A DNA stretch of 36,286 nucleotides from a virus. Positions within the stretch are counted from its first letter, which is position 1, and every line of letters starts with the position of its first letter. The notes under the pieces are model-generated. The model saw only the letters and a list, made by a program, of their open reading frames with translations. It was not told where the DNA came from and did not search any database. Positions 1 to 36,286 of this stretch are shown here, piece after piece. The translations under genes were made by a program, and so were the position numbers. The DNA lies in IMG/VR virus record IMGVR_UViG_3300021182_000010, positions 1 through 36,286 of that record; one strand, written 5' to 3'.

Positions 1-53
1 GCCTCTGGCTCATCGCAGGTCACGGCCTCTGGCTCATCGCAGGTCACGGCCTC
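1..53 (+). repeat. 24-bp in-frame tandem repeat
   Basis: Two exact 24-bp units (1-24 and 25-48) are followed by the first five bases of a third copy (49-53). The period is a multiple of three and encodes ASGSSQVT per unit. The array is cut by the window edge, so its true length is unknown. Confidence 0.9.
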
Positions 54-489
54 AAAATATGTGGCTGTGACAAAGGATGGGAAGCATGTCAGGGCGACGG
101 GCGGAGTACAGATCGACTATCTTCCTCCGCAAAACCTTGATGAATGGCTGGAGGAATACTCCATCCAAATCACCGATGGAGTCGCGATCGTCTATAAGGC
201 AGTCGGCAGTGACTTCAAAAGCGAACGCGGAGGCGATTACACCCCGGCCAGCACGCCGGAGTGTGATCGATGGGATACGACCGTAGAGTGCGGAGGAGGT
301 TTGCATGTTTGTGGGACGCCTCATCACGCACTCGGTTTCTACTCGGAGGCAAAGCGGTTTGTTGCCCTTCCTGTTACCGTGGATTCCATCGCCCATTGGC
401 CGAACGGAGATTACCCAACAAAGGTTAAGGTTCCTCGCGTTGTCTCCCCTGGATGCTACGAGGTGGACATTAACGGCGAACGAATTTAA
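1..489 (+). CDS. C-terminal part of a repeat-containing protein (5' end outside window)
   Basis: The frame is open from the first base, so the gene starts upstream of the window; the GTG at 61 is unlikely to be the true start. The visible product begins with two perfect copies of the octapeptide ASGSSQVT, then a globular domain of about 140 residues. That domain has a glycine-rich CGGGLHVCG segment, a following HH pair, and the ending YEVDINGERI. Short Ser/Thr/Val repeats of this kind usually build beta-solenoid stalks, so I infer a repetitive stalk capped by a C-terminal domain. I recognise the general architecture from phage and bacterial proteins but cannot assign a function. It is the first gene of the + strand block, and nothing obviously coding follows it for about 740 bases. 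Coding is well supported by the in-frame repeat; the role is unknown. Confidence 0.7.
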   Translation, partial: ASGSSQVTASGSSQVTASKYVAVTKDGKHVRATGGVQIDYLPPQNLDEWLEEYSIQITDGVAIVYKAVGSDFKSERGGDYTPASTPECDRWDTTVECGGGLHVCGTPHHALGFYSEAKRFVALPVTVDSIAHWPNGDYPTKVKVPRVVSPGCYEVDINGERI

Positions 490-564
490 CCGCAACACCA
501 ACCAACCCAAACACCCGTCCTTCAGATGCTCAGGAATGAGGCTTGTGACACTGATGGACGCCGG

Positions 565-596
565 CCTAACGATGTTCCCGCCTAACGATGTTCCCG
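565..596 (+). repeat. 16-bp tandem duplication
   Basis: The unit CCTAACGATGTTCCCG occurs twice head to tail (565-580 and 581-596). It lies in the apparently non-coding region. Sixteen is not a multiple of three, which fits non-coding DNA. It may be a replication-slippage duplication. Confidence 0.85.
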
Positions 597-607
597 CCAA
601 AAACACC

Positions 608-637
608 ACGGCCCCCGGAGGCAATGCCGGAGGCCGT
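608..637 (-). terminator. GC-rich hairpin, terminator-like on the - strand
   Basis: Arms of 11 bases with one mismatch (608-618 and 627-637) flank an 8-base loop. Read on the - strand, the hairpin is followed after four bases by five Ts (complement of 599-603), as in an intrinsic terminator. Read on the + strand there is no T run. No - strand gene to its right ends here, so it may stop antisense transcription or simply be a 3' stability structure for the gene ending at 489. Confidence 0.35.
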
Positions 638-915
638 GAGTACCGCGAGAGGAAACTTGTGGGTAACTCCCTAAAGAGGGTGTCGAGTCCAAGATGGGAG
701 CCGGAGCGTTGGCGGCACCGCCCACACTTGTATGATACGTCAAGTCGTGTTATGTTTGCAATGTCGAGTTCAAGAATGCAAAAAACCACGACAATCCGCA
801 AAAAGTCAGGTTTCCAGCTTTCGTGCGTCTCGGCACTGCCGCCAAAAGGCGACCGTCGAGGTTGGCTGAACGTGTGGCCCGGTATCGACGTTAATTCCGA
901 CCAGAGCCTAAACGC

Positions 916-931
916 GGTGCGATATTGCACC
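916..931. promoter_or_regulatory. Recurring palindrome, copy 1 (imperfect)
   Basis: The sequence is GGTGCGATATTGCACC. It differs at one base from the perfect 16-bp palindrome GGTGCGATATCGCACC found at 9800-9815. It lies in the apparently non-coding region. Related copies are at 2513-2528 and 34284-34299. It has the size and symmetry of a dimeric regulator's binding site; no function is shown. Confidence 0.55.
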
Positions 932-1031
932 AGTAGGCTGGAGATGTTGGAAGCTGAAACCTTCGGTGTGTCGGGTGGAGCTTACGCAGGATTGAAACCT
1001 TCTCTAGCGCAATAACTGGCGTGAGGGGATG

Positions 1032-1137
1032 GTGCCCCGAGCGCAGGCGTGACAGAGGTCAATCGGCAAGTCAATCACCCCTCCGTTTCAAGCCTCTGTC
1101 TCCGGTTAAGGCTTCGAGCGGGGGTTCCGGGGAGCAC
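1032..1137 (+). ncRNA. Candidate structured RNA region
   Basis: The ends can pair: GTGCCCC at 1032-1038 with GGGG-A-GCAC at 1130-1137-like positions, with one bulged A (1133). Inside, GACAGAGG (1051-1058) pairs perfectly with CCTCTGTC (1093-1100). A small GCTTCGAGC hairpin lies at 1111-1119. Such nested pairing could be a small RNA or an untranslated leader for the gene starting at 1229. No known RNA family was recognised, and chance pairing is possible in GC-rich sequence. Confidence 0.25.
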
Positions 1138-1228
1138 GTAAAACACCGCCCGAGAGGGTGTATCACGGTTAGGAGTTTTCGGGTTCTTAAGCCCGAAGAC
1201 CGTCTAAAAAGAACGACGAGGATGGAAT

Positions 1229-1489
1229 ATGACTACGATGGAGAATTTGATCTAACTGCAAAACGAGATTAAGGAACGAGTCAAGGGAGCCGAAGAACTA
1301 GTGAGGGGAACAAGTATCAGAATTCTCGTCAACTGGAGAGATCAGCCTATCGGATCTTCGATGAAAAACCGAAAAGGTGAAGTCTTTAAGGTTCGGGAAA
1401 TCTACGCCGGATATGACCAAGAGTGGGGATTGATGATCGGAGATTTCCGGTGCGGGATAAGACTGAAGGATGTAGAATTCGTCGATTGA
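1229..1489 (+). pseudogene. Small hypothetical gene with an in-frame stop at codon 9
   Basis: An ATG at 1229 has a good ribosome binding site (GAGG seven bases upstream). It reads MTTMENLI and then a TAA at 1253-1255. The same frame continues without a further stop to 1489 and looks coding from LQNEIKERVKGAEELVRG onward, ending RLKDVEFVD. The simplest reading is an 86-residue gene broken by a single nonsense codon, or a sequencing error. Alternatively, translation restarts at the GTG at 1301 and makes a 62-residue protein. The product has no motif I recognise; it is about as small as the neighbouring early hypothetical proteins. It lies just upstream of the promoter at 1533. Confidence 0.5.
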
Positions 1490-1532
1490 ACAGTTCTACT
1501 GCAAGATTTCCACAGGCAAATGAAATTAGTCC

Positions 1533-1561
1533 TTGACACGCAATCCGTATCATAGTAGGTT
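1533..1561 (+). promoter_or_regulatory. sigma70-like early promoter
   Basis: A perfect TTGACA (-35, 1533-1538) is followed by a 17-base spacer and TAGGTT (-10, 1556-1561). Transcription would start near 1568 and leave about 19 bases of leader with a ribosome binding site before the ATG at 1587. The spacer shares the CGTATC block, at the same offset, with the promoter at 10766. Confidence 0.6.
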
Positions 1562-1586
1562 TGTTTTGAGAGAGGAAATAAGGCAA

Positions 1587-1940
1587 ATGGCAAACCCAAA
1601 GGCAAGTGATGTAGCAACCGAACTACGCAACCTGGCCGATGCAATCGACAAGCTCGGCGATGCTGAAACCATTCGACCGTTCGTTTACTTCGGACACGCA
1701 GATAACCGCAAAGAGTGTTTCATCGCTCTGGCGAAAGTTCTCCCGCGTCCGCTCACCAAGATTTACGAAGAAGGTACGTATCCAGACATGAAACTGGAGC
1801 ACAACAACGACAATCTCCACATCACGGCGGTAATTCCCCGCTCGGAAGTGTGCGAGATCATTGAACCGGCACGACCGGCGAAGTATCACTGCCCTTCGAT
1901 CTTCTCCACTGAAGATGAAGACGCTCTCGGAGATTTCTAA
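1587..1940 (+). CDS. Hypothetical early protein, 117 aa
   Basis: I chose the ATG at 1587 because purine-rich GAGAGGAAATAAGG lies just upstream and a strong promoter at 1533-1561 would start transcription about 19 bases before it; an ATG at 1533 would lie inside the promoter. The product begins MANPKASDVATELRNLADAI, an amphipathic helix, and ends in an acidic tail (STEDEDALGDF). It contains a central Cys (NRKECFIAL) and a region HITAVIPRSEVCEII. No family was recognised. It is the first gene of a unit that continues, after a structured leader, into the annealing protein, so a role in early takeover or DNA metabolism is plausible but not shown. Confidence 0.7.
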   Translation: MANPKASDVATELRNLADAIDKLGDAETIRPFVYFGHADNRKECFIALAKVLPRPLTKIYEEGTYPDMKLEHNNDNLHITAVIPRSEVCEIIEPARPAKYHCPSIFSTEDEDALGDF

Positions 1941-1945
1941 CCAGA

Positions 1946-2022
1946 TTCCCGCCCTCCTAACACGAGCATAGAAACTGCGTCCGTACCTGAGTGCGATGAG
2001 CCGATAAACGGACAGGCGGGAA
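1946..2022 (+). ncRNA. Structured leader upstream of the ERF gene
   Basis: In the 107-base gap before the ERF gene, TTCCCGCC (1946-1953) pairs perfectly with GGCGGGAA (2015-2022). Nested inside, GTCCGT (1979-1984) pairs with ACGGAC (2008-2013), and the two helices are separated on the 3' side by a single A. The structure ends 25 bases before the ATG. A purine-rich ribosome binding site (AAAGGAAAAGAGGAAAG) follows it. This could be a cis-acting leader or processing element. No known riboswitch was recognised. Confidence 0.45.
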
Positions 2023-2047
2023 CATTCCAAAGGAAAAGAGGAAAGAC

Positions 2048-2974
2048 ATGAAGCACAGCGAATCAATCGCGGCAATCGCAGAGGCTTTGGCATCGGCTCA
2101 GGCGGAATACATTACCGTTCCGAAGAGCAAGACGGCCAAAGTGTCGGGAATGTCTAAAACTGGAAAAGCGTACGATTTCAGCTACAAGTACGCTGACCTT
2201 GCCGACATTCTTTCGATGGCGCTTCCTCGCTTATCCAAGCAGGGTGTGTCGGTCTTACAGCCCCACGTCCTTGTGGATGGAAAACTCCGGGTTTGCACCT
2301 ACCTCTTCCACAAGTCGGGCGAGTGGATGCAGTCGGACGGTATTGAGATTTCAGAGGCCAGCCCGGACCCTCAACAGATGGGAATCGAGTCTACCTATTT
2401 CCGGCGCTACGATCTGGCATCCCTCATCGGCGTAGCTCCTGACGAAGACACCGACGCGCAACAAGCAGGAGACCGTACCCGGAAAGTAACCCCCGCCAGT
2501 GTCTACCCGCAAGGTGCGACATCGCACCCCGAAAACGCCCCCAGACCGACCAGCACGCAGCAGTCAATCCAACAGATCAACCAACGCGCAGAAACCGCAC
2601 CAGAGGCTGGGAAACCGCAAGCGGGACAGATTAAATTCATCCCGCCGAACGGCCTGACGGCAACGGTGAAGCAAGTCAAGGAAATCATCGGCGTCCCTGC
2701 GAAACCGGCAACCGATACCCTTCCAGCGATGAAGGCTATCAGGGCAAGGATGATCGTTACTTTCCTCGGCGAACACAACGGAACTTCCGAGGCGTCCTGC
2801 TTCGATACGAAATTCTTCCCGCTACTCAAAGAGTGTGTCGGTTTGGAATGTCACTTCCAGATCGCAGAAAAGGACTCGGCAGGGAAGCACTACATCAACG
2901 TGGAGGATGTGATCTACGTCGATGGTGTTGAATATGTTGGCGGGGTTCCCGTCGTTACAGGAGAGGTTGAGTAA
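2048..2974 (+). CDS. erf: ERF-family single-strand annealing protein
   Basis: This recombinase anneals complementary single strands during phage recombination and repair. Residues 1 to about 145 match the ERF family: an N-terminal helix (SIAAIAEALASAQAE), the YKYADLADIL motif, GVSVLQPHV and the conserved ending ESTYFRRYDLASLIGVAPDEDTDAQ, cut here into its typical parts. A Pro/Gln-rich linker (about 150-210) joins a C-terminal region of about 95 residues that looks like an OB-fold (ARMIVTFLGEHNG ... YINVEDVIYVDG). The total of 308 aa is longer than a minimal ERF core. The downstream gene overlaps its stop by one base (TAATG), indicating translational coupling. One copy of the recurring palindrome lies in its linker-coding region. 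The family call is confident; the OB-like C-terminus is an inference. Confidence 0.88.
   Translation: MKHSESIAAIAEALASAQAEYITVPKSKTAKVSGMSKTGKAYDFSYKYADLADILSMALPRLSKQGVSVLQPHVLVDGKLRVCTYLFHKSGEWMQSDGIEISEASPDPQQMGIESTYFRRYDLASLIGVAPDEDTDAQQAGDRTRKVTPASVYPQGATSHPENAPRPTSTQQSIQQINQRAETAPEAGKPQAGQIKFIPPNGLTATVKQVKEIIGVPAKPATDTLPAMKAIRARMIVTFLGEHNGTSEASCFDTKFFPLLKECVGLECHFQIAEKDSAGKHYINVEDVIYVDGVEYVGGVPVVTGEVE
2513..2528. promoter_or_regulatory. Recurring palindrome, copy 2 (imperfect)
   Basis: The sequence is GGTGCGACATCGCACC, one base from the perfect palindrome at 9800-9815. It lies inside the linker-coding part of the ERF gene, encoding GATSHP. Confidence 0.55.
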
Positions 2975-4224
2975 TGGAATACGTGAAAGTTGAATCATCG
3001 CAGATCGACAGCTTGGGTTTCGGTGAAGGCGTCTATGGACCAGAAACCCTTGGAATCCGTTTCAAGCAAAAGAACGGAATCAGCGAGTACCACTACGAGC
3101 ACGTCACAGCCAGGATGTATCAGGCTCTTGTGGCGGCAGAGTCAGTCGGGAAATACTTCGGCGCGAACATCAAGAACAATCCTGCATATCCGTTCACGAA
3201 GGTGGAATCACCGGACCCTCAACAGCCTCCGACGAAGAATACAGTATCTCCAGCGTCGGAGGCGACAGCGACAACGATCCTTTCTGGACTCCAATCGGAT
3301 TTGACGAAGAATATGATCGAGATCCCTACTGACAACCCCAGCACATCCCTTGCCATCATCGACAAGCTAGACAACAGCGCATTGTTCTCCGCTGGTGGGG
3401 TCACAGACGCGCAGCTTGCCGCTGGCCGAGAGTGGTATCTCACCGAAGCCAAGAAGTACGACATATCGACCGAAGCCAAGCGCACCGAACTGAAGCGTTT
3501 CGCGCGTCCACTCCAGAAGCTCCGTACTGGCATCGAAGCACGGGCCAAGGAGTTCACCGGGGAGACGAAGAGGAAGATTGCAGCTATCGACACAGAGAAG
3601 CGTCGCCTGGTGCAGATCGTGGGCGAAATCGAGGATGCGGTTCTTGCTCCGTTGACGGAATGGGAGCAGGAAGAGGAAGCACGCAAGACTCGTCTCGGAT
3701 CACATGTTTCCGATCTTTCAAGGGCTGGAGAGAACGTCTCACTATATCCCGATATTCTCTCTCTGGAATCTTCAATATCGATTCTCGAATCCTTCGACCT
3801 GTCCACCATGCAGGAGTACAAGGTAGGGGCAGAGAGCGCCATCGCCGCATCATTGCGGGTACTCAAGCGGGAACTGGAACGCCGCAAGCAAGCCGAAAAG
3901 GACGCGGCTGAACTGGAAGCGCTCAGGGCGGCAGAAGCCAAACGCCAAGACGACGCACGGATCGAAGCGGCGGCAAAGGAGTTGATCGCCAAGACGGCCC
4001 ATGTAGACCAACCGGAGCCCACTCTTGAAGTAGTCGAGGTGGTTCCGTTCGTCTACGAGCAGGTTCCACCCTCCGCTCCGGTAATTCCGTTCGTTGACAA
4101 GCAAGCCATCCATGCAGAGATCGTCGAAGAATTGCAGGGATGTATGCTCACCCGCCAACAGGCTATCTTGGTGCTGAAGGCTATCATCGAGGGACGCATC
4201 CCACACGTGACCGTGAACTACTGA
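2974..4224 (+). CDS. KTSC domain fused to a coiled-coil protein
   Basis: Residues 1 to about 75 match the KTSC domain (named for its likeness to the lysyl-tRNA synthetase C-terminal region): VESSQIDSLGFG, FKQKNGISEYHYEHV, and AESVGKYFGANIK. A low-complexity linker (about 80-130) follows. A long helical, charged region (about 145-345) is predicted as coiled coil (AKEFTGETKRKIAAIDTEKR; ELERRKQAEKDAAELEALRAA, quoted in parts). The C-terminus ends IIEGRIPHVTVNY, as in DUF1351-like phage proteins that accompany recombinases. The start overlaps the ERF stop by one base, so the two are translated together and may act together on DNA ends or single strands. The role is inferred from position. A second small KTSC protein lies at 4616. 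Confidence 0.75.
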   Translation: MEYVKVESSQIDSLGFGEGVYGPETLGIRFKQKNGISEYHYEHVTARMYQALVAAESVGKYFGANIKNNPAYPFTKVESPDPQQPPTKNTVSPASEATATTILSGLQSDLTKNMIEIPTDNPSTSLAIIDKLDNSALFSAGGVTDAQLAAGREWYLTEAKKYDISTEAKRTELKRFARPLQKLRTGIEARAKEFTGETKRKIAAIDTEKRRLVQIVGEIEDAVLAPLTEWEQEEEARKTRLGSHVSDLSRAGENVSLYPDILSLESSISILESFDLSTMQEYKVGAESAIAASLRVLKRELERRKQAEKDAAELEALRAAEAKRQDDARIEAAAKELIAKTAHVDQPEPTLEVVEVVPFVYEQVPPSAPVIPFVDKQAIHAEIVEELQGCMLTRQQAILVLKAIIEGRIPHVTVNY

Positions 4225-4427
4225 GGCGATCATACCATTCCCATCAACTCAATCCGATCTATTCGCGGCGGGGTATTCGTACTCGACATGGCAGAAGTGC
4301 CCCGCTTGCGAACTGGAAGTCGAAGTCTGGACAACGCCGGGCAAAAGGACAATCCAAATGGACCCTATGCCCGGACTCCAGAGCCCAGCAACGCAACACT
4401 ACAAGACATGCAAACCGGAGGAATCAA
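4217..4427 (+). other. Zinc-ribbon-like open frame without a standard start codon
   Basis: In this frame the sequence reads WQKCPACELEVEVW-TTPGKRTIQMDP, then a spacer and HYKTC. This is a C-x2-C ... H-x3-C pattern seen in small phage zinc-binding proteins. There is no ATG, GTG or TTG before the motif. A GAGG at 4223-4226 is followed by ATC and ATA codons (4229, 4232), so a rare start or an upstream frameshift would be needed. The frame stays open, across the different-frame gene at 4428-4604, into the KTSC gene ending at 4825. It may be a gene with an unusual start, a decayed gene, or a fusion to KTSC. Confidence 0.4.
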
Positions 4428-4604
4428 ATGGATCACGAGGGAGCAACGTACAAGACGCTGCGAGACGAGATAGCAATATCGGTAATAGCAGGATGGATGG
4501 CAGGAGACGTGAGAATGTTTTGGGCGACCGGTCCTCAGATGGCGGACGCGACAAAGCAAGCCTACCTGTGGGCGAATGTGATGATCGAACAACGGGACCA
4601 GTAG
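4428..4604 (+). CDS. Small hypothetical protein, 58 aa
   Basis: The ATG at 4428 has a perfect GGAGG seven bases upstream. The product begins MDHEGATYKTLRDEIAISV and contains a hydrophobic, aromatic middle (AGWMAGDVRMFWATG) and a helical ending (AYLWANVMIEQRDQ). It has no motif I recognise. It overlaps, in another frame, the open frame that joins the zinc-ribbon segment to KTSC. The next gene starts 11 bases downstream of its stop. Confidence 0.65.
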   Translation: MDHEGATYKTLRDEIAISVIAGWMAGDVRMFWATGPQMADATKQAYLWANVMIEQRDQ

Positions 4605-4615
4605 ATCGAATCAAG

Positions 4616-4825
4616 ATGTACGGCGTCAATGACCCCAACCACCAACTACTCGCCGTGGGTTATGAGCCGGTAGACGGAGTTCTGGTCTGCCAGTTCAAAA
4701 CGGCGAAGTGGAGTTATGTGGGGGTGCCTGAAGCCGAGTTCCTGAAACTGAAAAAAGTTCCCTTTGCTTATCGAATCTTCACGACCAACATCAAGAACAA
4801 GTATCCCGCAACCAAACTGGAGTAA
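4616..4825 (+). CDS. KTSC-domain small protein, 69 aa
   Basis: The whole protein matches a KTSC domain: HQLLAVGYEPVDGVLVCQFK, then KWSYVGVPEAEFLKL, then a basic ending NIKNKYPATKLE. The ATG at 4616 is chosen because the domain begins directly after it; the frame is open further upstream. The conserved VP before a helix and the C-terminal NIK-x-KY fit the family. KTSC proteins are presumed nucleic-acid-related, but their biochemical role is not established. It is followed after three bases by the SF2 helicase gene. This is the second KTSC module in the cluster; the first is the N-terminus of the protein starting at 2974. Confidence 0.72.
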   Translation: MYGVNDPNHQLLAVGYEPVDGVLVCQFKTAKWSYVGVPEAEFLKLKKVPFAYRIFTTNIKNKYPATKLE

Positions 4826-4828
4826 CCA

Positions 4829-6424
4829 TTGACTCGCTCTCTTTTCGACACGCGCATCCGATCCCTTCATTCAATGCGCTGGTATCAGGAACCCGCGATT
4901 CCCATGTTCCGTGAGGCTGTGAAGTCTGGCCATCGAAAGATAGTCGGACAAGCTCCGTGCGGATACGGGAAAACGGTCATAGCGGCGCATCTCTCTGTAT
5001 CTTCGATGCAAAAGGGAAACCGCGTTCTCTTCGCCTGCCCACGCATCTCTCTTGTCGATCAGACGCTTGAATCATTCGAGCAACAGGGCATCCACGACAT
5101 AGGCATCATGCAGGCCGACAACAAGCGAACGAATCGCATGGCGCAGCTTCAGATTGCTTGCTTCGACACGCTCTACAATCGTCCCGACGAGTGCAAGGAC
5201 TTTGGTTTCGTGATCCTCGACGAGATTCACTTGGCCGACGCCCGGATGTGGAAGCTCATGGAGAACTGGAAAGTAGTTCTTGCCCTGACAGCTACACCGT
5301 GGAAGAAAGGTCTAGGACTACATTTCAGTAAGCTCATCGTGCTATCGACCATTGCCGACATGCTGGAGTATCACGAGAAAGACCCCTCGGTTGGTTTGGT
5401 GCCTGTGCTCGGAATCGGACCAAAACTGGAAATCCTCAAGGGAATCGAAGCTCTGAAGACTGGAGACGATGGTGACATTCAAGAGACTGCCGCCGCTCAC
5501 TTCATGGAAAAAACAGAGGTCATTGCCGACATTGTGGATACGTGGCTGAAGACTCGGCAGGAAGGCAACCATCCAGGAGACCGAACGTTTGTCTTTGCCC
5601 GTCGCCGGGTGACGGCGGTTGCGTATCAGGAGGCTTTCAAGGCCAAGGGAATCAACTTCGACTACATCGACGCATTCACGTCCAACCGCTCTCCAATCTT
5701 CAAACGGTTCAGAGCAAAACAAACACAAGGCATCGTGAGTGTTGGGTGCCTGTCTACCGGGGTTGATGAGGATGTGCGATGCATCGTGAGCGCGGCCCCA
5801 CGAAAGAATCAGGCTGATATTGTGCAAGAGCTAGGCCGGGGGATGCGTCCGGCTGAAGGTAAGGAGTATTGCTGGCTCAACGACCACGTAGGCAATGCCA
5901 ACCGCTACGGGTGGTTTGCAGACATATTCCACGACAAGCTCGACGACACGCCCCCGCACATCAAGGGAAGCGCCTATGAGAAAGACGAAGCGGCACCCAC
6001 CGAGGTCAAGCGGAAGCAATGCTCCACATGCCGTGAGTTCCTGCCTCGTGGTGCGTTCAAATGCTCCGTGTGTGGCACTGCGGTTGTCGTGGATGACACG
6101 GTGACTCTCGACGGCGAACTGGTAGACCTTCACCATTCCAAGGTGGAGAAGAAGCCAAAGAAAGAACGTCTCCAGAAGAGCGAAGAGCAAGCGTTCTACT
6201 CTGGATTGATCCGATTCGCTCAGGATCGAGGATTCAAGGAAGGATGGGCTGCGAACAAGTTCCGTGAGAAGTTCGGCGTATGGCCCAACCGACTTGACAA
6301 GGTTCCAATGACTCCACGCAAAGCGGTGAAGGAGTTTATCAGGGACTCTCAACGTGCATGGAGAGATCAACAGAAAGCCAACGCACCAGAACCAGTGGAA
6401 GAAGAGTACAGAGCGGAGTTTTGA
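4829..6424 (+). CDS. Superfamily 2 DNA helicase with C-terminal zinc ribbon
   Basis: This is an ATP-dependent helicase or translocase of the DEAD/DEAH (UvrB/type III restriction-like) group, likely unwinding DNA at replication or recombination. Motif I is APCGYGKT (about residues 43-50), motif II is DEIH (131-134), motif III is TATPWKK (about 154-160), and motif VI is QELGRGMRP (about 333-341). A four-cysteine ribbon CSTC ... CSVC lies at about 398-416. The last 100 residues are basic and helical. The start is a TTG at 4829, supported by GGAG six bases upstream; the first ATG is 15 codons in. Its 531 aa is a normal length. The next helicase-methyltransferase gene starts one base after its stop, so both are probably made together. 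Confidence 0.88.
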   Translation: MTRSLFDTRIRSLHSMRWYQEPAIPMFREAVKSGHRKIVGQAPCGYGKTVIAAHLSVSSMQKGNRVLFACPRISLVDQTLESFEQQGIHDIGIMQADNKRTNRMAQLQIACFDTLYNRPDECKDFGFVILDEIHLADARMWKLMENWKVVLALTATPWKKGLGLHFSKLIVLSTIADMLEYHEKDPSVGLVPVLGIGPKLEILKGIEALKTGDDGDIQETAAAHFMEKTEVIADIVDTWLKTRQEGNHPGDRTFVFARRRVTAVAYQEAFKAKGINFDYIDAFTSNRSPIFKRFRAKQTQGIVSVGCLSTGVDEDVRCIVSAAPRKNQADIVQELGRGMRPAEGKEYCWLNDHVGNANRYGWFADIFHDKLDDTPPHIKGSAYEKDEAAPTEVKRKQCSTCREFLPRGAFKCSVCGTAVVVDDTVTLDGELVDLHHSKVEKKPKKERLQKSEEQAFYSGLIRFAQDRGFKEGWAANKFREKFGVWPNRLDKVPMTPRKAVKEFIRDSQRAWRDQQKANAPEPVEEEYRAEF

Positions 6425-6425
6425 G

Positions 6426-8759
6426 ATGAGCACACGAACGATAAACGGAGAGGTTGTCACCATGCCGGAACGGTCAGTGATGGGGAGCGAGATGATCGAT
6501 CCTCTTGAGTTCAGTTACGAGCGTTTTCTTGATCGCAAACGGTTCACTCCGATTGTCTCTGGACTGACTACCGTTCCCGCGCTCAACCCTGCCATGTTCC
6601 CACATCAGCGCGACGTGTGCTCATGGGCTTTGCGTCTCGGGCGGGCTGCGGCGTTCCTTGGAACGGGAATGGGAAAGAGCCTGATCGAACTGGAATGGGC
6701 GCGATGTGTCTATGAGCATACCGGACTTCCTGTCCTTCTGTTGGCTCCACTAGCCGTGGCTTACCAGATGGTCACAGAGGGGCAGAAGTTCGGAATCCAT
6801 ACGAAGTATTGCAAGACTCCAGAAGAAGCAGGAGACGAGCACATCGTAGTGACCAACTACGAGCGTTTTGAGAACTTCGACCCGGAGAACTATTCCGGCG
6901 TTGTCCTTGACGAATCGAGCATCCTGAAATCTTTCGACGGCTCAACGCGTTCCGCACTCATCGAAGCGTTCAAGAATACCCCGTATCGACTCGCAGCGAC
7001 CGCTACACCGGCCCCTAACGATCACATGGAGCTTGGCAACCATGCGGAGTTCCTGGGAGTCATGACGGCCACTGAGATGCTTTCCATGTTCTTCACCCAT
7101 GACGGAGGAGAGACGCAGAAGTGGAGACTCAAGGGACACGCCCGAACCGAGTTCTGGAAGTGGGTTTGCTCGTGGGCTGTGTCAATGCGCAAACCTTCGG
7201 ATATTGGATACGATGACGGGCTATTCGTTTTGCCTGAATTGATCTATCACGAGCATATCGTCCAAGTGGATACTCCGTCGGAAGGGATGCTGTTCGCGAT
7301 GCCAGCCGAGACGTTGGGCGAGAGGCTTGCGGCGAGACGGTCTACTGTCGATGATCGGGTTGCTGAAGTGGTTTCCATTGTCAACGCAGAACCAACCGAA
7401 AAATGGCTCATATGGTGCAACTTGAATAAAGAATCCGAAGCGATAAAATCGGCGTTGCCGGGATGCGTGGAGCTGACAGGATCAGACTCCCCCGAGCACA
7501 AAGCGGAAACGTCTCTCAAGTTTGCTCAAGGCGCTATCGACTGGCTTGTGAGCAAGGCAACCATTCTCGGGTTTGGAGTGAACTATCAGGTTTGCTCACA
7601 TCAGATCTTCGCCGGGGTAAACGATTCATGGGAGCAGTTCTTCCAAGCCATCCGGCGCTGTTGGAGATTTGGCCAGACGCAACCCGTTCACGTTCACATC
7701 ATCGCGGCATCGACCGAGGGAAACGTGCTGGAGAACCTGAAGCGCAAAGAAAGGGAAGCGGAGCAAATGGCAGAAGAGATGCAGGAAAACATGCAGGACT
7801 TGACCCGCATGAACTTGACCGGAACTGTACGGAGTGAGTCCACTTACGAGCGCGAGAAGACTGAGACGGAGCAGTGGACGATGCACCTTGCCGACTGCGT
7901 CGATCTGGCGCGAGAACTGCCCGACAATAGCATCCATTTTTCCGTCTACTCGCCTCCGTTCGCTTCGCTTTATACGTACTCCAATTCCGAGAGAGACATG
8001 GGAAACAGCAAGGACCATGACGAGTTTTGGCGGCACTATCGTTTCCTCATCAAAGAGCAGTTCCGAGTGCTTATGCCGGGGCGTCTTGTCTCCATCCATT
8101 GCATGAATCTTCCCACGTCGAAAGTGCGCGACGGGCACATCGGAATCAGGGACTTTCGCGGCGAGATTATCCGCGCATTTGAAGAGGTTGGATTCATTTA
8201 CCACTCTGAGGTTTGCATCTGGAAAGACCCCGTGACGGCCATGCAGCGCACCAAAGCCCTCGGCCTGCTTCACAAGCAGATTCGAAAAGACTCATGCATG
8301 AGCCGTCAGGGGGTTCCCGATTATCTTGTGACCATGCGCAAGCCGGGAGATAATCCAGAGCGCGTCGGTCACACGTCCGAAGAGTTCCCTGTCCAACTGT
8401 GGCAGCAATACGCTTCCCCGGTTTGGATGGACATCAACCCATCAGACACGCTTCAATACCGTTCAGCGCGTGAGCACAACGATGAGCGACACATCTGCCC
8501 TCTCCAGTTGGAAGTGATCCGCCGCGCTGTGAAGTTGTGGACGAATCCCGGAGATACGGTTTGGAGTCCGTTCGCGGGCATCGGTAGCGAGGGTTTCGTG
8601 GCTCTGGAGATGGGACGTGGATTCATCGGAAGCGAGTTGAAGCCATCGTACTACCGTCAGGCTTGCAAGAACCTCCAGCGGGCTCTGAGCGTCACGAGTG
8701 GACTGTTCTCGGAAGTCGAGGAAGAGCCCGAAGACGAATCGGACGAAGAATCAGAATGA
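6426..8759 (+). CDS. SNF2-like helicase fused to beta-class DNA methyltransferase
   Basis: This 777-residue protein joins two enzymes. The N-terminal half is an SNF2/SF2 ATPase: motif I GTGMGKS (about 79-85), motif II DESS (about 161-164), motif III ATATPAPND (about 190-198), and motif VI QAIRRCWRFGQ (about 407-417). A charged, helical linker (about 435-470) leads to a methyltransferase. Its catalytic motif IV is SPPF (about 509-512) and its S-adenosylmethionine motif I is FAGIGSEG (about 716-723). The order IV then I defines the beta class, and SPPF suggests N4-cytosine or N6-adenine methylation. I chose the ATG at 6426, one base after the upstream stop. The primase-like gene overlaps its end by ATGA. 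No nuclease domain is visible, so this is not an obvious restriction enzyme. It may protect the phage DNA or modify it during replication. Confidence 0.88.
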   Translation: MSTRTINGEVVTMPERSVMGSEMIDPLEFSYERFLDRKRFTPIVSGLTTVPALNPAMFPHQRDVCSWALRLGRAAAFLGTGMGKSLIELEWARCVYEHTGLPVLLLAPLAVAYQMVTEGQKFGIHTKYCKTPEEAGDEHIVVTNYERFENFDPENYSGVVLDESSILKSFDGSTRSALIEAFKNTPYRLAATATPAPNDHMELGNHAEFLGVMTATEMLSMFFTHDGGETQKWRLKGHARTEFWKWVCSWAVSMRKPSDIGYDDGLFVLPELIYHEHIVQVDTPSEGMLFAMPAETLGERLAARRSTVDDRVAEVVSIVNAEPTEKWLIWCNLNKESEAIKSALPGCVELTGSDSPEHKAETSLKFAQGAIDWLVSKATILGFGVNYQVCSHQIFAGVNDSWEQFFQAIRRCWRFGQTQPVHVHIIAASTEGNVLENLKRKEREAEQMAEEMQENMQDLTRMNLTGTVRSESTYEREKTETEQWTMHLADCVDLARELPDNSIHFSVYSPPFASLYTYSNSERDMGNSKDHDEFWRHYRFLIKEQFRVLMPGRLVSIHCMNLPTSKVRDGHIGIRDFRGEIIRAFEEVGFIYHSEVCIWKDPVTAMQRTKALGLLHKQIRKDSCMSRQGVPDYLVTMRKPGDNPERVGHTSEEFPVQLWQQYASPVWMDINPSDTLQYRSAREHNDERHICPLQLEVIRRAVKLWTNPGDTVWSPFAGIGSEGFVALEMGRGFIGSELKPSYYRQACKNLQRALSVTSGLFSEVEEEPEDESDEESE

Positions 8760-9301
8760 CCGCTCAACAAATAGCCCGATCACTCCACGGCAAGAAAGCC
8801 GGTAAGCGATACCAGTGCCGTTGCCCGACCTCCTTACATGCCCACGGCGACCGCAACCGTAGCCTGAGCGTGTGGGAGTCGGAAGACGGTTGGGTTCGCC
8901 TGAAGTGTTTCACCGGATGCAGCCGAGACGAGATACTTGCTGCGATGGGTCTACAAGTCCGTGACCTAGCTCTAAACGACTTCAAACGCAATCCAGAGTG
9001 GGAGCAAAAGAAGCGGGACGAGGACCAGTTAGAGCGGCAGGAATACCGGATAGGTCTTGCGATGATGGCTCAGGCGGTGATACCGAAAGAGCGGAGATAT
9101 TGGGCCAAAGTCGAGCAAAATATCGCTATTGAAATACGAGAACTGAGGCGTAAACTCTATCCAGATGAAGCCAAGAAAATCCTCCGCAACGAAACCGCCC
9201 AACACCTAATCTCCGAGTACGGCGAAGAGGAATTGCTTGCCTGTTTTTGGAACGGACCCGCTGGTACAAGGATGCGGGCAAGACTGGAGAGACGCCGATG
9301 A
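8756..9301 (+). CDS. Primase-like CHC2-type zinc-finger protein
   Basis: The start overlaps the methyltransferase stop (ATGA). The N-terminal 65 residues have a primase-type zinc-binding site: YQCRCP, then H (SLHAHGDRNRSLSVW) and then LKCFTGCSRDEILAAMGL. This C-x-C ... H ... C-x3-C arrangement with GDRN-x-SLSV is typical of phage and plasmid primase N-termini. The rest (about 75-181) is helical and highly charged, with no TOPRIM or polymerase motif, and the 181-aa length is far below a full primase. It may recognise template DNA and work with the adjacent helicases or a host primase. A true primase catalytic subunit is not seen in the window. Confidence 0.7.
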   Translation: MTAQQIARSLHGKKAGKRYQCRCPTSLHAHGDRNRSLSVWESEDGWVRLKCFTGCSRDEILAAMGLQVRDLALNDFKRNPEWEQKKRDEDQLERQEYRIGLAMMAQAVIPKERRYWAKVEQNIAIEIRELRRKLYPDEAKKILRNETAQHLISEYGEEELLACFWNGPAGTRMRARLERRR

Positions 9302-9393
9302 ACGAACCTCCGCAACGTGTTTACACTCCCGCTGAATTGGTTGAGAAAATCCAGAAGAAGCTAGCCGAAGAGAGAAAGGCAAAGACGAAATGA
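9298..9393 (+). CDS. Microprotein, 31 aa
   Basis: The ATG overlaps the preceding stop (ATGA), and its own stop overlaps the next start (ATGA). GGAG lies upstream. The product begins MNEPPQRVYTPAELVEKI and ends in a basic helix (KTK). Perfect coupling at both ends supports it as a real gene. No function was recognised. Confidence 0.55.
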   Translation: MNEPPQRVYTPAELVEKIQKKLAEERKAKTK

Positions 9394-9794
9394 AAGCTCT
9401 TAGTGTGCGTGCGCCGTGGTGGTTGGCAATACTGGACGGTGGCAAGGATATTGAAAACCGTGACTGGTACACGAACCAGCGTGGACGCATTGCCCTACAC
9501 GCGGGGAAGTGGTTCAATGAAGACGAGATCATGCAGGACTTGATTACTATCCAGAAAATCCTCGGACTCGAAGAGCCTTCCAATGAGATGCTGAAACTAT
9601 TCAAGCCGTTCGGCGGCTGCATCGTGGGAACCGTTGAAATCGTGAATTGCGTCACAGAAAGCCCTTCGCCGTGGTTCTTTGGAAAGTACGGTTTTGTGCT
9701 ATCCGGTCCCGTTGCTCTGCCGAGTCCGATCCCCTACAAGGGACAGCTTGGTTTCTTCGATGTTCCAGACGATCTAGTGAGGACAATACAATGA
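9390..9794 (+). CDS. ASCH-domain protein
   Basis: ASCH domains are PUA-related beta-barrels thought to bind RNA. The N-terminus MKALSVRAPWWLAILDGGKDIENRDW is the family signature (conserved K-x-L-S-x-R-x-P-W-W and D-x-E-N-R), quoted here as its two halves. RGRIALHAGKW follows, then GCIVGTVEIVNC and a C-terminal strand region. At 134 aa it is full length. Start and stop overlap both neighbours by ATGA, so it belongs to the replication operon. A role in regulating phage or host RNA is plausible; some ASCH proteins hydrolyse modified nucleosides, so that is an alternative. Confidence 0.82.
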   Translation: MKALSVRAPWWLAILDGGKDIENRDWYTNQRGRIALHAGKWFNEDEIMQDLITIQKILGLEEPSNEMLKLFKPFGGCIVGTVEIVNCVTESPSPWFFGKYGFVLSGPVALPSPIPYKGQLGFFDVPDDLVRTIQ

Positions 9795-10444
9795 CAATCG
9801 GTGCGATATCGCACCTCAGCCCAACCGAGCCGAAGTGGTTTGACATAGGCTTGATGACAGACGAGACGGCAGCGGCAACCTTGAAGGAAATACTTCGATC
9901 TTTGGACACCGCTGAGGAGCAAGTAGAAGGGTTCCGTGAGCGCATCTTCTCTCGCCGCATGTGTGCCCTACGCATCTACCGGACCCGGAACCTCTGGAAG
10001 CTGGATATAGACCCCCAGAGCGACAGGCCGTTCACTTCGATGGATTCGTGGATCGAGGCCCTCTATCCGGGTGGAACCTCTCGCTACGCTAAGGAGTCGG
10101 CAGCAACCGAGAAGGCTCTTGACGCCGTACCGATCACCATCCTCGCAGAGACTCCCCGGTGCAATGCCAGGTTACTGGCTAGTCCATCAGTGTCGGAGAC
10201 GTGTCGCCGCGATCCTGTGGTTCAGAAAGCCATGCTGGAGAATTCGGAGAAGGGGTTCCGCCAGGTTCTCAACGTGACTCATGGGCAGGCGCTTGAGGAG
10301 TTTGAGACGCTGAAGTTCAGGTTCCCTAAATCGACGGCGGAGATGGTCAAGAAACGGTTGGAAGAGATTGGCGAGACGTGGAACCTGACCACACCTGAAT
10401 CGGAGTTACTGAAGGGGTTGTTTGAAGAACCGGAGACGATGTGA
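9791..10444 (+). CDS. Hypothetical protein, 217 aa
   Basis: I chose the ATG at 9791 because it overlaps the ASCH gene stop by ATGA; the longer open frame upstream is a shadow of that gene. The product begins MTIGAISHLSPTEPKWFDIG and is mostly helical and charged. It ends ELLKGLFEEPETM. No conserved motif was recognised. The perfect 16-bp palindrome lies at codons 4-9. The next gene starts with GTG overlapping its stop (GTGA). It may be a DNA-metabolism accessory protein by position only. Confidence 0.7.
   Translation: MTIGAISHLSPTEPKWFDIGLMTDETAAATLKEILRSLDTAEEQVEGFRERIFSRRMCALRIYRTRNLWKLDIDPQSDRPFTSMDSWIEALYPGGTSRYAKESAATEKALDAVPITILAETPRCNARLLASPSVSETCRRDPVVQKAMLENSEKGFRQVLNVTHGQALEEFETLKFRFPKSTAEMVKKRLEEIGETWNLTTPESELLKGLFEEPETM
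9800..9815. promoter_or_regulatory. Recurring palindrome, copy 3 (perfect 16 bp)
   Basis: GGTGCGATATCGCACC is fully self-complementary. It lies ten bases into the gene starting at 9791, encoding GAISHL. It is the reference copy for the family; the others are at 916, 2513 and 34284. Confidence 0.6.
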
Positions 10445-10791
10445 TCCGTCCCCGTAAATCTCTCCGGCGAGGTGAACTGACTCCCTCTGAAAAGGAAGCC
10501 GAGCGCAACCGCGTCTACGAACGCTGCGGAGGACGGTGCGAACTTCGCGGGGAAGATGGACTACCGTTGGACCCAGGACACTGGAAAGGCGTAATCCCGA
10601 AGGATGGAGATACACCGTGGGATCACTGGAACCTTGTTCACCTCCACTCGAAGCGGCCAGCGTTCTGGTCTGAGTCTCAGGGAAATGTGCTTCTCGGCGG
10701 TTGTCCAGCTTGCCATCTTGAGGGAATGCACCGCAAAGGATTGAAGCCTGTAGTGCAGAAACGTGTTGACACTGATAACGTATCGGAGTAG
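10441..10791 (+). CDS. HNH-like protein
   Basis: The GTG at 10441 overlaps the previous stop (GTGA). The 116-residue product has RVYERCGGRCELRG (a CxxxC near the N-terminus), then LDPGHWKG, HWNLVHLHSKRP and a second knuckle GGCPACHLEGMH. This arrangement of Cys and His pairs around a histidine resembles HNH nuclease folds found in phages, but the catalytic His is not certain. It may be a DNA nuclease or a zinc-binding structural protein. A promoter for the next genes lies inside its 3' end. Confidence 0.6.
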   Translation: MIRPRKSLRRGELTPSEKEAERNRVYERCGGRCELRGEDGLPLDPGHWKGVIPKDGDTPWDHWNLVHLHSKRPAFWSESQGNVLLGGCPACHLEGMHRKGLKPVVQKRVDTDNVSE

Positions 10792-10794
10792 AGT
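10766..10794 (+). promoter_or_regulatory. sigma70-like promoter inside the end of the HNH-like gene
   Basis: Perfect TTGACA (10766-10771), a 17-base spacer and TAGAGT (10789-10794). The expected start point is about 10801, at or one base before the ATG at 10802, so the message for the 38-residue protein may have no leader. Its spacer matches the 1533 promoter at 10 of 17 positions, including CGTATC. Confidence 0.55.
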
Positions 10795-10801
10795 GATTGT
10801 C

Positions 10802-10918
10802 ATGGTGAAGAAGACGTGTGAATGGTGCGGTAAGCGTTTCGATTTCAAGGTGATTTGGCAGAAGTTTTGCTCGAACTCTTGCAAGCAAAAAAACAAGCGA
10901 AAGAAAGCAGGGAAGTGA
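10802..10918 (+). CDS. Tiny zinc-finger protein, 38 aa
   Basis: The product has two Cys pairs: TCEWCGKRF (CxxC) and KFCSNSCKQ (CxxxC), with a basic tail (KQKNKRKKAGK). This is a small treble-clef/zinc-ribbon pattern, probably binding nucleic acid. A promoter at 10766-10794 would start transcription at about its ATG. The next gene starts 16 bases downstream. Confidence 0.6.
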   Translation: MVKKTCEWCGKRFDFKVIWQKFCSNSCKQKNKRKKAGK

Positions 10919-10934
10919 AAGGGAGACGCAAGCA

Positions 10935-11411
10935 ATGAGCACACGCACGACAGTAAGTCCGTTGAAGAAACGAGTCCACGGAATCTATAGCGCCATGAAA
11001 CTCCGGTTCGGGCCGAAGTATTGGAAAAATGGCAAACGTAAGGGACAACTCCGAGTTCCTGGGCAGGATTTGCCGTTTAGTGAGGCCGAACTTCTTGCGG
11101 GAATGGAAATGGCATTTCCTGATGGATGCGCGATTTACTGCCCATATTGTAGCTCTCCCATTGACTCCCTTAGCGCAACTCTTGATCACGAAATACCCAT
11201 TGCTCGTGGAGGATCACTTGGACTGGAAAACATCGGTCCGGTTTGCGCATCATGCAACGGGTTAAAGGGTGGTCTGACGCCTATCGAGTTTCGCAGCCTT
11301 TGGTTATGGATTCTCGAACAGCATCCGGCGGCCGGCGCTGACTTGTGCCAGCGTCTTCGAACGGGTGCAATGGGTATGCGATTGCGTTACTTTGGAAAGA
11401 AGGCGAAATGA
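10935..11411 (+). CDS. HNH endonuclease
   Basis: The 158-residue protein has a clear HNH core in its second half. CPYCSSPI supplies the first zinc knuckle. LDHEIPIARGG holds the catalytic histidine and general base region. LENIGPVCASCNGLKG supplies the asparagine and the second knuckle. The N-terminus is basic (KKRVHGIYSAMKLRFG) and likely binds DNA. HNH proteins are often packaging nucleases, free-standing homing nucleases, or DNA repair enzymes. Its position at the end of the early block, far from the portal, argues against a packaging role. The next gene overlaps by ATGA. Confidence 0.85.
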   Translation: MSTRTTVSPLKKRVHGIYSAMKLRFGPKYWKNGKRKGQLRVPGQDLPFSEAELLAGMEMAFPDGCAIYCPYCSSPIDSLSATLDHEIPIARGGSLGLENIGPVCASCNGLKGGLTPIEFRSLWLWILEQHPAAGADLCQRLRTGAMGMRLRYFGKKAK

Positions 11412-11686
11412 GATACACCTACGCGCAAACAGTCGAGCTGCGGATAGCGGCGAACGAAGCTGCACAGGAGCGTGCGAGAGTGCGCGAAGAGTCTAGGCAT
11501 GTGCCAGAATGTTCCTGCCCGCGCACGATCAAGGTAGATGGCGAAGTGTACGAATGCGCGTCACCGATGGGCGCTGGTTGCCAGATTCACGGCGAAGAGG
11601 GCGACCGCAAGTACATCGCGGTCATGGTGGGTGCGCGGCGCATCATGGGAAAGGTGAGCGGAAACCATAGGAGTTCAGGGTCATGA
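11408..11686 (+). CDS. Hypothetical Cys-containing protein, 92 aa
   Basis: The ATG overlaps the HNH stop (ATGA), so translation is coupled. The first 30 residues form a charged helix (LRIAANEAAQERARVREES). Then four cysteines appear (PECSCPRTI, YECASPMGAGCQIH), perhaps binding a metal. The C-terminus is basic. I do not recognise the family. The next gene again overlaps by ATGA. Confidence 0.6.
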   Translation: MRYTYAQTVELRIAANEAAQERARVREESRHVPECSCPRTIKVDGEVYECASPMGAGCQIHGEEGDRKYIAVMVGARRIMGKVSGNHRSSGS

Positions 11687-11889
11687 AGCATGTCTTTATC
11701 TCGCTGGCGTCCGCGTTCCTGTGCGTGGACTGCGATCACATCGGCAGCTCGTCGCGGCAATGCCCCGCGTGCGCGTCCGGTGCCATCCTGAGCCTCGCGA
11801 ACATATTGAATCGCTGCGATGACCCAACCGCGTCCCCGGAGCGCGTACAGAGGGCGCTGGCGGCTATGGAAGCTGGCTTGAAAGCATAG
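11683..11889 (+). CDS. Small zinc-ribbon protein, 68 aa
   Basis: Two Cys pairs (FLCVDCDHIG and RQCPACASG) form a typical zinc ribbon, followed by a helix (PERVQRALAAMEAGLKA). Its start overlaps the upstream stop by ATGA. It is the last + strand gene; 26 bases separate its stop from the stop of the converging lysis gene. Probably a nucleic-acid or protein-binding accessory protein. Confidence 0.65.
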   Translation: MKHVFISLASAFLCVDCDHIGSSSRQCPACASGAILSLANILNRCDDPTASPERVQRALAAMEAGLKA

Positions 11890-11915
11890 CCTACGGGCGG
11901 AAGGATGGGCGAAAC
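11890..11915. other. Convergent junction of the two transcription blocks
   Basis: Only 26 bases separate the stop of the last + strand gene (11889) from the stop of the last - strand gene (11916). No hairpin followed by a T run was seen on either strand. Transcripts from the two sides probably overlap unless stopped by a factor or by RNA polymerase collision. Confidence 0.7.
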
Positions 11916-12281
11916 CTACTCCGTGACAATGAGCCTGTTGTCTTTGCTATCTCGGATGGCAATGCGGTAGGGACGCGCTAAAATCACACACCCATGACTC
12001 GCCGAATGGTTGGCCGCTCCATTGTCGCCGTGGATCATGAACCCGCTACGTCCGAGCGCATTCGTTCCATCGACCGGCGTCAGATGCGCCACAATCGGCC
12101 CCTTGCCGCCCGGATCGTCAAAGAACGCCCCGATGGTCCATTCGCCCCTTGGAATCGGACCTACCCCCTCTAGCGCCTCGGCGTCGGGGTTGTTTAGGCC
12201 CTGTCCGCGTCCGCTATAGCCGATTCCTACCAACGCTCCATCGTGTGCCAGTTTCCCGGTTGACTGCGAGTATGTCCACAT
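11916..12281 (-). CDS. Tlde1/L,D-transpeptidase-like peptidoglycan enzyme (DUF2778)
   Basis: The 121-residue product matches the Tlde1 (DUF2778) fold: WTYSQSTGKLAH at the start, GYSGRGQGLNNPDAE, GPIPRGEWTIG, FMIHGDN and the catalytic SHGCVIL near residue 98. The conserved His, Ser-His-Gly and Cys are all present. In type VI secretion toxins this domain cuts or alters peptidoglycan cross-links. It is the last gene of the lysis region and the only obvious cell-wall enzyme there, so I infer it acts as the endolysin or a helper. It has no signal peptide, which fits release through a holin. Confidence 0.78.
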   Translation of the reverse strand: MWTYSQSTGKLAHDGALVGIGYSGRGQGLNNPDAEALEGVGPIPRGEWTIGAFFDDPGGKGPIVAHLTPVDGTNALGRSGFMIHGDNGAANHSASHGCVILARPYRIAIRDSKDNRLIVTE

Positions 12282-12340
12282 GCGCCCTCCACAAAAAGGA
12301 GGGGCCAGCGAGAGCCGACCCCCAAAGACCGCGAGAAAGG

Positions 12341-12541
12341 TTACGCGACAGGTTGGCCGGTGAGCTTGGCAATCTCAGCCTGAGCGGCCAAAATCCCGGC
12401 ATCGTCGATGGCGTCGGCAGCAGCGAGAATGTCCGCAAGGGGTTTCAGCGCGTCGGCATTCGACTTCTGAATGTCGCCGTAAATCTTCGAGAAGATCTGG
12501 ATACCTAGAGCGGCAAGGTTTGCGATTGCGATGGGGTCCAT
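12341..12541 (-). CDS. Small hypothetical protein, 66 aa
   Basis: I chose the ATG at 12541 because GGAGG lies seven bases upstream; a TTG at 12556 in the same frame is a weaker choice. The product MDPIAIANLAALGIQIFSKI begins with a hydrophobic helix and continues with Ala-rich helices (LADILAAADAIDDAGILAAQ). No family was recognised. It lies between the lipoprotein and the Tlde1-like gene, so a lysis-related or membrane role is possible. Confidence 0.6.
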   Translation of the reverse strand: MDPIAIANLAALGIQIFSKIYGDIQKSNADALKPLADILAAADAIDDAGILAAQAEIAKLTGQPVA

Positions 12542-12542
12542 A

Positions 12543-13007
12543 CTATTTGCCTCCAAGCATTGTTGCGATGACGTTTAGGGTAGTTTTGGCGGCAATCATG
12601 GCCAGCGCAAAGTCTTGTTTCGCCGAAGCCGATTTGATGTGCGTCACCCCATCGGCCTGTAGTTGGTCGATTGTGGAGATCGCGGAGGTAGCGCAAGTGG
12701 CAGCAGCCGCGTCTGTGCCAGCTGACCCGATGCAGGCGTTGGTCGTCTTGTCCAGCCGGTAGACCGTCTCAACCGACTGCTGGATAAAAAGGTGGTCTGC
12801 GTCTGAGATGACCACGCACCCCTGCTGCCCGGCGCACGTCTTCCCCTGGTTGTAGGCTAGAATCTCGCCTTGCTGGAATCCCTGCACGACGATCATTGCC
12901 TGTTCCGAGGCGGTAGCTGCCTTCTGTAGTTGCGATTGGTTGGCTGGGCATCCGGTGAGCATGATCGCCAGTAGCGGGACGATCAGGAGTGCGGTGATTC
13001 GCTTCAT
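12543..13007 (-). CDS. Lipoprotein of the lysis region (possible outer spanin)
   Basis: The 154-residue product starts with a lipoprotein signal peptide: basic KR, hydrophobic TALLIVPLLAIML, and the lipobox LTGC (Cys about residue 20). The mature part has Gln/Ala-rich helices, three further cysteines in loops (TCAGQQGC, TNACIGSAG, TCATSA) and an Ala-rich C-terminal helix. A phage lipoprotein next to a holin candidate fits an outer-membrane spanin subunit, but it is longer than usual. It may alternatively be an exclusion lipoprotein. It indicates a Gram-negative-type envelope. Confidence 0.68.
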   Translation of the reverse strand: MKRITALLIVPLLAIMLTGCPANQSQLQKAATASEQAMIVVQGFQQGEILAYNQGKTCAGQQGCVVISDADHLFIQQSVETVYRLDKTTNACIGSAGTDAAAATCATSAISTIDQLQADGVTHIKSASAKQDFALAMIAAKTTLNVIATMLGGK

Positions 13008-13019
13008 GAGTTCCTTCTT

Positions 13020-13343
13020 TCACTTGGTTGTGGCCGCGTCCACCTGCGAAGCCGTAGGAGCGTCCGGTTCAGACTTAATTGCGTTGGCCGCTGCGAGAAC
13101 GCCGGCAGACGACCGCGAGTTTGAGTAGTTGCGCCAGAGTGTCACGGCAGCAGTGATGTTCATCATTACCACACCAATCTTAGTTACCACGACCGGGTAT
13201 CCGACAAAGAACGAGCCTACCCAGTTGCGGAAGTCTGGAGACTTGTCATAGTATCCGGCGATAGCGACGATTGCAAAACCGATGCTGTGCGTGGTGATGT
13301 TCTTGCTGCGAGCATAGGCAATCAGTTTGTCGAGAACATTCAT
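13020..13343 (-). CDS. Putative holin
   Basis: The 107-residue protein has two hydrophobic segments (SIGFAIVAIAGYY at about 20-32 and VGYPVVVTKIGVVMMNITAAV at about 48-68, given as two halves VGYPVVVTKIG and VVMMNITAAV). A short polar N-terminus and an Ala-rich hydrophilic C-terminus flank them. Size, topology and neighbours (lipoprotein and cell-wall enzyme) fit a holin, which opens the inner membrane to release the lysis enzyme. No holin family signature was recognised, so another small membrane protein is possible. Confidence 0.6.
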   Translation of the reverse strand: MNVLDKLIAYARSKNITTHSIGFAIVAIAGYYDKSPDFRNWVGSFFVGYPVVVTKIGVVMMNITAAVTLWRNYSNSRSSAGVLAAANAIKSEPDAPTASQVDAATTK

Positions 13344-13347
13344 CGCG

Positions 13348-13524
13348 TCACTTCCCCTCTGCTGCGTTCTCGGCCTCGCCGCGCTCGACCATCTTGGCGA
13401 TCACTTCCGGATCAAGCAGATTTACCGTGCCTGCCGGGACTGGAACCCTGACGACGCATGGCTCTGGCTGGTTGGGCGGAGGCTGTCCTGGTTGCTGTAC
13501 GGGCGGGTTCGGCCATTCTGGCAT
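13348..13524 (-). CDS. Small proline-rich protein, 58 aa
   Basis: GGAG lies just upstream of the ATG at 13524. The product begins MPEWPNPPVQQPGQPPPNQP, so it has an N-terminal Pro/Gln segment, then VVRVPVPAGTVNLLDPEVI and a charged ending. It fits neatly between two lysis-region genes, four bases before the holin start. The function is unknown; it may be a periplasmic or adapter peptide. Confidence 0.6.
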   Translation of the reverse strand: MPEWPNPPVQQPGQPPPNQPEPCVVRVPVPAGTVNLLDPEVIAKMVERGEAENAAEGK

Positions 13525-13533
13525 ATCGTCTCC

Positions 13534-14010
13534 TTAATACCGGCTGTTACTGATGCCGGAGAACTGCGGCGGAGGAGGGGCCTGCATAGATCCTACCACC
13601 GGCTGAGTTGGTTGCGCGAAAGAATGACCGTCGTTTTTGTAGAGCTTGTCGAGTTCGCGGTCTAGGGTTGCGTCCGGTCCTTTGCGGTCCTGTTGTGGCC
13701 AAGCGTGATATTCAGGAGGGTAAGTGTCGTCAATCGGAATGCGCAGTCGAAACATCACTTTGTCTATCTTCTCGACCATCACGTGATGCTCTGCCTCTAT
13801 GTGGCCCAAGCGCTCATTCTGGCTCTTCTGGCCATCCTTGAGATCGTTCAGCGAATGCTCCACTGTGGTTTTCCAGACGGTGCCGCCGTAGACCATGCCG
13901 CCGAACGCACCCGCGAGAGAGGCAACGCAGGCGATGAGTGGCATCCAGTCATGCCAGAACTTGCGCAATTTTGAGTCTGTTTCCCGCCGCCTATGCTCGT
14001 GCTCTTCCAT
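13534..14010 (-). CDS. Membrane-anchored coiled-coil protein (possible inner spanin)
   Basis: I chose the ATG at 14010 because GGAG lies seven bases upstream; the ATG at 14028 lacks one. A basic N-terminus (HEHRRRETDSKLRKFWHDW) precedes a TM helix (PLIACVASLAGAFGGMVYGG, about 25-45). A coiled coil (about 50-95) and a Pro/Gln-rich C-terminus follow. N-terminal anchor plus coiled coil is the layout of an inner-membrane spanin or of a DUF-type holin-like protein. Together with the lipoprotein at 12543 it might bridge the two membranes, although the genes are not nested as spanin genes often are. Confidence 0.58.
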   Translation of the reverse strand: MEEHEHRRRETDSKLRKFWHDWMPLIACVASLAGAFGGMVYGGTVWKTTVEHSLNDLKDGQKSQNERLGHIEAEHHVMVEKIDKVMFRLRIPIDDTYPPEYHAWPQQDRKGPDATLDRELDKLYKNDGHSFAQPTQPVVGSMQAPPPPQFSGISNSRY

Positions 14011-14178
14011 TCCCGGCTCCTGGATCATGATCTACAACCCCGCCCTTCCGATTACTGGAGTCTCGGCGAGTGATGCTCTACTCCGGACTTCTCTTCCATT
14101 CCACCTCTATCACGTACTCCACCGCGTCTTCCGCTGGCCCATTACTGGCCCGGTGGTCCTGTTAGTCAATCTGTCAGA

Positions 14179-17100
14179 CTATCCCGGCAAACTCCACAAT
14201 AAAGGCCGATACTCGATCACGGGGGTAATGGTGCAATTCGACCCCGTGAACTGGCCAACAGTAAGCGTGATCGCGCTTCCTGCTTTTGCGCGAAATGTCC
14301 TTTTATTGCTGTTCCATACCGTTGCAACTCCGAGCGAAGAACCAGCCGCCTGTGTGCTGGCTATGGTTATTCCAGACGAAGAGGCGTACATTCCTACATT
14401 AGTTTGCCCGGAAACCGCCACGCTCGAATCGGCATCTGTGTAATTCAGGCCAAGATACGAGCTTCCCTGAGTTGAGCAGGTTCCGCCGCTTCCGACAGTC
14501 GTCTCGCTTGCGTTAACCTCAAACTCGTAGTTTGTATCTGCCCCAACAGAAGCTACCATTGTTAGCGTGGTGATCGTTCCCCCCGCAGCCAGCATCGTAG
14601 CCGCGTAAGGCGTGCTGTATACGACCTGCGGTGCCCCAACCGTGGATGCCGAAACTGTTCTGGCTGCTGACCCATTAAAAGTTGTGGATGGTGCGGCGCC
14701 ACCAGTAGCAGCAAAAGTCACGGCATTGGGAACTTTCGCCACTGCGATAGCGCCAGCGGTGTTTGAGAGAGTCCCGCCAGCGTCAGTCGATACCACTCCA
14801 GTCACGCTAGTCGTAGCTGCTGGAGTTGCTCCGGAATTGAACATCTGCCACGAGTAAGACGAGCCATTATAGATGCACTGGACCTCACCATAATAGGTTC
14901 CCCCACTCACATACGGTCCGTAAAGCGACACAGCATCGCTGACCCATTTTTGTCCAATTTGTGTGTATTCACATGTTGGTAGCGCGGTTCCCGCCGCTGA
15001 AAAGAATTGTCCGGCGAGAAGTCCACCAAGATATACCGGGGCACCATAACCAGAGCTACCGATAAAGATTTGCGCCACTCCAGAAGACTTGTAACCAAAG
15101 CAGGTATCCACTGTTGATCCAGAACTGGTGGTAGTGGAATTGCAGAATTGCTTATCGTTGGCTACTTCCATGCCCACCGCCGAGATGCGTCCGGTGTCCG
15201 TTGCGGTGATTAATTGGCCACCGAATATGTTATTCGTGATACTCAGCGACGGACCTGACAGTTGGCTATAGCCAGATGAGGATGTTCTGTAAAGAATCCA
15301 ATTGTTTGACGTTCCGAGCGGATCACCCGTGTCTGAATACGGGAACCAAACAAGATCGCTCCCGGCATTTGAGCCTGTTTCTGCCGTCGTATCCATTCCG
15401 ACAAACCAGCGTTGAATCCCGCCGCGATAGTAAAGGTGGCCACTCAAGTATTCCGTGGCGCTATTAAATGAAGCGTACAGGTTTGCTGCTAGAGTGTTAC
15501 TGCCGAGATTCAATCCTTTCGGGAAATTTCCGGTTCCAAGGAAATTCCAACTTGGAGAAGCGCCCGGATAGTATGTCGCCGGAGCATTGCCATCCGTCCA
15601 ATCGTAGAAAAACAGAGCGCCTCCGTTGTTGTAGAAGTTATAGTCGTTAGTTGCTCCCGGAGGATATAGCTCAAGCCCTGTGTGTCCGTTCACATTCAAG
15701 GCCGCAGCGGGATAAAGTTGAATCTGTTCCCCATCTTCGCTGAAGATCGTATTGTTCGCAGTAAATCCAGTTACCGTAGCTGTTCCAAGTGGAGAATCAT
15801 AGCCATTGTTTTTGAGCGTTAAAGGGATGACTGTGCCGCTTCCAATCAGCGTGTAGTAGGTTCCAATCGGAACTCCCAAGGTTTGGCCTCTACCCATGAT
15901 ATTGTCTTCTAAATCTAAATTGCGAATTGAACTGGTAAGGCCACCTGTGTTTGTGTCGAAAGTGAAGATCGTTGGACAGGTTGCTCCGGGGCATGTTCCA
16001 CCCCATCCATTATTCTCAAAATGATTGTTAGTGAAAGCCACGCTCGACACGATACCCACCCCGGCCACGGCCTTGATGTTCACCGCGCTCGTTCCGGTAT
16101 TGCTCTGGCACAGAGAATCGTGAATATGGTGCGTTCCGGCTGAGTTGAGATTCATGCAAGTAACATTACCGTCGATGTGAACCTGGTCAAGAGAAGTCTG
16201 CGTCGATATGTCGGACTGGAACCCAACGCCACCTGAGAATATGTCTACGTTGTCGATTGCAACGTCATAGCTTCTATCTTCTTCTAACTGGATTCCTTGG
16301 CATCCCTGAATCTTCAGATCCGGCCCTAGATGGACCATGACAAGCTGCGTAATCTCGATTCCACCCGCTGTCCCTCCGCCAGTGCAGACGATGGTTCCGT
16401 TCTTGATGACTTTTTTCTCGTAGTAGTATTGCCCGCCATCTGTCACGGTGAGAGCGTATCCGCTTGTTCCGGTAAAAGTGACGGTGTGGCCTCCGAGGTC
16501 AATTATTGCTGGCTGTCCGAGTCCGGGAAATCCGGTTCCGTTCAGCGTCAAGGTCGCTGCGGATGCGCTCGTCGTGTCGGCGAGAAGTTGCATCGTGCAA
16601 CCGGTCACGGGGCAGTAATTGTCGTAAGCTGTCTGCAACCCGGCAAGACTGCTGAATGCGACTATGCCTTGGGCTCCGGTCGCGGCCACGAGCGATCCCG
16701 GTAGCCCGTTGACCTGAGAGGCTCCGCTGCCTGTCTGCGTGCCCCCAGTGATAGCGGACCATGCGCACGGAGCCGTGGAGCACCCCGTACCTCCAGCAGT
16801 CAAAGGTACCGTATTCTCGCCTGAAACAGTGGTTCCATTCCCTGGGTAGTAGGCGACTTGTCCTGTCGTTCCGGGGTTGACAGTCCCTCCAGAGGAATTC
16901 ACGGTGACAATCCCTGTACCACCCAGAGGAGAGATGGTGACATTTGATCCGGCTATAATCTTCGATACGCCGATCGGCACGGAGATCCAACTGCGAACTC
17001 CGTCAGCCGTCGAGGATAGGATTTTACCGTCAACCGATGGATTACCAAGCGCGGGCTCCTTAGAGTTGAATATATTCCAATAAGCCGAAGACAGGTATCC

Positions 17101-17544
17101 ATCGTCTGTTGAATCGGCGACGTGCATCGATATAACAGGTGCCGCGCCTCCACTGGAAATTACTGGAGAAGTGGCGGTCACACTCGTTATTCCACCACTT
17201 CCTCCACCAACAAGATTAGGTACTCCATGGACGCATACATACATCTTAGTATCTGGCCATCCAGCCTCAAACACAGGAAGCGCCCCTGAGCACGTTGTAG
17301 GAAGAGTCGGATAATATACGATACCTCCGTAGCTTGGATTTACAATCCATTGCCACGAAAGATTGTAGTAACTGCACGTATAGACCGTTGCGGGGCTTGT
17401 CGACGTGTTGGTGTAGAGAGCACCCGCATTCGACGATGAACACGCCGGAGGGGGAGGCGGGGTAACCCCGCTCGACTGAGAAAAAATCAGAGATGGAAAG
17501 ATTGCGCATACGGTGAAGATCGTCACTATCACAAACTTTTTCAT
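14179..17544 (-). CDS. Large Cys-rich beta-helix fibre protein with signal peptide
   Basis: This 1121-residue protein begins with a Sec signal peptide: KK, then VIVTIFTVCAIFPSLIF, then SQSSG as a likely cleavage region. About residues 120-290 resemble tail-fibre linkers (SVTATSPVISSGG, PGTTGQVAYYPG). Residues about 300-580 look like a right-handed parallel beta-helix (KNGTIVCTGG, GPDLKIQGCQGI, NNHFENNGW), as in tailspikes and pectate lyases. The C-terminal half is Gly/Ser/Thr-rich. Cysteine pairs occur throughout, which is unusual for a cytoplasmic virion protein and fits disulphide bonding after export. It lies after the gp53-like fibre gene, with eight bases between them. It may be a receptor-binding fibre or a secreted depolymerase. 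Confidence 0.72.
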   Translation of the reverse strand: MKKFVIVTIFTVCAIFPSLIFSQSSGVTPPPPPACSSSNAGALYTNTSTSPATVYTCSYYNLSWQWIVNPSYGGIVYYPTLPTTCSGALPVFEAGWPDTKMYVCVHGVPNLVGGGSGGITSVTATSPVISSGGAAPVISMHVADSTDDGYLSSAYWNIFNSKEPALGNPSVDGKILSSTADGVRSWISVPIGVSKIIAGSNVTISPLGGTGIVTVNSSGGTVNPGTTGQVAYYPGNGTTVSGENTVPLTAGGTGCSTAPCAWSAITGGTQTGSGASQVNGLPGSLVAATGAQGIVAFSSLAGLQTAYDNYCPVTGCTMQLLADTTSASAATLTLNGTGFPGLGQPAIIDLGGHTVTFTGTSGYALTVTDGGQYYYEKKVIKNGTIVCTGGGTAGGIEITQLVMVHLGPDLKIQGCQGIQLEEDRSYDVAIDNVDIFSGGVGFQSDISTQTSLDQVHIDGNVTCMNLNSAGTHHIHDSLCQSNTGTSAVNIKAVAGVGIVSSVAFTNNHFENNGWGGTCPGATCPTIFTFDTNTGGLTSSIRNLDLEDNIMGRGQTLGVPIGTYYTLIGSGTVIPLTLKNNGYDSPLGTATVTGFTANNTIFSEDGEQIQLYPAAALNVNGHTGLELYPPGATNDYNFYNNGGALFFYDWTDGNAPATYYPGASPSWNFLGTGNFPKGLNLGSNTLAANLYASFNSATEYLSGHLYYRGGIQRWFVGMDTTAETGSNAGSDLVWFPYSDTGDPLGTSNNWILYRTSSSGYSQLSGPSLSITNNIFGGQLITATDTGRISAVGMEVANDKQFCNSTTTSSGSTVDTCFGYKSSGVAQIFIGSSGYGAPVYLGGLLAGQFFSAAGTALPTCEYTQIGQKWVSDAVSLYGPYVSGGTYYGEVQCIYNGSSYSWQMFNSGATPAATTSVTGVVSTDAGGTLSNTAGAIAVAKVPNAVTFAATGGAAPSTTFNGSAARTVSASTVGAPQVVYSTPYAATMLAAGGTITTLTMVASVGADTNYEFEVNASETTVGSGGTCSTQGSSYLGLNYTDADSSVAVSGQTNVGMYASSSGITIASTQAAGSSLGVATVWNSNKRTFRAKAGSAITLTVGQFTGSNCTITPVIEYRPLLWSLPG

Positions 17545-17551
17545 AATCCCC

Positions 17552-18457
17552 TCAATAACCAGTCACGCGTACAAATACTCCCGTTCCACCAAGACATGCA
17601 ACATACACTTTGTCTAGACCGTTCGGCGTTGCTCCAACAGTGTTGGGGCTAGGCACTCCGGAGTTTCCATTGTCTGTGGCAATCGCCCCGAATGCGTGAT
17701 GCGGAAAAGCCATGGGCAGGTTGATGCTGCCTGTTGACATGGATGCCACATAAACAAACTGCTCGATAATTGGATACGAAACTCCCCCAACAACAATTGA
17801 ACCTCCGTAGGAATACCCCCCGAAATTCGGGGTGACACCGGACCCTCCGTCGGTACGAATTGTCCAATATCCGGAACTTGCTCCAGAAGAAATTGGAGTC
17901 GTGCTGCTCGCGGCAGTAACGCGCCCCTTGCCGTCCACGGTGATGTTAGCGGCAGCATAACTTCCCGCCGTCACGCCGCTTGCTGCGAGAGTTGCTGCCA
18001 CAGAACCAGGACCAGAGGCTGTGACATCTCCCGTTAGTGCTGTGATGCCTCCAGTCCCATCTGACGCCCATCCTGACCCGCCCGTGTCCGGATTGGTGAC
18101 GTTGTTATCAACGGTGCTAATCCAGTATGACGAACCGCTAGACTTTAGGACTCGTGCCCCTTTTGGATACCCTCCGATAGCGGTGGAGAATGCAGCATCG
18201 TAGGGAAACCCGGCCCCAGCACATTCCCACACATCAATAGCAGACATTTGATACAGACCACCATTCATATCTGCTTTTGAAGGAGGGATTCCTCCACTTG
18301 CCAAAGGAGTAGCGCACAACGGAGGGAATCCGTCCGTCCACGATGCCGCACCTGGCGTTATAGATGTTTGAGAAGGGACTGGGATTGGATTCGTTTTTGT
18401 CGAATCTCCTGTTGCCCATGCCTCTACGAGTTTTAGCGGTGCATTGCTAAGTTGCAT
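17552..18457 (-). CDS. Tail fibre protein with gp53-like C-terminus
   Basis: The 301-residue product starts at residue 1 with a helical attachment region (MQLSNAPLKLVEAWATG). KADMNGGLYQMSA follows, as in phage fibres. A linker GITALTGDVTASGPGSVAAT and then DGKGRVTAASS are typical fibre shaft motifs. The end (NLPMAFPHHAFGAIATDNG) matches the gp53-like fibre C-terminal domain, which sits at the fibre tip. It probably anchors to the baseplate near the DUF2612 protein encoded just upstream. Confidence 0.75.
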   Translation of the reverse strand: MQLSNAPLKLVEAWATGDSTKTNPIPVPSQTSITPGAASWTDGFPPLCATPLASGGIPPSKADMNGGLYQMSAIDVWECAGAGFPYDAAFSTAIGGYPKGARVLKSSGSSYWISTVDNNVTNPDTGGSGWASDGTGGITALTGDVTASGPGSVAATLAASGVTAGSYAAANITVDGKGRVTAASSTTPISSGASSGYWTIRTDGGSGVTPNFGGYSYGGSIVVGGVSYPIIEQFVYVASMSTGSINLPMAFPHHAFGAIATDNGNSGVPSPNTVGATPNGLDKVYVACLGGTGVFVRVTGY

Positions 18458-18465
18458 ACCTTACC

Positions 18466-19038
18466 TCATAATACCGCATATGGATTTCCTAACGATATGA
18501 ACGGAGCCTGTCCAAACGGAACTGCTCCATCCGTCATCCCACTAAACCCAAACACCGGAACTTCCGTTGTCACCATCCACCCGCCAACGCCTGCCGGACG
18601 AAGAAAGATCCCGCTCTTGGTGATAATTGTTATCTCGAACGGTTCCAGGGCGAACTCGAACATGTAGCGGATTTCCATGTTTCCTATATCGTTGATGTAT
18701 GTTCGCCCGCGTCCATTCATCCACTCTAAAAGCAGAGTATTGATCGAATAGGAACTAGCCCGCGAAATGTTGCTCAGAGCCTTGAGCAAAATCAGTTGAC
18801 GGAACTGGTCATCCGTTAGAACCGTTGCAGGGTTCGTAGGAATGATTCTTGACACGCCAACGATGCGCCCCCAAATATCTAGCCCGAATCCTTGCGCAGT
18901 GGATACCTGCCAAACATGCGTCATGAAATTGTCAACGTCTAGCGAGGGATCAACCGCTGCATTGAACGATTCAATCAGAGAGAGAATTGTCGGGCTATTA
19001 CCGTACTGTGACGCGATTGTGTCTGTGTAGTTGTTCAT
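18466..19038 (-). CDS. DUF2612 baseplate protein
   Basis: The 190-residue protein starts MNNYTDTIASQYGNSPTIL and has GFGLDIWGRIVGVSR, a typical DUF2612 and gpI-like tail signature, followed by FRQLILLKALSNISR. The C-terminus is beta-rich. It overlaps the baseplate J gene by ATGA. Proteins in this position link the baseplate wedge to tail fibres, so it likely does the same. Confidence 0.8.
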   Translation of the reverse strand: MNNYTDTIASQYGNSPTILSLIESFNAAVDPSLDVDNFMTHVWQVSTAQGFGLDIWGRIVGVSRIIPTNPATVLTDDQFRQLILLKALSNISRASSYSINTLLLEWMNGRGRTYINDIGNMEIRYMFEFALEPFEITIITKSGIFLRPAGVGGWMVTTEVPVFGFSGMTDGAVPFGQAPFISLGNPYAVL

Positions 19039-20252
19039 ATCGCGGTCACCGTAATGTTCGCCGCGTCGAGTGTCGGCTGCTGATCAATTCCCATACTCAC
19101 TTCGTAAAGCGTGCCCGGTCCCGAAAGTCCTACAAAGATGCTGACAAGAGATATTCCAGATACCGCTGCGATGATTGCCCCAACGTAGTTCAGGGCCAAG
19201 ATCACTGAGGCGATACCGGCAGGAGTGTTGTTGTTTTCCCCATTGAATTGCGCAATGATAGCATTCTTTATCAGCGTTACATAGTTTGACGGCAAGATAG
19301 AAGAATTCTGCACACTTACTGCGAAGTACACTGGCGTTGCAGTAGGGATGTTGAACTTCACTTGATAGGAGGGATAATTGGGGGCGTACTGAGACCTAGT
19401 ATCGTAGACAGTCTTAGTCGTGTTCCCGTTGTAATTGCAACCCGCATCTTTGGCCAGCCAGATTGCTTGAGCAATTTCGCTCGCCGAACCGCCAACCACT
19501 GCGACATAAACTGAGTGAGGGAGAAGAGGGTAATTTGTCGTCCCATAGTTCACAGTGTTTCCCGAAGGATTGTCGATCACATAGCAGTCTAGCACTCCGG
19601 GGACTGCATATACGTTTGCAAATATCGCATCCACTGTTCCGTGACTGTTGAGAGCTACTGAATGCTGCCGACGCAATTCAAAGGCCTGTGAACTTTCTAC
19701 CTCAGATCCTAGAATTCCAGCCCCTGAGTTTGTAACCGTGTCCCACCCAGGAACCGCCCGATAAAGCTGCGTCAATGAACCGGACGGGCATGGAATCGGA
19801 CCAGTGGCGACGTTGGCGAACTCAGCAGGGATTGTTCCGCTCGGGCCTATTGTGACCGCGCCAAGAAGCTGGTAGACGTTCTGTGAGGTATCGAGCGCAA
19901 GCGAACCATCCGGCACGTAGCTTCCGGGGATGCCTCCGATTGTCGCAATGACCACTGTAGACGAGGCAGCGTTGCGGGTCATGAAGTAGATTCGCCCGAT
20001 GGCATCCTGAAAGCGCCCTTCCGCGTATTGCGGGTCTACTTGGTTCGCAATGTAGGCAATGGAGCTGTTCTTGTCTGCGATGATCGCAGAATCGCTTGAG
20101 GAGATCTGTCCTTGAGGAGTTGATAGCGCGGGATTAACGCCACCGCCGAACGCGGTATCAATATCACTCTGGCGGCCGGAGAGAATCTCTGCGTCAGTGG
20201 GAAGTACCACACCCTCCGAAGTCCATTCAATCGCTGGAACAGATGTACTCAT
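19035..20252 (-). CDS. J: Baseplate J-like protein
   Basis: The 405-residue protein is a wedge component of contractile baseplates. The N-terminus reads EGVVLPTDAEILSGRQSDI and the middle GSLTQLYRAVPGWDTVTN and then EVESSQAFELRRQHS, as in the gpJ family. The segment AVPGVLDCYVIDNPSG and a C-terminal region (GIASVILALNYVGAIIAAV) fit too. It overlaps both neighbours by ATGA, and the upstream neighbour is gp25/W-like, as expected. Confidence 0.88.
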   Translation of the reverse strand: MSTSVPAIEWTSEGVVLPTDAEILSGRQSDIDTAFGGGVNPALSTPQGQISSSDSAIIADKNSSIAYIANQVDPQYAEGRFQDAIGRIYFMTRNAASSTVVIATIGGIPGSYVPDGSLALDTSQNVYQLLGAVTIGPSGTIPAEFANVATGPIPCPSGSLTQLYRAVPGWDTVTNSGAGILGSEVESSQAFELRRQHSVALNSHGTVDAIFANVYAVPGVLDCYVIDNPSGNTVNYGTTNYPLLPHSVYVAVVGGSASEIAQAIWLAKDAGCNYNGNTTKTVYDTRSQYAPNYPSYQVKFNIPTATPVYFAVSVQNSSILPSNYVTLIKNAIIAQFNGENNNTPAGIASVILALNYVGAIIAAVSGISLVSIFVGLSGPGTLYEVSMGIDQQPTLDAANITVTAI

Positions 20253-20614
20253 CAGAAATTCACCGTAGTACTCGCTTCAGCACTGGTTGAAAACTGCACT
20301 TGGCCGCTTACTTTGCGTCCTGAAATTGATGTTATCACTGTGTTTGCCGAGATCACACCGGGAACTTTCAATGCCGCATTATTGAAAGCCGCCGCGATCT
20401 GCGAATTAGTCGGATTCTGCCCGATCAACTGCTGCCAGTACGGAACTCCCTGAGTCGTGTCATACCAAAGTTCTCCCTGGAACGTACGAATCGCGCTGGC
20501 CACATCTTGAGCAACAGAGTATGGGGGAGAAGCAAAAGCGATGTTCCCGTTAGAGTCGAGAACCAAATCCCAGGCCGACACATCCAAGAGCAACGTCTTC
20601 ATCGGCGAACTCAT
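20252..20614 (-). CDS. gp25/W-like baseplate wedge protein
   Basis: The 120-residue product has the layout of short baseplate wedge proteins preceding J: a strand pair (WDLVLDSNGNIAFAS), then a helix (DVASAIRTFQGELWYD) and the motif GVPYWQQLIGQNP. The ending is beta-rich (VSGQVQFSTSAEAST). ATGA overlaps join it to J and to the spike gene. The family call rests on motif and gene order. Confidence 0.75.
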   Translation of the reverse strand: MSSPMKTLLLDVSAWDLVLDSNGNIAFASPPYSVAQDVASAIRTFQGELWYDTTQGVPYWQQLIGQNPTNSQIAAAFNNAALKVPGVISANTVITSISGRKVSGQVQFSTSAEASTTVNF

Positions 20615-21285
20615 GCTACAGGTTCCCCACTTTCATCAGTTCCTGCCTTTACTCCGCTGTGGATGTGCGTCTCAAGGCTGATTCCGTTGGCCGTTACGTC
20701 CTCTGTTACCGTAAGCGACTGATCCATTGTGGCGTTACCGCCAATTTGCTGCAACGCTCCATCGATGACGACTGTTGGAGCCCGCAGAGTGATTTTGGTA
20801 GTCGAAACGATTTCGATCTCGTCAGATAAAAACCGGACGTACTGTGTAGGAATTCCATTTAGCAATCCGCCGAGATACATTCCGTCTGCGAAGTCGTGCG
20901 TCCTGAAGCTGCCAGGATTCGCCTGTTTCTTCGTACTCTTGACTTTCGTAATGTCACGGCTGGCAAAGACCGCTATTCCAATGTCTCCCACCTTCGGGTC
21001 GATGATAACCGCATTGGAACCGCCTTGAATCCGCAGATATGGAAGCCCGTACATGGTGACGTGCTGAGTAGCGACAGCTTGCCCGCTGATTTGGTTCACC
21101 AGAATCTGCACGTCCACAGTTCCAACAGGCGATAGTTCTCCATCATTGGAGCAGGCGATAACCTTGACGACGGACGCCGTCTGTACCTTCGCGAGCGCCT
21201 GCTGAATAGCAAACTGGAGGTTATTGCGAATGCCCCATAGCGTTGAAGGTTGAAGCATTCCTGCCGGATTGGTGACAGTTCCCAT
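20611..21285 (-). CDS. Gp138/V-type membrane-puncturing spike protein
   Basis: The 224-residue protein begins with an OB-fold-like region (QTASVVKVIACSNDGELSPV, then VDVQILVN and GLPYLRIQGG). DPKVGDIGIAVFASRDI follows, which is the Gp138/gpV signature. The C-terminal part has short beta repeats (ITLRAPTVVIDGALQQIGG), then an ending rich in His and Gly (LETHIHSGVKAGTDESG) that may bind a metal at the spike tip. It sits between the hub and gp25-like genes, as expected. Confidence 0.82.
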   Translation of the reverse strand: MGTVTNPAGMLQPSTLWGIRNNLQFAIQQALAKVQTASVVKVIACSNDGELSPVGTVDVQILVNQISGQAVATQHVTMYGLPYLRIQGGSNAVIIDPKVGDIGIAVFASRDITKVKSTKKQANPGSFRTHDFADGMYLGGLLNGIPTQYVRFLSDEIEIVSTTKITLRAPTVVIDGALQQIGGNATMDQSLTVTEDVTANGISLETHIHSGVKAGTDESGEPVA

Positions 21286-22223
21286 CAGGCCCCCACATAG
21301 GCTGCGCCGGTCGTAGGAGAAACAGCGTTAGCGATTGTCTTCCAAGCCCCTCCAGGGGTCTGGCTTGATAGATGATGCGCCATAGAAACTACTATCCATG
21401 TCCCATTCGCCTTGGGAATCGATGACCGCATTTGAATGGTTCCACCGAACGTAATGGCCGGATTAAAAAGCGTCTCGAAGTTTACGCCTGTGCTGTTGAA
21501 AACAGGGTAACCCTCAAGTCCAGTTTGCGCAGAAACGAGAGGCGCTGCAACGCTTCTGGCTTTACCGTAGGGGGCTATTGCCAGCGTGTTAGGACTTGTG
21601 CTGTCGAGATACATCCAAAACTTGTACGCCTGCATCAAAGAACGCGCCTGCTCCATCAGCGTGTTTCCGAAGTAAGAACCTTTCGAAACTGTCGCCTTGA
21701 CGCCATTGTTTTCAAACTGGTATCCCATCGCTTTTGCAATCTGATTCATCACGGTATCAATATCCGTGTCTGCCGAAATACTCAAAGGGTCAGAGGGTTG
21801 AACCAGAGCAGCATAACCTATTTGCGCTTCGATATAGAGATAGGCGTCCGGCATCGATGTATATACCCCCCAAGAATTGAGCACGTCTCCGTTATAAACA
21901 AGCGTCTCTTGGGTGCCGTCGATTGCGAACACTTGAATCCTGTTGAAGGCGAATTTGGTTCCTTCGGGAGCCACCACGAGGTTATCCCAAAGCGTGCTCG
22001 TCAACGTGTTCATGTCGTTTGCAGTAACGCCGAAGATCTGCGCTCGAAGCGTTCCCATCATCGCCCCGCCAGCGTTCTCGATATAAACGGCCGCGCGAAG
22101 TCCTTGAAGAGTGATCGTATTGAAGCTCTCCCCGTTGGAGGAAAACGATGCGCTTTGATTGCCAAGCGTGATGACAAATTTAAGATCCTTCGGGTTTTGG
22201 AACGAACTAGATGGAGATCCCAT
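21285..22223 (-). CDS. Baseplate hub protein
   Basis: I chose the ATG at 22223 (MGSPSSSFQNPKDLKF) because GGAGG lies just upstream and it leaves a 17-base overlap; the ATG at 22244 is a shadow of the previous gene. The 312-residue product has beta-rich parts (KFVITLGNQSASF; TITLQGLRAAVYI) and a typical hub segment (ADTDIDTVMNQIAKAMGY). It ends with a Mu gp44/gpD-like region. It carries the spike at the tail tip. The family call is by position and features. Confidence 0.7.
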   Translation of the reverse strand: MGSPSSSFQNPKDLKFVITLGNQSASFSSNGESFNTITLQGLRAAVYIENAGGAMMGTLRAQIFGVTANDMNTLTSTLWDNLVVAPEGTKFAFNRIQVFAIDGTQETLVYNGDVLNSWGVYTSMPDAYLYIEAQIGYAALVQPSDPLSISADTDIDTVMNQIAKAMGYQFENNGVKATVSKGSYFGNTLMEQARSLMQAYKFWMYLDSTSPNTLAIAPYGKARSVAAPLVSAQTGLEGYPVFNSTGVNFETLFNPAITFGGTIQMRSSIPKANGTWIVVSMAHHLSSQTPGGAWKTIANAVSPTTGAAYVGA

Positions 22224-22527
22224 ACGCCTCCAAATCTGCCGCATCCAAATACAACATTACCCACCGCGATCCAATTCCCGTATAGATCGGATCATCCAAT
22301 CCTTGTGTGTCGAAGAATACAAGCCAGCCAGCGAATCCAAGATACGAAGTTGGCACGAGCGACACAAGATTCTTGCACTGCACGGCGCAAGCGATCTGCA
22401 CACCGTTCACAGAAATATCGAAAAACATGCACTGATTCTTCACATATACCGAAATCGCGCACGATTGCCCATCTAGCACGACCTGAGTATGCTGCGAGGC
22501 GACGGGCTGGAGTGCTATCTGGCGCAT
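22207..22527 (-). CDS. Phage baseplate plug-like protein, 106 aa
   Basis: The product is almost all beta strand: IALQPVASQHTQVVLDGQ, ISVYVKNQCMFFDISV, NGVQIACAVQC, then WLVFFDTQGLDDPIYTG. Small proteins of this pattern (baseplate plug) lie between the Dit-like and hub genes of many myoviruses. It overlaps the Dit-like gene by one base and the hub gene by 17. The function is inferred from order and length. Confidence 0.68.
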   Translation of the reverse strand: MRQIALQPVASQHTQVVLDGQSCAISVYVKNQCMFFDISVNGVQIACAVQCKNLVSLVPTSYLGFAGWLVFFDTQGLDDPIYTGIGSRWVMLYLDAADLEAYGISI

Positions 22528-23228
22528 TATGGCACCCCTACGGAACTACCAGTAAGGATACGTGAAAGCCAAGAGGAGGGGGGCGTAGAGGATTGCGTTA
22601 TTCCACTGTTTAACGGAGCAACTGCGCTCGGAGATTGCGGGGCAGGAATCGACACGTTAGACAGTTCCGATGTGACATGGAGAACCTGTTTCAGAGATAT
22701 CTCAACGATGAGCATGGTAGCGCCGCGCGTTGCGGAGCGCTGGTAACTGTACCGCTCAATTGTGCAGGCTCCATCTGATCCACTGTAAGAGGCATCCGGC
22801 GTGTATACGTTGTAAAGATTCGTCGAACTGCACGCATCATCTATCGCTTTAAGAAAAGCAATCTTCTCGCCTTCAGTCCCACTAAGAGCTAATACCACGA
22901 CCGGATTCGACGGCTGAAATACCTTATTGAAGCTCGCGAACGAAGCGCCTTGATTTGTGTTGTTGGCTTCAATTGGAAAACTGCTCACATTCATCGTGCG
23001 TGTGAATCCAAACGAGAGAACAGAAAGAGTCCCGCCTTCAGTCGGCGCATAGATCGGACGATTGGCTTGGGTGAAGATTCCCCACGGAAGCTCATTGGCG
23101 GCTTGATTGGGTGCAAGATTCTGGTCTGAGGCTATGCCGATATTGATGGCCGGTGAACCGGGAGCAGTGCGGGGAATTGCTGGAACCCCTGGATAGTTTG
23201 GCACGTCGGGATAGGGAATGAGGGTCAT
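22527..23228 (-). CDS. Dit-like baseplate protein
   Basis: The 233-residue protein has a Pro-rich N-terminus (PYPDVPNYPGVPAIPRTAPG) and a central beta domain (LSVLSFGFTRTMNVSSFPIE; NPVVVLALSGTEGEKIAFLK; RYSYQRSATRGATMLIVEIS). This matches Dit-like tail proteins. It follows the tape measure gene (ATGA overlap) and precedes the plug and hub genes. It likely forms the ring at the tail tip. The C-terminus is Ser/Pro-rich and low in complexity. Confidence 0.68.
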   Translation of the reverse strand: MTLIPYPDVPNYPGVPAIPRTAPGSPAINIGIASDQNLAPNQAANELPWGIFTQANRPIYAPTEGGTLSVLSFGFTRTMNVSSFPIEANNTNQGASFASFNKVFQPSNPVVVLALSGTEGEKIAFLKAIDDACSSTNLYNVYTPDASYSGSDGACTIERYSYQRSATRGATMLIVEISLKQVLHVTSELSNVSIPAPQSPSAVAPLNSGITQSSTPPSSWLSRILTGSSVGVP

Positions 23229-25051
23229 TGCAATCCTGCGTTCTGCTGCGTTAAGAGCGTACTCCAGTCCATACCACGAGCCATCGAAGGAGTCGCAGCA
23301 GACGAACCGAAAGGATTCTGCATGTTGATAGTTCCGATATTCGTCACTCGGCTATTATCTGTGCTGCTGCTGCTCGTGCTTGTGGAAGAACCCACCGACG
23401 CTGGCACAGAGGATGCGTTTGGAACTCCCTTCAGCAACGCGCTTGCCGAACCTGTCTGCCAGCGTGAGATAGTTTGTTCTGGGGAAAGACCCTTGTACCC
23501 CTTGCTGTCGAGCAGGGCATACATAGCCATGAATCCGGTCTGATCGTCAGGGAATGTTGCAACTTTCTTTCCGCCTTGCGCGAGGATATAGCCGGTTGCG
23601 CCGTGCGCTAATGCGAAATCTCCATACAAAATATCTCCGGGGTTGTGTGACTTCTGCGGGATATTCGCCTTGGCGTTGGAGTCGTAATGGGTTCCAGATC
23701 CAGAGGCGTTCGGGACGTAACCTCCACGCGAAGCGTAGAACCCTTCTGCCGTGGCGATCTGCTGTCCAATCTTTCTCTGTCCCGCGTTGTAGGCTACAAT
23801 CTGATGATTCGGATGTGCTTTATTGTAAGCCTCGATTGATTTCTGTTCAGCATGCGCCTGACCCTCCGCAGTAGTCATCGAAGGGTCTACTCCCATCGCT
23901 ATTGCCGCTTTGGATATCCACTTTCCGAGCCACTCCATCGCGTTCTGGATTTTGTCTCCAAGAGTCTTCCATGCGGCTGCGGCCTCAGAGATCATGTTCG
24001 TCCATGCGCTCCAATCGAAAAAGCTCTTTCCGCCTTCAGACCAAACCTCGTAATCCTGCCATAGAAGAAGAATCGCCGCTCCGAGCGCCGCAACTATGCC
24101 GATGACGACTAAAACCGGCCACGCTGCCGCAATAGCTCCGATTAGAGCCGTCCACGATGCGACTACTATGCCGAGACCTGTTCCAAGCGCAGCGATGCCA
24201 GCAAGACCCCCTGCGATGCCGGTAATAATGGCTACAATCTTCTCGTGGCGCTGCGCCCATGATCCAATCTCTTGCAGAAATCCAAGGAACTTCTCAAGCG
24301 CAGGCGTGGCCTTCTGAAGTAAGTCGTATCCAATTTTGACGATCTGCAATTCAAGGTCTGTAAATTCCCGCTTGAGACGAGCCGCCGAAGCCGCTTCTTT
24401 TTCAGACGGAGCAAACCCTTTTGTTCTTCCGATTGCCGACTGTACGGCTCCTGGGCCTTGAAGGATCAGGTTCAATATGTCTTCAGGTATCCCGCTAGCC
24501 ATGCCAAAACTGAAAGCGACTTTGCGGTCCATTCCAGCAAATCGCTTGGAAAGGTCCACCATGATCTGATCGAATGGCTGACGGAAGTTGATTCCCATAC
24601 GCGCAAAAAGGGGCAATAGTTGAGGCATCTTGCCCGTAAGCAACTCTCCAGGCATCGATGCAATGGTTCGCATGAAGTTCTGAACTGTTCCCTTACTGCC
24701 GCCCATCTCCTGCGCCGCTGCTCCCCACGCGAAGATTTTCTGTGTACTCATCTCCAGATTGCGTGAGAGGAAATAGAGTTGCGTATTCGTCTCTATCGTG
24801 TCTTTGACGAACGCGCGAACAGCCACAGTCCCACCGATGACGGCGAGAAAGGAGCCTAGTTTTCCAGATAAGGTAGTAAGCTCAGAAGCGGTATCTTTTG
24901 ATGCTTTTCCAATATCCTTAACGCCAGATTGAGTCTTTCCAGCGGCTTTTTCTAGTCCAGCCAGTTTATCTCGAACACCGGGGGCCTTGGCCTCTACGTC
25001 TTTGCTGTCTAGTCCGAGTTGCACGATAAGAGAGTCAATAATCGTCGGCAT
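23225..25051 (-). CDS. Tail tape measure protein with lysozyme-like domain
   Basis: The 608-residue protein sets tail length and is ejected with DNA. The N-terminal 250 residues are helical (TASELTTLSGKLGSFLAVIG; TIETNTQLYFLSRNLEMSTQ). Two hydrophobic segments follow (about 272-332: TGIAGGLAGIAALGTGLGIV and PVLVVIGIVAALGAAILLLW). The C-terminal part (about 430-560) has the pattern PGDILYGDFALAHGATGY ... DQTGFMAMYALLDSKGY, as in phage structural muramidase-like domains. I infer local peptidoglycan digestion on entry. The length is short for a tape measure, suggesting a short tail. Confidence 0.82.
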   Translation of the reverse strand: MPTIIDSLIVQLGLDSKDVEAKAPGVRDKLAGLEKAAGKTQSGVKDIGKASKDTASELTTLSGKLGSFLAVIGGTVAVRAFVKDTIETNTQLYFLSRNLEMSTQKIFAWGAAAQEMGGSKGTVQNFMRTIASMPGELLTGKMPQLLPLFARMGINFRQPFDQIMVDLSKRFAGMDRKVAFSFGMASGIPEDILNLILQGPGAVQSAIGRTKGFAPSEKEAASAARLKREFTDLELQIVKIGYDLLQKATPALEKFLGFLQEIGSWAQRHEKIVAIITGIAGGLAGIAALGTGLGIVVASWTALIGAIAAAWPVLVVIGIVAALGAAILLLWQDYEVWSEGGKSFFDWSAWTNMISEAAAAWKTLGDKIQNAMEWLGKWISKAAIAMGVDPSMTTAEGQAHAEQKSIEAYNKAHPNHQIVAYNAGQRKIGQQIATAEGFYASRGGYVPNASGSGTHYDSNAKANIPQKSHNPGDILYGDFALAHGATGYILAQGGKKVATFPDDQTGFMAMYALLDSKGYKGLSPEQTISRWQTGSASALLKGVPNASSVPASVGSSTSTSSSSTDNSRVTNIGTINMQNPFGSSAATPSMARGMDWSTLLTQQNAGLQ

Positions 25052-25054
25052 GGT

Positions 25055-25264
25055 CTACTCCCTTTCGTTCGCTGCGTCTACCGCGATGATTTCGAGCAGG
25101 TTGTGTGCGTCCTCCTCGCCGTAGACCGTTTGTAGCTCGTGCAACGTGGCCAGACGCCTCCCTACTATGATCCCGATGATCCTTGGGACGTTGGAGTATT
25201 CGGCTTGCGCCTTGCCGCCGCTAGCGTGCTGCCGAGGGATTCCGAGAGACCGGCGGCGAGAGAA
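25055..25264 (-). CDS. Frameshift extension of the tail assembly chaperone
   Basis: A -1 frame open region overlaps the end of the 25165-25653 gene and runs 110 bases beyond its stop. It has no convincing start of its own. The C-terminal part (NVPRIIGIIVGRRLATLHEL, then YGEEDAHNLLEIIAVDAANE) resembles the T part of G/GT chaperone pairs. A run of five Ts (complement of 25263-25267) read GAT TTT TCT offers a slip of one base back, giving a product of 130 + 69 residues. The exact slip site is inferred. Confidence 0.6.
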   Translation of the reverse strand, partial: FSRRRSLGIPRQHASGGKAQAEYSNVPRIIGIIVGRRLATLHELQTVYGEEDAHNLLEIIAVDAANERE

Positions 25265-25653
25265 AAATCCAGGTGAAGTTTCAGCACCTCCCACTTCAAC
25301 ATGAGTAGCGTCTTCACTTCCTCAATCTGGCTTTCAAACAATGGATATCCGATCTTTACCTGTGGCTTCTGTGGAGTAGGAATAAACTCGATGCACTCCA
25401 TCAGTTCGGCTAGCAATGGGCGCATCTGTTCTGCGTTGATTGCGAACAACTTCTTGAGCCCGATCTCAGCCAAAGCAGCCATGCCAAGCTGAATAGCGCC
25501 GTCTGGAATCTCCACGTTAGCCGCTCCAAGAGCAAGCATGACGCGAATAGCCCAGTCTTCCGCTTTCGTAGCAGGCATCTCCGTAAGCAGGAAATTCTTT
25601 CCCTTATCGCGCCCCTCTGAGTCAACTACATACGTGCTTGTCTTTCGCGCCAT
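25165..25653 (-). CDS. Tail assembly chaperone (G-like)
   Basis: The 162-residue protein (MARKTSTYVVDSEGRDKGKN ...) lies directly between the tube and tape measure genes, where tail assembly chaperones are always encoded. It has a mixed N-terminal domain (FLLTEMPATKAEDWAIRVML) and a helical part (EVKTLLMLKWEVLKLHLDF). The C-terminal residues in this frame (RRKPNTPTSQGSSGS) are low-complexity, as expected when the functional C-terminus comes from another frame. It helps build the tail around the tape measure and is not part of the virion. Confidence 0.72.
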   Translation of the reverse strand: MARKTSTYVVDSEGRDKGKNFLLTEMPATKAEDWAIRVMLALGAANVEIPDGAIQLGMAALAEIGLKKLFAINAEQMRPLLAELMECIEFIPTPQKPQVKIGYPLFESQIEEVKTLLMLKWEVLKLHLDFSLAAGLSESLGSTLAAARRKPNTPTSQGSSGS

Positions 25654-25662
25654 GCTTCCTCA

Positions 25663-26127
25663 CTAGATCACGCTGGGTTGGATGCTGCCCCAATTGATTG
25701 AGAACTCGCGGGCAGTGAGAACCTTTCCAGCCGATGCCACTGCGTTGTAATCCTCCAGCGTTCCCTTGTTGCAGACGTAGGATTCGCCTGTCGCAGGAAG
25801 GTCAATGGTCGCTGAAAGATAGTACACATCGCGTGCGGCCCGCTGCGCAGCGAAGATCGATTCAAATATCTGCACGCTCGGTGAGTCGGCCTGGAAGGAG
25901 AACGTCTGTTTGACAGCGTTGAATACGAGCCCCGCCGTCTTGCGTCCATCCACGCCGATTTGGGTTTCCGTAACGACTTGCGCAGCCGTGTCCCACGCCT
26001 TGTCAGTTGAGTACCCTTGAAGTTGCACAGGCGTTGTGAACAGTCCTGCAACCGTCAAACTGACTACCGAATTCGCAGAGGTGATGGTACTTGCACCACC
26101 TGTAATCGCGTTCGTGAATGCTCCCAT
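25663..26127 (-). CDS. Tail tube protein
   Basis: The 154-residue protein is beta-rich: NSVVSLTVAGLFTTPVQLQG, then KTAGLVFNAVKQTFSFQAD, then YYLSATIDLPATGESYVCN and the ending REFSINWGSIQ. Length, composition and position (between sheath and chaperone) fit the inner tail tube of a contractile tail. It is made in many copies. I saw no other candidate. Confidence 0.75.
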   Translation of the reverse strand: MGAFTNAITGGASTITSANSVVSLTVAGLFTTPVQLQGYSTDKAWDTAAQVVTETQIGVDGRKTAGLVFNAVKQTFSFQADSPSVQIFESIFAAQRAARDVYYLSATIDLPATGESYVCNKGTLEDYNAVASAGKVLTAREFSINWGSIQPSVI

Positions 26128-26137
26128 AAATCACCTC

Positions 26138-27694
26138 TTAGAGAATGTCGATGCTTGCCATGCTGAACTGTTGAATCGCTCCACCGTCGGTATACCAGAG
26201 ATTGATAATCGGAGTCTGCCGACCGTTGCGGGCCTGTGCCCCCGGATCGAGGATTTGCAGGTAGTAGCCGTTCGACTGAATCACTCCCGCCACACTCCTG
26301 CCAGCCGCTTGGTTGACTGCTGCCGCCTGCGTTGAGGAAAGAGTAACTCCAGTCTGAACCACTCCTGCGTTCAAAGCGTTGTTAATGGGACCGTCAAAGT
26401 TCTGATTTCCATTCGCTGTGGGCTGGCCGACAAGCGCAGAGCGAACCATGCCATAGCCCTGCGGATCGTAGGGAATGTCATTGATGGTCGTGTAGAGGGT
26501 GAGCAGAGCGAGTTGAAGTTGCGCACTCAACCAGATCTGATTCACATACTGATCTACCCACGGAAACTTACCTGGCATGTTACCGTTCGAGAAGAACGTG
26601 AACCCGGAGTTGCGCGATGCGAATGACCCGTAGCAACTGTATCCGTTCGCAAGAAGATTCGTGTAAGTCTGGAGGCTTGCGCACGTAGGCGTAACAGCAG
26701 CCGACTGCGCTGACTTGCCAGCAAGCGTGATGCGCCCGTTTGTCTGCGAGTAGTTGATAGAAGCAATCATGCCTTGCACAAATGCCGCTGCGTTCATCGT
26801 CAGAGGGCCGAGTGGTCCAATAGAAGGATCACCTCCGATGCACATTACCCCATCAATGTGATTGGTCTTGGCCCACACTCCAAAGGTTCCTGCCCCTCCG
26901 CTTATACTGGCGTTGGCATCGCTGTCCCACATGACCGCGAGATACTCGTCTTCCGTCTCACTGAACCACGCTGCGAATAGTTTCTTGTCGGAAAGTGATG
27001 GCTCAACAAGATAGCTCATCGTGGCCCAGTTCTGTGAAACTGCGGTGACGGCGTTCATCACGCTTGACGGAGTTGCCAGTGCAACACCCTGAGATGTCAC
27101 TCCGCCGGCTGCGGCAGTAACCAAAAGGTTCTGAGCAAGGGTTCCGGTTGCGTATGTAATCGTTGATCCAGTGCCAGTAGTGGTGCTGGTGAAAACGAAT
27201 TGGCTGTGAACAGAATCCCACGTCACTGTCGGCTTTCCAGCGCCAGTGAATGCAGCAGCGATTGCCGTAGCCATCAGGCTTTGAGTTGCAACTCCCGTTA
27301 GGCTGATCGAAGACGATGTGTAGGTGGTACCGTCAACTGTCAGGATCAGCGTTCCGGTAAGCGCCTGCATCTCTGCCAGCGAGTAGTTTGCAAAACTCCC
27401 AGATCGCAGAGTTGCTGCTGTTGCAGTTGTCGAATTGTAAAGCGCAAACAGGATCGACGATGGAAGTTTAGTACCGTTAACCATGCCGGCGAAGTAGATC
27501 GAAGCGTAGGCAAACTCGTCTGACGATGGCCCGAAGAAGTCAGATACGGCCTGTGCGCTGGCAAAGCTTAGAGCCTCGCCCGATGGAACAAGCACGTTTG
27601 GCGTCAAGACAAGGCCGTTCATCACCAGACCGTTTCCGCCTGGGCTCAGTACGCCGGGAATTACGTTTGCGATAACACTCGCCGGAATAGTCAT
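26138..27694 (-). CDS. Tail sheath protein (DUF3383)
   Basis: The 518-residue protein matches the DUF3383 sheath family: ALSFASAQAVSDFFGPSSDE, FAYASIYFAGMVNG, then a beta-rich insert (about 95-205) and the region NAAAFVQGMIASINYSQTNG. The C-terminal domain holds PWVDQYVNQIWLSAQLQLAL and GRQTPIINLWYTDGGAIQQF. Its length is normal for the family. The sheath contracts to drive the tube into the host, so this gene marks the phage as a myovirus. Confidence 0.9.
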   Translation of the reverse strand: MTIPASVIANVIPGVLSPGGNGLVMNGLVLTPNVLVPSGEALSFASAQAVSDFFGPSSDEFAYASIYFAGMVNGTKLPSSILFALYNSTTATAATLRSGSFANYSLAEMQALTGTLILTVDGTTYTSSSISLTGVATQSLMATAIAAAFTGAGKPTVTWDSVHSQFVFTSTTTGTGSTITYATGTLAQNLLVTAAAGGVTSQGVALATPSSVMNAVTAVSQNWATMSYLVEPSLSDKKLFAAWFSETEDEYLAVMWDSDANASISGGAGTFGVWAKTNHIDGVMCIGGDPSIGPLGPLTMNAAAFVQGMIASINYSQTNGRITLAGKSAQSAAVTPTCASLQTYTNLLANGYSCYGSFASRNSGFTFFSNGNMPGKFPWVDQYVNQIWLSAQLQLALLTLYTTINDIPYDPQGYGMVRSALVGQPTANGNQNFDGPINNALNAGVVQTGVTLSSTQAAAVNQAAGRSVAGVIQSNGYYLQILDPGAQARNGRQTPIINLWYTDGGAIQQFSMASIDIL

Positions 27695-27706
27695 TTCTGT
27701 TGCTCC

Positions 27707-28228
27707 TTATGCGTTCGCATCGTCGAGGATGTTCATGCTTAAAACGTTCGCCGACTGTTCAGGTACGATCACAATCGGATTGTACTGCAATGCCATCGTC
27801 AGAACCCATCTGCGAAGATATTGCTCTTCGCCTGTGATGAGCGGGGCCTCGCGTCCATCATCGCAATAAAGAGGGGCGATGCCAACAGGAAACTGCGCAA
27901 CCGTGTAGGGAGTACGCCAAACTGTCTTGATCGCCGCGCACCAATCGCCCGACTCTTCCCCGTAAAAGTCCGCTTGGATAGTCAGACGTTTCGGCCCGAT
28001 GATGTCGCGCTGGAAGTTCGTTCCGTCATACCATTGGCGCGGAGTCTCTAAATCCGAGCTTCCAATCTCAGTCAGTTCAACAAAACCACCTGTCGGCATA
28101 GACACGCGGTTAACTTGGGAGCGAATGACCTGCGCTGGCTCGACAAAGGGAGTAATGAAGGCTCCGAGTGCGTCAAAAACAGTGTCGAGCGCGATAGACG
28201 GAACGTATTGGACCGGAGTTGTGCTCAT
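27707..28228 (-). CDS. LIC_12616-like neck/tail terminator protein
   Basis: I chose the ATG at 28228 (MSTTPVQYVPSI) because GGAAGAG lies just upstream; the longer frame is a shadow of the next gene. The 173-residue product has the family layout: SIALDTVFDALGAFITPFVE, QVNRVSMPTGGFVELTEIG, then FQRDIIGPKRLTIQADFYGE and RRWVLTMALQYNP. The gene lies next to the DUF3383 sheath, as is usual for this family. It likely caps the tail tube and joins it to the head connector. Confidence 0.75.
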   Translation of the reverse strand: MSTTPVQYVPSIALDTVFDALGAFITPFVEPAQVIRSQVNRVSMPTGGFVELTEIGSSDLETPRQWYDGTNFQRDIIGPKRLTIQADFYGEESGDWCAAIKTVWRTPYTVAQFPVGIAPLYCDDGREAPLITGEEQYLRRWVLTMALQYNPIVIVPEQSANVLSMNILDDANA

Positions 28229-28229
28229 G

Positions 28230-28751
28230 CTAGCTCTTCCTGAACCACGACGTTCCGCTCCAGATAAATGAGCGGGCTGTGTTAGCTGCAATCACATCGC
28301 TAGTCCCATCTGCTACATGGCTTGTCGATACAGCAGCAAACGTAATCGAATAGGCAGAATTGTTGAGAACGGTCTGAGTCTGACCTGTGACCGTTCCAGA
28401 AGTAAGGATTACTCCCGTTACTGCGGCTGTGGGAGCTACTATTGTTACCGGATTGGTTATCGCGATAGTGCCGCCTGTCGCGAGAGATGACGAACTGCTC
28501 GCAGTTTCCGCGTATCCTTTGGTAAAGGTTTGGATTGCTGTAAAGGAATTTGCCGCCAGAGACGCGCCGACCTGAATCCACGCCTTTCCTGATCCGGGCA
28601 ATCCATATCCAGCAGTTCCAGACCCCTGATCCATGTAAAGCATCTGCGTATCAGTGGTATAGGCAAGCACACCCACGCTGCCCGTCGAAGCGAGCGTGGA
28701 AAGGCTCGTCGATGTACCACGATACGATTTGATTGCGACGTTCATCGACAT
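28230..28751 (-). CDS. Fibre-like protein A with an Mtd-N-like module
   Basis: Residues 1-63 closely match the N-terminus of the adjacent protein B (41 of 63 identical by eye, no gaps): YRGTSTSLSTLASTGSVGVL, then DQGSGTAGYG and PGSGKAWI. The pattern (RGT, then a G-x-L turn and D-x-G) resembles the N-terminal domain of Mtd-type tropism determinants. The remainder (about 64-173) differs: Ser/Thr/Val-rich beta structure (TGVILTSGTVTGQTQTVLNN) ending SFIWSGTSWFRKS. It may be a fibre, a whisker or a decoration. The start overlaps the next stop by one base (TAATG). Confidence 0.65.
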   Translation of the reverse strand: MSMNVAIKSYRGTSTSLSTLASTGSVGVLAYTTDTQMLYMDQGSGTAGYGLPGSGKAWIQVGASLAANSFTAIQTFTKGYAETASSSSSLATGGTIAITNPVTIVAPTAAVTGVILTSGTVTGQTQTVLNNSAYSITFAAVSTSHVADGTSDVIAANTARSFIWSGTSWFRKS

Positions 28752-29335
28752 TAGAATGTTCCGCTATCAATGGATGTGAGGTTCGACCCCGCTCCGATGG
28801 TGGTAGGAAGTTGGGCCGATGTTATGGTTCCGGTCAAGGATGAAAGCGCTGGCACTTGAGCCGCCGTTGCTGAACCGCTGAGATTGCTGAAGGCTGGTTG
28901 ACTCAGGTGTTGAGTTCCGCCTGTGTCGATGTAGCTTACCCAGTCATTTGAGGTCGCTGAAGAGAGCCCGGTAACTCCCGTGATCGAGGCATCTGGCGAT
29001 ATGGCGGTCCAATTCCCTGCCGTGCTCGCGGGAAATGCCGTCAGAATGAAAATCTGATGGGTGTCCGTTCTGTCGCAAAGATCGCCGACTTGCGCCGACA
29101 ATCCGATCATTGCCGCAGATGATGCTGCGGTGAAAAAAGCATTTGCTGCGGCTGTTTTGATCCACGCCTTGCCAGACCCGGGCACTCCATATCCGGGCGT
29201 TCCGGTTCCCTGATCGACAAATAGCTCCATGCTGTCTGTTGTCCAAGCCAGCACTCCTACCTTCCCTGTTGAGGCGAGGCTGCTCAATCCTGCAAGTGTT
29301 CCGCGATAGAGTTCAACAGCTATGTTCACGCTCAT
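28751..29335 (-). CDS. Fibre-like protein B with an Mtd-N-like module
   Basis: The 194-residue protein shares its first 63 residues with protein A, at about 65% identity (YRGTLAGLSSLASTGKVGVL; DQGTGTPGYG; PGSGKAWI). The middle (VGDLCDRTDTHQIFILTA, then NWTAISPDASITGVTGLSSA) and the C-terminus (SNLSGSATAAQVPALSSLTG) are typical fibre shaft sequence and are unrelated to A. The gene overlaps its upstream neighbour by four bases. The pair probably arose by tandem duplication with replacement of the distal part. Confidence 0.65.
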   Translation of the reverse strand: MSVNIAVELYRGTLAGLSSLASTGKVGVLAWTTDSMELFVDQGTGTPGYGVPGSGKAWIKTAAANAFFTAASSAAMIGLSAQVGDLCDRTDTHQIFILTAFPASTAGNWTAISPDASITGVTGLSSATSNDWVSYIDTGGTQHLSQPAFSNLSGSATAAQVPALSSLTGTITSAQLPTTIGAGSNLTSIDSGTF

Positions 29336-29748
29336 GAGAAATTGCCCCCATCTACAAGGTTCGTGACTACTTCAGTCCGAGCAATATCCTGCAACTGTAT
29401 GGCGGCGCGGGTCCACAGAGGCCATTGTTCAAGAACTGCGACAGTGAGCCAAGTCTGACCGCCAAACACAACCAAATCTCCGCCCTGTGAGTTCACTCGG
29501 ACAACTGCGTTGAGCGGCCCCCGAAGGATGATCGACTTCGTTGCGTTCTGGATATTAAGACCGTCAAGATGGCGAAGATCCGCAGCAGTAAGTGCCTGCA
29601 CCTGGGCGAATCCTGTAACTGCATCGGCATAGCTTGGAATCTGCTTCAGACCTGTTCCGATGGTATAACCTGTCGAGGCCTGCACGGTGACAGAGATATT
29701 CGGGTTCACCGTGTCGGTAACCGAGTTGGCAAGCGAACGCAAATCCAT
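29332..29748 (-). CDS. Hypothetical structural protein, 138 aa
   Basis: The ATG at 29748 shares one base with the upstream stop (TGATG) and is preferred to a TTG one codon earlier. The product (MDLRSLANSVTDTVNPNISV ...) is beta-rich (ISVTVQASTGYTIGTGLKQI; NAVVRVNSQGGDLVVFGGQT). It lies between the gp10-like and fibre-like genes and is likely a tail or neck component. A similar gene often occurs in this position; I cannot name the family. Confidence 0.65.
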   Translation of the reverse strand: MDLRSLANSVTDTVNPNISVTVQASTGYTIGTGLKQIPSYADAVTGFAQVQALTAADLRHLDGLNIQNATKSIILRGPLNAVVRVNSQGGDLVVFGGQTWLTVAVLEQWPLWTRAAIQLQDIARTEVVTNLVDGGNFS

Positions 29749-30269
29749 CAATCGGCCACCTTGTAAGTCGTAGCCTGCAACATCTGTCCAGTGTTGATCA
29801 GCGGCTTTGCCTGAGTTCCAGACGCAACAGGAGCGCCCGCTGCCACTTCCTGCTGTGCCCGCACTACGTCACGAGCACGGATGTTCTGTGGGTTGCTTCC
29901 AAACTTCAACCGCAACCGGAGAGTAGTGCGAGAGAGCGGAGGAGCTGTCAGATCGATGATGCTTTGCTTGAGAGCGCCTTCGATCTCCTCGCCCATGAAA
30001 GCCAGTGTCCTGTGCCCGTTCATCTTGGAACGCTTCAGTTCTCCGGCCATCATCTGAGGCCAATTGGGAGACTCGTTTGAAACCATTGTGCGGAAGAATG
30101 GACGAGGCGGGGCGGGGAAACGGCCTTTGTGACCGAACTCATTCCAGAACGCGATAGGAGCCTGATCGCTGTCGATGAATCCAACCTTGACAGAACCGCT
30201 GGCCTGCTTTGCCAAGTCGAGGAGTTTGGCTGTTACCGCGTCGCTCATCTTTATGCTTCGGGTAGCCAT
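29748..30269 (-). CDS. HK97 gp10-like neck/tail-completion protein
   Basis: The 173-residue protein has VKVGFIDSDQAPIAFWNEFG, then APPRPFFRTMVSNE, then helical EEIEGALKQSIIDLTAPPLS and the ending KPLINTGQMLQATTYKV. The WNEFG and PPRPFFR motifs and the final LINTGQ are hallmarks of the HK97-gp10/Mu-gpG-like family. It joins head to tail during assembly. It overlaps its upstream neighbour by 19 bases. Confidence 0.82.
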   Translation of the reverse strand: MATRSIKMSDAVTAKLLDLAKQASGSVKVGFIDSDQAPIAFWNEFGHKGRFPAPPRPFFRTMVSNESPNWPQMMAGELKRSKMNGHRTLAFMGEEIEGALKQSIIDLTAPPLSRTTLRLRLKFGSNPQNIRARDVVRAQQEVAAGAPVASGTQAKPLINTGQMLQATTYKVAD

Positions 30270-30406
30270 ATTAGAACCTGATCCTCGAAAATCCCATCAC
30301 ATGAAACCTTGACCGCCGAAACCGTTGGCAACTCCAATTCCCCGTCTTCGATTCTCTCCAAGTCCCGCTCCAACTCAGAAGCGTCGATGGAAAGCACGAC
30401 CGTCAT
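30251..30406 (-). CDS. Small hypothetical protein, 51 aa
   Basis: I chose the ATG at 30406 because it overlaps the upstream stop by ATGA; an ATG at 30427 has GGGG seven bases upstream and would add seven residues. The product (MTVVLSIDASELERDLERIE ... EDQVLIWLPEA) is acidic. It lies between DUF4054 and gp10-like genes. No function was recognised. Confidence 0.55.
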   Translation of the reverse strand: MTVVLSIDASELERDLERIEDGELELPTVSAVKVSCDGIFEDQVLIWLPEA

Positions 30407-30867
30407 TGGATCGGCGTCCGTCGCCATCCTGCATCCCCTACCCCTAAGAACCCTTCGACGCGCGTTGGGTTGGCAAAATACTTCATCCCGCGATAACTGG
30501 TAGTCGCCTGCCAGAAAGCGGCCCCATACTGCGATTGCTGAAACCATGCGCCACTTCCAGGCGTTGCGGGAGTGTAGTCGAAGGAAGCGCCCACCGCGCC
30601 CTCATTGGCAGAGCTTACACGCCCTACAGGCCGAGGCTGGCCATCTGCATTGAGCAACCCGCTCAGGAACGCGATATGAGCCGTGATCATGTTCAGGAGT
30701 GTGCCGCGCAGGGTCACGTCCTGAACCACGCTGCAATCCGTGTTATTGAGGTACAATCCAGCCTCCGCGAACATCGACGCGAAAAGCGCCGGATTCGCAT
30801 TATAGGCCGCTGTGAACTCTGGATAGCGGCCTATAAAAAGAGTCGGGTTGAAGGTTGCAACACTCAT
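30403..30867 (-). CDS. DUF4054 head-tail connector protein
   Basis: The 154-residue protein has the DUF4054 signature: RYPEFTAAYNANPALFASMF, AGLYLNNTDCSVVQD, then TLLNMITAHIAFLSGLLNAD and a Gly-rich C-terminus (GSGAWFQQSQYGAAFWQATT). Members act as adaptors between portal and tail. Its position after the capsid gene fits. It shares one base with the upstream stop. Confidence 0.85.
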   Translation of the reverse strand: MSVATFNPTLFIGRYPEFTAAYNANPALFASMFAEAGLYLNNTDCSVVQDVTLRGTLLNMITAHIAFLSGLLNADGQPRPVGRVSSANEGAVGASFDYTPATPGSGAWFQQSQYGAAFWQATTSYRGMKYFANPTRVEGFLGVGDAGWRRTPIQ

Positions 30868-31226
30868 TAAGAATCAGCCTTCTCTACCTTGTGACCGTCA
30901 ATGATTGCCGTCTTGCTCATCGGCTCGAATCCAGTTTTGACTTTTTCCGCGTTCCGGGCCTTTGACTCTGCTTCCTGCTCTGAACGCGCCTCAAAGACTG
31001 CTCGATTCTTCAGCGGTGGAAAGCCCTCATAAGCCGTCTTCCATGCCGTCCAGAATTCCAGATCAACCGCAGTCGTGGAGAATGCCCGCGCTGGCATCCA
31101 CACGCCGCTCTCAGTCTTCGTTTCGTAAGTCCCGGCCAACTTCACCGTGATATTGCGATTCTTGGGATGATGCAAAACCAAACCGTTTGGTAAACGGCAA
31201 CCGATTAGAACTGTTTCCTTCGCCAT
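30867..31226 (-). CDS. Hypothetical structural-region protein, 119 aa
   Basis: The product starts LIGCRLPNGLVLHHPKNRNI and contains VKLAGTYETKTESGVWMPAR, followed by charged helices and the ending DGHKVEKADS. Small beta-rich proteins of this kind often follow the capsid gene in DUF2184-type phages. No function was recognised; a head or connector accessory role is possible. Confidence 0.7.
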   Translation of the reverse strand: MAKETVLIGCRLPNGLVLHHPKNRNITVKLAGTYETKTESGVWMPARAFSTTAVDLEFWTAWKTAYEGFPPLKNRAVFEARSEQEAESKARNAEKVKTGFEPMSKTAIIDGHKVEKADS

Positions 31227-31240
31227 GACTTACCTTTCAA

Positions 31241-31283
31241 GGAGCGGCGCTAGGCCGCGCTGAGGCCGCGCAATGGCGGCTCC
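31241..31283 (-). other. GC-rich structured gap after the capsid gene
   Basis: This is the core of the 68-base gap between the capsid and the 119-residue gene. The ends (GGAGC and GCTCC) pair, and the direct repeat GGCCGCGC (31253-31260 and 31264-31271) lies inside, so a hairpin is likely in the transcript. There is no T run, so it is a stabilising or attenuating structure rather than a clear terminator. Confidence 0.4.
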
Positions 31284-31294
31284 TGTTAGACCGC

Positions 31295-32341
31295 TTACAC
31301 GCCGAGCAACTGCGCAACCAGGAACGGACGGAAGATAATCGTTCCCCATGTTCCTTGGCTCGTCTTCTGTTTGAAACTGGACAGATCGATCTTAATCGGA
31401 TGCGCCCGCAATTTCTCAGTGAATGCTGTGGTAGCCGTGCGCTGGCCTGCCATTTCGTCGGCAATGAGTTGAACCAGTTCCCCGGAAGTGGTCGAGTACT
31501 CAGGGGCAGTCTCGATCTTCATCTTCGGGAAGTTCTTCTTCAGCATGTCCTGAACGTTTACGTTGTAGGTGTTGGTCAGCGTCAGATACACCTGAGAAGT
31601 AGGCGACATTGCCAGCGTCATCGGCGAAGCCATATCAAGTTCCACGAGGCCGTTTGCCTGAGATACAAGCTGCCCGTAGAGCGCCTTGATATCGTTGTAG
31701 ACATAGATGGCCCCGTTTGGGTCTGTTGCCTTCTGAGCCCATGTAACCAATGAGCCTTCTGCGATTGGAGCAATGGGCGCCGAGAGCGACGGATCGTTCA
31801 GTAATCCGTAGTTCGCGATACCCTCGATGCCGAAGAAATAGCTCTTGTTCTGGAACTTGTTGAGCGTGAGGACAGACGCCACGCGCTGGCGGTTTGCCCA
31901 GTCGATGCGAGCAAGGCCCATCTTTTCAAGTTCGCGCTCGCCCCACTGAGTGATGACCTGATACGTGTAGGACTGGCGCTGAACCCAGTTTACGTTTGCA
32001 CCAGCTATGCCCGTCTCTGAGTAATCGCCATACGAGCTAACCATGCCGGTCGATTCGACAATCGGGAACATCGCTGTTTCCAAAGTCCAATCACCCTTCT
32101 TGGTTTCCTCGCCTACAATCTCCGTTGCCTTCATCGGGGCCAAGAGAACTTCGATCACCTTGGGGTCGATGTAGGTGGACAGAAACGCAGGGATGCCGCT
32201 GTTCGACACAGTGACAAGCTCTGGCTGTGCATCCATTGCCAACAGGCCGCCGCGCTCTTTTTCAGTGCGCTGCAACTGGGCGTCGACTCCCATAAATTCG
32301 ATGCCCCACTTCCGCGATACTGCTTCCAAATGACGGTCCAT
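31295..32341 (-). CDS. Major capsid protein (DUF2184)
   Basis: The ATG at 32341 (MDRHLEAVSRKWGIEFMGVD) shares one base with the upstream stop (TAATG); the longer frame is a shadow of that gene. The 348-residue protein has the DUF2184 features: NSGIPAFLSTYIDPKVIEVL, then KATEIVGEETKKGDW, TGMVSSYGDYSETG, VNWVQRQSYTYQVITQWGER, and a C-terminal FKQKTSQGTWGTIIFRP. The fold is expected to be HK97-like. The neighbours (cement protein and protease/scaffold) fit. Confidence 0.9.
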   Translation of the reverse strand: MDRHLEAVSRKWGIEFMGVDAQLQRTEKERGGLLAMDAQPELVTVSNSGIPAFLSTYIDPKVIEVLLAPMKATEIVGEETKKGDWTLETAMFPIVESTGMVSSYGDYSETGIAGANVNWVQRQSYTYQVITQWGERELEKMGLARIDWANRQRVASVLTLNKFQNKSYFFGIEGIANYGLLNDPSLSAPIAPIAEGSLVTWAQKATDPNGAIYVYNDIKALYGQLVSQANGLVELDMASPMTLAMSPTSQVYLTLTNTYNVNVQDMLKKNFPKMKIETAPEYSTTSGELVQLIADEMAGQRTATTAFTEKLRAHPIKIDLSSFKQKTSQGTWGTIIFRPFLVAQLLGV

Positions 32342-33519
32342 TATGCACCCCACGTTGAAATTTGCACGAGCTCGCCAACTGCGGCGGATGTTCCAGTGAG
32401 CGGAAAAGCCTTCCAATTGGTAAGGGCTACTCCCGCAGTAGTGGTCAGATTGTCGCCAGCCGCGTAAGCCGTAGCCGGAATGCTGAGCGTGTAGACTCCG
32501 GTCGAACCAGGCAAGCCGCTGATCTGTGATTCAACGACCGTATTGGCTGCTACGTTTGCGCCCGTGGTGGCGTCTACGACTGGCTGTCCGACGCCGAAGG
32601 AACCGGAACCAACCGCCGTGACCGTAACAGTCAACCCAAAGGTCAGGACAGCAGAGGCCGAAGCCACGTAGGCCGTGCCGCGATGGCTGATCGTATACAC
32701 GCCAGTAGAACCTGTCGTGCCGCTCGTCTGTCCGGTGATGGTTGCGCTTGCCGGATAACTGGCATGAGTGATGGAGTCGCCAACGGAAATGTACTGCGAA
32801 ACCGCCGTGATCTTGACCACACCGCCAAAGCAAGTGCAAGAAACAGCGCTCGCCGTGTTGGTTCCGCTTAGAACATATGTTCCCGCGCCGCCAACCGTGC
32901 CGCCTGAATCCTGTGAGACAACAGTCTGACTGCCAGCGATGCCGGTAACGTTGGCTAGCGTGTCTCCAATGCTGATGAGTCCGGTCACAGCCGTCACGTC
33001 GATACGGCTACTGTCTCCCGCATGAGCCGAAGCCGTGAACGTAGCTCCCAAACTTCCCGTATTCGTGGAGCCTAGAGTGGCCGTCACAGATCCGGCAGTG
33101 CCGACCGAAGTCGTAAGCGAACCATCCAAGTAGGACGCATAGAGCGTACTCGCCTTGGTGATCGAAGAAGGACCGGCATTCTTGGCGAGAAAATCTCCAG
33201 CCCGCATGAGCGTGACCGGGAATCCTGGAGGAATCAACATCCCAGACGCTTGCAGGTACTCGGTCAAAAGACCCTGCTGATCGCGGTGGACGAATCCATC
33301 GGGCTCTGCCGGATACTGGCCTTGGCTGGTAACCGTGCGGCCATCCGACTCAACCCACGCGAAACTGCCAATCGTTACGCCGTTGGGACCGGTTACGAAC
33401 GCTCCACCATCAGGAGTGAGGGCGGTAGCGCGGGGATTGGCGCTTGCGAAATCACCTTCGACCCCATAAGGGTTTTCCCGGTTGACCCGCGTTTGAAAAC
33501 TTCCAATAAGATTGGTCAT
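32341..33519 (-). CDS. Gp24-like structural cement protein with C-terminal repeats
   Basis: The N-terminal part (about 1-125: SFQTRVNRENPYGVEGDFAS, then SFAWVESDGRTVTSQG and SGMLIPPGFPVTLMRAGDF) matches the Gp24-type cement protein, which binds the capsid surface. Then about 160-375 hold three related beta segments of about 60-75 residues, each with VTAV or ITAV, a G-D or G-Q turn and the ending GTYVLSG, GVYTISH or GVYTLSI. The C-terminus returns to the core (NWKAFPLTGTSAAVGELVQI). At 392 aa it is much longer than a bare cement protein, so the repeats are probably an exposed insert. Confidence 0.78.
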   Translation of the reverse strand: MTNLIGSFQTRVNRENPYGVEGDFASANPRATALTPDGGAFVTGPNGVTIGSFAWVESDGRTVTSQGQYPAEPDGFVHRDQQGLLTEYLQASGMLIPPGFPVTLMRAGDFLAKNAGPSSITKASTLYASYLDGSLTTSVGTAGSVTATLGSTNTGSLGATFTASAHAGDSSRIDVTAVTGLISIGDTLANVTGIAGSQTVVSQDSGGTVGGAGTYVLSGTNTASAVSCTCFGGVVKITAVSQYISVGDSITHASYPASATITGQTSGTTGSTGVYTISHRGTAYVASASAVLTFGLTVTVTAVGSGSFGVGQPVVDATTGANVAANTVVESQISGLPGSTGVYTLSIPATAYAAGDNLTTTAGVALTNWKAFPLTGTSAAVGELVQISTWGA

Positions 33520-33526
33520 ATTTTCC

Positions 33527-34963
33527 TCACATCACCTGAATTTGGCGGTTCGCGCCGGTAAACTTCTCTTCGATGTTGATGCTCGCGTCGAAGGCTACCC
33601 GAGCCGATGGCTTGGAAGCCTGTTGCGCCAGATTGAACAGCGCCCTCAATGCAGGAACGCCGGTCACGTCCTTGTGGTCGATCTTCATCTGATCGAGCGC
33701 GAATCCGTAGATGGCTTCAGCTGAGTCTTGCGCCAGAACATCACCCACGACCGGGCGCACTGCGCGGCGGGCGTCTTCTGCCTCGCGGAGTTCCGCGCGG
33801 AACTCATCCATTGCGTGTTTCATGCTGTCCTCCGCTTTCTTCTTCTCTTCCTCGGGATCGGCGTCCTTCGCCTTCTTGGCCATATCCTTGGCCTTCTTCT
33901 CGTACTCCTTGCGCTTGGCGCGGTCCTCGTCGTCCTCTTCGGCGTCCTTGGCGGTCTTGTGCTCCGGCTCGCCCTCTTCTTCAGCGGCCCATTCCTCGAA
34001 GGACATATCCTTGGCCCGCTTCGGTTTGGAGTCCTTGGCCTTCTTGTCTGAAGCCTTGCGTAGACTGGCGGGCATCGAATCGTCGCCCGGATCGTCCGCA
34101 CTGCCGTCCTTGCGCATCTGGGACCACATAGCCCGCTCTTCGCTGGTCTGTGCATCCTTGGCGATGCGGTCCTTGGCCTTCTTCGGCTCCTCTTCCTCGG
34201 CAGCATCCTTGGCGGCATCGAGAGCCATGCGAGTAGGCTCCATGCGAAGTTCTGCGTCCATGGCCAGTAATTTGGGTTCGAGAGATGCGATATCGCACCG
34301 CTTGCGGGTTAGCCCAATCACCAGAGGCTTGAGGGCCGCGTCCTGGGCCAGCTTCGGAGAAGCCGCACAGAGGATTGCGTAAAGAGCTTTGCCGAATTTC
34401 GTTTCCGTCATTTTTGTCTCCAATCCTTCGTCCGCCGCCATGACATCCGATCCAGCGCGGCCTGCTTTAACCAGCGCAACATGATTCCCTTGAATATCGC
34501 GCATAACCCCGTCATACCGCTGTCCCTCGTACATCCCCGGCGTCATGTCGGCCCGGTAGCGATACGAGGACGACAACTCCCGAACCGTGTCTGTCTCTAC
34601 TCCGGCGATAGCGTCCACATCCCAAACGCACAAATCCGCAATCAGATATGGAGCTTGAAACTCCACATCTGAGCCGATTGTTCCTGCGATTGAATCCTGT
34701 TTGGGGTCTTCCGCGCTTACTGCCGTGTGCTTGAACATCAACTGCACGCGGGCGAAGGATGGAGCCGCTTTGGCTAGTTCTCCGGGATCGCGCAACAGGT
34801 AATAGATGCGCTCCGGCTCCAGTCCCAACTTGTTTGCGTCGGGAATCTCTCGCCCGTAATAGGGATTTACGGTAGCCTTGGAGATCGGAGTCCGCAGGAT
34901 ATGCAAACGTCCGTCTGCGTCGTATCGCCGATTCTTCAGGGCTGAGTCGCACGCAATCTCCAT
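33527..34963 (-). CDS. DUF2213 prohead protease fused to scaffold
   Basis: The N-terminal 185 residues are a DUF2213 protease: GREIPDANKLGLEPERIYYL, RVQLMFKHTAVSAEDPKQD, VRELSSSYRYRADMTPGMYE and RDIQGNHVALVKAGRAGSD. The His, the Ser before Y-R-Y and the NHVALV motif are probable catalytic or structural residues. About residues 250-400 form a highly charged helical scaffold with many copies of AKD or KKAKD. The C-terminus (SINIEEKFTGANRQIQV) probably binds the capsid protein. Fused protease-scaffold proteins cut themselves out as the head matures. It carries the palindrome copy at 34284. Confidence 0.82.
   Translation of the reverse strand: MEIACDSALKNRRYDADGRLHILRTPISKATVNPYYGREIPDANKLGLEPERIYYLLRDPGELAKAAPSFARVQLMFKHTAVSAEDPKQDSIAGTIGSDVEFQAPYLIADLCVWDVDAIAGVETDTVRELSSSYRYRADMTPGMYEGQRYDGVMRDIQGNHVALVKAGRAGSDVMAADEGLETKMTETKFGKALYAILCAASPKLAQDAALKPLVIGLTRKRCDIASLEPKLLAMDAELRMEPTRMALDAAKDAAEEEEPKKAKDRIAKDAQTSEERAMWSQMRKDGSADDPGDDSMPASLRKASDKKAKDSKPKRAKDMSFEEWAAEEEGEPEHKTAKDAEEDDEDRAKRKEYEKKAKDMAKKAKDADPEEEKKKAEDSMKHAMDEFRAELREAEDARRAVRPVVGDVLAQDSAEAIYGFALDQMKIDHKDVTGVPALRALFNLAQQASKPSARVAFDASINIEEKFTGANRQIQVM
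34284..34299. promoter_or_regulatory. Recurring palindrome, copy 4
   Basis: The + strand sequence is GATGCGATATCGCACC, differing at one base from the copy at 9800-9815; its inner 12 bp are fully symmetrical. It lies inside the protease/scaffold gene in a different reading frame from copies 2 and 3, so the conservation is at DNA level. Confidence 0.55.
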
Positions 34964-35042
34964 ACGCTCTTGAGGTTTGCACTATGAAAACGCGATTGCA
35001 AGGAGCGCGAAGAAAAACAAAGGCATAATGTAAAATTAGTTT

Positions 35043-35168
35043 ATGGCTAGACCAAAAAAAGATAGATGTATGAAGGGTCACAAGTTCAAACCTGGATCTG
35101 GACGCCACCGGTGCGGGATTTGCCAGAGCGCATATTGGAGACGGTGGAAGGCTTCTCAGAAGGCGTAA
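35043..35168 (+). CDS. Possible small zinc-finger protein on the opposite strand
   Basis: This 41-residue frame reads MARPKKDRCMKGHKFKPGSG, then HRCGICQSAYWRRWKASQKA. C-x3-H ... C-x2-C followed by basic residues is a common phage zinc-finger layout (CxxGH ... RCxxC). It lies antisense, between the protease/scaffold and head morphogenesis genes, and overlaps the 3' end of the latter. No ribosome binding site is visible and the AT-rich upstream bases hold no clear promoter. It is listed because the motif is good. Confidence 0.42.
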   Translation: MARPKKDRCMKGHKFKPGSGRHRCGICQSAYWRRWKASQKA

Positions 35169-35946
35169 ATGGCAATACCGACCTCCCAACACACCGGCAC
35201 GAAATCAACTCCCCAGGAAGAATCCACTTCTTAACCGCCGAATCGTACATCCCCTTTGCGATCTCGTACCGCTTGCCGTTCATGGCTACGTGCGTAGGCC
35301 GTGGCGTTCTTCCAGCGTGCGAGTGGAGCCATATCGCCTCAGTAATTCCTAATTCTGTCTGGCGGGCCTTCTGGACGACCGAATTCGCCTTATTGCTCTG
35401 ATCCCTTGCAATGAGCCATGCCCGGTTCGATGCCACCTTGTACCGCCCGCGAATCTCCGCAACCATCGACTTCAGATCGCGTCCCGCCGCGTAGTTGCGC
35501 ATGACGATACCTTCGACATCTCGCAGATATTGCGCAGGAATCGACCGAATGAGCCCAACATTCTCCGCAAGAGACGCCTCGAAAGCATCGCGCATGGCAT
35601 CCGTCATGGTGAACTCGATTGACCAGCCAGCATCGCGCAGAGCCATCCGCATTGCCGCGTCAGTGCCCCGGAATTGCCCCTTGACGAACTCTTCGGCTAC
35701 CTTTGGGGCTGTCTCATCGAATCGAGCTGTCCATTGTCCAAACAGCCGCTTTACCTCTTCCCGCATCTGCTCTGCTGGTGTGGAGTCTTGCGCGAGGACG
35801 GGCGGATCGACCTTGCGCTGCGCCTTGAGCCAATACTCCACCGATGCAGCCATCTCGCCGATGAGAGAGAGTAGGCGCCTCCGGTAACGCTGGCGTACAC
35901 CAGCATTGGGCCAGACGGCGCGGGCTGCTTTTGGTTTAGGATTCAT
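35086..35946 (-). CDS. SPP1 gp7-like head morphogenesis protein
   Basis: The 286-residue protein has a basic N-terminus, a helical region (DAAMRMALRDAGWSIEFTMT) and the family core: SIPAQYLRDVEGIVMRNYAA, then AGRDLKSMVAEIRGRY, ARDQSNKANSVVQKARQTEL, WLHSHAGRTPRPTHVAMNGK and PGELISCRCVGRSVLPF. The R-D-Q, the H-x-G-x-x-R-P-x-H and the C-R-C motifs mark the Mu-gpF/SPP1-gp7 family. It is a minor head protein injected or held in the portal region. It overlaps its upstream neighbour by 11 bases. Confidence 0.88.
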   Translation of the reverse strand: MNPKPKAARAVWPNAGVRQRYRRRLLSLIGEMAASVEYWLKAQRKVDPPVLAQDSTPAEQMREEVKRLFGQWTARFDETAPKVAEEFVKGQFRGTDAAMRMALRDAGWSIEFTMTDAMRDAFEASLAENVGLIRSIPAQYLRDVEGIVMRNYAAGRDLKSMVAEIRGRYKVASNRAWLIARDQSNKANSVVQKARQTELGITEAIWLHSHAGRTPRPTHVAMNGKRYEIAKGMYDSAVKKWILPGELISCRCVGRSVLPFTPSEKPSTVSNMRSGKSRTGGVQIQV

Positions 35947-36067
35947 TCTTCTTCGGAGGGACGTACCGTAATACCGGTCTTGACTGCATCACCATGACGT
36001 GAATGTCGATCACTTCAAGGCGCGTCAACTGTCTTGGTTGACGCGCAATAAACGCTGGTACGCTCAT
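35936..36067 (-). CDS. Small hypothetical protein, 43 aa
   Basis: The ATG at 36067 overlaps the portal stop (ATGA), and the stop (TAA) lies inside the start region of the head morphogenesis gene. The product begins MSVPAFIARQPRQLTRLEVI and ends LRYVPPKKNES. Coupling on both sides supports it. A perfect inverted repeat lies within it. No function was recognised. Confidence 0.55.
   Translation of the reverse strand: MSVPAFIARQPRQLTRLEVIDIHVMVMQSRPVLRYVPPKKNES
36020..36046. repeat. Perfect 10-bp inverted repeat
   Basis: GCGCGTCAAC (36020-36029) and GTTGACGCGC (36037-36046) are separated by a 7-base spacer. The hairpin would form in the transcript of the 43-residue gene and also contains GTTGAC. 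It has no T run. It may be an operator-like dyad or an mRNA structure that limits translation. Confidence 0.6.
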
Positions 36068-36286
36068 GCAGTTCCCTTTCCTAGGCTAGCCCCAAGCTCC
36101 TCTTCTGCGGGCTGCTCGATCTCTTTGTCTATATCTATCCCCTGGTAGCCGCTGTCAGGATCACGCGCCAGCCGCTCACGCTCTTCCGTTGAATCGATCA
36201 CGCCCCGGTCTATGAGGTTGCCAGCCCGGATGCTTTCGTTCACGCGCATGTTGGAAATCTGCTCCTCGGTCATCTCGTAGAGCGGA
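36064..36286 (-). CDS. Portal protein, C-terminal fragment (DUF1073-type)
   Basis: The frame is open to the window edge, so the gene starts outside; the ATG at 36273 is probably internal. The visible 73 residues begin PLYEMTEEQISNMRVNESIR and contain DRGVIDSTEERERLARDPDS followed by GYQGID, a pattern typical of DUF1073 portal C-termini. An acidic tail ends the protein. The portal forms the head vertex through which DNA is packaged and ejected. The downstream gene is coupled by ATGA. Confidence 0.78.
   Translation of the reverse strand, partial: PLYEMTEEQISNMRVNESIRAGNLIDRGVIDSTEERERLARDPDSGYQGIDIDKEIEQPAEEELGASLGKGTA

Follow-up and report, generated by a model that had tools for sequence, protein, structure and literature searches.

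Palindromic Sites and Genes in the Window

The window, meaning the whole stretch of 36,286 bases that was analysed, contained four copies of a 16-bp palindrome within one mismatch, with none expected by chance. The perfect copy (site 3, 9800..9815) lay 9 bases downstream of the first start-codon base of P0001, a plus-strand gene (9791..10444) encoding 217 aa, and thus within the first codons of the protein proposed here as the reader of the sites. Each of the other three copies had one mismatch: site 1 (916..931; GGTGCGATATTGCACC) in DNA that lacks codon periodicity and is possibly a non-coding RNA; site 2 (2513..2528; GGTGCGACATCGCACC) within the linker of an Erf-like ssDNA annealing protein encoded on the plus strand (2048..2974); and site 4 (34284..34299; GATGCGATATCGCACC) within the gene for the head maturation protease. 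Sites 2 and 3 shared a reading frame, encoding GATSH and GAISH, respectively, and site 4, in a minus-strand gene, used a different frame from these two. The positions and mismatches agreed with those given in an earlier note on this DNA, as did its account of two copies in one frame, one in another and one outside genes, the copy at 916 being without codon periodicity, and a search of the virus record itself gave the same copies. Shuffles of the window gave 0.23 matches to the 16-bp palindrome even when three mismatches were allowed. A half-site GTGCGAT at 1991, which the earlier note had also listed, was dropped as not significant, because any given 6-mer is expected to recur by chance about 18 times on both strands of 36 kb.

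Two other regions of the window were distinctive. Positions 745-1180 had about 70% identity to G003 42685-42235, with no codon periodicity and with promoter-like sequence upstream, and are possibly a large non-coding RNA; the place of site 916 was taken in G003 by a small CUGG-GAAA-CCAG hairpin. Positions 6420-8759 encoded a helicase-methyltransferase fusion with up to 85% identity to contigs that were otherwise much more diverged.

The window, a virus record in its own right, is an incomplete fragment of the phage genome. Its last 55 bases (36232..36286) were identical to the first 55 of IMGVR_UViG_3300021182_000047 (8,265 bases), and the portal gene stayed open across the junction for 513 residues. 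Alternatively, the overlap may come from an assembly branch point that both contigs share. The two pieces were joined as one phage because an exact 55-base overlap is expected from a single assembly graph and because the portal gene reads through; the contig very probably continues this phage and appears to supply its missing terminase, portal and early part. Further sites lay in this contig at its own positions 4184 (perfect) and 5254, 6897 and 7835 (variants). At its left end the window had a 24-base tandem repeat in two copies (positions 1-53), which is probably why the assembly ended there.

Motif Form and Enrichment

The general form of the motif was RGTGCRA-NN-TYGCACY, that is, half-sites RGTGCRA around a 2-base centre. 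With at most one mismatch, GTGCRA-NN-TYGCAC occurred 8 times in the joined 44,496 bases (44.5 kb), whereas 100 codon-block shuffles of the joined sequence averaged 0.39 and never exceeded 2. A scan open to every repeated inverted repeat, corrected for post hoc choice and run on the window plus the adjoining contig against codon-block shuffles, ranked the palindrome first (8 copies vs. 2-4 for the best dyad of the null), making it the strongest repeated dyad of the window phage genome. The shuffles and the dyad search ruled out chance recurrence. The claim of the earlier note that the motif recurs beyond chance was thereby borne out, the count in the fuller genome being strongly enriched and not at the level of the codon-block shuffles.

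Similar palindromes occurred singly in many bacterial genomes, which speaks for a host-derived iterated palindrome or the site of a common host regulator. A search of 257 Gb of bacterial and archaeal sequence, however, gave 51 exact 16-mers, never more than one to a contig, and their flanks held no further copy even with one mismatch allowed. In 200 genomes of Terriglobia the core occurred 12 times, vs. 3 times for a reversed control; the presumed host group follows from the phages of Tunturiibacter (Acidobacteriota), the only deposited phages with P0001 homologues. A host origin of the motif is accordingly very improbable, and the palindrome is a genuine DNA site specific to the phage, of which related viruses bear their own matching versions. 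Among the interpretations offered by the earlier note, a site for a dimeric DNA-binding protein of the repressor or partition type stood, and the host palindrome did not; neither did a packaging site, which was unsupported because the copies were many and dispersed, most of them in the early region and at the starts of genes.

Conservation and Concerted Change in Related Phages

The site at the P0001 start (window 9800) was conserved in place in G003, G005, G209, L168 and G208, and the site in the Erf linker (window 2513) in G004, G209 and G208, the last with a 3-base centre; G003 had no site at the Erf-linker place, and the site at 34284 had no counterpart at the same place in the relatives. 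The palindrome motif was the top or joint-top repeated dyad in G003, G209 and G208, and G004 had two sites only. At both orthologous places G208 kept the arms GTGCRA and TCGCAC around the 3-base centre, and the same centre was present in its three other sites, five in all. Because the change was present at all G208 sites together, it points to a single DNA reader acting in trans.

The coding sites of Erf and P0001 used the same frame in several phages, and many coding copies encoded [SG]A[IT][SL]H, as they would if this peptide were what is conserved and the likeness in DNA were secondary. Against this, the shifted sites of G208 kept the DNA arms and encoded GARIAL and QVQESH instead, and the other sites were intergenic or in different frames. 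Conservation of a peptide is thus scarcely credible as the explanation, and the view of the earlier note that selection acted on DNA and not on protein was upheld by G208, where the arms were kept while the peptide changed.

The cultured phages Tunturi_1 and Tunturi_2, reached solely through P0001 homology, had 9-11 copies of GTCCRA-NN-TYGGAC as their own top dyad. This variant differed by one base, changed symmetrically in both arms, and was otherwise alike in architecture; a reversed control of it, run on Tunturi_2, gave zero copies. The two Tunturi phages were 97.5% similar, too close for a test of site conservation between them. Helicase relatives without P0001 (G214, L134, L136, L137 and L193) had zero sites; a dyad with exact arms in G214 was rejected as a counterpart, being a tandem coding repeat. 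Distant P0001 homologues were present in G216 and G217, in which a repeated dyad was absent; this, like the low number of sites in G004, speaks against P0001 as the reader. Occurrences of GTGCGATATCGCAC in viral contigs globally were uninformative, being mostly single coding copies in unrelated phages. An unrelated 29.7-kb phage (contig 3300037286_000008; L298, L299) had some 15 AAGG-GTGCNAYRTNGCAC-CCTT sites, mostly intergenic, and a weak ParB_N protein (L298 2742-4262).

Association With Gene Starts

Several sites lay 13-40 bases before start codons or within the first codons, and it was this proximity to Shine-Dalgarno sequences and starts in the close relatives that suggested an RNA hairpin, acting near ribosome binding sites in translation control or mRNA stability in the manner of a start-associated sequence. 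The G208 variant would fold too. In unrelated phages, GTGCAATATCGCAC was placed ahead of genes in a single orientation (42 forward and 2 reverse of 109, with about half of the 42 forward matches from one tail-gene family). The pair statistics were unlike those of a stem, and the hairpin was demoted: the commonest asymmetric form, read in the gene sense, places an A-C mismatch and not a G-U pair in the stem, and the orientation favoured by 42 to 2 in the unrelated phages was likewise the one yielding A-C. Across the tabulated sites the outer and inner purine/pyrimidine pairs varied independently and A-C combinations were common in the gene sense, as expected of DNA half-sites rather than of an RNA stem, which would avoid them. 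The Tunturi sites were mostly intragenic and had no tie to starts, and known RNA families gave no match at gathering thresholds. Action as an RNA hairpin is accordingly quite unlikely.

Overall, 16 of 55 sites were associated with gene starts vs. 6.8 expected, and 2 of 21 in the Tunturi phages. The association, modest overall and absent in Tunturi, is therefore regarded as a habit of a lineage and not as part of the definition of the sites, and a single regulatory role for all sites was unsupported for the same reason. In a set of unrelated phages (L324, L423, L325, L368 and L379), GTGCAATATCGCAC lay at the transcription start of sigma70-like promoters and was closely followed by a Shine-Dalgarno sequence.

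P0001 as the Candidate Reader

P0001 homologues were present in all near relatives bearing sites and, among phage and plasmid records, only in Tunturiibacter phages; the cultured Tunturi phages, with their own dyad, gave the strongest test of P0001 as reader. A Pfam search of P0001 found no known domain. AlphaFold models were all-helical (mean pLDDT of 82 for P0001 and 88 for the G005 homologue). The best structural matches of two P0001-family models, whose sequences were about 31% identical, included Spo0J (1vz0; Z 6.2, rank 1) and Caulobacter ParB-parS (6s6h; Z 6.4, rank 2); for proteins made of helices, Z values near 6 are weak, and the 6s6h match in the second model was tied with the unrelated protein Raf1, the ParB likeness counting as a lead only. 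For P0001, Foldseek alone returned nothing significant from PDB or from viral models. A ParB_N/CTPase domain was absent from P0001 by Pfam, from its all-helical model and from the search of the window, and no ParA was named in the Tunturi_2 annotation among the entries listed.

A different phage protein could read the sites, either a separate ParB-HTH protein as in G003 and G005 or a small XRE/Cro-like regulator, P0001 then being just one of the regulated genes. A site lay immediately upstream of the ParB-HTH gene of G003 (L293 3441-4247), G005 (L301) encoded a homologue of that protein with 48% identity, and G006, an unrelated site-rich contig, encoded a weak ParB_N protein; in the window phage, a ParB-HTH gene could sit in the unsequenced gap left of window position 1, where the joined map would place it. 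In G208, G209, G007 and the Tunturi record, however, no match to the ParB-HTH protein was found although several of these bear sites, and BLAST of the Tunturi proteins against the window phage returned similarity for the P0001 homologue only, the one protein common to both. A reader other than P0001 is rather unlikely.

The interpretation preferred here, which is fairly probable, is that a dimeric DNA-binding protein encoded by the phage, most likely P0001 (9791-10444), has the palindromes as its dispersed binding sites. It starts from what was seen directly, namely the sites, their enrichment and phage specificity, the two conserved orthologous places, and the concerted change of sequence or spacing in relatives.

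Comparison With Known Systems

The window phage resembled ParB-parS systems in having a palindromic site of about 16 bp in several copies per replicon (8 sites in 44.5 kb), and differed from them in that P0001 had no detectable ParB_N/CTPase domain. The operators of KorB (OB) likewise have a dispersed palindromic layout. KorB of RK2 is a ParB-family protein that represses genes at a distance too (PMC11790492). It is a CTP-binding sliding clamp, whereas P0001 lacked that domain by sequence and by model.

Oligonucleotides of the inverted repeats IR1-4 bound by SopB of phage N15 contain GTGCGA...TCGCAC arms (PMC7205306). The N15 sites were like those of the window phage in comprising several palindromes with the same hexamer arms and a phage-encoded helical DNA-binding protein, in the window phage the candidate P0001, but the arms are 6 bases apart in N15, 2 in the window phage and 3 in G208, and GTGCGA-N6-TCGCAC was absent in the joined phage, G003, G208, G209 and Tunturi_1.

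Stoperators of the L5 type, short and numerous, all serve a single phage protein and lie in promoter regions and in short gaps between genes (PMC9283540); they are asymmetric 13-mers that follow the direction of transcription, and the repressor, bound as a monomer, halts transcription elongation, whereas the window sites are palindromic and often intragenic. The SAS/ESAS of cluster K mycobacteriophages, likewise short repeats specific to phages, are situated close to where translation begins and are almost lacking in the host (PMC3203893). SAS are asymmetric 13-mers and lie 3-7 bases from the start codon, whereas sites of the window type are palindromic and lie 13-40 bases away or after the start; SAS are also start-associated and the Tunturi palindromes are not. 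The system was filed under no known kind because each of these nearest arrangements fails at least one defining feature checked. A term search of the Tunturi phage paper found no mention of palindromes or ParB, and a literature search for the core sequence found no paper. The P0001 family and its sites apparently constitute a new family of protein and site in an arrangement of a known kind.

Proposed Role and Significance

P0001 is predicted to bind the palindromes as a dimer and would control its own gene by way of the copy among that gene's first codons. It may regulate other early genes too: binding just before a Shine-Dalgarno sequence, just past a start codon or inside a gene would repress or block transcription, and intragenic sites may serve as a roadblock or as an organiser of the genome. 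These putative roles in silencing, as a roadblock and in genome organisation are modelled on dispersed operators and parS-like sites. The predicted preferred site of P0001 is GGTGCGATATCGCACC, and Tunturi gp50 is predicted to prefer GTCCAATATTGGAC over GTGCGATATCGCAC.

A wider proposal, for and against which the balance is even, is that small phage proteins of the P0001 family may be built like the DNA-binding part of ParB without the CTPase domain, reading lineage-specific palindromes of 14-15 bp across the genomes of acidobacterial phages, with the arm sequence (GTGC to GTCC) and the spacing (2 to 3) each switched at all sites together. If this is true, the switches in recognition sequence and spacing would be a natural series for the evolution of a genome-wide code between protein and site, and the whole-genome site changes would make coevolution in DNA recognition directly testable. 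Acidobacteriota are among the commonest soil bacteria and almost nothing is known of gene control in their viruses, for which the gain would be a named candidate regulator with predicted sites in two cultured phages.
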